Positions 1 through 64,000 of a DNA stretch of 64,000 nucleotides are shown piece by piece. This stretch comes from Paenibacillus ihuae. GTDB lineage: Bacteria > Bacillota > Bacilli > Paenibacillales > Paenibacillaceae. The stretch is from the NCBI RefSeq assembly GCF_001368795.1, contig NZ_LN831198.1, forward strand, positions 238,515 through 302,514, given 5' to 3'. The translations under genes and the position numbers were made by a program. How positions within the stretch are numbered: the first letter of the stretch is position 1; each line of letters begins with the position of its first letter. A model generated the notes under the pieces. It saw only the letters and a program-made list of their open reading frames with translations, had not been told where the DNA came from and did not search any database.

Positions 1-1
1 T

Positions 2-511
2 TTGCTGGCCATCAATGCTGCGATTGAAGCCGCCAGGGCCGGAGACAGCGGACGCGGCTTTGCGGTAGTGGCGCAGGAGGTGCGCAAGCTCTCGGAGGAT
101 GTGCAGCAGACGGTAGCGGAAATTACCGGCATTACGCAGGGGATTCAGCTGGATTCGAGGGATATGGTAGAGAATTTACGCAAAGGTGTCCTGAAGACAG
201 AGGAAGGCAGCCGGCAGATCGTAGAGACAGGCAACGCCCTGGCCGAGATCAATAGCTCGGTAAATGTTATGGCTGGAACCATTGAGAATATGGGCCATGA
301 TATTATGCATATGACTGGTGCCAGCGAAAAGATGAACGAATTCAGCCAGCATATCTCAGCCCTGGCGCAGGAATCGGCAGCCGGTGTAGAAGAAACCTCG
401 GCTTCTGCCTATGAGCAGGTGAATGCAACCAGTGAGGTTGCGGCAGGAATCGGGCAGCTGAAAAGCCGCCTGATTGAGCTTGAGGAATCTGTAAAACGGT
501 TTGTAGTATAA
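2..511 (+). CDS. Methyl-accepting chemotaxis protein, C-terminal part (5' end outside window)
   Basis: This is the signalling end of a chemoreceptor. It begins inside the conserved cytoplasmic hairpin ([20 protein letters not shown], then [12 protein letters not shown]), which contacts CheA and CheW, and continues through the descending coiled coil with Ala/Glu/Gln-rich heptads around residues 120-150 that look like a methylation helix. The first base of the window already lies inside the gene, so the sensor domain, membrane segments and HAMP domain are missing and the ligand is unknown. The TAA stop is followed closely by a hairpin terminator. The family call is secure. Confidence 0.95.
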
Positions 512-514
512 GGG

Positions 515-574
515 AACAGCCCCCTTGGGGACATATACTCACAGAGAGTACATGTCTTTACAGGGGGCTGTTTT
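515..574. terminator. Bidirectional intrinsic terminator
   Basis: A 10-bp perfect stem (AACAGCCCCC at 515-524, GGGGGCTGTT at 563-572) with a long loop sits between the converging chemoreceptor and dehydrogenase genes. The T-run on the + side is short. Confidence 0.7.
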
Positions 575-583
575 CGTCTGTAA

Positions 584-1540
584 TCAGTATTGGCGATTAT
601 AATCAACAACGTTACGTGAAGGGGCGCCAGTCTTCAGATAAGCCTCCATATTGGCTGTGAAAATTTCGACCACCCGGTCGGCGTAGCGGTCCGTCGAACC
701 CGCGCAGTGCGGGGTAATGACAACCTGCTCCATACCCCAGAGAGGGTGCTCCGAAGGCAGCGGCTCTGCCTCAAATACATCCAGACCGGCACCGGCAAGC
801 CGGCCGCTGTTCAGCGCTGTCATCAGGTCTTCTGTATTTGTTGTAGCTCCGCGCCCGATGTTGATATAATAAGCGCCTGATTTGCAGGCGCCAAATACGT
901 CTGCATTAAACAGATCCTGCGTTTCATCAGTAAGCGGGAGCGTGTTTATGATGAAATCAGCCTGGCTGGCAGCTTCTGTGAGCTGGCCGGTTGTGTAGAC
1001 CTGGTCAAAGCTGGGAGCAGGCTCACCTGAACGGCTGATTCCGATCGTGTTCATCCTGAAGGCCTTGGCGATTCTTGCCGTTTCGCTGCCAATAGAGCCC
1101 GTACCGGCAATAACGGCTGTCTTGCCGGTCAGCTCACTCTCTGTACCGTCCGAATGCCAGTTGCGCTCGTGCTGATTGCGGATAGCGGTATGCAAATTCC
1201 TGGTGAAGATCAGCATGAAACCGAAGATAACGGCTGTAATCGGTTCTGCATGGACACCGCTGGCATTTGTCAGTATAATTCCCCGCTGCTCCAGGCGTTC
1301 CAGCGGCAGTTTTTCAACACCGGCTGACCAGGTCTGCAGCCACCGAAACGGAGAGTCTGGACGCAGCAGTGTGTCGCTGATGCCTTTGCCCCAGCCGATT
1401 ACGATTTCCGCCTGGGCGAGCACCTCCAGATCCGGTTTTTTGGCATCTCCCAGTGTAAGGGTATAACCTGGGGCGGCGGCGAGGATGGATTCCTGCTGCC
1501 GGGATGTAAGGGGCTGTAAACAAACGATTGATTTAGTCAT
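584..1540 (-). CDS. D-2-hydroxyacid dehydrogenase family protein
   Basis: An NAD(P)-dependent oxidoreductase of 318 residues, the usual length for the family. The nucleotide-binding glycine motif GTGSIGSETA lies near residue 145. The catalytic Arg region (NIGRGATTNT), the Glu (LDVFEAEPLP) and the catalytic His (ITPHCAGSTD) follow in the expected order. Substrate cannot be read from the sequence; relatives reduce glyoxylate, hydroxypyruvate or other 2-ketoacids. The start is supported by GGGAGG upstream of ATG. It is transcribed alone, convergent with the receptor gene. Confidence 0.88.
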   Translation of the reverse strand: MTKSIVCLQPLTSRQQESILAAAPGYTLTLGDAKKPDLEVLAQAEIVIGWGKGISDTLLRPDSPFRWLQTWSAGVEKLPLERLEQRGIILTNASGVHAEPITAVIFGFMLIFTRNLHTAIRNQHERNWHSDGTESELTGKTAVIAGTGSIGSETARIAKAFRMNTIGISRSGEPAPSFDQVYTTGQLTEAASQADFIINTLPLTDETQDLFNADVFGACKSGAYYINIGRGATTNTEDLMTALNSGRLAGAGLDVFEAEPLPSEHPLWGMEQVVITPHCAGSTDRYADRVVEIFTANMEAYLKTGAPSRNVVDYNRQY

Positions 1541-1630
1541 GAAGGTTCCCTCCCGGTATGCTTTTTAGTAAAAATGGCTGATCTTGTATAGAATAAGGAT
1601 AACAAATCTGCCTGGAAAGGTGAAACGGAT

Positions 1631-2230
1631 ATGAAATCTGCTGCGAAAGAAACGGAGCGACTGTTTATAGCTGTGAAACTGCCTGCGGAAATAGGCAGAG
1701 TATTAGGGCAAGAATGCGCTGAGCTGTCTGAAAGGCTGAAGTTTGCCAAATGGACACATCCGCTAGACTATCATATTACCCTCCAATTTCTGGGTGACAC
1801 ACCAAAGGAACAGATTCCGGAGCTGCTTGAAGCACTGAAGGAACTTTCTGGCAAGCATGCTCCGTTTAAACTGCAGCTGAAGGAATGGGGAACCTTTGGT
1901 CCGGGAAGTGCGCCAAGAGTACTTTGGGCCGGGGTGTCAGGCGAGCTCGAGAAGCTTCAGGGGCTTCAGCGCGGTGTGGTTTCTGCAACGGCTCCCCTGG
2001 GTTTCAGGGCAGAGGAAAGACCGTATGCCCCCCATCTTACGCTGGCCCGCAAATACCGGGATGAGCTGCCTTTCAGCCTGTCACGGCTTGGGAATTTACG
2101 GGTCCAAAAGCCGGCCGGTGAGAACAATTGTTCGGAAAATGACTGGACGGTAGAAGGTTTTGTGGTGTATGCTACTAGGATGCATGCCATTCCTATGTAT
2201 GAAATCATCGAAAATTTGACATTTTTCTAA
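1631..2230 (+). CDS. thpR: RNA 2',3'-cyclic phosphodiesterase (2H/LigT family)
   Basis: A 199-residue two-histidine phosphoesterase. Both HxTx catalytic motifs are visible, YHITLQFLGD near residue 55 and PHLTLARKY near residue 137, and the opening ERLFIAVKLP strand is typical. Members open 2',3'-cyclic phosphate ends on RNA; the physiological substrate is generally unclear. ATG is preceded by a GAAAGG ribosome site. It stands alone, about 80 bases upstream of the SleB-like gene. Confidence 0.9.
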   Translation: MKSAAKETERLFIAVKLPAEIGRVLGQECAELSERLKFAKWTHPLDYHITLQFLGDTPKEQIPELLEALKELSGKHAPFKLQLKEWGTFGPGSAPRVLWAGVSGELEKLQGLQRGVVSATAPLGFRAEERPYAPHLTLARKYRDELPFSLSRLGNLRVQKPAGENNCSENDWTVEGFVVYATRMHAIPMYEIIENLTFF

Positions 2231-2312
2231 TGATAAATCGACAAGAAAGTTTTCAAAGCTTCCATTTTCGGTTACATACAATAGGAATGTGCCGTAAAAT
2301 AGGAGGTAAAAA

Positions 2313-3200
2313 ATGGAAATTTTTAAACAAAACCGCTATATTGCGCTGCTTGTTGGCGTTATTCTAGTGTGTTTCTCTGCTATAAGCTTGCTGAGCCCCG
2401 GTAGAATTAATGAGGGGCAAAATACATTGAAGATGGATAAATTTGGAGGGTCCGGTCATGCATCTGCAGCAGCCCTGTTACCTCGGACGGCGGTATCCCC
2501 TGAGAGGGTAAAAGGAACGGTTAAACCCATGCTCTACACCACAGCGGCAATTCCGGGCCATGTCTGGAACGGCAAACAAACGGTGGACTGGTTCACTCCC
2601 GCTAAGCTGAAGCTTAAGCCAACAGCCGGGACGCAGCCCGCCAAGCCGAAGACCGTTGTGGTGAAGGTGTCGCCGGAAGCGCAGCAAGCGCTGAAACAGG
2701 CGACAGCCAAGGGGAGTCATAGCGTAAACAAAGTAAAAACGGCATCTCAGCAACATCCCCCCACAAAATTGTTCTTCTCCCGGACCAAGCTACTAAGCCA
2801 GGAACAGCAAGCACAAGCAACCTGGAGCTACGCGGTATCCGAAGAAGACCTGCTACTGCTGCAAAAAATCGTTATGGCAGAAGCGGAAGGTGAACCGTAC
2901 CAGGGCAAGGTGGCAGTCGCCAACGTTGTTCTGAACCGGCTGCGGTCAGCCAATTTTCCCGACACTATACATGAGGTAATCTATCAGAAAAGCCAGTTCA
3001 GTCCTGTGGCGAACGGGCGTCTTCAGCGCGTAAAGCCGAATGAAGACAGTATTAAAGCGGTCAATGCCGCGCTCTCCGGGGTGAAAGAGGTAGCTGATGA
3101 TACTTATTTTTTCCTGTCTCTGAAGCTGGCACAGGATCTTACCGTGCATCATTCACGGACCTACGCCAAGACTATCGGCAATCATACATTTTATAAATAG
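2313..3200 (+). CDS. Cell wall hydrolase, SleB/CwlJ type (Hydrolase_2)
   Basis: A 295-residue protein with an N-terminal hydrophobic segment (residues 9-28, signal anchor), a low-complexity Lys/Pro/Ala linker to about residue 165, and a C-terminal SleB/CwlJ hydrolase domain. That domain has the family pattern KIVMAEAEGEPYQGKVAVAN (the likely catalytic Glu is in AEAEGEPY), then QFSPVANGRL, and ends with the usual IGNHTFYK. It should cleave peptidoglycan outside the membrane, either at spore germination or in vegetative wall turnover; no YpeB partner is nearby. A strong AGGAGG precedes ATG. Confidence 0.9.
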   Translation: MEIFKQNRYIALLVGVILVCFSAISLLSPGRINEGQNTLKMDKFGGSGHASAAALLPRTAVSPERVKGTVKPMLYTTAAIPGHVWNGKQTVDWFTPAKLKLKPTAGTQPAKPKTVVVKVSPEAQQALKQATAKGSHSVNKVKTASQQHPPTKLFFSRTKLLSQEQQAQATWSYAVSEEDLLLLQKIVMAEAEGEPYQGKVAVANVVLNRLRSANFPDTIHEVIYQKSQFSPVANGRLQRVKPNEDSIKAVNAALSGVKEVADDTYFFLSLKLAQDLTVHHSRTYAKTIGNHTFYK

Positions 3201-3212
3201 TTACGAAACCTG

Positions 3213-3257
3213 AAAAAGCCTCCATATCCGTATTACTCCGGATTGGAGGCTTTTTTT
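3213..3257. terminator. Bidirectional intrinsic terminator
   Basis: AAAAAGCCTCCA (3213-3224) pairs with TGGAGGCTTTTT (3244-3255), with further pairing inside the loop. It has A-run and T-run flanks and separates the converging hydrolase and glycosyltransferase genes. Confidence 0.9.
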
Positions 3258-3268
3258 GGGGTTCTTCA

Positions 3269-4459
3269 TTAAGGTGTAACATAGACAGGCTCTTCCGTCC
3301 GGGCTTGTTGCGCCCGTGCAATCCGTGGTTCAGCTGATTCGTCTGCACTCTTGCCCAAGAGCTGCAGTACAGTGGAGGCGCAATTATGCGGCTGCTGCCG
3401 TTCCAGGGCCAGCCGGCGTTTCCGCTGCTCCTCAAGACCGGCATATTCCCGCAGCAACAGGGAGAACCATCTGTCCACTACATCCGAATTGAGCACCTCG
3501 GCGAGTCCTAACTCTACGAAATATTGGGCATTCTTCTCTTCCTGTCCCGGAATGGCACTGTAGAAGAGCATCGGTATGCCTTTGGCCTGACCTTCCGTAC
3601 AGGTCATTCCGCCAGGCTTCGTAATCAGCAGATCAGATGCATCCATCAGCTTATTGATTTCGCTGCTGTATCCCAGGATCTTCACATTGGGATGATTCAG
3701 CAGGGGAGTGGCGCGCATTTTGGCCACAAGCTTATCGTTGCTGCCCATGCAGAAGACCAATTGAATGTCGTCCATCCGGGCGGTCAGGGAATCCATGACA
3801 TCTTTGCCGAACATCAGACCCCATCCACCACCCATAATCAGTACGGTAGGGATATCGGCAAGCCCGAGCTCCTTGCGGAGCTGCTGCTTGCTGGAACGCT
3901 CCCAGAATTTCGGATGCACCGGAATACCAGTGACCGTCACCAGCTCAGGAGGAACGCCCCGTCCGGTCAGAATCGATTTGACCCTTGAGGTTGAGACCAA
4001 GTAGCGGTCTGCCTCTGGATTAACCCAGCTGCCGTGAGCATCATAATCGGTTATGAGTGTATACAGCGGTACGTCCAGCCCCTGCTGCTTCAGCCTGGAA
4101 ATGACTGCAGCAGGAATCGGATGGGAGCAGATAATGAGATCAGGTTTCAGCTGCTCAATCACCTTTTGGGCATGTGTATAAAAAATCCGGTGAAGTGCCG
4201 CTCGGGTCAGCCGGTTCAGTGATTTATGATATTGGGTTTTATACATCATGCCGACCAGCTTAGGCTGGCTGCTGACTGTTTTGCGGTAAGCGGAAAGAAT
4301 CCAAGGAGCAACCGTAGGATTCAGGAATCTCCCTAGCTCAATGACCCGGCACTGGACGTCCGGGTTAAGCAGTCTGATTCCTTCGGCCAGAGCATAGGCT
4401 GCTCCTGTATGGCCCGTGCCGAAGCCTTCCGAAAACAGCAGTACTCTTTTCTTTCGCAT
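3269..4459 (-). CDS. Glycosyltransferase, MGDG synthase/UgtP-like (GT28)
   Basis: A 396-residue GT-B glycosyltransferase. The N-terminal MGDG_synth domain opens with LLFSEGFGTGHTGAA, the acceptor-side glycine/histidine motif. The C-terminal GT28 donor domain contains VLIMGGGWGL near residue 210 and the nucleotide-sugar motif ITKPGGMTCTEGQAKGIP near residue 280. Relatives add glucose or galactose from UDP-sugar to diacylglycerol, making membrane glycolipids and the anchor of lipoteichoic acid. The last 35 residues are polar and not conserved-looking. No partner gene is adjacent. Confidence 0.85.
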   Translation of the reverse strand: MRKKRVLLFSEGFGTGHTGAAYALAEGIRLLNPDVQCRVIELGRFLNPTVAPWILSAYRKTVSSQPKLVGMMYKTQYHKSLNRLTRAALHRIFYTHAQKVIEQLKPDLIICSHPIPAAVISRLKQQGLDVPLYTLITDYDAHGSWVNPEADRYLVSTSRVKSILTGRGVPPELVTVTGIPVHPKFWERSSKQQLRKELGLADIPTVLIMGGGWGLMFGKDVMDSLTARMDDIQLVFCMGSNDKLVAKMRATPLLNHPNVKILGYSSEINKLMDASDLLITKPGGMTCTEGQAKGIPMLFYSAIPGQEEKNAQYFVELGLAEVLNSDVVDRWFSLLLREYAGLEEQRKRRLALERQQPHNCASTVLQLLGKSADESAEPRIARAQQARTEEPVYVTP

Positions 4460-4654
4460 AAGTTCACCTGCTACTTTCCTTCATGGGTAGAATTGCGGGT
4501 TCTCTTCTTAGGGCGAATTGGAGATACCTCTTCAGTAAAACATTCTCTTATATTATACAAGGGAATTAGCTTCTTTTCTCACATTATACAAATAAGACGT
4601 AAATAGAAAGTTAAAACCCTGCAAAAAAATAAAAAAATATGGAGAGCTCAGGTG

Positions 4655-4683
4655 TTGCAAACAGATATAGAAAGTGATAAAGT
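4655..4683 (+). promoter_or_regulatory. Likely sigma-A promoter of the tetR gene
   Basis: TTGCAA (4655-4660), a 17-base spacer, then TAAAGT (4678-4683). The 23-bp operator-like site begins about 8 bases after the expected start of transcription, a good position for repression. Confidence 0.5.
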
Positions 4684-4697
4684 GGTTAATGACCGAA

Positions 4698-4720
4698 TGA
4701 CCGGATTAGTAAAATGGTCA
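4698..4720. promoter_or_regulatory. Operator-like palindrome 1 (TetR site)
   Basis: TGACC, 13 bases, GGTCA. The same 23-bp layout, with 19 of 23 bases identical by eye, recurs at 5426-5448 ahead of the YhgE-type gene, which suggests one regulator controls both units. Confidence 0.7.
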
Positions 4721-4763
4721 AAATGCGGTGGCAACGATTTTTCGAAGGAAAGGGTGTGTACGG

Positions 4764-5354
4764 GTGGCTGTGGTAGATCGAAGGCAGCTGGTGCTTCAGG
4801 CCGCGACGAAATGTTTTTCATTATTCGGATATAAGGCAACGACAATGGATCAGGTCGCAAAGATTGCGAATGTCGGAAAAGGAACGATCTATACCTTTTT
4901 TACGAATAAGGAGCAGCTGTTTGATGAGATCCTGCGTGATGTCATTATCGAGATGAAGAAAATCGCCGAGCGGGAAGTCAAACACGATAAGCCGTTTTTT
5001 GATAACCTGCACAGGGTTCTGGATGCGCTGCTTGAATTTCGAAGCGAACATGAGCTGTTCATCAAGCTTTCCCAGGAAAGTCGCGATTTCGGAACGCCGC
5101 AGGCTGGTGATGGGCTCGATAAGATCGAGCGTGTTGTGCTTGAATATTTGGAACGGGAGGTGGAGCAGGCGATACGTCAGGGGGAGATTAAGGATTGCGA
5201 CCCTAAGATTGTGTCTGTAGTTATGTTTAGGCTTTATATCGTGCTGACAGCCGAGCTGAACAAGGTGCATGTGTCTTTAAGCAAAGAACAGATCAAGGAT
5301 TATTTTCAGTTGTTTCTGTCCGAAGGCTTGGCACAGAAAGCTTTGCACTGCTGA
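4764..5354 (+). CDS. TetR/AcrR family transcriptional regulator
   Basis: 196 residues: an N-terminal three-helix TetR DNA-binding domain (residues about 5-55, with the recognition stretch VAKIANVGKGTIYTFFTNKE), then an all-helical C-terminal ligand/dimer domain with no recognised specificity. GTG at 4764 is chosen because AAGGAAAGGG (4745-4754) sits 9 bases upstream; an in-frame ATG at 4728 lacks a ribosome site. It lies directly upstream of the YhgE/Pip-type gene, and matching palindromes flank both transcription starts, so autoregulation plus control of the neighbour is inferred. Confidence 0.88.
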   Translation: MAVVDRRQLVLQAATKCFSLFGYKATTMDQVAKIANVGKGTIYTFFTNKEQLFDEILRDVIIEMKKIAEREVKHDKPFFDNLHRVLDALLEFRSEHELFIKLSQESRDFGTPQAGDGLDKIERVVLEYLEREVEQAIRQGEIKDCDPKIVSVVMFRLYIVLTAELNKVHVSLSKEQIKDYFQLFLSEGLAQKALHC

Positions 5355-5425
5355 TAGGCTCCTGGCATAGGCCGTCCGCATGAATGCGGAGATGCGCGTT
5401 CCAACAAATTTTTTTTGCCTTTCAC

Positions 5426-5448
5426 TGACCGATTGAGGAAAATGGTCA
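5426..5448. promoter_or_regulatory. Operator-like palindrome 2 (TetR site)
   Basis: TGACC, 13 bases, GGTCA, with the right half AAAATGGTCA identical to that of site 1. It lies 112 bases before the YhgE-type start codon. Confidence 0.7.
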
Positions 5449-5560
5449 ACCGGTGTTCCTGCAAACTTTCAGCGGACTAGCAATTTTCTGAAAACTGTTT
5501 TGATAGAGAGAGACTAATAGCTTCATAAAAAGAGCATATGATTATAAGGAGAGAACCAGA

Positions 5561-7915
5561 ATGAAATCTTTATCCGTGTTTATTAAGGACCTTGGCGCGG
5601 CGCTTAAGAACCCTAAAGTGCTGATACCTATGTTCGTTGTCCTTTTCATTCCCGTGCTGTATAGCGGATTGTTCCTGAAAGCCTTCTGGGACCCGTACGG
5701 TAAAATGAACGAGCTGCCTGTCGCTGTTGTAAATGAAGATAAAGGTGCCGATTATGAAGGCTCGAAGCTGGCCGCCGGTAACGAGCTGGTAGAGGAACTC
5801 AAGAAGACCGACGGATTCAAATGGAACTTTGTGACCCGTGAGCAGGCAGAGGCCGGACTGGACGATAATACGTATTATATGGCGATCATCGTTCCTGAAG
5901 ATTTCTCAGCCAAAGCAACTACCCTGCTGGATGCAGATCCGCAGCCGGCCAAAATTATTTACGAGCCTAATGAAGGCTACAACTTCCTTGCCGGGCAAAT
6001 CGGCGGAACTGCAGTAAAAGATATCAAGACAAAGGTATCCGCCAAGATAACAGAAGCTTATACAGATTCCGTATTTGATAAAATTACTGAGATCGCCAGC
6101 GGCCTTGGTGATGCCGGAGACGGCGCTTCAAAGATTGCAGACGGCGCAACGAAGCTGGACGACGGAGCACTGAAGCTGAGAGATAATCTGCTTGTGCTGA
6201 CCGAAGGTACCGGCAAGCTGGTTAATGGCGTAGCACCTCTTACAGAAGGTGTTACTGCTCTGAATACAGGTGCAGCGGCACTGGAAAATGGCAGCAGTAC
6301 CCTGGCAGGCGGACTTGAGCAACTGTCTGCCGCCCATAAGAAGCTGCAGGCCGGCGTATCGCAGACTGCTGCCGGCAGCAAGCAGCTTAGCGATGGCCTG
6401 AAGAAGACTGAAGCCGGAGCGGCAGCGCTGCAAGCCGGAACACAGTCGGCTGTAGATGGAACTGCGAAGCTGCAGGCAGGAACGCAGTCAGTGGTTGACG
6501 GCAGCTCGAAGCTGGCGGCAGGCCTGACCTCATCCGCCGAAGGCAGCGCGAAGCTGGAAGCCGGTCTGAAGGCTTCCAAGGACGGCAGCGCTAAAGTAAG
6601 CGCTGGAGCCAAAGCAGTGGCGGATGGCCTGCAGCAGCTGGTTAAATCGAGTCCGCAGCTCGCTGCGAGCGCTGATGTGCAGAAGCTGCTGGCGGCAAGC
6701 GCCGCTGTAGCCGAAGGCACAGCGCAGCTGGATGCGAGCCAGCAGCAGCTGCTGGCAGGTGCGACCTCCCTGCACAGCGGTCAAGAGCAGCTGGTACAGG
6801 GCGCGAACCAGCTCCATGACGGTTCACAGCAGCTGGACGCAGGTGTCAGCCAGCTGCATGACGGAGCGCAGCAGCTGAATGCGGGCAGCACTCAGCTGCT
6901 GCAAGGACAACAGCAGCTGCTGGCAGGTGCTGCTAAGCTTGAAACAGGCGGCAATACCCTTTCCGCCGGTATGAAGCAATTCGGCGCGAAGCTGGATGAA
7001 GCGGCAGCAGGCGGTGCGAAGCTGGCTGATGGCGGCAAGGCGCTGGAGGCCGGAACATCCAAGCTGCTGGCTGGCACAGGCCAGCTCAGCAGCGGCCTCA
7101 GCTCGGTAGCTGATGGATCGAAGCAGCTCAGCGATGGAGCAGGCCAGCTTAAAGATGGCCTTGATGAACTGAAATCCGGATCAAGTGAGCTGGCTTCGAA
7201 GCTTGGAGAGGCTGCTTCGCAGACCAGCACGGTGAACAAAACGGATGCGCTGGTATCCATGTTTGCACAGCCGGTTGAGATTGAAGAGGTTAAAGTCAGT
7301 GCCGTACCGAACTATGGTACCGGGTTTGCCCCTTATTTCCTGTCCCTTGGCTTGTTCGTAGGTGCACTGATCTGCACACTCGTTATTCCGATGAGCAGCT
7401 CTGAAGTTATCGGCGCGAGCCGGTTCAACCGGTTTATGAGCCGCACGCTGACCTTCTCGCTGATGAGTGTGCTGCAGTCCCTGATGGCAGCAATGATTGT
7501 CCTTTACGGATTGGGACTTGAGGTACAGAGTGCACCGTTGTTCTATGCCTTCACCTTTATTACAAGTATTTCCTTCATGTGGATGATTCAAGCGATTGTA
7601 ACCTGGCTGGATCAGCCTGGACGTTTCGTGGTCATTGTTATTCTCATCTTCCAATTGACTACAAGTGCGGGCACCTTCCCGCTGGAGCTGATTCCGAACT
7701 GGATGAAATTCTTCAATCCGCTGCTGCCGATGACTTACAGTGTCCGCGGCTTTAAAGCAGCCATTTCCACCGGAGATTTCAATGCCATGTGGAGTGATGC
7801 TGGACTCCTGGCCATTTACGGCATTGTGTTCCTGGCGTTTACATTCACCTATTTCATGACCCGAGAACAGGAAAATGAAGTTATGGTGAAAGGTGAACAA
7901 GTGTTGACTGTATAA
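5561..7915 (+). CDS. YhgE/Pip domain membrane protein
   Basis: 784 residues. One membrane segment lies near residues 20-40, followed by an extracellular domain (PVAVVNEDKGADYEG is the family signature). A long stretch from about 185 to 545 repeats L-x-x-G-x-x-x-L every 11 or so residues (many LxAG and LxDG units), probably an extended helical rod. Five to six membrane segments of ABC-2 permease type follow (residues about 580-775). Family members include the Lactococcus phage infection protein Pip and B. subtilis YhgE; some are ESX/type VII-linked or act as exporters. ATG with AAGGAG upstream. The preceding tetR gene probably regulates it. Confidence 0.88.
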   Translation: MKSLSVFIKDLGAALKNPKVLIPMFVVLFIPVLYSGLFLKAFWDPYGKMNELPVAVVNEDKGADYEGSKLAAGNELVEELKKTDGFKWNFVTREQAEAGLDDNTYYMAIIVPEDFSAKATTLLDADPQPAKIIYEPNEGYNFLAGQIGGTAVKDIKTKVSAKITEAYTDSVFDKITEIASGLGDAGDGASKIADGATKLDDGALKLRDNLLVLTEGTGKLVNGVAPLTEGVTALNTGAAALENGSSTLAGGLEQLSAAHKKLQAGVSQTAAGSKQLSDGLKKTEAGAAALQAGTQSAVDGTAKLQAGTQSVVDGSSKLAAGLTSSAEGSAKLEAGLKASKDGSAKVSAGAKAVADGLQQLVKSSPQLAASADVQKLLAASAAVAEGTAQLDASQQQLLAGATSLHSGQEQLVQGANQLHDGSQQLDAGVSQLHDGAQQLNAGSTQLLQGQQQLLAGAAKLETGGNTLSAGMKQFGAKLDEAAAGGAKLADGGKALEAGTSKLLAGTGQLSSGLSSVADGSKQLSDGAGQLKDGLDELKSGSSELASKLGEAASQTSTVNKTDALVSMFAQPVEIEEVKVSAVPNYGTGFAPYFLSLGLFVGALICTLVIPMSSSEVIGASRFNRFMSRTLTFSLMSVLQSLMAAMIVLYGLGLEVQSAPLFYAFTFITSISFMWMIQAIVTWLDQPGRFVVIVILIFQLTTSAGTFPLELIPNWMKFFNPLLPMTYSVRGFKAAISTGDFNAMWSDAGLLAIYGIVFLAFTFTYFMTREQENEVMVKGEQVLTV

Positions 7916-7942
7916 TCAGAATTTGAGGTATAGTCTAAAATT

Positions 7943-7979
7943 AACAAAGAACGCCCCGGACCGGGGCGTTCTTTGTTAT
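7943..7979. terminator. Strong intrinsic terminator
   Basis: A perfect 17-bp stem (AACAAAGAACGCCCCGG at 7943-7959 with its complement at 7961-7977), GC-rich at the top and A/T-rich at the base. Confidence 0.9.
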
Positions 7980-8387
7980 TCTTTGCTAGATTGATCCAAA
8001 AACATGCTGAAAAAGTTACATCATATGGAAAGAAAACAAATGAAGCGTTTTCAGTGAATAAGGAGTTATTCGCTATTTGTGTATAAATATGCAACAGAAA
8101 GTTTTTTTACACTTTTACTCACTAAAGCTGTACCGTAAAAACATTTGTTAATCAAACTCATAAAAAACTTTAAATTGCACTCATGTCAGGTCGATGATAA
8201 ACTTATATAACCAATCTGGCTTGAATAATTATTAAGATTTTTCTGAAAAATTTTCCTAAGATATAAGGTACTATACTCTTTCGGTCTTTTTATCTTATAT
8301 TTTATGTGAAGCGGATGCCGCCTGATTTAAGGACGTGCAGCCGCTTCTTGTGAAGATAACGTCTACTTTATAATAGAAAGGTTGCGT
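7980..8387. other. Non-coding region upstream of gltB
   Basis: About 400 AT-rich bases with no convincing gene. A possible TATACT -10 box lies at 8272-8277 without a clear -35 box, which would fit an activator-dependent promoter. GAAGCGG and CCGCTTC (about 8308-8348) can form a hairpin in the leader. In Bacillus gltAB needs the LysR regulator GltC; no such gene is present here, so regulation is not established. Confidence 0.4.
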
Positions 8388-11006
8388 ATGATGAGACACA
8401 CTGAACTGCCCGGCAAACAGGGCCTTTATGATCCCCAGTTCGAAAAAGATGCATGCGGCATGGGTTTTGTTGCCCATATTAAAGGAAAACCTTCCCATGA
8501 TATCGTTAGTAACGCTTTGACTATGCTCTTTAATATGGAGCATCGGGGAGGACAGGGAAGCGAGCCGAACTCTGGTGACGGAGCGGGTATTATGCTGCAG
8601 ATTCCTCACCGTTTCTTTGCCGGTGAAGCCAGTAAGCTTGGCTTTGAACTGCCGGAACAGGGCTTTTATGGCGTGGGTATGATCTTTTTGTCTCACAACG
8701 AGGAGATCCGCGCCCGTCACGAGGCTCTCTTAAATGAGATTATTGCCGAAGAAGGCCAGGCGTTGCTTGGATACCGTGATGTGCCTACCTTCGACGAAAT
8801 GCTGGGCAAGACCGCTAAGGCAGCCAAGCCTTATGTCCGCCAGGTATTTATCAGCCGTGCGGAGGGCCTTGCCGATGAGCTGGCTTTTGAACGCAAGCTG
8901 TTTGTCATCCGCAAGCGTGCCGAGCTCGCCATCCGTTATGGCGGTGTGGAAGAGGCGGAATCCTTCTATATGCCAAGTATGTCCTGTCGCAAGATCGTAT
9001 ACAAAGGCATGTTGACAACCGAGCAGGTAGGCCAGTTTTACCTGGATCTGCAGAATGAAAAGCTGGAGTCGGCGATTGCGATGGTGCACTCCCGTTTCAG
9101 CACCAATACGTTCCCAAGCTGGGAGCGTGCCCACCCGTACCGCTTCATGATCCATAATGGTGAGATCAACACACTGCGGGGGAATGTGAACTGGATGCAT
9201 GCCCGCCAGTCCTTGTTCAAGAGCGAAGTATACGGTGAAGACCTGGGCAAGATCAAACCGATCGTAAATCCGGACGGTTCTGACACTGCGATGTTCGACA
9301 ACACCTTTGAGTTCCTGTATCTCAGCGGACGCTCCTTGCCGCATGTGGCGATGATGATGGTGCCGGAGCCTTGGAGCAATCATGAAAGTATGGGCGATGA
9401 GAAGAAGGCATTCTATGAATACCACAGCACCCTGATGGAGCCGTGGGACGGCCCCGCCGCGATGGGCTTTACCGATGGTGTGCAAATCGGTGCAATGCTT
9501 GACCGCAACGGCCTGCGCCCTGCACGCTATTATGTAACCAAAGACGATATGATTATCTTATCCTCTGAAGCTGGAGTGCTTGATATTCCGGCAGAGAATG
9601 TACTATATAAAGACCGCCTGAAACCAGGACGCATGCTGCTGGTGGATACGAAGCAGGGACGGATTATTTCCGATGAGGAAGTAAAGGCCGCCATCGCCTC
9701 CGAGCAGCCTTACCGCCAGTGGCTGGATGAGCATCTGATCGGCCTCGACCAGCTTCCGGAAGCTCCGGAGCTGCCAAATCCGAAGCATGACAATGTGCAG
9801 CAGCTGCAGCAGTCATTCGGCTACACGTTTGAGGATCTGCGCAAGGTATTGGAGCCTATGGCTTCCACCGGTGCCGAAGCCGTTGCATCCATGGGCTACG
9901 ATGCCCCGCTGGCCGTGCTCTCGGACCGCCCGCAGCGTCTCTACAACTACTTTAAACAAATGTTCGCGCAGGTAACCAATCCGCCGATCGATGCGATCCG
10001 TGAGGAGCTGGTTACTTCTACAGCCACCACGATCGGGCCGGAACGCAACCTGCTGAAGCCGGAACCGGAGAGCTGCCGGCAGATATCGCTGGAATCGCCG
10101 ATTCTCTCCAACGAGGATTTCGCGAAGATCCGCCATGTTCGCCGTGCCGGCTTCAAGTCGATGTCGATTCCGATTCTGTTCCCGGCTGAGCTTGGAGCGG
10201 AAGGAATGCGTATTGCCCTGGAACGCATGAATGAAGCGGCTGACCGTGTAATGGCTAAAGGACATAATATTCTTATTCTGTCTGACCGCGGTGTAGACCG
10301 TGAGAATGCTGCAATCCCGGCGCTGCTGGCTGTATCCAGCCTGCATCACCACTTGATCCGCTCCGGGACACGGACAAAGGTCAGCATTCTGCTGGAGTCC
10401 GGCGAACCGCGTGAAGTGCATCACTACGCGCTTCTCCTCGGTTACGGCGTGAGTGCGGTCAATCCGTATCTTGCTTTTGAAAGCTTGGATGACATGATCG
10501 GCCAGGGTCTGCTGCGCGGAATATCGCATGAGAAGGCTGTGAAGAATTACATTAAGGCTGCGACTAAGAGCGTAGTTAAAATATTGTCCAAGATGGGGAT
10601 CTCCACGATCCAATCGTACCGCGGCGCACAGATTTTTGAAGCTGTCGGCCTGAATTCGGAGTTTGTAGACCGTTACTTTACCTGGACCCCTTCCCGTATC
10701 GGCGGCATCGGTCTTGAGGAAGTAGCTGCTGAAGCACTGGTTCATCATAACCGTGCGTTCACCGACAAGGACGGCAACGACAAGGTGCTTGATTCCGGCG
10801 GTGAATATCAATGGCGCAGTGACGGGGAAGTGCATTTGTTCAACCCGCAGACGATTCATCTGCTTCAGCATTCCGTGCGGAGCGGTGACTACGGTCTGTA
10901 CAAAAAGTATGCGGCGCTCGTTCAGGGTGAGAGCAAGAAGCACCAGACCATCCGCTCCATGCTGGAATTCAAATCCACAACCAGCCGGTTCCACTTGATG
11001 AGGTAG
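8388..11006 (+). CDS. gltB: Glutamate synthase large subunit, N-terminal fragment (frameshifted)
   Basis: The first 872 residues of GltB, which transfers the glutamine amide to 2-oxoglutarate. A short propeptide precedes the catalytic Cys in EKDACGMG. Then come the class II amidotransferase domain ([30 protein letters not shown]) and the central linker domain. The frame breaks at HLMR-stop just before the FMN domain, and the missing part continues one frame away. GAAAGG (8376-8381) supports ATG at 8388 or 8391. No gltD is adjacent. Confidence 0.85.
10974..10986 (+). other. Frameshift point in gltB
   Basis: Reading frame 0 ends in [10 protein letters not shown]-stop, whereas the -1 frame from ACAACCAG reads [20 protein letters not shown], the normal GltB linker. 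One missing base, most simply an A in ACAAACC, explains it. No slippery heptamer is present, so programmed frameshifting is unlikely. Confidence 0.8.
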
Positions 11007-11023
11007 AGCCTGCAGAATCGATT

Positions 11024-12985
11024 ATGAAACGCTTCAAGACCGGAGCAATGTCGTTCGGTTCCATCAGTAAGGAAGCTCATGAGACGCTGGCGATTGCGAT
11101 GAACCGCATCGGCGGCAAGAGCAACACCGGTGAAGGCGGGGAGGATCCGGCGCGCTTTATTCCGGACGCTAACGGCGATTCCCGCCGCAGTGCGATCAAG
11201 CAGGTGGCATCGGGCCGCTTCGGGGTAACCTCGAATTATCTGGTGAACGCTGATGAGATCCAGATCAAGATGGCACAAGGGGCTAAGCCTGGTGAAGGCG
11301 GACAGCTTCCGGGCCGCAAGGTATATCCTTGGGTAGCCGAAGTTCGCGGTTCCACAGCGGGTGTGGGCCTGATTTCACCGCCGCCGCATCATGATATTTA
11401 TTCCATCGAGGATTTGGCCGAACTGATTTATGATCTGAAGAATGCCAATCCGCGGGCGAGCATTAATGTGAAGCTCGTCTCCGAGGTGGGTGTCGGAACG
11501 ATCGCTGCCGGCGTAGCCAAGGGCCGTGCCGATATTATTCTGATTAGCGGATATGACGGCGGTACAGGGGCATCCCCGCTGAACTCCATCCGTCATGCCG
11601 GTCTGCCGTGGGAGCTTGGACTCGCGGAGACACATCAGACGCTTATGCTGAACAACCTGCGTGACCGTGTTGTACTGGAAACCGACGGTAAAATGCTCAG
11701 TGGACGCGACCTTGCGGTAGCCGTACTGCTGGGAGCAGAAGAGTACGGATTTGCTACTGCGCCGCTTGTAGCGGTAGGCTGCATCATGATGCGTGTATGC
11801 CAGATGGATACTTGTCCGGTTGGTGTTGCAACACAGAATCCGGAACTGCGCAAGAACTTTACCGGCGACCCGCAGCATGTCGTGAACTTTATGACCTTTG
11901 TGGCTCAGGACCTGCGAGAAATCATGGCAGAGCTCGGCTTCCGCACCATTGAAGAGATGGTCGGACGCACGGATTGTCTCGATGCTGTGCGTGCGTCGAG
12001 TCACTGGAAGAAGAAAGGCGTAGATCTGAGCAGTCTGCTGCATACTCCGGCACTACCTGAAGGCAGCACCCGCTTCCGCAGCAAATTCCAGAACCACGGC
12101 CTGGAAGAAACTATTGATGTATCGAAATTGCTGGATCTGGCAGCACCGGCACTGGAATCCGGCCAGACGGTTGAAGCCTCGCTGCCGATTACGAACGTCA
12201 ACCGCGCAGTGGGCACGATTCTGGGCAGTGAGCTTACCCGCAAATATGGGGCGGCAGGTCTGCCGGATGATACGATCCGTCTGCACTTCACCGGCTCTGC
12301 CGGACAAAGTCTGGGCGCTTTCGTACCGAAGGGTATTACCATTACGGTCGAAGGCGATTCCAATGACTATGTGGGCAAAGGGTTGTCCGGAGGCAAGCTG
12401 ATTATTAAGCCGTCCCCTAAGGCTACCTTTGCCGCTGAGGACAACATCATTATCGGGAATACGGCGCTTTACGGAGCGACCAGCGGTGAGGCGTATATCA
12501 GCGGCATCGCCGGTGAACGGTTCGCGGTGCGTAACTCCGGTGCGAAGGTAGTTGTTGAAGGCGTGGGCGACCACGGCTGTGAATATATGACCGGCGGCCG
12601 TGTAGCCGTGCTTGGTCCAACCGGCCGCAACTTTGCGGCAGGGATGTCTGGCGGTATTGCGTACGTCTATGATCCGGACAATACCTTCATCAAGCGCTGC
12701 AACCTGGAAATGGTGCTTCTGGAGCGTGTAGAAGAAGCGGATGAAGCTGCTGAGCTGCACAGCCTGATTGTCCGTCATGCAGAGCTCACAGGTAGTGCTG
12801 CTGCAAGCCGGATTCTGGACAGCTGGGAAGCTTCGCTGCCGAAATTCGTCCGTGTTATTCCGAAGGATTACAAACGGATGCTGGAGCAGATCCGCAAGGT
12901 AGAACAGACCGGGTTAACCGGCGAAGCTGCCCTGATGGCTGCCTTCGAAGCCAATATGCGTGAACTTGCGCGTGTTGGAGGCTAA
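11024..12985 (+). CDS. gltB: Glutamate synthase large subunit, C-terminal fragment (frameshifted)
   Basis: The rest of GltB. It holds the FMN/2-oxoglutarate barrel ([38 protein letters not shown]), the three-Cys iron-sulfur motif [17 protein letters not shown] near residue 260, and the GXGXG beta-helix domain ([29 protein letters not shown]). The in-frame ATG at 11024 is internal to the linker, not a real start; the open frame extends upstream to the frameshift. Joined, the two parts give a full-length subunit of about 1,530 residues. A terminator follows at 13031. Confidence 0.85.
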
Positions 12986-13030
12986 ATGTACATTGCCGTG
13001 TCCACCTGAGCGGCTGCTGTAATAAAGAGT

Positions 13031-13075
13031 AAAAGGCTGTATCCTTCCGTTTATAGAAGGATACAGCCTTTTTTT
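13031..13075 (+). terminator. Intrinsic terminator of gltB
   Basis: AAAAGGCTGTATCCTTC (13031-13047) pairs with GAAGGATACAGCCTTTT (13056-13072), followed by a T-run. Confidence 0.92.
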
Positions 13076-13081
13076 ACTATT

Positions 13082-13117
13082 ACTGCCTTTTTTCCTGCTT
13101 TTCAGGAAAAAGGCAGT
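13082..13117. repeat. Second hairpin downstream of gltB
   Basis: CTGCCTTTTTTCCTG faces CAGGAAAAAGGCAG with one bulged base and a short loop. It may be a back-up terminator. Confidence 0.5.
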
Positions 13118-13137
13118 TTGTGGTAATATGGAAAATA

Positions 13138-13351
13138 TATAAAATGAAATGGTTAGATATATAAGCAAGGCGGAAGTAACGAAGGGGAAGTTTGGGACTG
13201 TAGGAGCGATAGCGTTCGCCTTTGTTCACAGATTTCAACCGCAGGGCGGTTCAAATCAAGAAATCTGTGAACAACAGCGACCGGAAGTCCAAACATTCCC
13301 CGCAGTTACGCCTCACGCCTTACTTAGAATCTAGGACAGCTTCATTTTATA
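13138..13351. repeat. Large imperfect palindromic element
   Basis: A 214-bp inverted structure bounded by TATAAAATGAA (13138-13148) and TTCATTTTATA (13341-13351). The centre is nested: TTGTTCACAGATTT with its exact complement, enclosing AACCGC-AGG-GCGGTT. The outer arms match only loosely (TAAG, GGGGAA, GTTTGG motifs). It fills the gap before the ABC transporter genes, contains no credible gene, and resembles a dispersed palindromic repeat unit. Confidence 0.6.
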
Positions 13352-13373
13352 AACAAAGAAAGGAAGTGAAATT

Positions 13374-14303
13374 ATGCCAGTTACGGCAGAAGTAGCGACT
13401 AAGCCGGTTGCCAGCCTGATAGGGGTAACCAAAAAAATGGGTTCCAAGACGCTGGTCAGTGATCTGACGCTGGATATTCCGCCCGGACAAATTTTCGGGT
13501 TCCTTGGCCCGAACGGTGCCGGTAAAACGACAACGATCCGTATGATGGTGGGACTGATTTCCATCAGCCGCGGTGATATTCTGATCTGCGGACGCAGCAT
13601 CAAGGATCATTTTGAGGAAGCTGTAGCCAACATCGGAGCGATCGTGGAAAATCCGGAGATGTATAAGTTCTTAAGCGGTTATCAGAATCTGCGGCAGTAT
13701 GCCCGAATGGTCAAGGGTGTTACTAAGCAGCGGATCGATGAAGTTGTAGAGCTGGTCGGGCTTGGCCAGAGAATTCATGACAAAGTGAAAACGTACTCGC
13801 TGGGTATGCGCCAGCGGCTGGGGGTCGCCCAGGCACTGCTGCACCGGCCAAAGCTGCTGATTCTGGACGAGCCGACCAACGGGCTGGATCCACAGGGGAT
13901 TCGTGAGCTGCGGGATTATTTGCGGCGCCTGTGCCAGGAGGAAGGAACGACGGTTTTTGTCTCCAGCCATCTGTTGTCGGAGATGGAGCTGATGTGTGAC
14001 AGTGTAGCCATTATCCAGAATGGGCGTCTGGTTGATGTCAAACAGCTGAAGACGGTAGGAGATGCGGTGCTGCCGGTCCAGGAAACGCTGTTTGAGGTCA
14101 ATGATCCGGAAGCTGCACTGGCGCTGATCGGCCGCGGAGCAGTGAAGAACGGCGGGGTTTCTATCGAGGCAGGACGCGAGGAAATTGCCGAACTGAATGC
14201 ACGGCTGGTGGCTGCCGGCTTCAAGGTGTACAGCATCAGGGCGCTGGCACGCTCACTGGAAGATCAATTCTTGGAAATTACCGGAGGTGAAGGCATTGGG
14301 TGA
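13374..14303 (+). CDS. ABC transporter ATP-binding protein
   Basis: A 309-residue ABC ATPase of the CcmA/BcrA type. Walker A is GPNGAGKTT near residue 46, the signature YSLGMRQRLGVAQALLHRP lies near 142, Walker B is LLILDEPTNGLDP and the switch His is in VSSHLL. The C-terminal 70 residues form the short extension usual for this group. It pairs with the permease encoded directly downstream, overlapping it by 8 bases, to form an exporter. Cargo is unknown; relatives handle peptides, bacitracin-like antibiotics or membrane stress. A GGAAG ribosome site precedes ATG. Confidence 0.92.
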   Translation: MPVTAEVATKPVASLIGVTKKMGSKTLVSDLTLDIPPGQIFGFLGPNGAGKTTTIRMMVGLISISRGDILICGRSIKDHFEEAVANIGAIVENPEMYKFLSGYQNLRQYARMVKGVTKQRIDEVVELVGLGQRIHDKVKTYSLGMRQRLGVAQALLHRPKLLILDEPTNGLDPQGIRELRDYLRRLCQEEGTTVFVSSHLLSEMELMCDSVAIIQNGRLVDVKQLKTVGDAVLPVQETLFEVNDPEAALALIGRGAVKNGGVSIEAGREEIAELNARLVAAGFKVYSIRALARSLEDQFLEITGGEGIG

Positions 14304-15084
14304 GTTCGCAGCTCTCATACATAATGAGAATATCAAGATTTACAGCCGTGTCCGTACATGGATTATGCTGTTTATTCTGGCACTCATGAGTGCGCTGTTT
14401 CCTGCACTGGTCTACTATACGAGCAGAGGAGATTCATCGGGAACCGGATTATGGGACAACTTTCAGATGGCGGTGACGATCGCTTTTTTCCTGAATACAA
14501 TCTTTACGGTGGTGGTGGCTTCTGATGCTGTAGCGGGCGAATTCTCCTGGGGAACAATTAAGCTGCTGCTGATCCGCCCGTGGAGCCGATCCAAAATTCT
14601 GCTCTCCAAATACATTTCCATGGTTTTGTTCAGCTTGCTTAGTACAGCCGTGCTGATTGTTTTCGCCTATGGTTCATCACTGATTTTCTCCTCTTCCGAG
14701 GGGGGCGGAGTAACGAATCAGATGTCCTGGAGTCCGGCGGAATACTCCTTCCTAGATGTGTTCTGCGGTTATATCGAGCTGTTTTTGACCGCAGCACTGG
14801 CTTTTATGGTCTCCAGCGTTTTCCGGGCAAGCGGCCTCGCAATCGGGCTGTCGCTGTTCATTATGTTTACCAAAAATATTTTCGTCAGCATCTTCAATCC
14901 CGAACGGTTCGAGTGGGCCAAATATCTGATCTTTACACATATGGATCTGCGGGGATATCTGCTGACAGATAACGGTCCGGGAGGGGTTACCCTCGGATTC
15001 TCCATAGCGGTACTGGCTGTTTACTACCTGCTGTTCCTGGGAGTTTCCTGGTGGGTTTTCAGCAAAAGGGATGTCGCCGCATAA
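14296..15084 (+). CDS. ABC-2 type transporter permease
   Basis: A 262-residue membrane protein with six hydrophobic segments. It starts LGEFAALIHNENIKIYSR and shows the typical AGEFSWGTIKLLLIRPWSR stretch near residue 80 found in ABC-2 permeases such as BcrB or YxlG. TTG at 14296 is chosen as start because GGAGGTGA (14283-14290) lies 5 bases upstream; the frame is open further back but would run deep into the ATPase gene. It should form the membrane channel for the preceding ATPase. Confidence 0.85.
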   Translation: MGEFAALIHNENIKIYSRVRTWIMLFILALMSALFPALVYYTSRGDSSGTGLWDNFQMAVTIAFFLNTIFTVVVASDAVAGEFSWGTIKLLLIRPWSRSKILLSKYISMVLFSLLSTAVLIVFAYGSSLIFSSSEGGGVTNQMSWSPAEYSFLDVFCGYIELFLTAALAFMVSSVFRASGLAIGLSLFIMFTKNIFVSIFNPERFEWAKYLIFTHMDLRGYLLTDNGPGGVTLGFSIAVLAVYYLLFLGVSWWVFSKRDVAA

Positions 15085-15130
15085 GGAGACAAAGCTATTC
15101 CTAAATGTATTTAAAGTGAACCCGGCCGAA

Positions 15131-15171
15131 CGAAGCGGGCTAAGCGGGCTTAGCCCGCTTAGCCCGCTTCG
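15131..15171. repeat. 41-nt near-perfect palindrome overlapping the bactofilin stop
   Basis: The 20 bases at 15131-15150 are exactly complementary to 15152-15171; the half-site itself contains the doubled motif AAGCGGGCT. It lies between the converging ABC permease and bactofilin genes and includes the last codons of bactofilin. There is no T-run, so it is at best an unusual terminator. Confidence 0.75.
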
Positions 15172-15608
15172 AGCTTATTCTGCTGCTTGGAGGCGCGTTT
15201 GCCTGCCTTGTCAGCCTTCTTGGCTTCGTTGTGCCCGCCTGCCTCTTCAATGGCGGGCTGTTCGGCTGTGATGACAGAGCCGTTTAGTACGCTGCCTTCC
15301 ATGATGCTCAGCGTGCCTGCTTGGATATTACCGTGCAGCTGTCCGGTTCCCGTCATGGTGAGCCGCTGATCGGCAGTAACATCACCATATACTTTTCCGG
15401 CGATAATGATCTCCTTGGCTGTTATCGTGGAGAGCACCGTACTTTGTTCGCCGATGGTTACAGTCCCCTGGCATTGGATTTCCCCGCTGAAATTACCCTC
15501 AATCCGTAAATTGGTGTCACATTGCACCTTGCCCTCCAGATTGCTTCCATGTCCAATCAGCGAGTCGGTAGACCTGAACAGCGCTGATTGCTTGCTTCTA
15601 TTCCACAT
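15159..15608 (-). CDS. Bactofilin (polymer-forming cytoskeletal protein)
   Basis: A 149-residue protein. Residues about 17-115 form the right-handed beta-helix bactofilin domain with its repeating hydrophobic/Gly pattern (LRIEGNFSGEIQCQGTVTIG, IIIAGKVYGDVTADQRL). The C-terminal tail is Lys/Ala-rich and presumably disordered. Bactofilins self-assemble into filaments without nucleotide and position cell-wall enzymes. The next gene downstream in the same orientation context is an M23 peptidase, a pairing common for bactofilins, so a role in local wall remodelling is inferred. Confidence 0.9.
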   Translation of the reverse strand: MWNRSKQSALFRSTDSLIGHGSNLEGKVQCDTNLRIEGNFSGEIQCQGTVTIGEQSTVLSTITAKEIIIAGKVYGDVTADQRLTMTGTGQLHGNIQAGTLSIMEGSVLNGSVITAEQPAIEEAGGHNEAKKADKAGKRASKQQNKLEAG

Positions 15609-15659
15609 GCTTTATACCCTCCTAAACATTGTATGAGCTTAATAGTTGAAGCCTTAGCC

Positions 15660-16019
15660 TTACGGCTTCACATATCCTAAGGGATTGACCGCTTTGTTCT
15701 GTTTCACTACCTGAAAATGGAGATGAGGGCCTGTGCTCCGTCCGGTATTGCCAAGTGTGCCGATTTGCTGGCCTTTATTCACCTTATCACCCACAGTGAC
15801 AGTCATCCCGTTCAAATGCATGTACCAGGTTTCCAGACCGTTCGTATGCTTGATAATAATGTATTTGCCTCTTGCTCCCATTTGCTCAGACGCAGTGACC
15901 TCGCCGTCCATTGCCGCGTAGACCGGATCCCCGATGCTGCCGGCGATATCAATGCCTGAATGATAGGCGGAGGAGCCTTCAAAGGGATCGGAGCGGTAGC
16001 CAAAGCTGGAAGTGATCAT
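15660..16019 (-). CDS. M23 peptidase, catalytic C-terminal part (frameshifted)
   Basis: The LytM/M23 zinc endopeptidase domain. The metal ligands are seen in SAYHSGIDIAG (H-x3-D), and the catalytic and third-ligand pair in GPHLHFQVV (HxH). The domain starts upstream of the in-frame ATG at 16019: the same frame reads KKRLAPAVIWPTHSKMITSS before it, so this is the second half of the gene at 16016-16861, displaced by -1. The enzyme would cut peptide cross-links in peptidoglycan outside the cell and is placed next to the bactofilin gene. Confidence 0.88.
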   Translation of the reverse strand: MITSSFGYRSDPFEGSSAYHSGIDIAGSIGDPVYAAMDGEVTASEQMGARGKYIIIKHTNGLETWYMHLNGMTVTVGDKVNKGQQIGTLGNTGRSTGPHLHFQVVKQNKAVNPLGYVKP

Positions 16020-16861
16020 TTTGGAGTGGGTAGGCCAGATGACGGCCGGCGCCAGGCGTTTTTTTCTGCTAGGGCTTTTTTAGCCTGCAGCTGAGCCTCT
16101 GCGCTCTTGGCCTCCCTGGCCTCTGTGATCGTTGTGGTAATGCTGGTTACCATCTCTTCCAGCAGGCTGCGGATTTCTGCGTAGTCATCTCTGGTTTCCT
16201 GCACCAGCTCCATGGGGTCATCCTGATAGACCGCGATATACTCCCCGCCAACCTGTGGCGCTACAGTGCTGTTGAATGCCGAAGTGATAGCTCCAAGACG
16301 GAAGCTGACGGCAGACAGGGAAGAGGAAGCAGCAGCTGGCTCAGGTTCAGCGGCGAAGGCAACTCCATATTTCCGGGCGGATGACGCCGCTGTGTCTGCA
16401 GCCGGGAGGGTTCCAGAGAGAGTACCGGGGGTGGACATAGATGTGGAAACCGGATCGGTCTCTGAGTCTGTGTCCCGGCCGGTATGGCCATCCGGATTAA
16501 TCAGGTATTGCAGCTGCGCTTCAAGCTCATCCACGCTTTTCAACTTATCTCGGATGTTCTCGGCTTCCTCTGACAGCTCTGTCACCTGGCTGCGGAGCTG
16601 CTGCAGGGTCTGTTCCTTATCGGCAACCTTCATTTCCATCCGTAAATTGGTCAGCGACAGTGAAGCGGCCTCGGCCTCCAGCTCGGCAATGGAGCGTGAG
16701 GCATGAAAATGCATCGAGGTGACCAGACTGGAAATGGAGAGGGCAGCTGCGGCCGGAATGGCCAGGGCGAGCGGCTTGGATAACTGGAGCTGTCTGACCG
16801 GACGTCCGGCCTCACGGACGACGAGCAGGGTAATCCGGTTCTGATCTGGCTGAGTTTTCAT
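16016..16861 (-). CDS. M23 peptidase, membrane-anchored coiled-coil N-terminal part
   Basis: 281 residues in frame 0. There is a short cytoplasmic start, a membrane segment (about residues 28-46, KPLALAIPAAAALSISSLVT), a periplasmic-side coiled coil (about 52-115), a Ser/Thr/Ala-rich linker and a second helical stretch. The frame then ends 15 codons after the A7 run with RRPSSGLPTPK. ATG at 16861 follows AAAGGAG; an upstream ATG at 16903 has no ribosome site. This is the usual build of membrane-bound LytM proteins, lacking only the peptidase domain encoded in the -1 frame. Confidence 0.82.
   Translation of the reverse strand: MKTQPDQNRITLLVVREAGRPVRQLQLSKPLALAIPAAAALSISSLVTSMHFHASRSIAELEAEAASLSLTNLRMEMKVADKEQTLQQLRSQVTELSEEAENIRDKLKSVDELEAQLQYLINPDGHTGRDTDSETDPVSTSMSTPGTLSGTLPAADTAASSARKYGVAFAAEPEPAAASSSLSAVSFRLGAITSAFNSTVAPQVGGEYIAVYQDDPMELVQETRDDYAEIRSLLEEMVTSITTTITEAREAKSAEAQLQAKKALAEKNAWRRPSSGLPTPK
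16058..16064 (-). other. In-phase A-AAA-AAC heptamer at the M23 frame break
   Basis: Within an A7 run, frame 0 reads GAA-AAA-AAC and the -1 frame leads straight into the M23 domain. The phase is that of a canonical -1 slippery site. A one-base homopolymer loss, real or a sequencing error, gives the same picture. Confidence 0.6.
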
Positions 16862-17105
16862 AGCTTCTCCTTTCTGCGGCTTAGGAAGCCGCCTTGTGTT
16901 CACTGGGGGTCCAGCACGTTGTAATCAATTGGGCTCATCCGATTCGTCCTACTACTCTATGTATTCCAGCTCTTTGGTGAACATGACAACGGTTTGCTTG
17001 AATAAAGAAGGAGAGTTACGGCAAAACCTGTAGTGAATTAGCCTGTCAGGGCAAGAAGTATCAGGTCTGGCGGATCTGGCAGCCGAGATTTAAGGAGGTG
17101 ACGGC

Positions 17106-18539
17106 TTGAAAATAATTGTACTCTTACTCAGTCTTTTTGTGCTGCAGATTGCCATCATAGTGCTGCTGGAATACCGCCGTCCGCAGAGGGCTTTGGCCTG
17201 GGTGTTCCTTAGTTTCTGCTGCCCTCCGCTGGGTCTGCTGCTCTATTATTTCCTGGGGCGGGATTATTGGCAGAGCCGCAAGATAGACAAGCGGTGCACA
17301 CCGGTAAGGCGTAGTGAAATCCATGCCCGTGTTGCCGGGAAGATTAAAATTGTCAAAAAGCCGGAGGAATGCGGAAACCCGGCGTTCGCCGGTCATGAGG
17401 AGCTGCTCTATCTGTTCTCCAGGCTGTCCGGCCGGAATATTACAGGCCGCAATCGCAGCCGGATACTGCCAAAGGCTCAGGACGCCTATGCTGCCATACT
17501 GGAGGCGATGGAAGCCGCGCGGGAACATATCCATTTGGAATTTTATATTTTTCGTGATGATGAGATCGGTATACACTTCCAGGAGGTGATGGTCCGCAAG
17601 GCACGTCAGGGAGTCAAGGTGCGTATGCTGTGCGACGGGCTCGGCAGCCATAGTCTGAGCAGCAGATTTATCGGTACGCTAAAAAAAGCGGGGGTCGAGG
17701 TTCACTTTTTTTTGCCGCCGCTTAACTCGCTCCTGGAGCGCAGGTTCAATTACCGGAATCACCGTAAAATTATGGTTATCGACGGTCTGATAGGTTTTAC
17801 TGGCGGGATGAATGTCGGGGATGATTATTTGGGCAAAGACCCTAAAATGGGCTATTGGCGCGATACCCATCTGCGGCTGGAGGGTGATGCGGTATATGAT
17901 CTGCAGGCTACATTCCTGAAGGACTGGAAGCTGGCGGCCGGGGACTGGCTGAGCCATCCGCGGTTTTTTCCCGCCCATAGCTGTACTGAACAGGAAGCTG
18001 TGCTGGTTGTGGCCAGCGGGCCGGATGGAGCGATCGATGCGTCACAGGAGATGTATTTTGCCGCGCTTTGTTCGGCCAGAAGGCGTATTTGGATTACCTC
18101 GCCTTATTTCATTCCCGATCCGACCATCTGCCGGGCGCTCAAGAATGCTGTGCTCAGCGGGGTGGATGTAAGAATCATTATTCCTGCCAAACCGGACAAC
18201 AAGCTTGTTTACTCGGCTTCATTGTCCTATCTGGAGAACCTGCAGGATGCAGGAGTGAAGTTTTACCGCTACACTAGAGGTTTCATGCATGCCAAGGTCA
18301 TGATTATTGACGACCTGCTGGCCACCATCGGGAGTGCCAATCTGGACATGCGCAGCTTCTATTCCAATTTTGAGCTGACGGCCGTTCTGCTCCATCCGGA
18401 GAGCATTGCTGAGCTGGCCTTGGACTTTGAAAAGGATTTGAAGCACAGCCCATTTATTGACCCTGAAAAATTTAAAGATCGAGCCTGGAATGTCAAGTTG
18501 ATTCAAAGCCTTTGTCAGCTGTTATCCCCGCTTTTATGA
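17106..18539 (+). CDS. cls: Cardiolipin synthase
   Basis: 477 residues. Two N-terminal membrane helices (about 2-20 and 28-50) are followed by two phospholipase D domains, each with an HKD motif: NHRKIMVIDG (His219) and MHAKVMIIDD near residue 395, each followed by the usual GGMN- or GSANLD-type stretch. It condenses two phosphatidylglycerols to cardiolipin and glycerol at the membrane. The start is TTG, set by a strong GGAGGTGA 4 bases upstream. It is transcribed alone. Confidence 0.93.
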   Translation: MKIIVLLLSLFVLQIAIIVLLEYRRPQRALAWVFLSFCCPPLGLLLYYFLGRDYWQSRKIDKRCTPVRRSEIHARVAGKIKIVKKPEECGNPAFAGHEELLYLFSRLSGRNITGRNRSRILPKAQDAYAAILEAMEAAREHIHLEFYIFRDDEIGIHFQEVMVRKARQGVKVRMLCDGLGSHSLSSRFIGTLKKAGVEVHFFLPPLNSLLERRFNYRNHRKIMVIDGLIGFTGGMNVGDDYLGKDPKMGYWRDTHLRLEGDAVYDLQATFLKDWKLAAGDWLSHPRFFPAHSCTEQEAVLVVASGPDGAIDASQEMYFAALCSARRRIWITSPYFIPDPTICRALKNAVLSGVDVRIIIPAKPDNKLVYSASLSYLENLQDAGVKFYRYTRGFMHAKVMIIDDLLATIGSANLDMRSFYSNFELTAVLLHPESIAELALDFEKDLKHSPFIDPEKFKDRAWNVKLIQSLCQLLSPLL

Positions 18540-18610
18540 CCGAAAAGAGGACAAAAACATCGATTTTCGAAGGCTGAAACATGTTCCATTCCTTATTTGG
18601 CCCTCTTTTG

Positions 18611-18619
18611 TGATATAAT
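18611..18619 (+). promoter_or_regulatory. Extended -10 promoter upstream of the YitT gene
   Basis: TG-A-TATAAT (TATAAT at 18614-18619) is a perfect extended -10 box; no good -35 is seen. It lies 88 bases before the start codon. Confidence 0.6.
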
Positions 18620-18706
18620 GAAGGTATAAGAAGAAATATAAGAGAGTATCTCTTGAAATGATGCTTTCGATAATTCTTTAAAATACTTTTTTATAGGGGG
18701 AGTTCT

Positions 18707-19621
18707 ATGAATGTAAGCCAGCAAATCTTTACGAATGAGGATCAGAAAAAACCTCAAAAATCCGGGTCTGTGAGGACAGCCAGACTTAAGATGGCTCAAC
18801 GGATTGTTATGATGGTGCTGGGCGCGGCAATGATGTCCGTTGCACTTGAAATTTTTCTTGTTCCCAATGAGTTGATTGACGGCGGAATAACCGGTATTTC
18901 CATTATGCTATCCCATATTTTCAATATTCCTCTCGGCATTTTGCTGACACTGCTCAACCTGCCGTTTCTGGTTATCGGGTATAAGCAGATCGGCAAAACC
19001 TTTGCCTTATCCACCTTATTTGCCGTAATTCTGATGTCTATAGGCACACAGTTGCTGCATCCGGTCAAGCCGATTACGGTTGAACCCCTGCTGGCAGCCG
19101 TGTTCGGGGGCGTTATTCTCGGGGTTGGCGTAGGACTCGTTGTAAGATACGGGGGATCGCTTGACGGTACGGAGATTGTGGCCATTCTGGTTGCTAAGAA
19201 GCTGCCGTTTTCTGTCGGCGAAGTAGTCATGTTCTTCAACTTCTTTATTCTTTCCGTAGCGGGTTTTGTATTTGGCTGGAATAATGCCATGTTCTCCTTG
19301 ATTGCTTATTACATTGCCTTTAAGATGATTGATGTTACCCTTGAGGGGCTGGATCAGTCGAAATCGGTCTGGATTATCAGCGATAAATTCCGCGATATCG
19401 GGGAAGCGCTGACGGAGCGCCTGGGACGCGGTGTTACGTATCTCGATGGCGAAGGCGGATTTTCCGGTGAGAACAAGAAAGTAATCTTTGTAGTCATTAC
19501 ACGACTGGAAGAAGCGAAGCTTAAATCGATTGTTGAAGATTGGGATTCTGACGCCTTTGTTGCGATCGGTAATATCCATGATGTAAAAGGCGGCCGTTTT
19601 AAGAAAAAATCAATCCATTAG
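18707..19621 (+). CDS. YitT family membrane protein (DUF161/DUF2179)
   Basis: 304 residues with five hydrophobic segments between about 32 and 200 (YitT_membrane domain, with GALMSVALEIFLVPN-like opening and GGSLDGTEIVAIL). A soluble C-terminal DUF2179 domain (about 215-295) carries GRGVTYLDGEGGFSGENKKV. The function of the family is not established; transport of a small molecule is often supposed. GGGGGAG precedes ATG. Confidence 0.9.
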   Translation: MNVSQQIFTNEDQKKPQKSGSVRTARLKMAQRIVMMVLGAAMMSVALEIFLVPNELIDGGITGISIMLSHIFNIPLGILLTLLNLPFLVIGYKQIGKTFALSTLFAVILMSIGTQLLHPVKPITVEPLLAAVFGGVILGVGVGLVVRYGGSLDGTEIVAILVAKKLPFSVGEVVMFFNFFILSVAGFVFGWNNAMFSLIAYYIAFKMIDVTLEGLDQSKSVWIISDKFRDIGEALTERLGRGVTYLDGEGGFSGENKKVIFVVITRLEEAKLKSIVEDWDSDAFVAIGNIHDVKGGRFKKKSIH

Positions 19622-19737
19622 CGTTTGTCCGGAATAACGGACACGCTGCCCTGAAGGAAGGTATATTTACGAAAGTCAGAGCAATCAATCCGGCGCCCGC
19701 AGCAAGCTACGCCGTATTCTCATATAGAATACCTTCC
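19621..19737. repeat. Two hairpins after the YitT gene
   Basis: GTCCG-GAATAA-CGGAC with flanking GCGT/ACGC (19621-19646) starts at the stop codon. A wider stem, GGAAGGTAT (19656-19664) with ATACCTTCC (19729-19737), follows. Neither has a T-run. Confidence 0.45.
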
Positions 19738-19757
19738 GTCCTAAAGCTGGACACCTG

Positions 19758-19795
19758 ATAAGCCCGCAGCCTGTTATAGGCATCTGCGGGCTTAT
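19758..19795. terminator. Bidirectional terminator between YitT and NHEJ genes
   Basis: ATAAGCCCGCAG (19758-19769) pairs with CTGCGGGCTTAT (19784-19795). The flanking genes converge. Confidence 0.75.
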
Positions 19796-19825
19796 TGCTG
19801 CCTGTGGAAGGATTTGGAGGCTGAT

Positions 19826-20710
19826 TCATGGCAGCTTCGAGACAATATCACTGACCGGCTGCGGCGGTACCTTGGCAATAAGATCTCCCATGCGGACCAG
19901 CCGCTCCTCAATATTCAGCAGATGGTAATCAGCAGGAGAGACATTGCGGGCGACCTCCTCCCACAGGAGCGGGGTGGATACAGTAGCCAGCGGCCGGGCG
20001 CGCGGTGTATAGGGAGCGGCTAAGGTTTTGCCGCCGTAATGCTGCAGATAGTCGAAATAAATCTTGTCGCCGCGGTGTTTCTTCAACCGCTCCAATGTGA
20101 ACAGGTCCGGGCGCTTCTCGGTGACATAACGCCCGACGAAATGGCCGATTCTGCGCAGCTCATCAAAGGAAATCCCCGGATTCACCGGGATAATAATCTG
20201 CACTCCCGTTGCCCCGGAGGTTTTGGGAACCGAAGCCAGTCCCAGTGATTTCAACACATCGCCGACCATTGCAGCCGCCTCCATAATGCGCGGCTCCACT
20301 TCAAGAGAAGGATCGAGATCAATCATCCACTCACAGGGCAGGCTGCTTCCTGCATAATGCAGCGAAGGGTGAAATTCCAGCGCGGCCAGATTGCCAAGCC
20401 AGATCAGTTCGGGCAAGCCCTGCAGGACGATATATTCAATCCCGTCCTGCAGGGCTGTCTTCACAAAACCGGGCAGCGGCTGGGGGGCATTCTTCTGATA
20501 AAAGGACATCCCCGGCACACCGTGCGGATAGCGGATAACCGTTAACAGCCGGTCTTTGCAGTAACGCAGCAGGTAAGGGGAGAGTGCAGCCAGCTTCTGC
20601 AGGTAAATCCGCTTGGTGATTCCAACCTCCGGCCAGAGGGGCTTGTCGGGGTTCGTAACTGTGATTTCTTGTCCGTCTACGGTGATGGAGCCTTTAAGCA
20701 CGGCCGGCAT
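19826..20710 (-). CDS. LigD-type DNA polymerase/primase domain protein
   Basis: 294 residues, a stand-alone archaeo-eukaryotic-primase-like polymerase of the LigD family. The family N-terminus (VTNPDKPLWPEVGITK) and the metal-binding WMIDLDPSLEV motif (Asp pair) are present, together with TSGATGVQIIIPV, the nucleotide-binding pocket. It fills gaps and adds ribonucleotides at broken DNA ends during non-homologous end joining. The ligase and Ku genes lie just upstream in the same orientation. AAAGGAGG precedes ATG. Confidence 0.92.
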   Translation of the reverse strand: MPAVLKGSITVDGQEITVTNPDKPLWPEVGITKRIYLQKLAALSPYLLRYCKDRLLTVIRYPHGVPGMSFYQKNAPQPLPGFVKTALQDGIEYIVLQGLPELIWLGNLAALEFHPSLHYAGSSLPCEWMIDLDPSLEVEPRIMEAAAMVGDVLKSLGLASVPKTSGATGVQIIIPVNPGISFDELRRIGHFVGRYVTEKRPDLFTLERLKKHRGDKIYFDYLQHYGGKTLAAPYTPRARPLATVSTPLLWEEVARNVSPADYHLLNIEERLVRMGDLIAKVPPQPVSDIVSKLP

Positions 20711-20781
20711 AGGGTATCCTCCTTTACTTAAGTCTCAGTACAGCGGGTAAGCTCTGCCTCTAATCGGCATGGAAGCAGAGC

Positions 20782-21729
20782 TTATCCTCTTTGCCCGATC
20801 CGGCAGTCCTCCGGAGGCAGGTCAACCTGTGCCTGAATCACCGGCTGGCGCAGTGTGCCTGAGCTGTTCCATTCCAGAAAATGCAGCTTGAATACGAGGC
20901 TGGGTTTGATCCAGACGGCGCCCTTACTGCGCTGTGGAAGGGACGCGAAAGGCATTTCGGGAATGGTCAGGTTATGTGCCTGTGCGGTTAGATTCCGCCA
21001 ATCCATGGCAGTCATCCGTCCCGCCCCCGCATGTCCGATATAATGCAGCTTGCCGGCATCGTCATAGAGCCCGAACAGCAGGGCATTTACAATGCCGTCG
21101 CGGAAGGTGACGCCGCCGGCAACTGCGGTCACATCAGAGATGATCTTGCGCTTCTGCCAGCGTTTATCTTTCCCGCCGGGGGCATAGGTGCTGCCTATGT
21201 CCTTGCAGACAATCCCCTCCAGTCTTCCGTTCAGATCTGCGGAGAATAGCTCTGCCGGATCCGCGTAGCTGGGCACACTCTGCACATGGGGATGCGGCAG
21301 CAGCATCTCACTGAGCATCTGCTGCCGCCGGGATAAGGGCTGATCCAGCAGCCACATCCCGTTACAGTAGAGCATATCAAATACCATATACAGGACCGGT
21401 ACCTGAGGTGTCACAGCCCGGATGACTGTTTCGCTTTTCAGACTGTCACGGCGCATCACTTCATGGAAGGACGGCTTGCCGCCGCTGAGCGCGATGACCT
21501 CGCCGTCCAGGATGAAGGAGTCTGCGCGGCAGTAGCTGCCGGGCACCGTCAGCTCAGGATATTGCAATGTGCGCCGGTTGCCCCGGCGGTTGATCAGCTC
21601 TATATGGTTCCCTTCATAATAAGAGAGCATACGGACCCCGTCCCATTTGATCTGGGCGATCCACTGGCTGCCGGACGGGAGCTGCGCAGCGAGTACAGGT
21701 TCGAAAGGAGTAACCGGCTGCATTTCCAT
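20782..21729 (-). CDS. ATP-dependent DNA ligase (NHEJ, LigD ligase domain)
   Basis: A 315-residue adenylation plus OB-fold ligase. Motif I is KWDGVRML, carrying the AMP-accepting Lys near residue 29. Motif III (LYMVFDMLY), motif IV (EGIVCKD) and motif V (RWQKRKI) follow in order. Bacterial LigD often fuses ligase and polymerase; here they are two genes in one operon. It seals ends held by Ku. AGGAGGTG precedes ATG. Confidence 0.92.
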   Translation of the reverse strand: MEMQPVTPFEPVLAAQLPSGSQWIAQIKWDGVRMLSYYEGNHIELINRRGNRRTLQYPELTVPGSYCRADSFILDGEVIALSGGKPSFHEVMRRDSLKSETVIRAVTPQVPVLYMVFDMLYCNGMWLLDQPLSRRQQMLSEMLLPHPHVQSVPSYADPAELFSADLNGRLEGIVCKDIGSTYAPGGKDKRWQKRKIISDVTAVAGGVTFRDGIVNALLFGLYDDAGKLHYIGHAGAGRMTAMDWRNLTAQAHNLTIPEMPFASLPQRSKGAVWIKPSLVFKLHFLEWNSSGTLRQPVIQAQVDLPPEDCRIGQRG

Positions 21730-21764
21730 GGCGCACCTCCTGACTATTTTGTATACACGAAGGT

Positions 21765-22736
21765 TCAGGAAACGGTCTCTTTGCTTTTTGGGCTGCGCCG
21801 CTTCGTTTTAGGAGCTATGACCGGAATCGGCCCGGTTGCTTCGTTAACTACGGCAGTTCCCGGCGCCGCTTCAGCTGTTTTGGCTTTGGCTGTTTTTTTC
21901 TTTGCCGCGGCTGCAGTTTTTGGCTTGGTGGCTGAGCCGGCCAGAGAAGGGCCGGGATCGGCCGGGATGTGCTGGACAGCTTCGATACTGGCCTGCAGTG
22001 CAGCCATCAGGTCGATGACATTGCTCTCCTGGCGCGACGGTGCGATATGGAATTCCTCCCCGGAAACTTTATGGGAGATCAAGTCCAGCATCCGCTGACG
22101 GTAGTCGTCCGTATATTTCTCCGGCTCAAACGGTGTGGACAGCTGAGAGATCAGCAGCTTGGCCATATCCAGCTCTTTATCGCTCACCATGCCTGCTTCC
22201 GGCAATCCGGGAACCTGGGAGACCGGCCGCACCTCATCAGGATAAAAGATGGTCTCAATTGCCAGGCAGTCCTCCAGCACACGGATGGCGGCCAGGCTGC
22301 TTTTGGAGCGGATGGAAATCTTGGCAATCCCGATCTTACCTGTCTGGCGCATCGCCTCCATCAGCAGCCGGTAAGCATTGGTGCCCGCCTGGTCAGGAGA
22401 CAGATAGTAGGTCTTTTGAAAATAAATCGGATCGATCTCCGTCAAATCCACAAAATCAAGGATCGTGATATTTTTGCTGCTTTCTTCGGTCAGCTGATCC
22501 AGCTCCTCTTTGTCGAACAGGACAAACTTTCCTTTTTCGTACTCGTACCCCTTGCCGATTTCCTCCCAGCCCACTTCCTTCTCACAGACCGGGCATTTGC
22601 GTACATAGGACAGCGGACTGCCGCATTCCTTGTGGATGTACCGCAGTGAGATGTCTTTATCCTCCGTGGCGGAGAACATTTTGACCGGTACATGCACAAG
22701 TCCGAAGCTGATGGCTCCTTTCCAAACGGTATGCAT
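21765..22736 (-). CDS. ku: Ku protein (NHEJ end-binding)
   Basis: 323 residues: a Ku core ring domain (about 1-250, opening MHTVWKGAISFGLVHVPVKM) and a C-terminal tail rich in Lys and Ala (about 270-300, KPKTAAAAKKKTAKAK) of the type that helps DNA binding and threading. It also has a CxxC pair near residue 38 and 48. It binds broken DNA ends and recruits the ligase and polymerase encoded next. AGGAGG precedes ATG, and a sigma-G-like -10 lies upstream. Confidence 0.95.
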   Translation of the reverse strand: MHTVWKGAISFGLVHVPVKMFSATEDKDISLRYIHKECGSPLSYVRKCPVCEKEVGWEEIGKGYEYEKGKFVLFDKEELDQLTEESSKNITILDFVDLTEIDPIYFQKTYYLSPDQAGTNAYRLLMEAMRQTGKIGIAKISIRSKSSLAAIRVLEDCLAIETIFYPDEVRPVSQVPGLPEAGMVSDKELDMAKLLISQLSTPFEPEKYTDDYRQRMLDLISHKVSGEEFHIAPSRQESNVIDLMAALQASIEAVQHIPADPGPSLAGSATKPKTAAAAKKKTAKAKTAEAAPGTAVVNEATGPIPVIAPKTKRRSPKSKETVS

Positions 22737-22769
22737 CGATATCGCCTCCTGATAATAAGTGCTATGGCT

Positions 22770-22776
22770 TAGTATG
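22770..22776 (-). promoter_or_regulatory. Sigma-G/F-like -10 box (CATACTA) upstream of ku
   Basis: On the minus strand CATACTA sits about 35 bases ahead of the ku start codon. It equals the forespore sigma-G consensus -10; the -35 region (TAGAAAATA) is only a weak match. Bacillus ykoV-ykoU is known to be sigma-G-controlled. Confidence 0.5.
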
Positions 22777-22900
22777 AGGCGATGCCGTATTTTCTAGCCT
22801 GATGCATTTTTTGCGAACCTTGGGAAAAAATAAAGCCAGGCCCCTGAAGGAGAGCCGCGTCAAGCGGTATGCATTACAGTGAAGAAAAGTGGAGGAACCT

Positions 22901-23074
22901 ATGGACAGAGGACGGAATGAGTGGAGTGACGCGCTGCCTCGGCAGGATATTCCGGCAGAGGTCGTGGATTGGGCGAATATTATCGCGGATCCGGATGATG
23001 AGCTGAATATAGACGCCGCCGGGTATCTGGATGCAGATGCAACGATCGGCGAACCTGAAGCGGATGAGGACTAA
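22901..23074 (+). CDS. Small acidic hypothetical protein
   Basis: 57 residues, strongly acidic (many Asp and Glu; DPDDELNIDAAGYLDADA, then EPEADED at the end). ATG at 22901 follows TGGAGGA; an in-frame GTG at 22889 lies in that ribosome site. I do not recognise a family. It lies between the divergent ku operon and the spore-protein gene. Confidence 0.55.
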   Translation: MDRGRNEWSDALPRQDIPAEVVDWANIIADPDDELNIDAAGYLDADATIGEPEADED

Positions 23075-23156
23075 GAGTGATTACAGCTGCCGGATGACGT
23101 AGTGGCTGATTGTATTTTCCGAGGTTTGAAAAGGTCCGGATAACAGTTTCAAAGAG

Positions 23157-23319
23157 GCTTATGCTATTACAAAACTAAGCGTAAGCTTCCGAAGCGAGTT
23201 TTGTACGAACCTGATACAGTGAAGCTTATGCTATTACAAAACTAAGCGTATGCTTTCGAAGCGAGTTTTGTACGAACCTGATACAGTGAAGCTTATGCTA
23301 TTACAAAACTTTTAAGGAG
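23157..23319 (+). repeat. Tandem 67-bp leader repeat with alternative hairpins upstream of sspH
   Basis: Two 67-bp units (23157-23223, 23224-23290; a few differences) and a 20-bp third start (23291-23310) that runs into TTTAAGGAG, the sspH ribosome site. Each unit has ACAAAACT (23169, 23236, 23303) and AGTTTTGT (23197, 23264), which can pair with either neighbour. A related single copy precedes groEL. Confidence 0.8.
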
Positions 23320-23327
23320 ACCAAAAA

Positions 23328-23513
23328 ATGGACGTTAAGCGGGCGAAGGATATTTATGCTTCCAAGGAAATGATCTCTGTACATTTGGACGGGGAACCGG
23401 TATGGATCGAGCGTGTAGATGAAGCAAACGGCATGGCTACCGTGCAGGTGGGTTCACGTCCGACAAATACGCATACAGTGGGTGTGGAACGGCTGGAGGA
23501 ACAGGGAAATTAG
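23328..23513 (+). CDS. sspH: H-type small acid-soluble spore protein
   Basis: 61 residues matching the SspH family along its length: it opens MDVKRAKDIYASKEMISVHL and continues GEPVWIERVDEANGMATVQV, ending in a short acidic VERLEEQ tail. Such minor spore proteins are made in the forespore. Their role is not well defined; unlike alpha/beta types they are not the main DNA coat. AAGGAG precedes ATG, and the gene has a repeated structured leader. A strong terminator follows. Confidence 0.88.
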   Translation: MDVKRAKDIYASKEMISVHLDGEPVWIERVDEANGMATVQVGSRPTNTHTVGVERLEEQGN

Positions 23514-23570
23514 GCGTCTCCCTAAAGTTGTGGCTGTTTACACAGAACTAGAATTTATAACGGAATATAA

Positions 23571-23618
23571 GCAGAGCAGCGATCCTTCAGTTATGGGTAT
23601 TCGCTGCTCTGCTTTTTT
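23571..23618 (+). terminator. Intrinsic terminator of sspH
   Basis: GCAGAGCAGCGA (23571-23582) pairs with TCGCTGCTCTGC (23601-23612), followed by TTTTTT. Confidence 0.92.
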
Positions 23619-23717
23619 GGCATTCCCGGCTTACTGCATTTGCATGATAGCTGACACAAAGGTTGACGCTAACTGCCGCTACCGCCTATATTTGGGATGT
23701 GAATTTGATGAAAAGAG

Positions 23718-24731
23718 ATGATTACTTTGCGTCCTATTATATTAGGCGTCTTTTCGGCGCTGTTCTTTGCAGTAACTTTTGTGCTTAACCGGCGGATGGA
23801 GCTGTCAGGGGGGAGCTGGGCATGGAGTGCCTCGCTGCGCTACTTGTTTACACTGCCGTTTCTGGTGGCGATTGTGGCCGGTCGGGGCCGGCTGAAGCCG
23901 CTGCTGTCAGCAATGAAGGAGCGCCCGGCGGCATGGCTGCTCTGGGGAACGGTCGGCTTTGGCCTGTTCTACGCTCCGATCTGCTTCGCGGCTGCATATG
24001 CTCCAGGCTGGCTGACAGCCGGAACCTGGCAGTTAACGATTATTTCCGGCTCGCTGCTCGCCCCGTTCTTCGGCCGATGGGTGAGCGGACCAGACGGGCT
24101 CCTCTATGAGCGCGGCCGAATCCCGCTTCGCGGCCTCGGATTGTCGCTGATTATTCTGGCCGGAGTAGTGCTGCTCCAGGCTGAACAGGCCCGCGAGCTG
24201 GCAGTATCTCAGGTATTGCTGGGCATCGTGCCGGTCCTGATTGCTTCCTTCGCCTATCCGCTCGGCAACCGCAAGATGATGGAGCTGTGCGGAGACCGGC
24301 TGGATGTCTTTCAGCGCATTCTTGGCATGACGCTGGCCAGTCTGCCTTTTTGGCTGGTCCTGGCGCTCGTCGGTTATGCAGATGCCGGGCTGCCTTCAGG
24401 CTCCCAAGCAGGACAATCGTTGATTGTTGCCCTCTCTTCAGGAGTAATCGCTACCGTGCTGTTCTTCCGGGCTACGGATATGGTGCGCAGCAGCATGAGC
24501 GGGCTCGCGGCAGTGGAGGCCACCCAGTCGCTTGAGGTATTATTCGCCCTGGCCGGTGAGATGCTGATTCTGTCCTCACCGCTGCCTTCACTGCTGTCCT
24601 GGATAGGTATTGCTGTAATTATCATTGGAATGGCTCTCCACAGTATGTTCTCCCAGCGCTCCCTAAGCAGGACGCCGCGGGCAAGAAGCCGTAAGCTCCC
24701 TCCGCCCGTGGCTGCGGGCAGCGAGGAGTAG
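23718..24731 (+). CDS. DMT-superfamily multidrug resistance efflux transporter
   Basis: 337 residues with ten hydrophobic segments and the small-drug-exporter type opening (LGVFSALFFAVTFVLNRRME). The tandem five-helix halves are those of the drug/metabolite transporter superfamily, in the group of EmrE-like long proteins. The last 25 residues are basic and soluble. Substrate is not predictable. ATG at 23718 has only a weak purine-rich ribosome site (AAAAGAG). Confidence 0.85.
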   Translation: MITLRPIILGVFSALFFAVTFVLNRRMELSGGSWAWSASLRYLFTLPFLVAIVAGRGRLKPLLSAMKERPAAWLLWGTVGFGLFYAPICFAAAYAPGWLTAGTWQLTIISGSLLAPFFGRWVSGPDGLLYERGRIPLRGLGLSLIILAGVVLLQAEQARELAVSQVLLGIVPVLIASFAYPLGNRKMMELCGDRLDVFQRILGMTLASLPFWLVLALVGYADAGLPSGSQAGQSLIVALSSGVIATVLFFRATDMVRSSMSGLAAVEATQSLEVLFALAGEMLILSSPLPSLLSWIGIAVIIIGMALHSMFSQRSLSRTPRARSRKLPPPVAAGSEE

Positions 24732-24813
24732 AGGTTGTTGCGGTACCAGGAGCATACCGATATAATTAAAAGTATTGCGGTGTTGGTACTATTTTAAAAG
24801 GTGGAGTTGCAGC

Positions 24814-25305
24814 TTGGACAATAACGATGAAACGGTGTTCACTTACCGTTCGTACAGCCTCCAGGATACGGAGCTGCTGGCAGCTGCGATAGCCGCCGCA
24901 GCCACAGCCGGTATGGTGATCGGCCTCGACGGGGATCTGGGTGCGGGGAAGACGGCGTTCTCGCAAGGTTTTGCGCGCCATTTGGGCGTGCAGGGGATTG
25001 TTAACAGTCCTACTTTTACTATAATCAAAGAGTATGATGGGCGTCTGCCGCTGTATCATATGGATGTATACCGGATTTCGCTGCAGGAAGCGGACGAGCT
25101 TGGACTGGACGAATATTTCTACGGGCAGGGAGTATGCCTGGTGGAATGGAGCAGTATCATCACAGACTTGATGCCGCCGCGGCATCTGCATATATACATG
25201 GAAACAGCCGGACCGGAGGAACGTTTCATTACGGTAACCGGTACCGGGGAGCCTTATGGTGAATTGTGCCGGGCGCTGATCCAGAAGTGGGGTAAACAAG
25301 GATGA
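24814..25305 (+). CDS. tsaE: tRNA threonylcarbamoyladenosine biosynthesis ATPase TsaE
   Basis: 163 residues. The P-loop GDLGAGKTAFSQG lies near residue 40, followed by NSPTFTIIKEY and YHMDVYR, all TsaE hallmarks. It works with TsaB and TsaD, both encoded downstream, to make the t6A base at position 37 of ANN-decoding tRNAs. TTG at 24814 is preferred because AAGGTGGAG lies 7 bases upstream; an upstream in-frame ATG (24775) has none. First gene of a four-gene operon with 4-base overlaps. Confidence 0.92.
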   Translation: MDNNDETVFTYRSYSLQDTELLAAAIAAAATAGMVIGLDGDLGAGKTAFSQGFARHLGVQGIVNSPTFTIIKEYDGRLPLYHMDVYRISLQEADELGLDEYFYGQGVCLVEWSSIITDLMPPRHLHIYMETAGPEERFITVTGTGEPYGELCRALIQKWGKQG

Positions 25306-26132
25306 TGAACGAAAATAAAGGGCCGCGCAAGCGGCTTTTGGCGCTGGATACATCAACGGCTGTCCTGGGAGTAGCTGTAACTGAAGAAGGCAAACTATTA
25401 CATGAGATTAATGCATCCGGTGAGCGGAACCATTCTGTGCACCTGCTGCCGATTATTGAGCAGGCCTTGCAGGCCAGCGGTACGGATGCCTCGATGCTTG
25501 GCGGAGTGGCTGTCGGCCTGGGTCCGGGATCATACACGGGCACCCGGATTGCGGTGACTGCGGCCAAGACGCTGGCCTGGGCCTGGAAGGTGCCGGTCGT
25601 CGGAATTTCCAGCCTGCATGCCCTGGCTTGGGGCGGGTATGCTGCTATACAGAAGAAGCGTGCGGCTGAACAAGCTACACAGACGGAGGGATTTGGTCCG
25701 GACTGGATTATTCCTCTGCTCGATGCACGGCGGGGACAAGTCTACACAGGGTTATTCACATCATGCGGGCTCCGTGCTCCGCAGCGTCTCGAACCGGATG
25801 CTATCCGCCTTATGGTTGACTGGGTGATGTATTTGTCAGACAGGCTAAAACAGGCGGAGGCGGAGGGCAGTAAACCCCGCGTCGTCTGGTTTGTCGGAGA
25901 GACTGCGCTGCATGGCAGCGGGGACAGTCTTAGTCCCCTGCTGGGAGCAGCGGAAGTACATGCGGAGCCTTACGAGCTGGAAGGGCGCTGGGCAGCGCTC
26001 CTTGGTGAGGAACGCCTGCTGGAGGGCAGCAGCGGTGACGATATCCACGGGTTAATCCCGAATTATACCCAGCTTACTGAAGCGGAAGCCAATCTGCGCC
26101 GGAGCGGTGAAGGGAGCGCGAGCAAAGTATGA
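25302..26132 (+). CDS. tsaB: tRNA threonylcarbamoyladenosine biosynthesis protein TsaB
   Basis: 276 residues with an ASKHA-type N-terminal fold: LLALDTSTAVLGVAV, then NHSVHLLPIIEQAL and GLGPGSYTGTRIAV. It is the catalytically inactive partner of TsaD in t6A synthesis and overlaps tsaE by ATGA. The C-terminal part is longer and less conserved, as usual in Bacilli. Confidence 0.92.
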   Translation: MMNENKGPRKRLLALDTSTAVLGVAVTEEGKLLHEINASGERNHSVHLLPIIEQALQASGTDASMLGGVAVGLGPGSYTGTRIAVTAAKTLAWAWKVPVVGISSLHALAWGGYAAIQKKRAAEQATQTEGFGPDWIIPLLDARRGQVYTGLFTSCGLRAPQRLEPDAIRLMVDWVMYLSDRLKQAEAEGSKPRVVWFVGETALHGSGDSLSPLLGAAEVHAEPYELEGRWAALLGEERLLEGSSGDDIHGLIPNYTQLTEAEANLRRSGEGSASKV

Positions 26133-26653
26133 CGGAACGTACGCGGGCGGGAGAACAGGAGAGCGGTCCTGTATTTCGCCTGATGAAGCTTGAGGATATT
26201 CCAGAGATTCTCGTGATCGAACGGGAAGCTTTTACGATGCCCTGGACGGAGGAAGCGTTCCGTAATGAGCTGACGCATAATCACTTTGCCAAATATATGG
26301 TGATGGAGCTGAACGGCCATATCATCGGCTATGCCGGGATGTGGGCGATTGTCGACGAGGCCCATGTGACGAACATTGCGCTGCTCGAAGCTTACCGGGG
26401 ACGCAAATGGGGCGACCGGCTGCTGGAGGAGCTGATGAAGACGGCGAGCTTTTTGGGAATGAAGTCTATTACGCTAGAGGTACGGGTCTCGAATGAGGTA
26501 GCCCAGAATTTATACCGCAAAAAAGGTTTCCGGCCGGCCGGTACCCGCAAGGGGTATTATTCGGACAACCGTGAGGATGCGCTGATTATGTGGGCGGATC
26601 TGCCGGAGTATGGAGAGCAAGGGTTGACGGAAGGAAGCGTGGATCTAAAATGA
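26129..26653 (+). CDS. rimI: Ribosomal-protein-alanine N-acetyltransferase RimI
   Basis: 174 residues, a GNAT acetyltransferase. Acetyl-CoA binding is shown by NIALLEAYRGRKWGDRLLEE, and the C-terminal NLYRKKGFRPAGTRKGYY is the RimI signature. It acetylates the N-terminus of ribosomal protein S18 in E. coli; the target here is inferred. It sits between tsaB and tsaD with ATGA overlaps on both sides, as in the Bacillus ydi operon. Confidence 0.92.
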   Translation: MTERTRAGEQESGPVFRLMKLEDIPEILVIEREAFTMPWTEEAFRNELTHNHFAKYMVMELNGHIIGYAGMWAIVDEAHVTNIALLEAYRGRKWGDRLLEELMKTASFLGMKSITLEVRVSNEVAQNLYRKKGFRPAGTRKGYYSDNREDALIMWADLPEYGEQGLTEGSVDLK

Positions 26654-27699
26654 ATACTGAAACAGGCGCTATTGAGCCTGTACTTATATTGGCTATTGAG
26701 ACGAGCTGTGATGAAACCTCAGTAGCAGTCATCAAAAACGGCCACGAGGTGCTGGCGAATATTATTTCCAGCCAGATTGAAACTCACCGCGCCTTCGGCG
26801 GCGTAGTGCCGGAGGTTGCCTCACGCAAGCATGTCGAGGTGATCACCCTGGTGATCGAGGAGGCGCTGGCAGCCGCGGGGGTACAGCCCGGGGAGCTTAC
26901 GGCTGTTGCGGTTACGCAAGGACCGGGACTTGTCGGCGCGTTGCTGGTGGGTGTTGTTGCGGCCAAAAGCCTGGCGCTGGCCTGGGGCAAGCCGCTAATC
27001 GGCACGCATCATATTGCCGGGCACATTTATGCCAACCGGCTGGTGAAGGAGCTGCAGTACCCGTGTATGACTCTCGTTGTATCCGGGGGACATACGGAGC
27101 TGGTCAATATGGAGCGCGAAGGGGAGTTCCGGATTATCGGGCGCACCCGCGATGATGCGGTCGGCGAAGCCTACGACAAAGTCGCCCGCGCACTTGGCTT
27201 TCCGTATCCGGGCGGTCCTCATGTAGACCGTCTGGCCCGTGAAGCGGCAGAAGCGGTAGCCTTGCCGCGTGTCTGGCTGGAGCCGGATTCCTATGATTTC
27301 AGCTTCAGCGGTCTGAAGTCGGCGGTGTTGAATGTGGTGAATCAGAGCAAGATGAAGGGACTGACACCGGATGTGGCCGGCATCGCCCGCGGTTTCCAGG
27401 AATCTGTGGTCGAGGTGCTGGTGGAGAAGGCTGTCCGGGCTGTAAAAGCCTGTGAGGCTAAGCAGCTTCTGCTCTGCGGCGGGGTTGCCGCTAACAAAGG
27501 GCTGCGTGAAGCACTGGTATCCCGCTGCGAGGCGGAGGACATTGAGCTGATCATTCCACCGCCGGTGTACTGCACGGATAATGCTGCCATGATCGGTGCT
27601 GCAGCCTATGTGAAATGGCGGCACGACGGCAGCACCCCGCTGGATATGGTTGCCGATCCGGGCTTATCACTGGAAAAGTGGTCTGTGTCTGCCTATTGA
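26650..27699 (+). CDS. tsaD: tRNA N6-adenosine threonylcarbamoyltransferase TsaD
   Basis: 349 residues. ASKHA motifs ILAIETSCDETSVAV and LVVSGGHTEL are present, along with the iron-binding pair in HHIAGHIYANR and the late CTDNAAMIGAAAY motif. It transfers threonylcarbamoyl to A37 of tRNA. ATG at 26650 overlaps the rimI stop and follows GGAAGGAAG; an upstream in-frame ATG (26590) lies inside rimI. The stop codon overlaps the -35 box of the leuA leader promoter. Confidence 0.95.
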   Translation: MNTETGAIEPVLILAIETSCDETSVAVIKNGHEVLANIISSQIETHRAFGGVVPEVASRKHVEVITLVIEEALAAAGVQPGELTAVAVTQGPGLVGALLVGVVAAKSLALAWGKPLIGTHHIAGHIYANRLVKELQYPCMTLVVSGGHTELVNMEREGEFRIIGRTRDDAVGEAYDKVARALGFPYPGGPHVDRLAREAAEAVALPRVWLEPDSYDFSFSGLKSAVLNVVNQSKMKGLTPDVAGIARGFQESVVEVLVEKAVRAVKACEAKQLLLCGGVAANKGLREALVSRCEAEDIELIIPPPVYCTDNAAMIGAAAYVKWRHDGSTPLDMVADPGLSLEKWSVSAY

Positions 27700-27725
27700 C
27701 ATCATTTGAACGGGAAGAGTATAAT
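27696..27725 (+). promoter_or_regulatory. Consensus sigma-A promoter of the leuA leader
   Basis: TTGACA (27696-27701), an 18-base spacer and TATAAT (27720-27725): both boxes are perfect. The -35 box overlaps the tsaD stop codon. Confidence 0.92.
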
Positions 27726-27731
27726 CAACCC

Positions 27732-28108
27732 AATTAAACGATGCAAACGCGATGAAGGGAAGCAGTAGGGTTACTCCGGGATAAGAGAACTGCGGGAAGG
27801 TGCGACGCAGCCGAAGGAGACCTGAACTCGTCCGGGAGCGGAGCGGTGGAAGCGGGATGTCCTTTCTAGAGGGACATTAAACGGCATGCAGATTGTGCTG
27901 GACCTTTCGTACACCGTCTACGGGTAACCTCCGTGAGAGGGTGGTCAAGGCAGTGGAGGCGGGTGCTGAAGCAACCGCATGAACTTGCCTGACTGTTGAG
28001 TGGATATTCTGAGGGCAGCGTAATAGGGCTGAACCGGAATATCAACAAGAGTGGTACCGCGAAGGTTAACAGCCTGTCGTCTCTTGAATAGAGGCGGCAG
28101 GCTTTTTT
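27732..28108 (+). ncRNA. T-box riboswitch 1 (leucine)
   Basis: A tRNA-sensing leader. Stem I shows the AGTA bulge (27764-27767) and the distal GGTGCGACGC loop. The specifier is probably CTC (Leu) at 27827-27829, after GAA. The T-box core AGAGTGGTACCGCGAAGG (about 28048-28066) ends with a terminator (28072-28108, GCCTG...CAGGC plus T-run). The TGGT discriminator match fits tRNA-Leu (A73). Uncharged tRNA-Leu should favour readthrough. Confidence 0.88.
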
Positions 28109-28124
28109 GTGTACTTATAGGGAT

Positions 28125-28440
28125 TACACGCAATGAACGGGAGCAGTAGATGACGAAGGTGTACAGAGAGCTGCGGGGTGGTGCGACGCAGACGCCTATG
28201 AAGCATTGAATCTCGCCCGGGAGCGGAGCGGCGGAAAATACAGATGTACGCCGCGACGGATGTCTCCGTTACCAGACACTCATCCTTGGCTGACCTGTGC
28301 CTTAAATGGACGCCCGGCCAAGGATGGGAAGGAGCTGGACGCAGCTTGCGGTTTGCTATGAATAGGAACCGGATGCGTCAAAAAGAGTGGTACCGCGGAG
28401 GGGTAACCCGCCGTCTCTTTATTGAGACGGCGGGTTTTTG
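28125..28440 (+). ncRNA. T-box riboswitch 2 (leucine), in tandem
   Basis: A second complete T-box directly downstream: AGTA bulge (28145-28148), GGTGCGACGC loop, specifier CTC (28212-28214, after GAAT), core GAGTGGTACCGCGGAG (28385-28400) and terminator AACCCGCCGTCTC...GAGACGGCGGGTTTTT (28405-28439). Both specifiers align and read Leu, so transcription of leuA must pass two leucine-starvation gates. Confidence 0.88.
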
Positions 28441-28568
28441 CGTTCTGATAAAAGCGGTTGAGATGCTGCCGGCAGCAGTGGGCGGGAACAGCAGGGGACA
28501 AGTCGACGTGTGCCCTGCGCAACATCCAGTGAACAGTGTATGCTAACTAAACTTTAGGAGGGTTTTCC

Positions 28569-30137
28569 ATGATTATACCGGTGAAAAAACGGATTCAAAT
28601 TTTTGATACAACGCTGCGTGACGGCGAGCAGGCTCCCGGTGCTAGCCTGACGCCTGAACAAAAGATCGTACTCGCATATAAGCTGGCCGAGCTGGGTGTG
28701 GATGTGCTGGAGCCGGGCTTTCCGATTTCGAGCCCGGGGGATTTTGCCGCTGTGGAGACGATTTCCCGCAAGGTGCAGGGCGTGGAAATCTGCGGATTTG
28801 CCCGGGCAGTCCGGGGGGACATCGATGCGGCCGTCCGGGCGACCCGGGATGCAGAGCGGCGGCGGATTCACCTGTTCATCTCGTCTTCCGACATTCACCT
28901 GCGCCACCAGCTGCGTAAAAGCCGCCCTGAGGTCGTCGCAGCCGCACGTGAAATGACAGCCTATGCCCGGCAGTTCTGCGAGGTGGTGGAGTTCACTGCG
29001 ATGGATGCTGCCCGGACCGGAATCGATGACCTGATCGAGATGGTTGAGGCAGTCATTGAAGAAGGGGCCAGTATCATCAACCTGCCGGATACCGTCGGCT
29101 ATGCCTTGCCGCACGAATACGGGGAGATGTTCCGGCGGGTGCGGCTTGGTGCCAGAGGCGGGCAGAAGGTAAGCTACAGTGCCCATTGCCATAACGACCT
29201 GGGCCTTGCCGTAGCGAACAGCCTGGCAGCCATTGCCGGCGGGGCAACCCAAATCGAGGTTACAGTCAACGGCGTCGGCGAACGTACCGGGAACTGTGCG
29301 CTGGAAGAGCTGGTCATGGCACTGGAGACCCGGGGGGATGCCCTTGGCGCGGAAACGGGAATCGTGCTGGATAAGCTGTATGATACCTCACGGATGATCA
29401 GCGGGGCGATGCATTTCCCGATTGCCTACAACAAGCCGGTCGTCGGCAGAAATGCCTTCCAGCATGAGTCCGGCATTCATCAGGACGGCTTGCTGAAGGA
29501 TCGCAGCACTTATGAGATTATGGACCCTGAGCGGCTGGGGATTCCGCGCAGCATGATCATTCTGGGCAAGCACTCCGGCAGACACGCACTCAAGGACCGC
29601 GCGGCGAAGTATGGGATTGCCCTGGATGCGGCAGAGCTGGATGCCCTCTACGAATCCTTCAAAGAGACAGCCGACCGGCAGAAAGCGGTCAGTGATGACG
29701 AGCTGCTGCGGATGGTCAGCACGGCTACCGGACAGCAGGCCCAGGTCTACGAGCTGGGCGATGTTCAGGTGCTGGCCGGCAGCGCCCCGCGGAGGGTGGC
29801 CGCAGTGACGGTCCGCCACCTGCAAAACGGCACAGAAGAAGCGTACACCAGCACCGGTAGCGGCCCTTTGGAGGCAGTCATTGCTGCAATCAGCCAGGGA
29901 ATCGCCGAGCATATCAGCTTTGCGGGACTGGATCTGCATTCACTGGGCAGCGGGGAGAACGCCCAGGCTGAAGCTGCGGTTATGGTGGAATGGGAAGGCT
30001 GTAAGTTCCGGGGGACAGCGATCCATCAGGATATTGTGATGGCAGCAGGGATAGCTTATATTGCCGCCTGCAATGCGGCACTGCTCTCCGCCCGGGTGGA
30101 GCAGGTCCGGGAGGCAGTTTTTCCGGTAGTGGAATAG
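28569..30137 (+). CDS. leuA: 2-isopropylmalate synthase
   Basis: 522 residues. The TIM-barrel catalytic domain has IFDTTLRDGEQAPGASL near residue 12, SAHCHNDLGLAVANS near 205 (metal-binding HxH) and the NAFQHESGIHQDGLLKD substrate motif near 295. A C-terminal LeuA regulatory domain for leucine feedback follows (about 370-520). It joins acetyl-CoA to 2-ketoisovalerate, the first step of leucine synthesis. AGGAGGG precedes ATG. The gene stands alone between tsaD and the ABC-F gene, under two Leu T-boxes; the other leu genes are not here. Confidence 0.94.
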   Translation: MIIPVKKRIQIFDTTLRDGEQAPGASLTPEQKIVLAYKLAELGVDVLEPGFPISSPGDFAAVETISRKVQGVEICGFARAVRGDIDAAVRATRDAERRRIHLFISSSDIHLRHQLRKSRPEVVAAAREMTAYARQFCEVVEFTAMDAARTGIDDLIEMVEAVIEEGASIINLPDTVGYALPHEYGEMFRRVRLGARGGQKVSYSAHCHNDLGLAVANSLAAIAGGATQIEVTVNGVGERTGNCALEELVMALETRGDALGAETGIVLDKLYDTSRMISGAMHFPIAYNKPVVGRNAFQHESGIHQDGLLKDRSTYEIMDPERLGIPRSMIILGKHSGRHALKDRAAKYGIALDAAELDALYESFKETADRQKAVSDDELLRMVSTATGQQAQVYELGDVQVLAGSAPRRVAAVTVRHLQNGTEEAYTSTGSGPLEAVIAAISQGIAEHISFAGLDLHSLGSGENAQAEAAVMVEWEGCKFRGTAIHQDIVMAAGIAYIAACNAALLSARVEQVREAVFPVVE

Positions 30138-30146
30138 GCAGGGGTT

Positions 30147-30196
30147 ACAGACCCTCATCTTGGTGCATACAAGCCAGGAAGAGGGTTTGTTTTTTA
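30147..30196 (+). terminator. Intrinsic terminator of leuA
   Basis: ACAGACCCTC pairs with GAGGGTTTGT (one G-T wobble), followed by TTTTTT. Confidence 0.75.
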
Positions 30197-30273
30197 CGTT
30201 GAGCCGGGCATCTGTACGGCTTCCTTCAATGAGTTGTAGGATGAAAATTAAGCACATGCGGCTTTTGTCAAGA

Positions 30274-30532
30274 TGTGGACAACGTTATCCACATATTCTG
30301 CAATAGTTGTGTAAAAACCGTGTAAAATCAGCAATAACGCCTATTTTCTGAATCGCTGAAATGTGGAGTTTTCCTGTGTGAGGTTTTTGTGGAAACTGTG
30401 GATAATGTGGATAATTCGGTGGATAAAAAGTCCTTGACAAACAAAATAGCGATTTATCGCGTAAAAAAAGGCCCCGGAGGGCTTTTTTTACGGAGAGTTA
30501 TGCACGAAAACTGTGGATGGGTATGTGGATAA
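30274..30532. promoter_or_regulatory. Cluster of DnaA boxes
   Basis: Four perfect DnaA boxes: TTATCCACA at 30285-30293, and TGTGGATAA at 30397-30405, 30406-30414 and 30524-30532. Two with one mismatch lie at 30274-30282 and 30418-30426, plus weaker ones. The first pair forms a palindrome and the middle pair is directly adjacent. It lies between the tsaD/leuA side and the ydiF-like ABC-F gene; Bacillus has a DnaA-box cluster in the matching gcp-ydiF gap. Confidence 0.8.
30463..30489. terminator. Bidirectional intrinsic terminator of the ABC-F gene
   Basis: A7, GGCCC, a 4-base loop, GGGC, T7 in the middle of the DnaA-box cluster; it works for either direction. Confidence 0.75.
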
Positions 30533-30586
30533 TTTTTTATGAACAAATCGGTAACAGTTTAAAAATATTTATTTAACCTGATTACA

Positions 30587-32539
30587 TTATTCGTCAGCCA
30601 GCTGCTCCCATTCGTCAAACCGTTCACTGAGCTGCGTTTTTTTGTCCTTAAGGTCATTCTCATGCTCCTGAAGCGCCATGTAATCCTGATAAACCTCCGG
30701 TTTGGTCATTTCATGCTCAATTCCGGCGATCTCTTCCTCCAGGCGGGCGATGGTTTCTTCCAGCTCTGAAATCCGCCGCTGCCGGTTCCGCTCCTCCCGT
30801 TTGGCCGCTTTGTCCGCTTCATAAGAGGAGGCACTGCCTTTATCTGCTGCAGCATCAAGATCGGCATTGCGCGAGGCTTTGGCCGCCGTAAGTTCGGCTT
30901 CCTCCAGGGCGATGGCTTCCAGTTCTTTTTTCTTCTCAACATAATCATCATAGTTGCCAAGATACTGGTCGATGCCGCCGGGATGCAGCTCCAATACACG
31001 CTCAGCCATTTTGTTGAGGAAATAACGGTCATGGGAGATGAATAACAGGGTTCCTTCAAAATCGATCAGGGCGGACTCCAGCACCTCACGGCTGACCAAA
31101 TCCAAATGGTTGGTAGGCTCATCGAGAATAAGCATGTTTGCGCCGCGCAGCATCAGCTTAGATAGTGCCACGCGTGCTTTTTCACCGCCGCTGAGCGCTG
31201 CGACCCGCTTCAGGACATCCTCCCCGCTGAACAGGAAGTTGCCGAGTATGGTACGGATCCGCGCCTCTTCCAGCATCGGATACTCGCTCCACAGTTCTTC
31301 CAGCACCGTATTACGCTGGTTAAGCCGTGTCTGTTCCTGATCGTAATAGGCGATCTTTACTTTGGCTCCCCAGTTTACGGTTCCCGCGGAAGGCTCCCGG
31401 GTACCGGTCATGCATTGCAGCAGTGTTGATTTGCCGATCCCGTTCGGGCCGATCAGGGCTGCTGTTTCGCCGCGCCGCAGTTCAAAGGACGCGTTACGGA
31501 AGAGTGGCGCTGCTTCTTCGCTGAACGATACGGCAACGTCACGTACCTGCAGCACCTCTTTACCGGACATGAAGTCAGGCTCGAAGGAGAAGCTGGCTTT
31601 CTTCAGGTCGCCGAGCGGCTTATCGATGCGGTCCATTTTTTCCAGTGCCTTACGCCGGCTCTGGGCACGTTTGGTTGTGGAAGCACGCACGATGTTGCGC
31701 TGCACGAAATCCTCCATCCGGGAGATCTCGTCCTGCTGCTTCTCGTACTGCTTCATGCGGATCTCATATTCCGCAGCCTTCAGCTCCATATAACGGCTAT
31801 AGTTGCCTGTATACCGCCGGGACTGATGCCGCTCAATTTCAACGATCGTGGTTACCAGCCTGTCGAGGAAATACCGGTCATGGGAGACGACCAGAATTCC
31901 GCCGGCATAGCTGCGCAAATAATCCTCCAGCCATGTCAGCGTCTCGATGTCCAGGTGGTTCGTAGGCTCATCGAGCATGAGCAGATCCGGGGCCTGAAGC
32001 AGGATACGGGCCAGTGCGAGCCGTGTCTTCTGTCCGCCGCTTAAGGTGGCAATCGGCGTATCCGGTGCGAATTCTCCGAAGCCCATCCCGTGCAGCACGC
32101 TGCGGATGCGTGTGTTCATCTCATAACCGCCGTGGTCTTTGAACCAGTCCGACCGTTTAGCGTACCGTTCCAGCAAATCCTCATACCGTTTCGGGTCATC
32201 GGCAAGCTTAGGATCAGCGATACTCGCCTCCATCTGCCGCAGCTCGGCTTCCGCCTCAATCAGGGGAGCGAACACAGCGAGCATCTCCTCCTGAATCGTT
32301 TTGTCCGACTGCAGTCCGCTGTTCTGGGCCAGATAGCCGATAGTTGTTTCTTTGGATTTATGAATTTGCCCGCTGTCAAAGGACATCTCACCCGCGAGGA
32401 TCTGCAGGAAGGTGGATTTGCCGGCGCCGTTAACGCCTACCAGTCCAACCCGCTCCTTCTCATTCACCTGCAGGCTGATGCCGTCCAGCACGCTTTGTAT
32501 ACCATATGATTTCGAAATTCCTGTCGCTTGAAGAAGCAT
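30587..32539 (-). CDS. ABC-F family ATPase, YdiF-like
   Basis: 650 residues with two ABC domains and no membrane segments. Walker A motifs are GVNGAGKST (about 36) and GPNGIGKST (about 365). Signatures are LSGGQKTRLALARILL and LSGGEKARVALSKLML, each followed by LDEPTNHLDIET or LDEPTNHLDLVS. The inter-domain linker (about 230-320) is charged, and a C-terminal coiled coil (about 560-640) is present. ABC-F proteins act on the ribosome, in translation or antibiotic protection. By position it matches B. subtilis YdiF; its exact role is unknown. Confidence 0.9.
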   Translation of the reverse strand: MLLQATGISKSYGIQSVLDGISLQVNEKERVGLVGVNGAGKSTFLQILAGEMSFDSGQIHKSKETTIGYLAQNSGLQSDKTIQEEMLAVFAPLIEAEAELRQMEASIADPKLADDPKRYEDLLERYAKRSDWFKDHGGYEMNTRIRSVLHGMGFGEFAPDTPIATLSGGQKTRLALARILLQAPDLLMLDEPTNHLDIETLTWLEDYLRSYAGGILVVSHDRYFLDRLVTTIVEIERHQSRRYTGNYSRYMELKAAEYEIRMKQYEKQQDEISRMEDFVQRNIVRASTTKRAQSRRKALEKMDRIDKPLGDLKKASFSFEPDFMSGKEVLQVRDVAVSFSEEAAPLFRNASFELRRGETAALIGPNGIGKSTLLQCMTGTREPSAGTVNWGAKVKIAYYDQEQTRLNQRNTVLEELWSEYPMLEEARIRTILGNFLFSGEDVLKRVAALSGGEKARVALSKLMLRGANMLILDEPTNHLDLVSREVLESALIDFEGTLLFISHDRYFLNKMAERVLELHPGGIDQYLGNYDDYVEKKKELEAIALEEAELTAAKASRNADLDAAADKGSASSYEADKAAKREERNRQRRISELEETIARLEEEIAGIEHEMTKPEVYQDYMALQEHENDLKDKKTQLSERFDEWEQLADE

Positions 32540-32849
32540 ACTGATGAAACCTCCGCCCTTGCATATTTCGCCTTGGCACTGACGCCCGGCCGTGTAACTT
32601 GCTTATTCTATAGTTTACATGAAAAGCGCCAGCGGCGCGAGGGGGCAGGAACTTTGCGGCAGGGTGCGGAAAGCTGGGAGGATAGGGGGGCGCAGCGTGT
32701 TTTTTGACAGCAGGATAGAAGGAGAACAGCTTGAATGATTCGCATAACAGAGCAAATGATACAACCTTGGCGAACCGGGGAGAAGAGTGGTAAACTGAGT
32801 TTACAAACTATGATAAGCTAGTCACATGAACAGGAGGAGGCGGCTGCAG
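32540..32849. other. Divergent intergenic region between ABC-F and 5-formyl-THF cyclo-ligase genes
   Basis: It should hold both promoters. A possible rightward one is TTGGCG (32767), 18 bases, TAAACT (32791-32796). A 20-codon frame from TTG at 32731 to 32793, with AAGGAG 6 bases upstream, could be a leader peptide, but nothing else supports it. ATG at 32826 is in frame with the next gene but lies before its better ribosome site. Confidence 0.35.
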
Positions 32850-33500
32850 ATGACAGGCCAGGGCGCCTTGCTCGCCGAATTAAAGCGGGAACTGCGCGCG
32901 GAGAGAGCCGCTGTCCGCGACAAGCTGCCGGCAGACCAGAGAGAGGCATTATCTGTTCTGGTCTGCGGTTATGCAGCGGAGTGGCTTGCATGGGAAGGTG
33001 CAGAGACGCTGCTTGCCTACGTGCCGTTCCGTTCGGAGCTGGACACACGTCCGCTGATCGACGGTGCTTGGGCAGCGGGCCGTAAGGTGCTGCTGCCCCG
33101 TGTGATCCAATCCACAGGAAAAATGAGCCTGCATCCGGTAAACTCATGGAAAGAGCTTGCAGTTGGAGCCTATGGTATCCAAGAGCCTATTTCCGCCCCG
33201 GCTTGTGAACCCGGCGGGCAGTACCGTCCGGATGCTGTATTCGTGCCCGGACTGGCTTTTGACCGCCGCGGTGGAAGGCTCGGTTACGGACGCGGCTATT
33301 ATGACCGTCTGCGGGCAGTCTGGGAAGCGGAGCTTCCGGCATCCGCAGGTGCTCCGCTGTGGATCGGTCTGGCATTCGGTCAGCAGGTGGTACCGGAGGT
33401 ACCTATGGATTACCATGATGCCTATATGGACATGTTGATTACAGAAGACGGTATCATGGATTTCCGGAAGGAGAAACAGCATGGAACTAAGTCATTTTAA
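32850..33500 (+). CDS. 5-formyltetrahydrofolate cyclo-ligase
   Basis: 216 residues. The C-terminal ATP-binding signature [16 protein letters not shown] lies near residue 140, and the N-terminal folate-side [16 protein letters not shown] helix is typical. It converts 5-formyl-THF and ATP to 5,10-methenyl-THF. ATG at 32850 is preferred since AGGAGGAGG (32832-32840) lies 9 bases upstream. The 3' end overlaps moaC by 20 bases, so the two are co-translated. Confidence 0.9.
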
Positions 33501-33954
33501 TGAGCAGGGCCGGACACGCATGGTGGATGTCAGCGACAAGGAGATCACCAAGCGCTCAGCTGCTGCGAGAAGCAAGGTAAAGATGGACCCGGGGACGCTT
33601 GATGCCATCAAGGCCGGCAGGATCGGTAAAGGGGATGTGCTGGCTGTCGCGCAGGTCGCTGGAATCATGGCCGCCAAAAAAACAGCCGACTGGATCCCGA
33701 TGTGCCATCCGCTGCCGCTGACCGGCATTGACATCCGCTTCTCGGATAACAGCAAAGATGAACTTTATATAGAAGCAACTGTCAAGACAACCGGGATGAC
33801 CGGTGTGGAGATGGAGGCGCTGACGGCCGTTTCTGCGGCAGCGCTGACAGTGTACGACATGTGCAAGGCGCTGCAGAAGGACATGATTATCGGACCGACG
33901 ATGCTGGTGTCAAAGAGCGGCGGGAAAAACGGGGATTATGCGCTGGAGGTTTAA
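33481..33954 (+). CDS. moaC: Cyclic pyranopterin monophosphate synthase MoaC
   Basis: 157 residues matching MoaC throughout: [19 protein letters not shown], the catalytic [12 protein letters not shown] region and [20 protein letters not shown]. It acts in the first stage of molybdenum cofactor synthesis, after MoaA. The ribosome site GAAGGAGAAACAGC lies inside the preceding cyclo-ligase gene. mogA/moaB follows 71 bases later. Confidence 0.95.
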
Positions 33955-34025
33955 ACACAGCACGGCTAAAGCGCGAGAAGTCTGCAGCCGTCCATACATA
34001 GTACATAGAGAGGGAGGGACAACCT

Positions 34026-34511
34026 ATGGCGTGGAAAACAGCAATCCTGACGGCCAGCGATAAAGGGTCCAGGGGCGAACGGGAAGACACTAGCGCCCAG
34101 GTTATTCGGGAGCTGGTGGAAGAAGAGCTTGGCGGTGAGATCATTGAGGTCAGGATCGTGCCGGACGAGCAGGATGAGATTATTGCCGCATTGATTGAGC
34201 TTACGGATTATTTTAAGGCCGACCTGGTGCTGACTACAGGAGGAACCGACCTGGCAATCCGTGATGTTACACCGGAAGCCACACGACGTGTGATTGAACG
34301 GGAGGTGCCGGGTCTTTCGGAAGCGATGCGGAGTACAGTTATGCAAAAGAACCGCGCGGTGATGCTTTTCCGCGGCATTTGCGGAATCCGCGGAAGAACG
34401 CTGATTGTCAATCTCCCGGGTACTCCGAAAGGTGTACATGAGAATCTGGCAGCGATTATGGATCAGCTGCCGGAAGCACTGCTGATGGTCACCGGCCAGT
34501 ACCGTCAATAG
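34026..34511 (+). CDS. Molybdopterin adenylyltransferase-like protein (MogA/MoaB)
   Basis: 161 residues of the MoCF-binding fold: ILTASDKGSRGEREDTSAQV at the start, LVLTTGGTDLAIRDVTPEAT near residue 68 and NLPGTPKGVHENLAAI near 137. It adenylates molybdopterin before metal insertion. MogA and MoaB cannot be told apart securely by eye. GGGAGGGACAACCT precedes ATG. It forms a molybdenum-cofactor pair with moaC. Confidence 0.9.
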   Translation: MAWKTAILTASDKGSRGEREDTSAQVIRELVEEELGGEIIEVRIVPDEQDEIIAALIELTDYFKADLVLTTGGTDLAIRDVTPEATRRVIEREVPGLSEAMRSTVMQKNRAVMLFRGICGIRGRTLIVNLPGTPKGVHENLAAIMDQLPEALLMVTGQYRQ

Positions 34512-34556
34512 TCTCTGCGGCCTCTGTCTGTCCCGTCCAATCTGCTGAAAAGCCGG

Positions 34557-34586
34557 TTGGATGTGTGACAAAAGTTATGGTATTAT
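34557..34586 (+). promoter_or_regulatory. Likely sigma-A promoter of tatA
   Basis: TTGGAT (34557-34562), an 18-base spacer, then TATTAT (34581-34586), 55 bases before the start codon. Confidence 0.5.
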
Positions 34587-34640
34587 TAAATTAGTGTTTA
34601 AGATATCATGAACGGACAGAGTGACGAGGAGGAATAACAA

Positions 34641-34883
34641 ATGCTGAATGGTATTGGTGCTCCCGGAATTATTTTACTGGTTATCCTGGCACTGCTGCTC
34701 TTTGGTCCGAACAAGCTTCCTGAGCTTGGGCGTGCAGTCGGACGCACCTTCCGTGAGTTCAAGGACGGGGCGCGTGAGATTATCAGCGAGCCGGAACCGG
34801 CAAAGCGCAGTGAAGCGCCTGTTCCGCCGGCCCCGCAGAAATTAGCTGCAGAACTTCCGCAGGACCGGCGTCTTCCGGAATAA
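34641..34883 (+). CDS. tatA: Twin-arginine translocase subunit TatA
   Basis: 80 residues: one membrane helix (about 7-22), the LFGPNKLPELGRAVGRTFREF hinge region split over the FGP motif and amphipathic helix, and a charged Pro/Ala-rich tail. With TatC downstream it exports folded proteins carrying RR signal peptides. A one-TatA, one-TatC pair is the minimal Gram-positive type. GAGGAGG precedes ATG. A possible attenuating hairpin separates it from tatC. Confidence 0.93.
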   Translation: MLNGIGAPGIILLVILALLLFGPNKLPELGRAVGRTFREFKDGAREIISEPEPAKRSEAPVPPAPQKLAAELPQDRRLPE

Positions 34884-34894
34884 TACGATTTAAC

Positions 34895-34953
34895 TACGCG
34901 GGGGCGTTCCTCTCAGGTCTGGTTAAGACTGGGCGGCGCCTCCTTTTTTTTAC
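34895..34953 (+). terminator. Possible terminator/attenuator between tatA and tatC
   Basis: GGGGGCGTTCCTCTCAGGTCT can pair, with wobbles and bulges, with AGACTGGGCGGCGCCTCC, followed by T8. It may reduce tatC relative to tatA. Confidence 0.6.
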
Positions 34954-34991
34954 GGGGAATTCTACATAAGTCATTTGGGTGGTGCCATATC

Positions 34992-35762
34992 ATGTCTCTG
35001 GAAGCGGAAGAAATGTCAGTGGTTGATCATCTTACCGAACTGCGCAGACGGATTATCTATGTGCTGATTGTGTTTGTGGCCGGTCTTATCGGCGGACTAT
35101 TCGTCGCCAAACCGATTTATCTGTATCTGATCCATGCCGATCAGGCTGAGGGCTTTGTTCTGCATGCATTTTCCTTCTGGGACGGTATCGGCATGTATAT
35201 GAAGATTGCCATGGCGGTCTCGCTGGCGGTCTCACTGCCGTTCATTGTCTATCAGCTGTGGGCGTTCATCAGCCCCGGGCTGCGGCCTTTGGAGCGTAGT
35301 GCGGCGCTGCGGTATGTGCCCTATGTGTTTGTGCTGTTTATACTGGGAATAGCGTTTGCCTATTACATCGTGTTTCCTATGGCTCTTTCATTCACGATCT
35401 CCATTACCCGCAGCATGGGCCTGGAGGAGACGTACGGGATTGCCGAATATTTCAGCTTCATGTTCAGCCTGTGCATTCCGCTGGCGCTGCTGTTTGAGCT
35501 GCCGCTGATTGTCATGTTCCTGACTAAGCTGAGAATTCTCAATCCGCTGCGCCTGCGCCGGATGCGGCGGTATGCCTATTTCGCGCTTGTCTTTATCGCC
35601 GTGGTAATAACGCCGCCCGATTTCATCTCGGACTTTCTTGTAACCCTTCCGCTGATCGTGCTCTATGAGTTCAGCGTATTTCTCTCAGCCTTTGTCTACC
35701 GCAAGCAGCTGGCGGAGGATGCCGGACGGGAAGCACGTTATGTTAAACAAGAGGAGCTCTGA
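34992..35762 (+). CDS. tatC: Twin-arginine translocase subunit TatC
   Basis: 256 residues with six membrane helices. The cytoplasmic N-terminus SVVDHLTELRRRIIYV and the PFIVYQLWAFISPGLRPLER loop, which bind the twin-arginine signal, are clear; FELPLIVMFL and ITPPDFISD close the pattern. It is the receptor of the Tat pathway and works with the TatA encoded just upstream. GGTGG lies before ATG. Confidence 0.94.
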   Translation: MSLEAEEMSVVDHLTELRRRIIYVLIVFVAGLIGGLFVAKPIYLYLIHADQAEGFVLHAFSFWDGIGMYMKIAMAVSLAVSLPFIVYQLWAFISPGLRPLERSAALRYVPYVFVLFILGIAFAYYIVFPMALSFTISITRSMGLEETYGIAEYFSFMFSLCIPLALLFELPLIVMFLTKLRILNPLRLRRMRRYAYFALVFIAVVITPPDFISDFLVTLPLIVLYEFSVFLSAFVYRKQLAEDAGREARYVKQEEL

Positions 35763-35909
35763 CATTGACCCTCTGGCTTTGAATCTTGAGTTTTGAAGCC
35801 GGGACGGGCATACTTTGCCTTCTGGTGGATAGAATGTAAGAGAGTGTGTGCCGGACAACCGTGCAAACCATATTTTTCCGTAAAACAATGCGATTTTACG
35901 TAAAAGGAC

Positions 35910-35938
35910 TTGAAATCCGTCTTCAAGTTGAGTATCAT
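35910..35938 (+). promoter_or_regulatory. Sigma-A promoter of groESL
   Basis: TTGAAA (35910-35915), 17 bases, TATCAT (35933-35938). The CIRCE element starts 12 bases further on. Confidence 0.8.
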
Positions 35939-35950
35939 AAAAATTGTTGT

Positions 35951-35977
35951 TAGCACTACAGATGGTTGAGTGCTAAC
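35951..35977. promoter_or_regulatory. CIRCE element (HrcA operator)
   Basis: TTAGCACTA, 9 bases, GAGTGCTAA: one mismatch from the consensus TTAGCACTC-N9-GAGTGCTAA. It marks heat-shock control by the HrcA repressor. Confidence 0.93.
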
Positions 35978-36122
35978 GGAGCTGAACAATATGGGATTAG
36001 CCGGCAGAGGCCGCGCCAAGACGATATTTTCACAAGCAGCCGTATGAATCCTTTTTGATTCTCCGGCATCCCAATCTATGTTCTCAATGTAAATAACATA
36101 ATTTCAAAGGAGGCTATTTTTC

Positions 36123-36404
36123 ATGATCAAACCACTAGGTGAACGCGTATTGGTAGAACCAAGCGAGCAACAGGAAACCACTTCTTTCGGTATCGTGCTT
36201 CCGGACTCTTCCAAAGAGAAGCCGCAGGAAGGCAAAATTATTGCAGTCGGCAGCGGAGCTCTTAAAGACGGAGTGCGTGTACCGCTGGAAGTTAAAGAAG
36301 GCGACCGCGTGATCTTCTCGAAATATGCCGGAACCGAAATCAAATACGAAGGCAAAGAATATCTGATTATGAAGGAAAGCGACATTCACGCGATTCTTGA
36401 CTAA
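36123..36404 (+). CDS. groES: Co-chaperonin GroES
   Basis: 93 residues, full length: opening [20 protein letters not shown], mobile loop [16 protein letters not shown], and the late [16 protein letters not shown]. It forms the lid of the GroEL folding chamber. AAAGGAGGC precedes ATG. HrcA control through the CIRCE element is inferred. Confidence 0.97.
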
Positions 36405-36458
36405 GAAGAACGTTTATAAGTTTAGCCGTAACCATACTTAAGCTTCAACGCACGTAAC

Positions 36459-38176
<1,718 letters not shown>

Positions 38177-38177
<1 letters not shown>

Positions 38178-38197
38178 TAAGGGTGACAAACCCTTAT
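38177..38197 (+). terminator. Hairpin directly after groEL
   Basis: ATAAGGGT-GACAA-ACCCTTAT starting at the last base of the stop codon. There is no T-run after it, so it may be a weak terminator or the cut-off remains of one at the prophage junction. Confidence 0.45.
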
Positions 38198-38229
38198 GCA
38201 TCAAGGTTTATCGGGGTGGATATGAGCGC

Positions 38230-38250
38230 TTGCCCATAATTTGCCCATAA
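38230..38250. repeat. Direct repeats near the presumed attachment site
   Basis: TTGCCCATAA occurs twice (38230-38239 and 38241-38250), one helical turn apart, between groEL and the integrase gene. They could be integrase arm sites or part of attL; the right prophage end is outside the window, so the att core cannot be fixed. Confidence 0.4.
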
Positions 38251-38256
38251 AAATAT

Positions 38257-39474
38257 TTATGAGTCGAGGCTTTCCATGAGGTTACTAAACCTCTGGGAGG
38301 CCTCTTTCTTTTTGGGCTTGGTCACATGAGTGTACACATAGCGTGTCGTATCATCGTCTCTGTGTCCGAGACGATCCATAATCTCTTGTAGCTCGGCTCC
38401 AGCTTCTGTCAGTAGGGATACGTGGGTATGCCTCAAACTGTGAGGGGTCAGAGATTCGTTTAATCCTGCAAGTTTTAATAATCTGGCCATCCGATTCTCA
38501 ATTGTTTTGATGTACTCTGGGTAGCCTGCATTTTTCTTTGTTTTGGCAAACACAAAACCCTCATCGTAATATTCTGGATTTTGTGACTTTTGATGTTCTT
38601 GAAGCTGCTTGTACTCTGCGAGCTCTGTCATTAGTTTCTGATCCAGTTCAATGCGTCTTACCGCGCTCTTGGTTTTAGGCGTGAGCAAATGATAGCCGGT
38701 TATTATATTGCTCGGGTTGTAGTAGGTTTTCGTGATGTTTATCGTGTGCTGATCAAAGTTAACATCCCGCCATTTTAAGGCGCATAACTCCCCGGCTCTT
38801 ATACCGCTATATGCCAGAGTCTTAAATATGAGATAGTCCCGATCCAAGCCGTAGTCTCTTGCCGTTTGAATAAATTGTGCTAACTCTTCCTTTTCAAGAT
38901 ATTTGACAACTACTTCTGAGCTCTCCAATTCTTCAACGGTTTTTTGCGTTTTTGGAACCTGGGCGTATTGAGTCGGATCGGTTTTAATCACATCTAGTTC
39001 AACTGCCTTCTTAAATATCATCCTGCCAGTTCGATGGATGCCATCCAGTGTATTGTCTGCAAAGGATTCCTTCAGGCTGATTAGCGCATCCTGATAACGC
39101 TGCTTTGATATGTCGCGCATTCTGAGCTTTGCGAAGTAGGGTGTTAACCTACCTACTTCGTGTTTTCTGACCCGGACAGTGCTGATCTTGACTTTCCCTG
39201 TGCTCTCATAAAGTTTAAGCCATTGCTGTGAGAACTCTTCAAAAGTAATGTTTGATTCTCTTACGTAGGTGCCTTCTTTTATTTGTGTGTATACTTTAGC
39301 CGCAGCTAACTCTGCCTCCTTTTTTGTCTTAAATCCGTGACCTTCTTCATAATCATATTTTCCGGTAACTGGATTTTTGCCGGCGCTAATCCGGAATGAC
39401 CATGTCGCTCCACATGTGCACTTCTTTCGCTCAGAGGGGCAGGTGCACCCTCTTTGTCTAAATGATCCCGGCAT
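38257..39474 (-). CDS. int: Phage tyrosine integrase
   Basis: 405 residues. An N-terminal arm-binding domain carries an unusual Cys pattern (CTCPSERKKCTC at 10-21), a core-binding SAM-like domain follows (about 75-165), then the catalytic domain with Arg226 (YSGIRAGEL), His345-x-x-Arg348 (HSLRHTH), His371 (RLGHRD) and the nucleophile Tyr near 381. It inserts and excises the prophage. It is convergent with groEL. AAAGGAGGG precedes ATG. Confidence 0.95.
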   Translation of the reverse strand: MPGSFRQRGCTCPSERKKCTCGATWSFRISAGKNPVTGKYDYEEGHGFKTKKEAELAAAKVYTQIKEGTYVRESNITFEEFSQQWLKLYESTGKVKISTVRVRKHEVGRLTPYFAKLRMRDISKQRYQDALISLKESFADNTLDGIHRTGRMIFKKAVELDVIKTDPTQYAQVPKTQKTVEELESSEVVVKYLEKEELAQFIQTARDYGLDRDYLIFKTLAYSGIRAGELCALKWRDVNFDQHTINITKTYYNPSNIITGYHLLTPKTKSAVRRIELDQKLMTELAEYKQLQEHQKSQNPEYYDEGFVFAKTKKNAGYPEYIKTIENRMARLLKLAGLNESLTPHSLRHTHVSLLTEAGAELQEIMDRLGHRDDDTTRYVYTHVTKPKKKEASQRFSNLMESLDS

Positions 39475-39552
39475 ACCAATCCCTCCTTTTTCGAAACATA
39501 TGTTCTGTTGATGGGTATATGTAAACAGCCTTCCGACTGGAATTCACGAAGG

Positions 39553-40011
39553 TTAAATGTTAACTTCAACTACACTTAATGGGTCAAAATAAATTATATA
39601 ATTATCGATTGTCGCAAGAATACCAAATCTCTCTTTGTACCGATCAACAGAAGACTGCAGAAAGTTCTCCGTAACATTTAAAAATTCGGCAATCTCATAG
39701 CGTCCTTTAGCCCCTGATTCGTGGGCTTGTACAATAATAGATAATGGAATAATCCTTTGATAGGCCCACTGTCTTGCTCTTAATTCCTGCTTGCGGTTTC
39801 GGATATCAGACTGGTCGAGAATATCTCCCGTCGTCGTCTCATAGTGACCGATTTCTTCCGCAAGGATACAGTGCTTCTCCACATCGGACAGGGACTTGTC
39901 CAGCCAAATGATCTGATCTTTATATAGGCCTTTCAACTTGCCACGTAAGGTTACTTCATATACTTCAATGCCTCTTAAATCCGCATCTCTAAGAAGAATT
40001 TGATAGCTCAA
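39553..40011 (-). CDS. ImmA/IrrE-type metallopeptidase
   Basis: 152 residues with a zinc-peptidase-like motif, HCILAEEIGHYET, near residue 47 (E-x-x-x-H type with the Glu pair). Such proteins cleave the neighbouring phage repressor after DNA damage, as ImmA does for ImmR in ICEBs1. It follows the repressor gene by 7 bases in the same direction. The start is TTG, behind GAGGAG. Confidence 0.85.
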   Translation of the reverse strand: MSYQILLRDADLRGIEVYEVTLRGKLKGLYKDQIIWLDKSLSDVEKHCILAEEIGHYETTTGDILDQSDIRNRKQELRARQWAYQRIIPLSIIVQAHESGAKGRYEIAEFLNVTENFLQSSVDRYKERFGILATIDNYIIYFDPLSVVEVNI

Positions 40012-40018
40012 TCCGGCA

Positions 40019-40702
40019 TCACTCCTCAGTACGAGGTCCTCTCTTCATTCTTACAAATTCCTTGAATCGTTCGATTTCCTCCAGCTCTTCTTCAGTCCAT
40101 TGTTCACCTTCATGGTGGGCAGCAATAGTCTCGATCTGGTCAACAGGGATGGGCGGAGGTGTTTTGCCAAATCTGATGTCAGAGTCAACTTCATTACGTA
40201 GGTTTTTCAAGCTATCCAAAACTTCTTTTGTAAGCTGCCTGTTTAATTCGGCTTTGCAGATCTCAAGGATACTATCGGGGGTACTTCTGAATTCAATTTT
40301 ATACTTTTGATTCAATTTATTTAATTCGGTATCAATACGTAATTGATACTGGGGCAGAAACCTGAAATCTTTGCCCTCATGGAGATATGACATATTTCGA
40401 ATCATTAAATCATGGAGCATCACAGTGTAATCTCTATTATTGTATCGATCGTCAATCAGGTTAAGTGTTTCTCTGGTATTGTCTGAGAATGAATTTGATC
40501 TTTCGCTATCATCTGAGGTAGGAAGGATGCTGTCTAACGGTACAGAGAAATAATCTGCAACCTTTTTGACTTTATCAATTGCGGGAGAGCTTCTGTCCCA
40601 GTTATAGATAGATCCTTTACTAAACCCCATTTCCTTCTCTAACTTTGGAATAGAGATCCCAATGCTATCACACAACGACTTGATATTTTCAACTAAGGTC
40701 AC
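40019..40702 (-). CDS. XRE-family phage repressor (CI/ImmR-like)
   Basis: 227 residues. The N-terminal helix-turn-helix (about 4-60) has the CDSIGISIPKLEKEMGFSKG stretch and the YNW recognition region. The rest is a helical domain of unknown fold without a LexA-type protease motif, which fits inactivation by the ImmA-like protein next door. GTG at 40702 is chosen since GGGAGG lies 8 bases upstream; a TTG at 40723 has no site. Operator-like repeats fill the upstream region. Confidence 0.85.
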   Translation of the reverse strand: MTLVENIKSLCDSIGISIPKLEKEMGFSKGSIYNWDRSSPAIDKVKKVADYFSVPLDSILPTSDDSERSNSFSDNTRETLNLIDDRYNNRDYTVMLHDLMIRNMSYLHEGKDFRFLPQYQLRIDTELNKLNQKYKIEFRSTPDSILEICKAELNRQLTKEVLDSLKNLRNEVDSDIRFGKTPPPIPVDQIETIAAHHEGEQWTEEELEEIERFKEFVRMKRGPRTEE

Positions 40703-40920
40703 TCTAGGTTCCTCCCGAAACAAAATGATTTAACTGAATATTTTCGACTAAACAATTGACGATTCAAAAATATTCAGTTAATATGTATTCAACAGCTTAA
40801 TTAAAGGCAAAAAAGGCAACAAAAAACCTGCGGATTACCATCCGTTATAAAAAATCGTTCCCCAACGACCCTTATTTGGTTTTGCCTTCTTTAATGATAT
40901 TAGAATATTTTCGGTTAGGT
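40683..40920. promoter_or_regulatory. Phage immunity operators and divergent promoter region
   Basis: Four related sites with core GAATATTTTCG or close: about 40683-40698 (GATATTTTCAACTAAGG), 40730-40751, 40767-40781 (reverse strand) and 40897-40918. The second and third share an exact 15-bp inverted repeat, TTAACTGAATATTTT. Consensus about TTAnnnGAAWATTTTCnnnTAA. ATTAAAGGCAAAA and TTTTGCCTTCTTTAAT form a further wide stem (about 40800-40896). No gene is seen. Confidence 0.65.
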
Positions 40921-40971
40921 GTCAACAATTAAGCTGTAAATTTTACAAACATTAGGAGGGAGGTATCCCAA

Positions 40972-41163
40972 ATGTCGTTTTATACCGAGTTTGGAGCTGA
41001 GGCCAGAAAGATCATGTTCCAAAAAAACATAAAGATGAAAGATGTAGCCCAGGAGCTCGGAGTTTCTGTCACATACGTTTCTGAAATATTCAAAGGAACC
41101 CGTCCTGGAGAAAAACAGAAGCCGCGCATTGCTGAAATGCTCGGTTTGGAATGCGAGGTATAG
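40972..41163 (+). CDS. Cro-like XRE-family regulator
   Basis: 63 residues, almost only a helix-turn-helix (MKDVAQELGVSVTYVSEIFK). It is the first rightward gene after the operator region, the usual place of a Cro repressor. AGGAGGGAGG precedes ATG. Confidence 0.82.
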   Translation: MSFYTEFGAEARKIMFQKNIKMKDVAQELGVSVTYVSEIFKGTRPGEKQKPRIAEMLGLECEV

Positions 41164-41165
41164 GG

Positions 41166-41405
41166 ATGTCAGTTACAGGAATACACCTTCCGCCTTATCT
41201 TACGGCTAAGCAGATTTCCGAATTCACCAGCTTGTCAAAACGAAAAGTATACGTCTTGATGAGTACGAATCCAGAAATCGGCGGCATTCCGAGTTTTAAA
41301 GTTGGCCCGAAGTCGGTGTTAGTTGACAAAGATGAATTCATAAAGTGGTGGGAGAAAACCAAACGCGAAGGGCAGACATTCCCGACGAAAGGAGCTAACC
41401 AATGA
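41166..41405 (+). CDS. Helix-turn-helix protein, excisionase-like
   Basis: 79 residues with a winged-helix MerR/Xis-type motif (LTAKQISEFTSLSKRKVYVL) and a basic wing (FIKWWEKTKREG). It could be the excisionase or an early regulator. ATG at 41166 follows GAGG by 7 bases; an ATG at 41151 overlaps the preceding gene. Confidence 0.65.
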   Translation: MSVTGIHLPPYLTAKQISEFTSLSKRKVYVLMSTNPEIGGIPSFKVGPKSVLVDKDEFIKWWEKTKREGQTFPTKGANQ

Positions 41406-41593
41406 AAATCAACATCCAAGCCGAACTGGCCGCTGCTCAGAAACACCTAGAGCGCGCTATCGAGGGCATGCTGCAGCAGCGTGACATCAAGCATGTGACC
41501 GGCTTAGGCCGGGCTAAGCACACGGTGCAGGAAACACTTACTCAGATCCAGCGTGAGGAGGCCGGCCATGTTAGCCACTTCAAAGTCTGTTGA
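41402..41593 (+). CDS. Hypothetical phage protein
   Basis: 63 residues, helical, with alternating Ala/Gln/Glu. I recognise no family. It overlaps the gene before by 4 bases (ATGA), with GAAAGGAG upstream, and the next small gene starts inside it. Confidence 0.6.
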   Translation: MKINIQAELAAAQKHLERAIEGMLQQRDIKHVTGLGRAKHTVQETLTQIQREEAGHVSHFKVC

Positions 41594-41726
41594 GCTCACT
41601 CGGAGACGGTTGGATCTTCGCCGCAGACGGTGGCAAATCCAGAATGGTCTCCTGATCGTCGCAGAGCCAGAAGCAGCTATCTGGTGGCTGGATAAAGAAA
41701 TAGCTGAAATGGAGGCAGGTCAGTGA
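41568..41726 (+). CDS. Small hypothetical phage protein
   Basis: 52 residues, opening MLATSKSVELTRRRLDLRRR and ending in an acidic IAEMEAGQ. The basic N-terminal half may bind nucleic acid. GAGGAGG lies 6 bases before ATG. It overlaps both neighbours, as is common in this early block. Confidence 0.55.
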   Translation: MLATSKSVELTRRRLDLRRRRWQIQNGLLIVAEPEAAIWWLDKEIAEMEAGQ

Positions 41727-41944
41727 GTAAAGTAACCAGTCCGCTTGAAGTCATCGATTATTGCGCTAATCCGAAATGTCAGGCTGAAATCTTTTTTGGT
41801 CAAAGAGTCGTGAAGTTTGGCAAGGATCTCTACTGCGGCAATAACTGTTTGTGTGACGGTATCGGCGCTGTTGTGATCAAAGCAGATGACAACCTTGAAA
41901 GGGGTGATGCCACGTTAAACGAAAAAGACGACCTTCCGGGGTAG
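41723..41944 (+). CDS. Hypothetical phage protein with Cys-rich motif
   Basis: 73 residues. CANPKCQ near residue 14 and CGNNCLC near 39 could form a zinc site. The start is GTG, set by GGAGG 7 bases upstream, and overlaps the previous stop. Function unknown. Confidence 0.6.
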   Translation: MSKVTSPLEVIDYCANPKCQAEIFFGQRVVKFGKDLYCGNNCLCDGIGAVVIKADDNLERGDATLNEKDDLPG

Positions 41945-41980
41945 GAGCCGGTGGCCGTCTGCAATAACACTACATTATGA

Positions 41981-41999
41981 GGTCAGTGTAACACTGACC
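41981..41999. promoter_or_regulatory. 19-bp perfect palindrome upstream of the AbrB-like gene
   Basis: GGTCAGTGT-A-ACACTGACC ends 15 bases before the start codon, just ahead of the GAGAGGAG ribosome site. Operator or translational hairpin. Confidence 0.6.
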
Positions 42000-42014
42000 G
42001 AGAGGAGAAGCAAG

Positions 42015-42269
42015 ATGAAATCAACAGGAATTGTTCGTCAATTGGATGGTCTTGGCCGTGTTGTCATCCCTATGGAGCTGCGCCGTACGATGAATATCGC
42101 GGAAGGTGATGGGCTGGAGATCTTTGTAGATGGCGAGAAGATCATTTTGCGGAAGTATGCACCAGGATGCACACTCTGCGGAAACCTGGAAGAAATCAAG
42201 TACCTGTCAGGCAAGCCGATCTGCAGTACCTGTGTTGCAAGTATTGTCAAGCTGCAAGGTAATCAGTAA
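42015..42269 (+). CDS. AbrB/SpoVT-type DNA-binding protein
   Basis: 84 residues. The N-terminal swapped-hairpin AbrB domain (STGIVRQLDGLGRVVIPMEL) is followed by a short zinc-like C-terminal part with CTLCGN and CSTC. AbrB proteins bind DNA broadly as transition-state type regulators; phage copies may act on host or early phage genes. Confidence 0.88.
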   Translation: MKSTGIVRQLDGLGRVVIPMELRRTMNIAEGDGLEIFVDGEKIILRKYAPGCTLCGNLEEIKYLSGKPICSTCVASIVKLQGNQ

Positions 42270-42508
42270 TGCTGGCCATTCATCCGGTTCATCGTCGTAT
42301 GGCGGAGTTGACTACTATTTCCAGATCCAGACCGCTCAAGGTTGCCGAACAGTTGGAGCTGTTCCAATGCCTAAACGTCAACGCCAAGATCGTCAGTGAG
42401 CTCGACAAGCTTAAGCAGCTCGCTTTCATGGCTCACGAAATGGGCGATATGGAATGGCAGATGGATTTATGCGCGAGGATTGAAGAGCTCGAAGCTCGGA
42501 TGGTTTGA
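42269..42508 (+). CDS. Conserved phage hypothetical protein (DUF7667-like)
   Basis: 79 residues, helical. It opens MLAIHPVHRRMAELTTISRS and ends LCARIEELEARMV, a layout I recall from many Paenibacillus phages without known function. It overlaps the AbrB-like gene by one base. Confidence 0.65.
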   Translation: MLAIHPVHRRMAELTTISRSRPLKVAEQLELFQCLNVNAKIVSELDKLKQLAFMAHEMGDMEWQMDLCARIEELEARMV

Positions 42509-42510
42509 TC

Positions 42511-42663
42511 ATGCTTGTTAAACTGTCTCAAGTTGTCCGCTGTGAGGTCTGTGGCCACATCGTAAATATCCACTTTATCCGTAACTGGAATGACCGCAAG
42601 GTCTGTACTCATTGTATTACATCCCTATTATCCGAGGAGGATCATCATGCCCGTTCAAATTAA
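42511..42663 (+). CDS. Small zinc-ribbon-like phage protein
   Basis: 50 residues with two CxxC pairs (CEVC near residue 11, CTHC near 32), a probable zinc ribbon. Its end overlaps the start of the next gene by 17 bases. No family recognised. Confidence 0.5.
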   Translation: MLVKLSQVVRCEVCGHIVNIHFIRNWNDRKVCTHCITSLLSEEDHHARSN

Positions 42664-43162
42664 CATCACTGGCGATAACGCCCAGCAAGCCGTCACCGAA
42701 TTGGTTTCATTTCATTCCCTACTTTCTGGTTCCACACCTGTCGAGGTAGTTACTCCTGCCCAGCAATCCCCGTCACAGCCTCAACAATCCAGCACCCCTG
42801 ATTATGGCGGTTTTGGTCAGTCTCCGCAGCAAGGGCAACAGTGGCAGGGACAGCAGGGGGGCGTGCCTGTTCAGCAGGGTTTCGGCCAGCAGCCTCAGGC
42901 TCCACAGCAATATGGCCAACAGCCACAACAGACGTTCGGCCAGACACCGCAGCAGCCTGCAGGCGGATCCGTTCCAACATCCACACCAGGTTATACACTG
43001 GATCAGCTTGGTGTCGCTGCGCAGCCTATCCTGGATGCCGGACGTCAGGGAGAGCTGTTTGCTTGGCTCCAGCAGCACGGCGCACAAGCATTGACCCAGC
43101 TTAACCCGCAGCACTATGGCGAGTTTGCAACGTACTTGCGGTCCCTGGGAGCCAAGATCTAA
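42647..43162 (+). CDS. Phage protein with Gln/Pro/Gly-rich linker
   Basis: 171 residues: a short folded N-terminus (VQINITGDNAQQAVTELV), a low-complexity middle (about 40-110) full of Gln, Pro, Gly and aromatic residues (for example QQYGQQPQQTFGQTPQQ), then a helical C-terminus. ATG at 42647 follows GGAGG. The composition resembles the tail of the ssDNA-binding protein two genes on, so a shared role in replication or recombination complexes is inferred. Family unknown. Confidence 0.7.
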   Translation: MPVQINITGDNAQQAVTELVSFHSLLSGSTPVEVVTPAQQSPSQPQQSSTPDYGGFGQSPQQGQQWQGQQGGVPVQQGFGQQPQAPQQYGQQPQQTFGQTPQQPAGGSVPTSTPGYTLDQLGVAAQPILDAGRQGELFAWLQQHGAQALTQLNPQHYGEFATYLRSLGAKI

Positions 43163-44358
43163 TGGTGGCGGGGGAGATTGCACACGGGGAGCGGGCACAT
43201 GCCCTGCTCTCGGCCAGCGGGGCACACCGCTGGCTGCACTGCCCTCCGAGTGCCCGCCTGGAGTCAACGCTGCCTGATACAGAGAGCGAAGCAGCTAAGC
43301 GCGGGACGCTGGCTCATGAGATCAGCGAGCTGAAGCTGCAAAAAGCCTTCTTTGGGCTAAAGGCTGCAAAGTTCAATTCTGAGCTAAAGAAGAAACAGAA
43401 GCATGAACTGTATGAACCTGTCATTGAAGAGCACACGAATGCTTACCTGGATTACATTCAAAGCCTGGTCCACTCCTTCCCGACACCGCCGCACATTGCT
43501 GTGGAGCGGAAGCTGGATCTGACCGAATACATCCCGGAGGGTTTCGGTACCTCTGACTGCATTGTCATCGGCGCTGGCAGGCTTCACATTATCGACTACA
43601 AGAACGGATCCGGCGTGCCGGTACCTGCAGAGGACAATCCACAGATGAAACTGTACGCCTTGGGAGCTTACAAAGCTTTCGCGATGTGGTTCCCGATTCA
43701 GGAGATCCATATCGCTATCGTGCAACCGAAAGTATGGAATAATCCGTCTGAGTGGTCGCTGCCGGTAGAGGATCTGCTTGCTTGGGGCGAGAGTATCAAG
43801 CCGATTGCACAGCAGGCATTTGCTGGTGAGGGCGCTTATAGTGTCGGCAGCCACTGCGGCTTCTGCCGGGCAAAGGCGACCTGCAGGGCGAGAGTAGAGC
43901 ATTTACTGGAGGCAGGCACGGCGGCACCGAAGAAGCCGCCGCTGATCGGCTGGGACGAAGTGGGCGAGGTACTAAAGAAGGCTGATGGTATCGTCAGCTG
44001 GTACAACGATTTGAAGAAACTCGCTCTGGCCGAAGCGCTGAAGGGCGGAGACGTACCTGGCTGGAAAGTCGTCGAGGGCCGTGGTGGACGCGAGTATGTC
44101 GATCTGGATAAAGCTTTTGCCTATCTCAAAGAGCAGGGCATTGATGATTCCATTTTATTTAAGCGGCAGCCACTGACTTTGCCCCAGCTTGAGGATGCCT
44201 TGACAAAGAAGGTCTATAAAGAGCTGCTGGTGGAACCGGGGCATGTAGTATCCCGGCCAGGCGCTCCCGCGCTCGCGCAAATCGAAGATAAGCGCCCAGC
44301 GTATAACCCACAGGTTAAACCGGAAGACGTGTTCAGCACTGCTCCGGAGCAATCATAA
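43162..44358 (+). CDS. DUF2800 family PD-(D/E)XK nuclease-like protein
   Basis: 398 residues. The core nuclease motif is read as GTSDCIVIG with IIDYKNGSG near residue 145. A Cys near residue 25 (LHCPPSAR) with CGFCRAKATCR near residue 235 forms the four-Cys pattern of iron-sulfur exonucleases of the Cas4/AddB kind. It is probably a phage recombination exonuclease acting with the ssDNA-binding protein next door. It overlaps the previous gene by one base. Confidence 0.82.
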   Translation: MVAGEIAHGERAHALLSASGAHRWLHCPPSARLESTLPDTESEAAKRGTLAHEISELKLQKAFFGLKAAKFNSELKKKQKHELYEPVIEEHTNAYLDYIQSLVHSFPTPPHIAVERKLDLTEYIPEGFGTSDCIVIGAGRLHIIDYKNGSGVPVPAEDNPQMKLYALGAYKAFAMWFPIQEIHIAIVQPKVWNNPSEWSLPVEDLLAWGESIKPIAQQAFAGEGAYSVGSHCGFCRAKATCRARVEHLLEAGTAAPKKPPLIGWDEVGEVLKKADGIVSWYNDLKKLALAEALKGGDVPGWKVVEGRGGREYVDLDKAFAYLKEQGIDDSILFKRQPLTLPQLEDALTKKVYKELLVEPGHVVSRPGAPALAQIEDKRPAYNPQVKPEDVFSTAPEQS

Positions 44359-44383
44359 AACATCGTAGAGGAGAACTGACAAA

Positions 44384-45214
44384 ATGGAGAATACAACTGC
44401 AGTGACAACAGGTGAAGTGAGATTGAGCTTTGTAAACCTCTTTACCCCGCGGGCCAATCAACCGGGGCAAGAGCCGAAATATAGCACAACTATTCTGATT
44501 CCAAAGACCGACTATGCTACCATGCAGCGGATTAACGCTGCTATAGAAGCGGCTGCGCAAAAGGGTGCTACGAGCATCTGGAACGGGGCACGACCTCCTC
44601 AATTGGCAACTCCCATTCATGATGGTGACGGCCTTCGCCCCAACGGTGAAGCATTCGGGCCTGAGTGCAAAGGGCATTGGGTGCTGACGGCAAGTAGCAA
44701 ACAGCAGCAGGCCGTAGTCGCTTCTGACATGAGCCCTATGATCGATCAGACCCGGGTTTACTCCGGAGTGTATGGCCGCGTGAATATCAACTTTTTCCCG
44801 TATCTCAACAGCGGCAAGAAGGGCGTGGGTGCTGGTCTCGGTCCTGTGCAGATCCTCCGGGATGGTGAACCTCTTGGCGGCCGTATCTCTGCAGAGCAGG
44901 CTTTCGGTGGCAACGGCGGTGGCGTAGGATATACTCCTGCACCGGGCCCTCAGGGTTGGGAGCAGGCGGCACCACCACAGCAGCAGTATGGCCAACAACC
45001 GCAGCAGGGTTACGGTCAGGCTCCTCAGCAGGGCTATGGTCAGCCAGCACCACAATATGGACAGCAACCACAACAGGGATACAGCCAGCAACCTCCGACA
45101 CAGCAAGGATATGGCCAAGCGCCACAGCAGTACAGCCAGCAACCTCCAGCACAGCAGCAAATTGATCCTATTACCGGCAGACCGATGCCAGGTGGCCCTG
45201 TATGGGGGATCTAA
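44384..45214 (+). CDS. DUF2815 single-stranded DNA-binding protein with YGQ-rich tail
   Basis: 276 residues. Residues 1-175 form a DUF2815 domain, an OB-fold related to T7 gp2.5-like ssDNA-binding proteins (EVRLSFVNLF, GVYGRVNINFFPYL). Residues about 180-260 are a repetitive Gln/Pro/Tyr/Gly tail with units like YGQQPQQGYGQAPQQ. It then ends ITGRPMPGGPVWGI. The end overlaps the polymerase gene by 13 bases. The long tail is unusual (see findings). Confidence 0.85.
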   Translation: MENTTAVTTGEVRLSFVNLFTPRANQPGQEPKYSTTILIPKTDYATMQRINAAIEAAAQKGATSIWNGARPPQLATPIHDGDGLRPNGEAFGPECKGHWVLTASSKQQQAVVASDMSPMIDQTRVYSGVYGRVNINFFPYLNSGKKGVGAGLGPVQILRDGEPLGGRISAEQAFGGNGGGVGYTPAPGPQGWEQAAPPQQQYGQQPQQGYGQAPQQGYGQPAPQYGQQPQQGYSQQPPTQQGYGQAPQQYSQQPPAQQQIDPITGRPMPGGPVWGI

Positions 45215-47169
45215 TTCATCACCTCTCGATTGATATCGAGACCTTCAGCGATATAGACATCAAGAAAGCGGGATTGTACAGATATGTACAGTCCCCTGCT
45301 TTTCAAATCCTCCTATTTGCTTATTCCTTTAACGGTGGCTCTGTTCAAATCGTAGACATGGCCCAGGGAGAGCAGATTCCACAGCTTGTTATAACTGCCT
45401 TAAGCGATCCAAACGTCATCAAACACGCATACAACGCAGCATTTGAATGGTATTGCCTTAATAAGTTTTGGTCATCACCAGTAGAACAGTGGCGCTGCAC
45501 CCAGATCCACGGGCTGTACTGCGGCTACCCTGCGGGCTTGGGCAAAGTCGGGGAAGCACTGGGACTGCCGCAAGATAAGAAGAAAATGGGCGTTGGTGGC
45601 TCGCTGATCCGGACATTCTGTGTGCCCACTAAGCCGACAAAGGCTAACGGGCAAAGGCTCAGGACGCTACCCCACCATGAGCCGGAAAAGTGGGAGACCT
45701 TCAAGCAATACTGTATCGGTGACGTTGTAGCCGAAATGGAAATCTTGCGCCGGCTATCAGTATTCCCGGTTCCTGATATGGAGTGGCAGCTGTGGCAGCT
45801 GGACCAGCGAATTAACGCCCGCGGTATTGCCTGCGACCTTCATCTGGTTGAGGGAGCCCTGGCCGTAGACGAACAGATTACAGCTGAGCTCATGAAAGAA
45901 GCCGTACAGCTTAGCGGCCTTGATAACCCGAAGTCAGTGCAGCAGCTCAAGAAGTGGCTGACTGAGGAAATTGGCGAAGAGGTTGAGGATCTGAAAAAAG
46001 ACACGGTATCCGGACTGATTGAATCAGTGGAGGAAGGCAAGGCCAAACGTGTCCTGGAGATCCGCAGGGAGCTAAGTAAGACCAGCACCAAAAAGTACGT
46101 GGCCATGAAGACTGTCGCTTGCGAGGATGGCCGGGTGCGTGGGCTGTTGCAGTTCTATGGTGCTAACCGGACGGGACGCTGGGCAGGCCGATTGGTGCAG
46201 GTGCATAACCTTCCCCGAAACAAGATGGAGACTCTAGCCTATGCCCGGCAGCTAGTAGCAGATCGAAATATCAACATGCTCAAGTTCATGTATGGCAATG
46301 TGCCGGATACCCTTTCCCAGCTGATCCGGACTGCATTTGTAGCCTCAAGCGGTAAGCAACTGCTGGTGGCAGACTTTAGCGCTATCGAGGCTCGAGTTAT
46401 AGCCTGGTTGGCCGGAGAACAGTGGCGGCTGGACGTGTTCGCCACACACGGGAAGATATATGAGGCGTCAGCATCCCAAATGTTCGGTATTCCCCTTGAG
46501 GAGATCACGAAAGACTTGCGAAGCAAAGGAAAGGTTTCTGAGCTCGCGCTGGGCTATCAAGGTGCTTCTGGCGCACTGATCCAGATGGGTGCCTTGGACA
46601 TGGGGCTTTCAGAGGAGGAGCTACCTGAGATCGTAAACCGGTGGCGAAATGCGAATCGCCGAATCGTTGATCTGTGGTACGCCTTCGAGCGGGCAGCCGT
46701 TGAGGTCATGCAGACAGGAATGCCAGTAGGCGTTCGCGGCATTGTCTTCGCCCGAGAGAGCCATCACGGCAATAATCTGGACTTCTTCACCGTGCAGCTA
46801 CCGAGTGGCCGCAAGCTCTATTATGTAGCGCCGCGATTGGCGCAGAATGATTTCGGCAAGCAGGCACTTCACTATATGGGGCCGGACCAGAAGACAGGAA
46901 AGTGGACGCTGATATCCACATACGGGGGCAAGCTTGTGGAAAACATCGTCCAGGCGATTGCCCGGGACTGCTTGGCCGTCACTCTGGTTAAAGCCGAGCA
47001 GGCCGGATTCGACACCGTACTGCATGTGCATGATGAGCTCGGCATCGAATCGGATCGCCCAGAGGATCTGGATAAGGTCTTAGCGCTGATGAGTGACCCG
47101 GTAGATTGGGCTCCAGGCCTTCCGCTCAAGGGTGCGGGCTTCGTGACTGAGTTTTATATGAAGGATTAG
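45202..47169 (+). CDS. Phage DNA polymerase, family A
   Basis: 655 residues. The 3'-5' exonuclease domain opens with LSIDIETFSD (Asp/Glu pair). The polymerase domain has motif A VADFSAIEARVIAWLAGE near residue 390, motif B RSKGKVSELALGYQG near 440, and motif C LHVHDELGIE near 610. It replicates the phage genome. The start lies inside the ssDNA-binding gene, in line with coupled translation. Confidence 0.94.
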   Translation: MGDLIHHLSIDIETFSDIDIKKAGLYRYVQSPAFQILLFAYSFNGGSVQIVDMAQGEQIPQLVITALSDPNVIKHAYNAAFEWYCLNKFWSSPVEQWRCTQIHGLYCGYPAGLGKVGEALGLPQDKKKMGVGGSLIRTFCVPTKPTKANGQRLRTLPHHEPEKWETFKQYCIGDVVAEMEILRRLSVFPVPDMEWQLWQLDQRINARGIACDLHLVEGALAVDEQITAELMKEAVQLSGLDNPKSVQQLKKWLTEEIGEEVEDLKKDTVSGLIESVEEGKAKRVLEIRRELSKTSTKKYVAMKTVACEDGRVRGLLQFYGANRTGRWAGRLVQVHNLPRNKMETLAYARQLVADRNINMLKFMYGNVPDTLSQLIRTAFVASSGKQLLVADFSAIEARVIAWLAGEQWRLDVFATHGKIYEASASQMFGIPLEEITKDLRSKGKVSELALGYQGASGALIQMGALDMGLSEEELPEIVNRWRNANRRIVDLWYAFERAAVEVMQTGMPVGVRGIVFARESHHGNNLDFFTVQLPSGRKLYYVAPRLAQNDFGKQALHYMGPDQKTGKWTLISTYGGKLVENIVQAIARDCLAVTLVKAEQAGFDTVLHVHDELGIESDRPEDLDKVLALMSDPVDWAPGLPLKGAGFVTEFYMKD

Positions 47170-47181
47170 TGGGGTGATTTT

Positions 47182-47487
47182 ATGGGTCAGCGATTTATAC
47201 GCGGGGCGCTGGCTCCGCATCCGGATGATGTTCTTGACGGCATCACATATGACAGCGGCGGAAGAATGGAGTATCACCCGGAATTCCATTTCAGCCACGG
47301 CGAGCCATGGAGTTTCGAAGATCTGGAGTACCTATGCACGTTCTATGGGACAGACGATGCACGGACTTTAGCATTTGCGCTCGGGAAGACGGAACACACA
47401 TGCCGGGTGAAGTACTACAAGCTGAAACTAGACGGGCGTGTTGACTATTATCGAGATTGCTACAGACGGAAACTGGAGGCGAACTAA
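47182..47487 (+). CDS. Hypothetical phage protein, HTH-like
   Basis: 101 residues, rich in His and aromatic residues at the start (ITYDSGGRMEYHPEFHFSHG). The second half (LEYLCTFYGTDDARTLAFAL, GKTEHTCRVKYYKLK) looks like a helix-turn-helix of the type that scans for regulators. No family is named with confidence. It follows the polymerase by 12 bases. Confidence 0.6.
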   Translation: MGQRFIRGALAPHPDDVLDGITYDSGGRMEYHPEFHFSHGEPWSFEDLEYLCTFYGTDDARTLAFALGKTEHTCRVKYYKLKLDGRVDYYRDCYRRKLEAN

Positions 47488-47489
47488 CG

Positions 47490-47867
47490 TTGAAGCGGAA
47501 AACAAAAGCCCAGGTTGAACAGGAGCGCCTTGAGAAGCAGCGGATCCAACTGGTGCGCTGGGAGGCTCAGCAGGCCGCGGCAAAAGCGCGGGAAGCGAAA
47601 GCCAAGGAGCAGAAGCGTATTCGTGAGCTGAACGCTCTTCTGAAGAAGCAGCGTTCCATCAAACGCATGGAAATTCCTTCGCAATATGCAAGTGAATCCA
47701 TTTTTGTTCACAAACGGATCTATGAAGGGTTTATGAAAGACAAAACAATTTTCATTCAGCGCATGTACCCGGTCGGGGGATCTGGCGGCAAGCTTGTCAT
47801 CGAATTCAAATCGAGAGCCGGCAAGCTCGGAGAATTGGAACTGCAAGATCTGGGGCCAATGCCATGA
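47490..47867 (+). CDS. Hypothetical phage protein with basic coiled coil
   Basis: 125 residues. The first 60 form a highly charged Lys/Arg/Glu/Gln helix, probably a coiled coil; the rest is a small beta-rich part (IFIQRMYPVGGSGGKLVIEF). The start is TTG at 47490 behind GGAGGCG; another in-frame start at 47457 lies within the previous gene. Unknown function. Confidence 0.55.
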   Translation: MKRKTKAQVEQERLEKQRIQLVRWEAQQAAAKAREAKAKEQKRIRELNALLKKQRSIKRMEIPSQYASESIFVHKRIYEGFMKDKTIFIQRMYPVGGSGGKLVIEFKSRAGKLGELELQDLGPMP

Positions 47868-48061
47868 GGACGGATCCATTCTTTCAAGAGATACCCTGGG
47901 ACATTATCACAGACGATAGCGGCAAAGTGATCGGCGAGGTGTATTGCCTTCTGCCAGCACCGCCGCCAAGGAGGCGACAACGGAAATGGGGTACGAATTC
48001 TACATTTCACCCGAAGACTATGCCCGTGCCGAAGCCAACGGTGTCAGCCAGACGCGGTTAG
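47864..48061 (+). CDS. Small hypothetical phage protein
   Basis: 65 residues beginning MRTDPFFQEIPWDIITDDSG with an ATGA overlap to the gene before, then a Pro/Arg-rich stretch. Its last 76 bases overlap the next gene in another frame, so the C-terminus may be incidental. Real but weakly supported. Confidence 0.4.
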   Translation: MRTDPFFQEIPWDIITDDSGKVIGEVYCLLPAPPPRRRQRKWGTNSTFHPKTMPVPKPTVSARRG

Positions 48062-48516
48062 AATACCGTATCCGATCATGGGGTTGGGAAAAAGAGCGTG
48101 CGATCACAAAGCCGCCGCGCCCCATGCAGGATCGTTCCGAGTGGAGGAAAGTGGCGGAGGCGAACGGGATTCCTCGTAAGCTATTCTATCAACGGGTTCT
48201 TAAATATGGCTGGTCAGAGGAACGGGCAGCGACTCAGCCGATAGCTACGGATGAAGATCGAGCCAGGAATGCACGTGTCGGCATGGAGGCGATGCGAGTC
48301 CATCCAGCTGAGTATATCGAGCTCGCCCGTAAGAACGGAATTCCGTACAAGCGCTTCCGCTGGCGTGTTGCGCATGGATGGAGCTACGAACAGGCAGCCA
48401 CTGCTGCGAAAGTGTCGCCCGAGGAGGCCGGCCGCCGTGGAAAGAGCCGGACTGAGCAGCTTCATGGCGACGTCAACGCCCTTATTTTTCAGAAGAGACA
48501 AATAGAGTCACATTAG
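47986..48516 (+). CDS. Phage protein with three HTH-like repeats
   Basis: 176 residues made largely of three related units of about 45 residues: ANGVSQTRLEYRIRSWGWEK, ANGIPRKLFYQRVLKYGWSE and KNGIPYKRFRWRVAHGWSYE, each followed by A-x-T. The pattern suggests tandem DNA-binding helix-turn-helix modules. ATG at 47986 (AAGGAGG upstream) is preferred over an in-frame TTG at 47944. Function unknown; a replication or packaging DNA-binding role is possible. Confidence 0.65.
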   Translation: MGYEFYISPEDYARAEANGVSQTRLEYRIRSWGWEKERAITKPPRPMQDRSEWRKVAEANGIPRKLFYQRVLKYGWSEERAATQPIATDEDRARNARVGMEAMRVHPAEYIELARKNGIPYKRFRWRVAHGWSYEQAATAAKVSPEEAGRRGKSRTEQLHGDVNALIFQKRQIESH

Positions 48517-48542
48517 ACGCATATAGCGAAGGAGAAATAATT

Positions 48543-48743
48543 ATGGATAGACCATTAAATGGTGGGTTCATTTGTGCCAAGCATAATATTGGATATAAAA
48601 TCCAATGCCCTTCATGCCTTTTTATTTCACAGAAAGAAAAGGAACTACGTCAATTATTGCATAACACTGTTGATGTAATGACTTTTGAACAACTACAGAA
48701 GGTTGCTGAATTACTGAATCTAGGCAGTGAGCTTAATGAATAG
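48543..48743 (+). CDS. Small hypothetical protein with Cys/His motif
   Basis: 66 residues. CAKHNIGYKIQCPSC near residues 11-25 could hold zinc, followed by a helical C-terminus. AAGGAG precedes ATG. The DNA here is clearly more AT-rich than its neighbours, hinting at a separate origin (a moron-like insertion). Confidence 0.6.
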   Translation: MDRPLNGGFICAKHNIGYKIQCPSCLFISQKEKELRQLLHNTVDVMTFEQLQKVAELLNLGSELNE

Positions 48744-48793
48744 TTCGAAGATTAAACCTATTAGATGATTAATGACCAAAGGCGGTATGCCCT

Positions 48794-51217
48794 GTGAATT
48801 ATAACAGATCGATAACCATATCAGCGGCTGGCAGCCGCCGTGCTACACACTGGCCAGCTCAGATCCTTCTGTGGTCTGAGCTGGTCGAACGGCTGCGGGT
48901 GTCTACACGCGGAACGGAGACACTGGCGCAATACCTGAGTTACCCTAAGAGTCAGCAGGATGACCTGAAAGACGTGGGCGGCTTTGTTGCCGGTACGCTT
49001 GACGGCGGCCGCCGCAAAGCTGCTGCGGTGCTGAGCCGGGATGTGCTGACGCTTGACCTGGACAGCATTCCGCCAGGCGGCACGATGGACGTGCTGCGCC
49101 GGCTGGATGCCCTGGGCTGCGCTTATGCGGTTTACTCTACCCGGAAGCATGAGGAGGGGCGGCCGCGGCTGCGCGTGCTAGTGCCTACAGACCGGACGGT
49201 CTCCGTTGATGAATACGAGCCATTAGCGCGGAAGCTTGGCCAGATCATCGGCATTGAGCTCTGTGACCCGACGACCTTTGAGGCTTCGCGGCTGATGTAC
49301 TGGCCGAGCTGCAGCGCAGATAGTCAGTATGTGTTCACCTACGGCGATAAGCAGTTTCTCTTTGCAGATGGACTGCTCGGCCTATACACCAACTGGCGCA
49401 ACATCCAGGAGTGGCCACAAGTACCAGGAGCCAGTGAGGCGCATGTCCGGCTGGCTGCAAAGCAAGGGGATCCATCGGCTAAGAGCGGAGTCGTTGGCGC
49501 GTTCTGTCGGACTTATGACATTCATCAGGCCATAGCGGCGTTCCTCCCTGGGGCTTACCTGGAGACCGATGACGGGACAGGCAGATTAACCTTCGCCGGC
49601 GGATCTACGGTGGGTGGAGCTGTGGTGTACGACGATGGCCAGTTCCTGTACTCCCATCATGCCACGGATCCGACCAGCGGCCGGCTGGTGAACAGCTTTG
49701 ACCTGGTGCGGCTGCACCGGTTCGGCTCAGCGGACGATGAGGCCAAGGCCGGTACGCCGACGAATAAGCTTCCGTCTTATGTGGCCATGACGGCTTTCGC
49801 GCTGGAGCTGGAGCCTGTTGCCGGGCTGCTGAAGCAGGAGCGCTACGAGAAGGCTGTTAGTGAGTTCAGTGTCGTGGATTCGGCGCTTCCTGTGGATCCG
49901 GAAGACCTGGAGTGGATGAAGAAACTCAAGATTAACAGCAACGGGATCTATTTACGGCTGACGGAGAATGTGCAGCTGGTACTGCAGTACGATGTACGGC
50001 TGCGCGGCCGGATCTACCGGGATACCTTTACGGATCGGCTGACAGGCGTTGCACCGTTGCCGTGGCCGCCGCGGGATCGGACAGCTGGAGCATTTCAGTG
50101 GACTGATGCCGATGACGCCGGACTGCGCACTTATATAGAAAGAACGCTTGGCTTCCGGACAGAAGCCATGATCCGGGATGCATTTGTCTTGTGTGCAGAG
50201 AAGCATGCGATTAATCCGGTAGCGGCTTATTTGGAGTCCCTGCAATGGGATGGGGTGCCGCGGCTGGATACGCTGTATGTGGATTACCTGGGAGCAGAGG
50301 ATAGCACGTACATGCGAACGATAACCCGCAAGGCGCTTGTGGCTGCTGTTGCCAGGGCAATGGTCGAGGGTGTGAAGTTCGATTATATGACAGTAATCTG
50401 CGGGCTGCAGGGGATCGGAAAGAGTACTCTGTTCCGGAAGCTTGGCCGGGATTGGTTCAGTGACAGCTTAAAAACCTTTGAGGGCAAAGAGGCGGAGGAG
50501 CTGATCCAGGGCAAGTGGATCGTTGAGATTGCTGAGCTTCAGGCGTTTAACCGAGCAGACGTTAACCGGATCAAGCAGTTCCTGAGCAAGATGGATGATC
50601 AATACCGGGAAGCATATGCTCGCAACGTAAAGAACCAGGTCCGGCGTTCGATCTTTTTTGGAACGACGAATGACCATGAGTACCTACATGACCCAACGGG
50701 GAACCGCCGATTCTGGCCGGTGGACGCGCGACCAGGCTTTGCATCAAAATCCGTATTCCGTGACTTGGACGAGATAGAGGTAGGCCAGATCTGGGCAGAG
50801 GCCATGATGCGCTGGCGCTTTGGGGAGCCCTTGTATCTGTCTAATGAAATGGAAGAGGATGCAGAACAGCGCCGGCAGGAGCATCTGGTGCGAGATCCAC
50901 TGGAGGGTATTATTGAAGACTTCCTGGAGCGTCCGGTTCCGGAGGATTGGCTGCGATGGCCGCCTGAGAAGCGCCTGATGTATTGGGGCGGAGGGATGAC
51001 GTACGACGGTCCCCTGCGGCAAAGGGACAGGGTGTGTGCAGCAGAGATCTACCGGGAGTGCCTGGGCGAGCGTCGCGCAATTCCTAAGACGGATGCTATA
51101 CGGATTAATGCCGTACTGACGAAACTTACCGGGTGGGAACGCGCCAGCGCTATGCATTCCGGGGCAGATTACGGCAAGCAGAAGGGCTTTAAAAGATGTC
51201 TACCGGACGTCAACTAA
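48794..51217 (+). CDS. VapE-type primase/helicase
   Basis: 807 residues. The N-terminal region (about 60-300) holds a primase-polymerase-like domain with the acidic LTLDLDSIPPGG motif and YSTRKHEEGRPRLRVLV. The C-terminal half is a virulence-associated-E helicase with Walker A GLQGIGKSTLFRKLG near residue 535, Walker B WIVEIAELQAF and the NRRFWPVDA arginine-finger region. It starts phage DNA replication. The start is GTG behind a weak GGCGG. GTCAAC repeats begin at its last codons. Confidence 0.88.
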   Translation: MNYNRSITISAAGSRRATHWPAQILLWSELVERLRVSTRGTETLAQYLSYPKSQQDDLKDVGGFVAGTLDGGRRKAAAVLSRDVLTLDLDSIPPGGTMDVLRRLDALGCAYAVYSTRKHEEGRPRLRVLVPTDRTVSVDEYEPLARKLGQIIGIELCDPTTFEASRLMYWPSCSADSQYVFTYGDKQFLFADGLLGLYTNWRNIQEWPQVPGASEAHVRLAAKQGDPSAKSGVVGAFCRTYDIHQAIAAFLPGAYLETDDGTGRLTFAGGSTVGGAVVYDDGQFLYSHHATDPTSGRLVNSFDLVRLHRFGSADDEAKAGTPTNKLPSYVAMTAFALELEPVAGLLKQERYEKAVSEFSVVDSALPVDPEDLEWMKKLKINSNGIYLRLTENVQLVLQYDVRLRGRIYRDTFTDRLTGVAPLPWPPRDRTAGAFQWTDADDAGLRTYIERTLGFRTEAMIRDAFVLCAEKHAINPVAAYLESLQWDGVPRLDTLYVDYLGAEDSTYMRTITRKALVAAVARAMVEGVKFDYMTVICGLQGIGKSTLFRKLGRDWFSDSLKTFEGKEAEELIQGKWIVEIAELQAFNRADVNRIKQFLSKMDDQYREAYARNVKNQVRRSIFFGTTNDHEYLHDPTGNRRFWPVDARPGFASKSVFRDLDEIEVGQIWAEAMMRWRFGEPLYLSNEMEEDAEQRRQEHLVRDPLEGIIEDFLERPVPEDWLRWPPEKRLMYWGGGMTYDGPLRQRDRVCAAEIYRECLGERRAIPKTDAIRINAVLTKLTGWERASAMHSGADYGKQKGFKRCLPDVN

Positions 51218-51426
51218 ACGTCAACCAGTCAACCATGCCATTTTCTGGGAAAGTTGACGTGGTTGACAGCCCAATCGCTGAAACCCTTGCTATGACTGGA
51301 TTTGTTATATGTCTACTATGTCAACTACTACTATTAATGAAGATACAAATAGATATATTAGACACACACGTAAGAACACGTAACGCCTAATACGCCTATA
51401 CGCATTACGTCATATACGCGTATAGG
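51209..51426. other. Candidate phage replication origin (repeats and palindrome)
   Basis: Six copies of GTCAAC: 51209, 51220, 51228 and 51320 direct, 51253 and 51262 inverted. Then AT-rich DNA and CCTATACGC (51395-51403) with its inverted copy GCGTATAGG (51418-51426), among repeated TACGCCTA/TAACGCCTA motifs. The 64-codon frame over this stretch (51196-51390) looks like chance. The position after the primase/helicase fits an origin. Confidence 0.5.
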
Positions 51427-51452
51427 GACATGGTTGCTGAGGAGGAATCAAC

Positions 51453-51731
51453 TTGAGAGAGCGAGACATTGAGACTTATCTCCGGAAGCAGGTCAAGGCT
51501 GCAGGGGGCCTTGCCTATAAGTGGACCAGCCCGGGGAATGCAGGTGTGCCTGATCGGATCGTTGTCCTGCCGTTTAACCGGGTGCACTTCGTGGAGCTTA
51601 AAGCACCTGGCCAGAAGCCAACACCGCTGCAGCTGGCACAGCACAGGGAATTAACAGCACGCGGCTGCAGTGTTTGGGTGATTGACAGTAAAGAGGGCGT
51701 TGACGCTTTCCTACAGGAGGCAAGGTCATGA
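51453..51731 (+). CDS. VRR-NUC domain nuclease
   Basis: 92 residues, a minimal VRR-NUC PD-(D/E)XK nuclease: SPGNAGVPDRIVVLP with VHFVELKAPGQKPTPLQ gives the Asp and ExK catalytic residues. Such stand-alone phage nucleases cut branched DNA such as Holliday junctions. The start is TTG behind GAGGAGG. The SNF2 gene follows with a 4-base overlap, a very common phage pairing. Confidence 0.9.
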   Translation: MRERDIETYLRKQVKAAGGLAYKWTSPGNAGVPDRIVVLPFNRVHFVELKAPGQKPTPLQLAQHRELTARGCSVWVIDSKEGVDAFLQEARS

Positions 51732-53092
51732 CGAGGCAGCAGTTCAAGCCCTGGGATTACCAGCGGTACTGCATTAACCGGCTGCTGACTGATGATGCAC
51801 TTGGGCTGTTTCTCGGTCTGGGACTAGGAAAGACAGTTATCACCCTGACTGCCGTGAATGACTTGAAATATAACCGGTTCGCAGTGCGGCGCTGCCTGGT
51901 GATCGCACCGAAGAAGGTCGCGGAATTGACCTGGACAACAGAGGCAGCGAAGTGGGACCACCTGAAGCACCTACGGATCATACCGGTGCTGGGGAGCTCG
52001 CAGAAGCGGATCCGGTCACTAAACACGCCGGGAGATATCTGGGTTATCAACCGGGAAAATGTGAAATGGCTGGCCGAGTATTACCGGAATGCCTGGCCGT
52101 TTGACATGGTAGTCATCGACGAGCTGTCGAGCTTCAAGAGTCATCAGGCGCAGCGCTTCAAGGCGCTGACCTGGATCCGGCCGCATGTGAAGCGGATTGT
52201 CGGGCTGACGGGTACACCGGCACCGAATGGACTTCATGACCTGTGGGCGCAGGTGTTCCTGCTGGATCAGGGCAAGCGGCTGGAGAAGAACATCACCGGA
52301 TACCGGGAGGTTTACTTTAGCCGGAATTATGACGGGCATGGTTACACAGCCAAACCCGGGGCAGACGATATCATACACCGCAAGATTGCAGACCTGTGTA
52401 TCTCGATGAAGGCCGAGGATTACCTGGATCTGCCTGACTGCATCACGAACGTGATACCCGTGGCGCTGGATGCCAAGGCTGCCGAGCAGTACAAGCGGAT
52501 GGAGAAGGATCTGCTGCTTGAGATTGAGGATACCGAGATCAGCGTTACGAGCGCTGCGGCGCTGACGGGCAAGCTGCTGCAGATGTGTAACGGGGCGCTG
52601 TATGATGCCGATCGCGGCGTCCATGAGCTTCACGACTGCAAGCTGGAGGCTTTCAGTGAGCTGGTAGAGCAGCTGAACGGGGCCCGGGCGCTAGTATTCT
52701 ATAGCTTCCAGCACGACTTAACCCGGCTGCATAAAGTTTTGGCCACAACGGGCCTGCGGATCCGCGAGCTGCGGACACCACAGGATCAACTGGACTGGAA
52801 TGCCGGCCAGGTCGATATCCTGCTTGCCCATCCGGCTTCAGCAGCCTACGGACTTAACCTTCAGGATGGCGGGAATCACGTCGTGTGGTTTGGCCTTACT
52901 TGGAGCCTAGAGCTGTATCAGCAGGCTAATGGCCGTCTGCACCGCCAGGGTCAGAAGCAGAAGGTTATTTTGCACCATCTGGTAGTGAAAGGTGGCGTTG
53001 ATGAGGACGTGATGGCAGCGCTGGAGGCAAAGGCTACCACCCAGGACCGGCTGCTGACTGCACTTAAGGCCAGAGTGGAAAGGGTGAGGTAA
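51728..53092 (+). CDS. SNF2-family DNA helicase
   Basis: 454 residues. Walker A GLGLGKTVITL lies near residue 30, the DExx motif is VVIDELSSFKS near 135, then IVGLTGTPAPNGLHDLWAQ (motif III) and, in the second RecA domain, ANGRLHRQGQKQKV (motif VI). A DNA translocase for phage replication or recombination, paired with the VRR-NUC nuclease. Confidence 0.93.
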   Translation: MTRQQFKPWDYQRYCINRLLTDDALGLFLGLGLGKTVITLTAVNDLKYNRFAVRRCLVIAPKKVAELTWTTEAAKWDHLKHLRIIPVLGSSQKRIRSLNTPGDIWVINRENVKWLAEYYRNAWPFDMVVIDELSSFKSHQAQRFKALTWIRPHVKRIVGLTGTPAPNGLHDLWAQVFLLDQGKRLEKNITGYREVYFSRNYDGHGYTAKPGADDIIHRKIADLCISMKAEDYLDLPDCITNVIPVALDAKAAEQYKRMEKDLLLEIEDTEISVTSAAALTGKLLQMCNGALYDADRGVHELHDCKLEAFSELVEQLNGARALVFYSFQHDLTRLHKVLATTGLRIRELRTPQDQLDWNAGQVDILLAHPASAAYGLNLQDGGNHVVWFGLTWSLELYQQANGRLHRQGQKQKVILHHLVVKGGVDEDVMAALEAKATTQDRLLTALKARVERVR

Positions 53093-53962
53093 ATGGGCTC
53101 TAATCGGACAGCAACTGTCCGCAAGATTGATGACATCCTGGATGGACACTGTAAAACATGTGAGGTAAGAGCTGAATTCAACAAGAAATATGGCAGCCGG
53201 TCCGCGCATTTAGATAAGCACTGTAAAAGCAGCTGTCCGGTAGGGTTCCAGCTAGTAGAGTTGGGACAAGAGCTTATGGGCACCGTGAGACCGCGAAAAC
53301 AAATTAAACTGGAGGTTGAGGAAGTTATGGCCAAAACCAAATTCAACATGTCAGCTGAGGAATACTTCGCCGAGCGTCAAGCCGGCAAATCCATCGCGCA
53401 GATCGCGAAGGAGCAGGACGTTTCCGAGGCGACAATCTATAATTACATGAACAAATGGGCAGAAGTGGACAAGGTTTCCGGATCTGTGGAGGATTCACCT
53501 AAGATGCTTCGCGAGAAGGATACAGCACCGGCTACGGAGTTGAAACAACTGGAGAAAGCGGTGCAGGAGATCGAACGCCTGACAGCCGAGGTTGAAAGGT
53601 GGAAGGGCCAAACTACCGAAGCAGTTGCACTTGCCGGCAAGGCTGCTGACGAGTTCATGACTAAAATGGAACTGTCGAGGGCGAGAGCAGACGGCGCGGT
53701 TGCTGCACGGGAAGCGGCTGAACGTGATCTGGTTCAGATGGTCGAGGAGAATGATCGTCTTCGAGATGAGATTAACCGAATGATCACAGAGCGCGATGAA
53801 CTGATGGCAGAGAATGACCGGTTGGAGAATCAGATGGTCGCTTCCCGGGTAGAACCGCAGCTTGCGGATAAGCCAAACGAAGTGCAACTACTTGACCGGA
53901 GCATTGCGGATTTGACCCGGGCTCGCTGGATCCTGAACCGGCTTACTGCATCTGGAGAATAA
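53093..53962 (+). CDS. Zinc-finger, HTH and coiled-coil phage protein
   Basis: 289 residues. An N-terminal zinc finger (CKTC near residue 20; HLDKHCKSSC near 39) resembles the PF10782 family. A helix-turn-helix (about 95-125, GKSIAQIAKEQDVSEATIYN) and a long coiled coil (about 150-270) follow. It may be two ancestral genes fused: an internal ATG behind GAGGTTGAGG near 53327 starts the HTH part. Regulatory role inferred. Confidence 0.65.
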   Translation: MGSNRTATVRKIDDILDGHCKTCEVRAEFNKKYGSRSAHLDKHCKSSCPVGFQLVELGQELMGTVRPRKQIKLEVEEVMAKTKFNMSAEEYFAERQAGKSIAQIAKEQDVSEATIYNYMNKWAEVDKVSGSVEDSPKMLREKDTAPATELKQLEKAVQEIERLTAEVERWKGQTTEAVALAGKAADEFMTKMELSRARADGAVAAREAAERDLVQMVEENDRLRDEINRMITERDELMAENDRLENQMVASRVEPQLADKPNEVQLLDRSIADLTRARWILNRLTASGE

Positions 53963-53968
53963 ACAGAA

Positions 53969-54445
53969 ATGGGGTCAGACATCATGATAACCACAAAAGC
54001 GACCTGGATCGAAACCCTGATTAGTCAATACGCAGCTGAGACTCATACCCTTGAGCGCTACCGTGACACACTAGACCTAAAGGATCCGGCAGCAGCCGAG
54101 GAAGCTGAGACGGTCTCCGGCATGCTGGCAGACATGAGATATGCGTTAACCTGGATGCGCCGCGGCAGACGGCCAGGGAGCCGCAGAGGAGCTGAGCGGA
54201 CGGACGTATACCGGCAGCGTGAAATCTATATCAAACTATCGGCACAGGAGATCACTGAGGCTGAGCGGCTAAGGCTGGTAGATGCCCTGCTTAGCCTAAG
54301 TGATCGGGAGCGAACATGTTTTCTGCTTCATATGGCGCAGGGCTTGACATTGCAGGAGATTTCACATAAGCTGGGAGTATCAAGAGCTTCGGTTCAAGAC
54401 TATGTGAGCCGAGCTAAATGCAAGATTAAGCAAGATTTTTTGTAG
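53969..54445 (+). CDS. Sigma-70 region 4-like late regulator (ArpU-like)
   Basis: 158 residues. The C-terminal part is a sigma region 4 helix-turn-helix: ALLSLSDRERTCFLLHMAQG then LTLQEISHKLGVSRASVQDY. The N-terminal helices resemble phage late-transcription activators of the ArpU/RinA kind. Its place right before the packaging genes fits control of late genes. The start may instead be ATG at 53984. Confidence 0.8.
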   Translation: MGSDIMITTKATWIETLISQYAAETHTLERYRDTLDLKDPAAAEEAETVSGMLADMRYALTWMRRGRRPGSRRGAERTDVYRQREIYIKLSAQEITEAERLRLVDALLSLSDRERTCFLLHMAQGLTLQEISHKLGVSRASVQDYVSRAKCKIKQDFL

Positions 54446-54511
54446 GCTTGCCATACAGGCTGCCCTACACTGAGCCATACAACCTACAGTGCTATAAATC
54501 TGTCTATCAAC

Positions 54512-54540
54512 GGGCTCTCCATCGCGGAGGGCTCTTTTTT
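54512..54540 (+). terminator. Intrinsic terminator between early and late regions
   Basis: GGGCTCTCC-ATCGC-GGAGGGCTC (two G-T wobbles) with T6, just after the late regulator. Confidence 0.75.
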
Positions 54541-54573
54541 GCGTTTAAAAACAATTTTGAGAGGATGATTTTT

Positions 54574-54780
54574 GTGTCAAATCCGCAAATTGAGAATAAT
54601 TTCAAATACCATACGCCGAAGCCTGGTCAGCCTGAAATCTACACTGAGATCCGCGAGAAGGCGAAAGAGCTCGCTGAGCTGATCGATGCGAAGGTGCCGA
54701 ACAGCCGTGAGAAGTCGCTGGCGATGACGAACCTAGAGCAAGCGGTTATGTGGGCCAATGCGGCCGTAGCAAGGAGCTAG
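54574..54780 (+). CDS. Acb2/Tad1 hairpin-like small phage protein (candidate anti-defence)
   Basis: 68 residues: N-terminal IENNFKYHTPKPGQPEIYTE, then two helices, REKAKELAELIDAKVPNSRE and SLAMTNLEQAVMWANAAVAR, forming a helical hairpin. From memory this matches small phage proteins classed with the Acb2/Tad1 hairpin domain, which bind cyclic nucleotides and block CBASS or Thoeris signalling. GTG at 54574 follows GAGAGG by 9 bases; the frame is open upstream but there runs across the terminator. Activity is inference. Confidence 0.65.
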   Translation: MSNPQIENNFKYHTPKPGQPEIYTEIREKAKELAELIDAKVPNSREKSLAMTNLEQAVMWANAAVARS

Positions 54781-54856
54781 GGAAAAACGGAGAAGGCCGG
54801 GCTTCCTGGACGGGCATACGAAACAAACACAACGCCGGGGGTGGTGAAAATGTAGC

Positions 54857-55582
54857 ATGGCTGAAACTTCCAAATTAGCCGAGCAGGATTATATAGCCGG
54901 CATGAAATATAAGGCAATCGCTGATAAATATGGCGTCTCCCTCAACACGGTGAAGTCCTGGAAGAAGCGTCACGGCTGGAGCCGGGAAAAGGGTGCACCC
55001 TCAGCTGATAAGGTGCACCCTAACCGTGGAGGCGCACCGCCAGGCAACCAGAACGCTGTCGGCAACAAAGGCGGCTCGGCTCCTAAGCGAAACAAGAATG
55101 CCGAGAAGCACGGGCTCTTCGCTAAGTATCTACCGGCTGAGTCGCTGGAGATCCTGGAGCAGCTGAAGACACGAGCTCCGCTGGATATCCTCTGGGACAA
55201 CATCATGATCCAGTATGCGGCCATCATCAGGGCCCAGCAGATCATGTACGTTAAGGACCATGACGACAGCACGACCACACAGATTGGCTTCACGAACGGC
55301 GATAAGTCGTACAGTGAGAAGTGGGAAGTGCAGCAGGCATGGGATAAGCAGGCGACCTTCCTGACAGCTCAGAGCCGGGCCATGACGACCCTGCAGGGGC
55401 TGATCAAGCAGTATGATGAACTGCTGAAGACGGATCTGGCCACAGAGGAACAGAAAGCTCGTATTGAGGTGCTGAAGTCCAAGGTGCCGAACAAGGACGG
55501 CGCTGATCCAAACGCCCAGATCACGGCTTTGGCGGATCTGATTAACCATCCCGTAGCTGAGCGGGTGATTGACGATGAGTGA
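54857..55582 (+). CDS. Phage terminase small subunit (PBSX XtmA-like)
   Basis: 241 residues. An N-terminal helix-turn-helix (GMKYKAIADKYGVSLNTVKSW) recognises the packaging site; the middle has the Gly/Asn-rich GAPPGNQNAVGNKGGSAPKR linker typical of this group; the rest is helical and oligomerising. The 76 bases before it and its own start are candidates for a cos or pac site. It overlaps the large subunit by 8 bases. Confidence 0.9.
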   Translation: MAETSKLAEQDYIAGMKYKAIADKYGVSLNTVKSWKKRHGWSREKGAPSADKVHPNRGGAPPGNQNAVGNKGGSAPKRNKNAEKHGLFAKYLPAESLEILEQLKTRAPLDILWDNIMIQYAAIIRAQQIMYVKDHDDSTTTQIGFTNGDKSYSEKWEVQQAWDKQATFLTAQSRAMTTLQGLIKQYDELLKTDLATEEQKARIEVLKSKVPNKDGADPNAQITALADLINHPVAERVIDDE

Positions 55583-56909
55583 AGCAGCCATGATCCCATA
55601 TGCGCCGCTGACAGCCAAGCAGGCGGACTATATCGCTAAATCCCTTGATAGCTGGCTTAACGTGGCTGAGGGCGGTAAGCGGGCAGGCAAGAACATCATA
55701 GACCTGATTGCTTATGCGATGTGCCTTGAGGTGCATCCGGATAAGCTCCACCTGGTCGCAGGAGTAAGCCTAGCAGCCGCCAAGATGAACGCCATAGACT
55801 CCAACGGATTCGGGCTCCAGTGGCTGTTTGCCGGCCGTTGCCGTGAAGGTGAGTATAAGAACCGGGATGCGCTGTACATCCAGACCAAGACTGGCGAGAA
55901 GGTTGTCATTATCGCAGGCGGCGGTAAGGCTAATGACGCAGCGCGGATCAAGGGTAACTCCTACGGCACGGTGTATATCACTGAGGTTAATGAGTGCCAT
56001 CAGAGCTTTGTACAGGAAGCCATTGACCGTACAGTCGCCAGCAGCAAACGGCAGCTCTTCTTTGATCTTAACCCGAAGCCGCCGGCACATTGGTTTTATC
56101 GCGATTTCCTGGATTTTCAGGACAAGGAGAAGAAGGAAGGCCGCAACCCAGGTTACAATTACGCACATTTCACCGTATTTGATAACTTATCTATTTCAGA
56201 TGAGCAGCTGCGGATCGTTCTTGCCACGTATGACAAGGACAGCCTATGGTACAAGGCGGATATCAAGGGGATGCGCACGGCGGCCACAGGCCGGATCTAT
56301 ACGGGTTACACAGTTAAGGACGTCATGGTTACCCGCAAGGATATCGAAGCTGCCAGGTTTATTGAGTTCAGCATTGGAGTGGATATCGGCGGAACAGACG
56401 CCACGGTGGCCACGCTGACCGGATTCACGGCCAGGTATAATGATGTTGTGCTGCTGGATGGCTATTATCATAAGCAAGGCAAGTCAACCGGCTACACGCA
56501 TGACCGGTACGCCAAAGAGATTGTCGATAAGATTGAGGAGTGGGGACAAACGTACCCTGCTTTTTTTGCGTGTGCTCATATCTTCGCGGAGTCCGCGGAT
56601 AAGCTGTTCCGGCAGGCGCTTCTCAATGAGCTGCAGCGCCGGAAGATATTCATCACGGTGACGCCGTCATACAAGAAAGAGGGCATCGTAGACCGGATCC
56701 GGCTGACCAACATCCTGATCAACCAAGGGCGCTACAAGGTCATGAGTCACCTGAAGCCCTGGCAGGAGGCGCTGGAGAACGCGACCTGGAACGAAGAGGA
56801 ACGCGTTAAGGGCGAATGGGTACGCACGGATGACGGCAGCTACCCGGTTGACTGCTTGGATAGCTCCGAGTACAGTGTGCAGCCGTTCAAGAAGAGACTG
56901 GAGGTGTAG
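55575..56909 (+). CDS. Phage terminase large subunit (PBSX family)
   Basis: 444 residues. The N-terminal ATPase has a Walker A-like EGGKRAGKNIID near residue 32 and Walker B TVYITEVNECHQ near 135. The C-terminal RNase H-type nuclease shows SIGVDIGGTDATVATLTG near 270 and the later Asp in YPVDCLDSSEYS. It pumps DNA into proheads. ATG at 55575 overlaps the small subunit stop; a TTG two codons earlier is possible. Confidence 0.93.
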   Translation: MSEAAMIPYAPLTAKQADYIAKSLDSWLNVAEGGKRAGKNIIDLIAYAMCLEVHPDKLHLVAGVSLAAAKMNAIDSNGFGLQWLFAGRCREGEYKNRDALYIQTKTGEKVVIIAGGGKANDAARIKGNSYGTVYITEVNECHQSFVQEAIDRTVASSKRQLFFDLNPKPPAHWFYRDFLDFQDKEKKEGRNPGYNYAHFTVFDNLSISDEQLRIVLATYDKDSLWYKADIKGMRTAATGRIYTGYTVKDVMVTRKDIEAARFIEFSIGVDIGGTDATVATLTGFTARYNDVVLLDGYYHKQGKSTGYTHDRYAKEIVDKIEEWGQTYPAFFACAHIFAESADKLFRQALLNELQRRKIFITVTPSYKKEGIVDRIRLTNILINQGRYKVMSHLKPWQEALENATWNEEERVKGEWVRTDDGSYPVDCLDSSEYSVQPFKKRLEV

Positions 56910-56912
56910 AAA

Positions 56913-58409
56913 GTGGGGTGGTTTAAGAGCATGGTGATGAAAATATTAAGGATCAACCCGGCACCGGAAAGTCAGATCATTACGATCACGGAGCCGTTTA
57001 GCTACCGTACCAATGTGCTGCGGAATCGGCTCTGGTATCGTGGAGATCCGTCCGAGCTGGATCAATTCTATAAGCAGTCGGTGAATGATAGTGTAGGACG
57101 GTCACGGTTCTGGGCGGCGGTGCCGAGCCATGGGCTGGGAATCCGTAAGATCCACAGCGGGCTGCCGGCTATGGTGGCAGATCGGATATCTGATATCGTG
57201 GTGGCTGATATGGATGCGATTACGCTTCAGAAGGATGCTGAGACGGCCACATGGGAGGAAATCAGCGAAGATAATGACTTTCCGGAGCTGCTGGCCGGGG
57301 CTATCACTGAGACGCTAGCAGCAGGAGACGGGGCGTTTAAGGTCACCGTGGACACCACCGTTAGTGCCTATCCGCTGATTGAGTTCTACGGAGGCGATCA
57401 GGTGGAATACAAACGCACCCGTGGGCGGCTGCAGGAGGTCATTTTCTATTCGGATTACACGGTGGATAGCAGGGATTACCGGCTGGTCGAGACATTTGGC
57501 CGCAAGTACATCCGGTACAAGCTAATGGACGCCAATGGCAAGCAGGTTCCACTGACTCTGGTGCCGGATATCGCGGATCTGAAGGACATTGAGTATGATG
57601 GTGACTTCATCATGGCCGTACCGCTCATGATCTTCAAGAGCACAAAGTGGCCAGGACGCGGTAAGAGCCTTTTCGATTCCAAGGCTGACAGTTTTGATGC
57701 ATTGGATGAGGTAATCAGCCAGTGGGTAGATGCGATCCGCGCAGGCCGGGTGCAGAAGTATATCCCGCAGGATCTGGTGCCGCGAAACGCTGAGACAGGA
57801 GAGCCCATACGGCCAAACCCGTTTGATAATCAGTTTATTAAGCTGCAGGGCGGCCTTGCCGAGGATGCCAAGGGACAAATCGACATGGTGCAGCCTCAGA
57901 TCATGTATGAGGCGTTTGTGGCCAGCTATAGCAGCGCGCTGGATATGTGTCTGCAAGGCATTATTAGCCCGTCTACCTTGGGCATCGACCTTAAGAAGAC
58001 TGACAATGCTGAGGCCCAGCGCGAGAAGGAGAAGGCCACACTGTACACCCGCGGCAAGATCGTAGATCGGCTGAATGAGGTGATCCCGGAGCTGGTGCAG
58101 ACCGTCATGAAGGTGTATGACACGATGCAGAGCCGCACCGCAGGCGAGTACGAGGCCAGCGTGACCTTCGGGGAGTATGCTTCCCCTGACTTCGGCAGTG
58201 TGGTGGAAATCGTCGGTAAGGCCCGTACCTATCAGATCATGTCCATAGAACGCGCTGTGGAGGAGCTGTATGGCGACACCTGGACCGACGAAGAGAAAGC
58301 GGAAGAGGTTCAGCGGCTCAAGGATGAGCAGGGCCTGCTTGAAGCAGAGGATCCGGCTGTGAACCGTGATAAACCTCCAGGGGATTCTGAAGAAGATGAT
58401 CTTGAATGA
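56913..58409 (+). CDS. Phage portal protein
   Basis: 498 residues, SPP1/PBSX-type portal: the N-terminal RLWYRGDPSELDQFYKQS, a central core with FKSTKWPGRGKSLFDSKADS, and a helical C-terminal domain with a very acidic tail (GDSEEDDLE). It forms the dodecameric DNA gate at the head vertex. The start is GTG behind GGAGGTG; it ends with an ATGA overlap to the next gene. Confidence 0.92.
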   Translation: MGWFKSMVMKILRINPAPESQIITITEPFSYRTNVLRNRLWYRGDPSELDQFYKQSVNDSVGRSRFWAAVPSHGLGIRKIHSGLPAMVADRISDIVVADMDAITLQKDAETATWEEISEDNDFPELLAGAITETLAAGDGAFKVTVDTTVSAYPLIEFYGGDQVEYKRTRGRLQEVIFYSDYTVDSRDYRLVETFGRKYIRYKLMDANGKQVPLTLVPDIADLKDIEYDGDFIMAVPLMIFKSTKWPGRGKSLFDSKADSFDALDEVISQWVDAIRAGRVQKYIPQDLVPRNAETGEPIRPNPFDNQFIKLQGGLAEDAKGQIDMVQPQIMYEAFVASYSSALDMCLQGIISPSTLGIDLKKTDNAEAQREKEKATLYTRGKIVDRLNEVIPELVQTVMKVYDTMQSRTAGEYEASVTFGEYASPDFGSVVEIVGKARTYQIMSIERAVEELYGDTWTDEEKAEEVQRLKDEQGLLEAEDPAVNRDKPPGDSEEDDLE

Positions 58410-59527
58410 AATACGACATCCGCAAGATCTTCGCTCAAATGGAAATCGACCTGATAGCCAGCATGAAGCGCAACCTGAAGAGGCACGAGGCCGAGGAGAA
58501 GAAAGAGGGCTTCGAGTGGGAGCAGTGGCAGCAGCTGAAGCTGTTGGATCTGAAGCAATACAAGAAGGAAGCGCAGCAGATTGTCAAAAAGGCTGAGCCG
58601 GCAGTGGAGGCAGCCATCCAGGAAGAGGTCAGCGGCGGGTTCAAAAGCGGAATTGCTAAGGTTAGCGGAGTGTTTAAGAAGCTATGGAACCGGTTGACCC
58701 CGCGGATCCGTGAGAAGGTCGATGTGAATGCGGCATCGGACGAGAATTTCTTCTCGCTCAATCAAAACCGAGTGAATGCGCTGATTGAGGCTTCCCGCGG
58801 AGAGCTGAAAGCTGCTCGTTTTGCCCTTCTACGGCAAGGATACGATGTGTTCCGGCAAACCATTTTTAAAGCTCAGGTGTATCTCAACTCGGGGGCGGGC
58901 TCACTTGGTCAAGCGATCGATATGGCCACTCTTGAGTTCCTGGATAAAGGATTCAACTATATCACGTATGCCAATGGCCGCCGCGTCAATGTTGCCTCTT
59001 ACGCGGAGATGGCTCTGCGGACCTCTTCCCAACGGGCAGTATTTGCGGGAGAAGGTGCCAAGCGGCAGCAGATCGGTATCCGGACTGTTGTAGTGTCCGC
59101 GCATAATAACTGCTCGGATCTGTGCTTGCCGTGGCAGGGAAAAGTGTATATCGATGACGTGTATAGTGGGGGCACGGCAGCTGACGGGGAATACCCTCTG
59201 CTCAGTACGGCCATGGCAGGGGGGCTATTTCATCCCCATTGCCGCCACAACATGACCACATTCGTTCCTGATGTCAGCCGACTACCGGAACCAGTGGACG
59301 AGGATACAGCCAGGAAGAACTATAAAGCCGAGCAGCGACAGCGATATATGGAGCGACAAGTACGCAAATATAAGCGTCGCGCTGCTGGCAGTGTAGATCC
59401 GGACAACGTGGCCAAGGCTGAGGCAAAGGTGAAGCAGTGGCAAGGAGCTCTCCGCAATCACATGAAGGCCAATCCGGAGCTGAGGCGGGATTACAGCCGC
59501 GAAAAGGTACAAATACCACCAAGCTAG
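58406..59527 (+). CDS. Phage minor capsid/head morphogenesis protein
   Basis: 373 residues, probably of the phage minor capsid 2 family: VVVSAHNNCSDLCLPWQGKV near residue 230 and LFHPHCRHNMTTFVPD near 275 carry the conserved Cys/His residues. A helical N-terminus and a basic C-terminal coiled coil flank it. It assists head assembly beside the portal and may enter the capsid. Confidence 0.85.
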   Translation: MKYDIRKIFAQMEIDLIASMKRNLKRHEAEEKKEGFEWEQWQQLKLLDLKQYKKEAQQIVKKAEPAVEAAIQEEVSGGFKSGIAKVSGVFKKLWNRLTPRIREKVDVNAASDENFFSLNQNRVNALIEASRGELKAARFALLRQGYDVFRQTIFKAQVYLNSGAGSLGQAIDMATLEFLDKGFNYITYANGRRVNVASYAEMALRTSSQRAVFAGEGAKRQQIGIRTVVVSAHNNCSDLCLPWQGKVYIDDVYSGGTAADGEYPLLSTAMAGGLFHPHCRHNMTTFVPDVSRLPEPVDEDTARKNYKAEQRQRYMERQVRKYKRRAAGSVDPDNVAKAEAKVKQWQGALRNHMKANPELRRDYSREKVQIPPS

Positions 59528-59582
59528 GCCACGGACGAGACTGCCGTGGCCTATTTGCTCAGGGACCGGAGCATAGCGGTCC
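59524..59582 (+). terminator. Hairpins between minor capsid and scaffold genes
   Basis: TAGGCCACGG (59524-59533) pairs with CCGTGGCCTA (59543-59552), beginning at the stop codon, then GGACC...GGTCC (59563-59582). T-run poor; it may set different expression for scaffold and capsid. Confidence 0.5.
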
Positions 59583-59632
59583 ACTCCCCTAGCTGGAGAG
59601 CAGCTATATAAATCTATGGAGGTTGATGATAA

Positions 59633-60223
59633 ATGGATTGGTTGAAAAAGTTGCTTAAAGACGCTGGTTTTGATGAGTCGAAAGTTGATGGCCTGATCGG
59701 TGACGTGAACAAGGAGCTTCCAAAGCATTTTGTTCCGAAGTCACAGTACAACGATCTGAGCGAAACGAAAAAGAAGCTGGAGAAGGACATCACGGAGCGC
59801 GATACACAGCTCGAGGCTCTCAGTAAGGACGCGGGTGCTTCGGAAACATTGAAAGCCGAGATCACACGATTGCAGGGCGAGAACCAGAAGGCAAAGGACG
59901 AGTATGACGCCAGCTTGAAGGACATGACGTTGACGAATGCGATTAAATCCGCGCTTAACGGCAAGGTCCACAATGAGGCTATCGTCACCGGTCTGATCAA
60001 GAAAGACAAGCAGGTGATCGGGGATGACGGTAAAGTAGTCGGTCTGGATGAACAGCTGACCGGACTTAAAACGTCAGACGCTTATCTGTTCAAGCCGGAG
60101 GATCAAGGCGGTAACGGTGGCCAAGGTGGTTTCCGTGTTGGCGGCGCAGGCGGCCAAGGTGGAGCTGGTTCAGCGACCAATGAGCAGTTAGCAAACATTT
60201 TCGGTAACACACCTCAAAAATAG
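59633..60223 (+). CDS. Phage scaffolding protein (minor structural gp20-like)
   Basis: 196 residues. A short N-terminal segment (DWLKKLLKDAGFDESKVDGL), a coiled coil (about 45-110) and a Gly-rich end (GGQGGFRVGGAGGQGG) match phage scaffold proteins, which guide coat assembly and then leave. It lies directly before the major capsid gene. ATG follows GGAGG. Confidence 0.85.
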   Translation: MDWLKKLLKDAGFDESKVDGLIGDVNKELPKHFVPKSQYNDLSETKKKLEKDITERDTQLEALSKDAGASETLKAEITRLQGENQKAKDEYDASLKDMTLTNAIKSALNGKVHNEAIVTGLIKKDKQVIGDDGKVVGLDEQLTGLKTSDAYLFKPEDQGGNGGQGGFRVGGAGGQGGAGSATNEQLANIFGNTPQK

Positions 60224-60236
60224 GGAGAGATGATAC

Positions 60237-61112
60237 ATGCCTTACAATTACGTAGACAGTTTCCTTACGGAGCTGCAGCAAAAGTACACCCGGGAGCTCA
60301 CATCTTCTGGGCTGACTACTCTGAACGCCACATTTATCGGGACCAAGACAGTGAAGATTCCGCGTCTGGATGTGGGTGGATACAAGGATCACAGCCGCGC
60401 CGGTGGATGGAATCGCCAGGCAATCAGCAATGATTTTGAAACCAAGGTGCTGACATTTGACCGTGACGTAGAGTTTTATGTCGATGCCATGGACGTGGAT
60501 GAGACGAATCAAATCGTTTCAGCTGCCAATACCACGAATGTCTTTGAGACGGAGCAGGCTATTCCGGAATTGGATAAGTACCGGTACAGCAAAATTTATT
60601 CGGACTATGTAGCCCTTGGCAAGGTTCCGAATACTACGGCGCTTACTGTTGCCAATGCCCTGCAAATCTTCGATCAACTCATGCAGAACATGGATGAAGC
60701 AGAGATCCCTCAGGATGGCCGTATCATGTATGTAACTCCTACGGTGCATACGCTGCTCAAACAGGCTGAGGATATGCAGCGCTATATTTCAGTTACAGCC
60801 AATAACGGCGAGATTAACCGCACCGTTCGCAGTTTGGACGATGTTACCCTGGTCAAAGTGCCTTCTAGTCGTATGAAGACTGTTTTCGACTTCACAAATG
60901 GCGCGGTTCCTGGCGTAGGTGCGAAACAGATTAACATGATTCTGATTCATCCGCACTGCGTACTGGCTCCGATCAAGCACAGCGCAATTTATCTGTGGGA
61001 GCCAGGCAGCCACACCGGTGGAGACGGATATTTGTATCAAAACCGTCGATATACTGACTTGTTTGTGATTGAACGTAAGGCAGATGCTATTCAGCTAAGC
61101 GTACAAGCCTAA
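60237..61112 (+). CDS. Phage major capsid protein
   Basis: 291 residues of the HK97-like coat fold: N-terminal LTELQQKYTRELTSSGLTTL, the spine and loop region with FDRDVEFYVDAMDVDETNQI, and IHPHCVLAPIKHSAIYLWEP near the end. The AGGGAGAG ribosome site is strong. It is the main shell protein. Confidence 0.88.
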   Translation: MPYNYVDSFLTELQQKYTRELTSSGLTTLNATFIGTKTVKIPRLDVGGYKDHSRAGGWNRQAISNDFETKVLTFDRDVEFYVDAMDVDETNQIVSAANTTNVFETEQAIPELDKYRYSKIYSDYVALGKVPNTTALTVANALQIFDQLMQNMDEAEIPQDGRIMYVTPTVHTLLKQAEDMQRYISVTANNGEINRTVRSLDDVTLVKVPSSRMKTVFDFTNGAVPGVGAKQINMILIHPHCVLAPIKHSAIYLWEPGSHTGGDGYLYQNRRYTDLFVIERKADAIQLSVQA

Positions 61113-61151
61113 TATAAATGGCCATTGGCCAAATGAGAGGAGACTGACTAT

Positions 61152-61481
61152 ATGTTATTTGCAGTAAAAGGTAATAAACAATTGCGCATCGATGACGCGG
61201 AGCGTGATACGTACTTGAAAATGGGGTACGACATCGCGGAGCAAGACGGCAATGACCTGAAGGTTGTGGATAATGCACCAAGCAAGACGGTATCTTTCAC
61301 GGAATATCAGAAGCTCGCACAGGAAAATGCTGAACTGCTTAAGCAGGTTGCAGCATCCGGATCCGGCACTCCGGAAGCTTTGAATGGTATGAAGGTAAAA
61401 CTGGCTGATGCTGAAAAAGAGATCGAGTCTTTGAAGGCGCAGCTGGCTGAGGCTAAGAAGACCGCCAAAGCTGAGAAGTAG
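61152..61481 (+). CDS. Hypothetical phage head protein with coiled coil
   Basis: 109 residues: a small N-terminal domain (MLFAVKGNKQLRIDDAERDT) often seen after the capsid gene in such phages, then a coiled coil (VKLADAEKEIESLKAQLAEA). GAGGAG precedes ATG. Function unknown. Confidence 0.7.
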   Translation: MLFAVKGNKQLRIDDAERDTYLKMGYDIAEQDGNDLKVVDNAPSKTVSFTEYQKLAQENAELLKQVAASGSGTPEALNGMKVKLADAEKEIESLKAQLAEAKKTAKAEK

Positions 61482-61489
61482 GTGATCAT

Positions 61490-61855
61490 ATGGCCTATGC
61501 CACAGTAGCGGAGTATGAGCAGTATGGTGACGGCAGCATACCTGCAGAGGAGCTGCCTGCCGCGCTGGAGCGGGCCAGTGATCAGATTGATGCGCTGACC
61601 TATAACCGGATAGCTGCAGGCGGCATAATCGGTCTGACATCGTTCCAGCAGCTTAAGGTAATCAAAGCGGTCTGTCAGCAGGCAGACTTCTTTCACACCT
61701 ACGGCGACTATCTGAACTTCCCACTCTCTGGCTACTCTGCTGGCAGCGTCTCGCTGTCGTTTAAGAGCGTTGAGGGAGCTGGAGGGGTACAGACTACAGA
61801 GGCCGTAAGCAGCCTCTTAGCCGCCACAGGGCTGACGAGTAGGAGGCTAAGCTGA
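61490..61855 (+). CDS. Phage head-tail connector protein (adaptor)
   Basis: 121 residues, helical, with ATVAEYEQYGDGSIPAEELP and LERASDQIDALTYNRI, typical of gp6/gp15-type connector adaptors that sit under the portal. It overlaps the next gene by one base. Confidence 0.75.
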   Translation: MAYATVAEYEQYGDGSIPAEELPAALERASDQIDALTYNRIAAGGIIGLTSFQQLKVIKAVCQQADFFHTYGDYLNFPLSGYSAGSVSLSFKSVEGAGGVQTTEAVSSLLAATGLTSRRLS

Positions 61856-62181
61856 TGAAGGGGAAGCTGCCGTTTCCAAAGTGGATACTCAAAACGCCGG
61901 TGAAAGTCTACCAGACCGATACCAGTGAGGATGGAGAGCCTATCGAGGAGTTGATCTTCGATGGGCTCTGCTGTTATGAGGAAAAAATGAAGCAGAAGCT
62001 GGACAAGGAGCGCCGCCTGGTGACGCTCTCCGGCAAGGTAATCATCCAGGGAGACATTAACCCAGGGAAGTTGATCGAGGGGCTGGTGCGCTTCGGAGAG
62101 ATCGAGCGGCCTATCTTCAGCGCTTCACGCCCGCAGCATCCAGACGGTAGTGTGTTCTCCACAGAACTGGAGCTGATGTAA
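61855..62181 (+). CDS. Phage minor capsid/head closure protein
   Basis: 108 residues, beta-rich: LKTPVKVYQTDTSEDGEPIE then YEEKMKQKLDKERRLVTLSG and DINPGKLIEGLVRFGEIERP. It resembles the putative minor capsid protein 1 family found between connector and tail genes. Confidence 0.72.
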   Translation: MKGKLPFPKWILKTPVKVYQTDTSEDGEPIEELIFDGLCCYEEKMKQKLDKERRLVTLSGKVIIQGDINPGKLIEGLVRFGEIERPIFSASRPQHPDGSVFSTELELM

Positions 62182-62574
62182 ATGGTCAAGGTCAAAACAT
62201 CAATGAACAACCGGGCTATGAACCGTTTACGGGCAGCGCCGGAGAAAGCGCTGATCCAAGTCGTGGAAGGTGCCAAGGAGAGTATCCTGTCAGATATTAT
62301 GGTATCTGAAGTCGTGCCAAAGCAGACCGGCGAACTTGAGCGCAGTGCTACGATCGATGCATCCAAGTCCAAACGGGGCAAGGTCACTATAACCTACGAT
62401 ACGCCTTATGCCCGCCGCTTGTATTGGCATCCGGAGTATAGCTTCCGGAAGGATAAGAACCGGCATGCGCAGGGAGAGTGGCTAAAGGCATGGGCTGAGG
62501 GTAGAAAGACCCGGGGGGTTACCCAGGCTTTCAAGACGCTGCTGAAGAAGCTGGCGGGAGGGTTTATCCGATGA
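62182..62574 (+). CDS. Phage minor capsid protein (HK97 gp10-like position)
   Basis: 130 residues. VVPKQTGELERSATIDASKS and YDTPYARRLYWHPEYSFRKD match the minor capsid 2 / gp10 group of head-tail joining proteins. It starts directly after the previous stop and overlaps the next gene by 4 bases. Confidence 0.78.
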   Translation: MVKVKTSMNNRAMNRLRAAPEKALIQVVEGAKESILSDIMVSEVVPKQTGELERSATIDASKSKRGKVTITYDTPYARRLYWHPEYSFRKDKNRHAQGEWLKAWAEGRKTRGVTQAFKTLLKKLAGGFIR

Positions 62575-62960
62575 TGACTCTCGCAGAGGTGCGCGACTGG
62601 CTGAAGTTGCAGGTGGACTGTCCTGCTTGGTATATCGGTAAAGCCGACACCAGCAAAGCGCAGTGCATCAGCCTATACAACCTGAATAACGGTACGCCAG
62701 TTCTTGCGATCGGTGGACTGGAGAACACCAGCTATGCGGTCAAGTCGGTGTCCATACTGGTGCACTGGACTAAGAATGCAGACACAGCGGAGCAGAAGGC
62801 CCAGGAGGTCTACGCTGCGCTATTTGGGCAGCCTGCGGTGATTGCCGGTAAGCGAGTGATCAACTTCCAAATGAGGACCGCAGAGCCTGTCAGCGTGGGT
62901 ACTGATGATGCCGGGATATTCGAATATGTGATTGAGACAACGATTTATTACGAAAGGTAG
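62571..62960 (+). CDS. Phage minor capsid/tail terminator-like protein
   Basis: 129 residues: LAEVRDWLKLQVDCPAWYIG, VSILVHWTKNADTAEQKAQE, ending IFEYVIETTIYYER. The fold and place fit tail terminator proteins (minor capsid 3 family), which end tail growth and join it to the head. Confidence 0.75.
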   Translation: MMTLAEVRDWLKLQVDCPAWYIGKADTSKAQCISLYNLNNGTPVLAIGGLENTSYAVKSVSILVHWTKNADTAEQKAQEVYAALFGQPAVIAGKRVINFQMRTAEPVSVGTDDAGIFEYVIETTIYYER

Positions 62961-62969
62961 GGGATTGAA

Positions 62970-63422
62970 TTGGCGACAACAGGTGTTTTCCCGGTTCACA
63001 ATAATGTTTTCAAAGTCGGTTCTCTTGGCCGGGCTTCTACGCCTACTGAGATGATCGAGATCAAGGATTTGGAGAACTTCTCTATCTCCATTGATGGCAA
63101 TACGGAAGAGTGGTCTCCGATGGATCAGGGCGGCTGGACCCGCCGGGCAGTAACCGGTAAGGGCATGACGATCAGCTTTACCGGCAAACGGCACTACGGA
63201 GATCCTGGTAATGATTATATCGCTGGCCTGATGATCGGTACGGGCCAGGAAGTCGAAACCAAATTCGAGTGGACGCTGCCAAGCGGTGCAAAGCTGGCTA
63301 TGGATTGTGTAATCAACTTGACGGCTCCTGCAGGTGGCGACAGCACGAATATTGATGCGTTGGAATTTGAACTTTTATCTGACGGTAAGCCGACCTTTAC
63401 GCCGGCGCCAGTCACACCCTAA
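62970..63422 (+). CDS. Phage major tail (tube) protein
   Basis: 150 residues: VFPVHNNVFKVGSLGRASTP, SISIDGNTEEWSPMDQGGWT and KGMTISFTGKRHYGDPGNDY are typical of siphovirus tail tube subunits. The start is TTG behind AGGTAGGGG. It forms the tube for DNA delivery. Confidence 0.85.
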   Translation: MATTGVFPVHNNVFKVGSLGRASTPTEMIEIKDLENFSISIDGNTEEWSPMDQGGWTRRAVTGKGMTISFTGKRHYGDPGNDYIAGLMIGTGQEVETKFEWTLPSGAKLAMDCVINLTAPAGGDSTNIDALEFELLSDGKPTFTPAPVTP

Positions 63423-63435
63423 GGAGGGCTAATTA

Positions 63436-63753
63436 ATGGCTGCACACAATATTAAACTCACAGGAAAATTCAGCACCGAGAAACCGACCATCGAGATCGG
63501 TGATAAGAAATACCAGATCGATGACAGCGTGGAGAGTGTCCTGGCCTTCCAAGAGGCCGCGACCTCAGGTTTCGAGGGTATGCTTAACGCCCTGAAGGGG
63601 GCGCTGGGCGATGAGGCTTACGAGGAGCTGAACATTCCTAAGATGGCCTTTGGTAACCTGCAGATTTTATCTACAGGGATCCTGGCCGCTCAGTCCAATG
63701 TCAGTTATGACGAGGCAGCTGCCCGATTTCGCCGGTCAGCCGAACAAGGCTGA
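63436..63753 (+). CDS. Tail assembly chaperone, first frame (gpG-like)
   Basis: 105 residues, helical, starting AAHNIKLTGKFSTEKPTIEI with ALGDEAYEELNIPKMAFGNL. It is placed between the tail tube gene and, further on, the tape measure, where the chaperone pair normally sits. The end overlaps an open frame in +1; TTT-C at 63727-63730 could allow a +1 slip giving a longer chaperone. Confidence 0.8.
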   Translation: MAAHNIKLTGKFSTEKPTIEIGDKKYQIDDSVESVLAFQEAATSGFEGMLNALKGALGDEAYEELNIPKMAFGNLQILSTGILAAQSNVSYDEAAARFRRSAEQG

Positions 63754-64000
63754 TATCTGGTATGACCTGATTGACGATTGGCCGCTGATTGAAGCCAGCC
63801 TGGCGAAACAGTACAGCATCCGGATCCGGCAGCACGGTGATATGCCCTGGGAAGAGTTTTGCTCCCTGGTCGCCGGGCTTATGCCGGATACGCCGCTGGG
63901 TAGCATAGTCGCGATACGGGCTGAGAAGGACCGAAAGGTCATTAAAGGATTCAACTCAGAACAGCGGCGGATACACCGAGAGTGGCGACAACGGCAGGCG
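63707..64000 (+). CDS. Tail assembly chaperone, second frame (gp15-like), partial
   Basis: 98 codons to the window end, no stop. The product reads MTRQLPDFAGQPNKADIWYD, WPLIEASLAKQYSIRIRQ, MPWEEFCSLVAGLMPDTPLG and EQRRIHREWRQRQ, matching gp15-type second chaperone proteins. ATG at 63707 lies in the end of the preceding gene but has no clear ribosome site, so a +1 frameshift from that gene is as likely as separate initiation. Confidence 0.65.
   Translation, partial: MTRQLPDFAGQPNKADIWYDLIDDWPLIEASLAKQYSIRIRQHGDMPWEEFCSLVAGLMPDTPLGSIVAIRAEKDRKVIKGFNSEQRRIHREWRQRQA

Follow-up and report, generated by a model that had tools for sequence, protein, structure and literature searches.

A prophage gene ahead of the terminase genes of Paenibacillus ihuae encodes an Acb2/Tad1 hairpin family protein, a probable cyclic nucleotide sponge

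INTRODUCTION

What is the role of a 68-residue protein whose gene lies between a late regulator and the terminase genes of a Paenibacillus prophage? The gene is located in a window of 64,000 nucleotides (the whole stretch of P. ihuae DNA analyzed here), and the original prediction took its product for a hairpin protein of the Acb2/Tad1 type, which would bind cyclic nucleotides and stop CBASS or Thoeris defense. The locus thus raises the question of whether this family assignment is right, at which defense system such a protein would be directed, and how its gene might be expressed. Published work is cited by PMC identifier.

MATERIALS AND METHODS

Five proteins of the neighborhood were scanned against Pfam. 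For alignment A1, 55 loci were picked by eye for spread from the 107 with a tblastn match and were combined with the window protein; its members are 54 to 84% identical to the window protein. Near-duplicates, stop-bearing frames (L019, L022, L106, and L107), the copies of the window's own element (L001 and L021), the two-domain forms L015, L075, and L081, and all of L101 to L108 were omitted. L020 had no tblastn match. L082 was kept as its hairpin part only, and C-terminal extensions were trimmed to a few residues. Neighboring genes were counted within 2.5 kb at 98 loci with the gene, the terminase on the same strand. The leader was compared in 16 regulator-related loci (L123 to L138), of which L123 represents the window's own element and L127 the contig of L072.

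RESULTS

The gene and its neighborhood. The predicted frame is found exactly where it had been placed on the + strand, with a GTG codon at 54574, a stop codon at 54778 to 54780, and 68 residues (Table 1). An in-frame ATG at 54565 directly abuts the possible ribosome-binding site, so the GTG is the likelier start; a longer frame from a TTG at 54448 would cross the terminator-like hairpin described below. In the close relatives L022, L023, L029, and L030, the sequence MSNPQIENN begins at the same start position. The neighbors, as identified with Pfam, PHROGs, and NCBIfam, are also those that had been named: a late regulator, which is sigma-region-4-like, lies upstream, and terminase genes lie downstream, where a portal gene is found as well. 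The best NCBIfam row for the regulator is PRK06930, "positive control sigma-like factor," at 116.5 bits, below the cutoff of 136. Integrase, regulator, and replication genes lie to the left, which places the acb2-like gene in the late region of a temperate phage, in line with the proposed prophage. The identical stretch is present on a 33.9-kb viral contig (L021).

Table 1. Positions of the features discussed in the text (window coordinates unless a locus is named)
Feature	Position	Strand	Remarks
Sigma-region-4-like late regulator	53969..54445	+	PF08281, E 5.4e-12; PHROG 1190, E 1.4e-32
Three direct repeats, GCCATAC/GCCCTAC/GCCATAC	54450..54480	+	Starts 54450, 54462, 54474; 12-nt spacing
Extended -10-like element, TGCTATAAAT	54490..54499	+	Position shared with related loci
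Terminator-like hairpin (9-pair stem, 5-nt loop, six T)	54512..54540	+	Directly 3' of -10-like element
Possible ribosome-binding site, GAGAGG	54559..54564	+	9 nt 5' of GTG; sequence reading
acb2-like gene, 68 aa	54574..54780	+	GTG start; Acb2/Tad1 hairpin domain
Terminase small subunit gene	54857..55582	+	PHROG 509, E 1e-89; NCBIfam NF040601 over cutoff
Terminase large subunit gene	55569..56909	+	PF03237 and PF04466 over cutoff; PHROG 2, E 1.2e-29
Long-form relative	L105:1498-1857	-	
Long-form relative	L103:1315-1677		
Long-form relative	L081:5842-6198		
Long-form relative	L082:5848-6201		
Long-form relative	L075:5848-6201		

Family assignment and fold. The frame encodes a member of the Acb2/Tad1 hairpin family, as confirmed at the level of sequence profiles. 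The Pfam entry PF24729 (Acb2_Tad1_hairpin), a search against which had been proposed as a check, is the sole Pfam match of the protein at an E value of ≤0.001; it scores 87 bits against a cutoff of 27 (E 9.5e-25), and residues 11 to 67 cover the full profile (positions 1 to 58 of 58). T4 Acb2 reaches 71 bits with the same model. The best PHROG, 1454, is a function-unknown family (E 3.6e-30), and no family was returned for this protein by NCBIfam (up to an E value of 0.1) or PADLOC (up to an E value of 1). Judged from PF24729, PHROG 1454, and its relatives, the frame is a real gene and not a chance frame. When the PDB was searched by sequence with profile A1, the best match was 9ptq, "Acb2 homolog 43" (E 1.2e-5), and Tad1 chains appeared at an E value of 0.004.

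Structural prediction, which had likewise been suggested as a check, agrees with this assignment. A single-chain AlphaFold2 model built from 56 sequences (pLDDT 95.7) has helices at residues 4 to 9, 19 to 40, and 45 to 67, and this predicted arrangement of a short N-terminal helix and two long helices matches the topology described for the Acb2 protomer (PMC10419184). Foldseek returned eight matches at an E value of ≤0.001 among the BFVD viral models, all eight of which are named Acb2/Tad1 hairpin, and zero matches at that threshold in the PDB, where T4 Acb2 was best at an E value of 0.4. In the VIA-align ranking, solved Acb2 chains occupy the top rows (Z 6.9, 6.5, and 6.4; 64 to 65 residues, rmsd 4.8 to 5.4). 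Since unrelated helical chains follow at a Z of 6.2, this ranking supports the likeness to Acb2 without proving it. Because the Foldseek search of the PDB was blank at the threshold used, the family assignment rests on the profile match far above its cutoff and the BFVD matches to a confidently predicted fold, together with the conserved pocket positions described next, and on these grounds the family named in the original prediction holds.

Pocket residues. Aligned in two pieces, the A1 profile places Y12, R27, and T52 of the window protein opposite Y8, K23, and T68 of T4 Acb2, in which we take K23 to be a contact of the dinucleotide ligand. These residues are conserved in 55/56, 56/56, and 56/56 sequences of A1, respectively. 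The N-terminal half of the T4 protein aligns to A1 at only -0.9 bits, its register matching the Pfam ends (residues 11 to 67 of the window protein and 7 to 83 of T4 Acb2, both on PF24729 positions 1 to 58), and hhalign aligned just 21 columns, with a probability of 68. T4 Acb2 is a proven sponge; its Y8A variant is disrupted in dinucleotide binding, and F82 stacks on the ligand, with F82C binding less (PMC12657218). For T68M, the affinity is given as lowered (PMC12657230). The position of F82 is occupied by Ala66 here, in 56/56 sequences, and the Acb2 protein of phage PaP2, the cGAMP-bound protein of structure 8H2J (PMC11722364), likewise has an alanine there when aligned to T4 Acb2, so this residue does not define family membership. 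In the same alignment, Tyr and Lys of PaP2 Acb2 are 15 residues apart. Among 235 frames, the PaP2 protein (gp26 frame) was found with the T4 Acb2 query (E 4.4e-5) and was not found with the A1 query (E 9.2). As the tyrosine, the basic residue, and the threonine are kept and PaP2 Acb2 shares the alanine, it is plausible that the dinucleotide pocket is intact, although in detail it differs from that of T4 Acb2.

R45 and E46 are invariant (56/56) and are not conserved in T4 Acb2, which indicates that some function of this end of the protein differs. This would fit a sponge with another main target, either cA3 of type III CRISPR or NucC systems, or a housekeeping signal such as c-di-AMP, and known Acb2 proteins have been described as having separate sites with which they bind cA3 and several dinucleotides (PMC12043709). 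We consider such a target unlikely, although by no means negligible, and favor CBASS-type cyclic oligonucleotides as the ligands.

Comparison with Acb2 and Tad1. Acb2 proteins (T4 Vs.4 and the protein of Pseudomonas phages PaP2/PaMx33) resemble the window protein in family, in the helical topology predicted here, and in the pocket tyrosine with a basic residue 15 positions further on and a threonine. T4 Acb2 differs in that it has 88 residues instead of 68 and F82 in place of alanine, lacks the invariant SRE that precedes the third helix here, and is only 22% identical over the VIA alignment. The closest PDB entry by sequence, as noted above, also carries the Acb2 name. Tad1 (from a Clostridium botulinum prophage and others) has the same hairpin domain family and third-helix motif; each of its protomers, however, carries an N-terminal antiparallel β-sheet, and its gcADPR pocket is formed by loops and the C-terminal tail of one protomer and by helices of another (PMC12043709). 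We infer that these loops belong to the β domain, which is missing from the all-helical 68-residue model.

Defense genes in the host genome and genus. No resident target is apparent, since the genome that carries the prophage has neither SMODS nor ThsB_TIR (0/1 each). DncV-like proteins were also absent from it (0/1), which is uninformative because the control genomes gave zero as well. A candidate SAVED match (21.4 bits against a cutoff of 26.2) was rejected, as it lies inside a luciferase-like monooxygenase (G000:C1:757910-758092; L139). Across the genus, SMODS was found in 13/100 genomes and ThsB_TIR in 11/100. The sponge family is present in 8/100 genomes, including the prophage's own, with seven over the cutoff; among these eight, SMODS occurs in one (G017) and ThsB_TIR in none, and there is no sign of co-occurrence. 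Co-occurrence is not needed, however, because a sponge is of use in the hosts that a phage has still to infect.

These data bear on the choice between CBASS and Thoeris that the original prediction had left open. A Tad1-type sponge, which would chiefly sequester gcADPR and block Thoeris, is suggested by the shared Pfam family, by the motif SRE...T..E.A.MW.N common to Tad1 chains, and by the genus genomes with ThsB_TIR, but the helical model and the absence of ThsB_TIR from the prophage's own genome speak against it, and we judge it very improbable. Because the Tad1 β-sheet domain is absent from the model, CBASS is favored over Thoeris as the target, so that the first half of the prediction is retained and the second becomes the less likely one. 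For the same reason, we class the protein, on the strength of its predicted fold, as Acb2-like rather than as Tad1 within the hairpin family.

Longer relatives exist in which about 50 extra N-terminal residues with predicted β-strands stand ahead of the hairpin (Table 1). They were considered as candidate Tad1-like forms. Their model (pLDDT 81.5, 5 sequences) matches Tad1/Acb2 chains over the hairpin only, and the top-ranked row, part of the helicase MrfA, covers residues 1 to 54 at a Z of 6.6. No Tad1 chain was found when the long form was searched by sequence against the PDB, and a search with its N-terminal domain gave four loci, of which three fall on contigs in the set analyzed. Other architectures were seen in single frames, namely, the hairpin behind a PGDYG-like stretch in L014:4179-4646 (E 0.0085, below the cutoff) and behind cysteine-rich stretches in L059:5893-6198 and L061:987-1268.

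Distribution, annotation, and genomic position. Relatives with 45 to 100% identity over the best segment are found in genome and viral contigs. A tblastn search matched 309 of 50,697 phage records, 179 from Mycobacterium, 59 from Paenibacillus, 41 from Gordonia, and the remainder from others; 29 of the 309 are at 80 to 90% identity, and 248 are under 60%. The carriers are tailed phages with a wide variety of hosts, and the nearest relatives that bear a name are mostly from Paenibacillus. The best 60 of the 309 are Paenibacillus larvae phages, in which the gene is annotated as hypothetical (44 rows) or as phosphomannomutase (16 rows; records with this label include KT361655.1, MG727698.1, and KT151957.1). 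The latter label is contradicted by the PF24729 match and is surely wrong. Forty-five rows spread over the ranking are named hypothetical, unknown, or phosphomannomutase, apart from one record without annotation, and some of them also overlap a ClpP-like or head maturation protease annotation. The name Acb2 is absent among the phage rows listed, and a literature search for Acb2 together with Paenibacillus found no paper. Names referring to cyclic oligonucleotide sequestering or to Acb2 have been used in announcements on two mycobacteriophages and one Microbacterium phage (PMC11953737 and PMC13348362).

Of the 98 loci, 87 had room on the upstream side, and 11 of these have a sigma-like regulator within 2.5 kb; 89 had enough sequence on the downstream side, and 22 of these have a terminase within 2.5 kb. 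Both genes are found in 8. Each count includes the window's own element (L021), and all three are lower bounds because the profiles were seeded from few sequences, with some loci being near-duplicates. On these figures, a fixed slot beside the terminase was rejected as a rule for the family. The gene instead resembles a mobile cassette for which the place behind a late regulator is a recurrent slot. In P. larvae phage Bob (L110), the order is VRR-Nuc, helicase, a small gene, a sigma factor, the acb2-like gene, hicA, and hicB; the acb2-like gene with the annotated hicA and hicB behind it is at 3001-3895, and in L030, hicA/hicB are recognizable 3' of the acb2-like gene too.

The gene is sometimes lost: L022, L106, and L107 have in-frame stop codons, and 2 of the 8 family-bearing genus genomes have a stop inside the frame. 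In T4-like phages, loss of acb2 is reported to be favored under Panoptes (PMC12657218).

It is conceivable that the hairpin now serves late phage growth in a structural or regulatory capacity and has no sponge activity, for which the adjoining terminase gene in the window, and the terminase in the 22 of 89 loci, would speak. The protein, however, is also found at other places and in phages that are unrelated, as an accessory gene would be, its pocket positions are strongly conserved, and the frames with stops in relatives indicate that the gene is not essential. Such a role is therefore quite improbable, and a sponge remains the preferred reading.

A conserved leader behind the late regulator. 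Between the regulator and the acb2-like gene lie three direct repeats, an extended -10-like element, and a terminator-like hairpin (Table 1). The repeats, which are possible regulator sites, have a score of 19 of 21 that is reached by 0/200 mononucleotide shuffles. A sigma-70 consensus scan of the + strand from 53900 to 55000 found no promoter; it misses the -10-like element because no -35 hexamer fits, and what argues for that element is thus its conservation. As predicted, a terminator-like structure precedes the gene, ending 33 nt before the start codon: the hairpin at 54512-54534 is followed by a T run and folds better than 199/200 shuffles (z -3.31), with the reservation that a consensus terminator scan of the 1.1-kb region found one site where 1.1 are expected by chance. 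The further suggestion that the gene, standing after a terminator, may have its own expression is better turned around, as the promoter-like element is upstream of the terminator. Because of this order, and because both lie behind the late regulator, the gene is probably the first of the late operon, with the terminator in the leader before it. A conserved promoter between the terminator and the gene was considered and rejected: in an alignment of seven upstream regions, the block common to the window and L072 is 5' of the terminator, L030 and L110 share a different upstream sequence, and the other regions look unrelated.

A version of this arrangement recurs in the 16 regulator-related loci. 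After the regulator stop codon, YATA stands 8 nt 5' of TGTCTAT in 16/16 loci (10 exact, 6 with one mismatch). Three 7-mers at 11- to 12-nt spacing beat shuffles in 15/16 loci (≤2/200 mononucleotide shuffles), L123, the window's own set, among them; the exception is L135, where 69/200 shuffles reach the score. The repeat is identical or nearly so within one phage and different between phages. A perfect stem of 9 to 11 pairs (G-T allowed) lies 0 to 4 nt 3' of TGTCTAT in 15/16 loci, with 5 to 7 T in the ten bases after the stem (15/16 loci), and L124 has a stem with an interior mismatch. Stem sequences vary between some loci with the pairing kept, but the loci are related and many are nearly identical, so these variants are not independent events. 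Within the 330 nt inspected per locus, the acb2-like gene follows the leader in L123 and L127 only. Taken together, the repeats, the -10-like element, and the hairpin behind a sigma-like regulator may constitute a terminator-controlled late promoter. Among the papers listed in literature searches, no title pointed to such an arrangement. This leader is the more unusual part of the locus.

DISCUSSION

We consider it likely, with a probability of roughly 0.78, that the acb2-like gene encodes a stand-alone Acb2-like sponge directed against CBASS, a reading drawn from the profile match, the predicted fold, and the conserved pocket positions. The protein would assemble as a hexamer that binds cyclic di- and/or trinucleotides and leaves them uncut, which would keep CBASS effectors inactive during lytic growth or prophage induction.

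The leader suggests how production of such a sponge might be timed. Q proteins of lambdoid phages let polymerase pass terminators. By a Q-like route, the regulator of this prophage could both recruit polymerase and allow terminator passage, releasing the sponge first together with terS-terL; such a late-gene switch, proposed from the arrangement of the elements, is a tentative idea that we think is more probably wrong than right. In the course of events that we regard as most likely, the late regulator would be made upon induction and bind the repeats, which would stand in for a -35 contact, transcription would start near 54505, and polymerase would pass the leader hairpin and yield the sponge first and then the terminase. 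The sponge would thus be made late, from a regulator-dependent promoter and with the terS-terL transcript. The closest parallel is phi13, in which direct repeats and a TATA-like -10 element driving the packaging operon come after the gene for the late regulator (Ltr/P23), and in which the regulator depends on the repeats that precede the TATA box in the promoter for the packaging and structural genes (PMC13123087). Unlike in phi13, there are three repeats at 12-nt spacing here, the regulator is sigma-region-4-like, and a terminator-like hairpin stands directly behind the -10-like element; the word terminator is absent from PMC13123087.

In staphylococcal phages, RNA from terS-terL has been reported to trigger CBASS (PMC10686824), and by analogy, the slot ahead of terS-terL would fit an antidote. 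If this trigger holds here, the sponge and the trigger would appear together, and if the late-gene switch is true, the source of the CBASS alarm and its antidote would be switched on together.

In summary, this work points to a likely anti-immunity function for a gene that is called "hypothetical protein" or "phosphomannomutase" in the best 60 of 309 phage records, and within a clade, that of A1, whose solved relatives are only remote by sequence. Such sponges contribute to whether a phage overcomes CBASS, and they can also give the phage away to Panoptes (PMC12657218). The site ahead of terS-terL links, in a simple and testable way, the RNA trigger of CBASS and a possible protein quencher.
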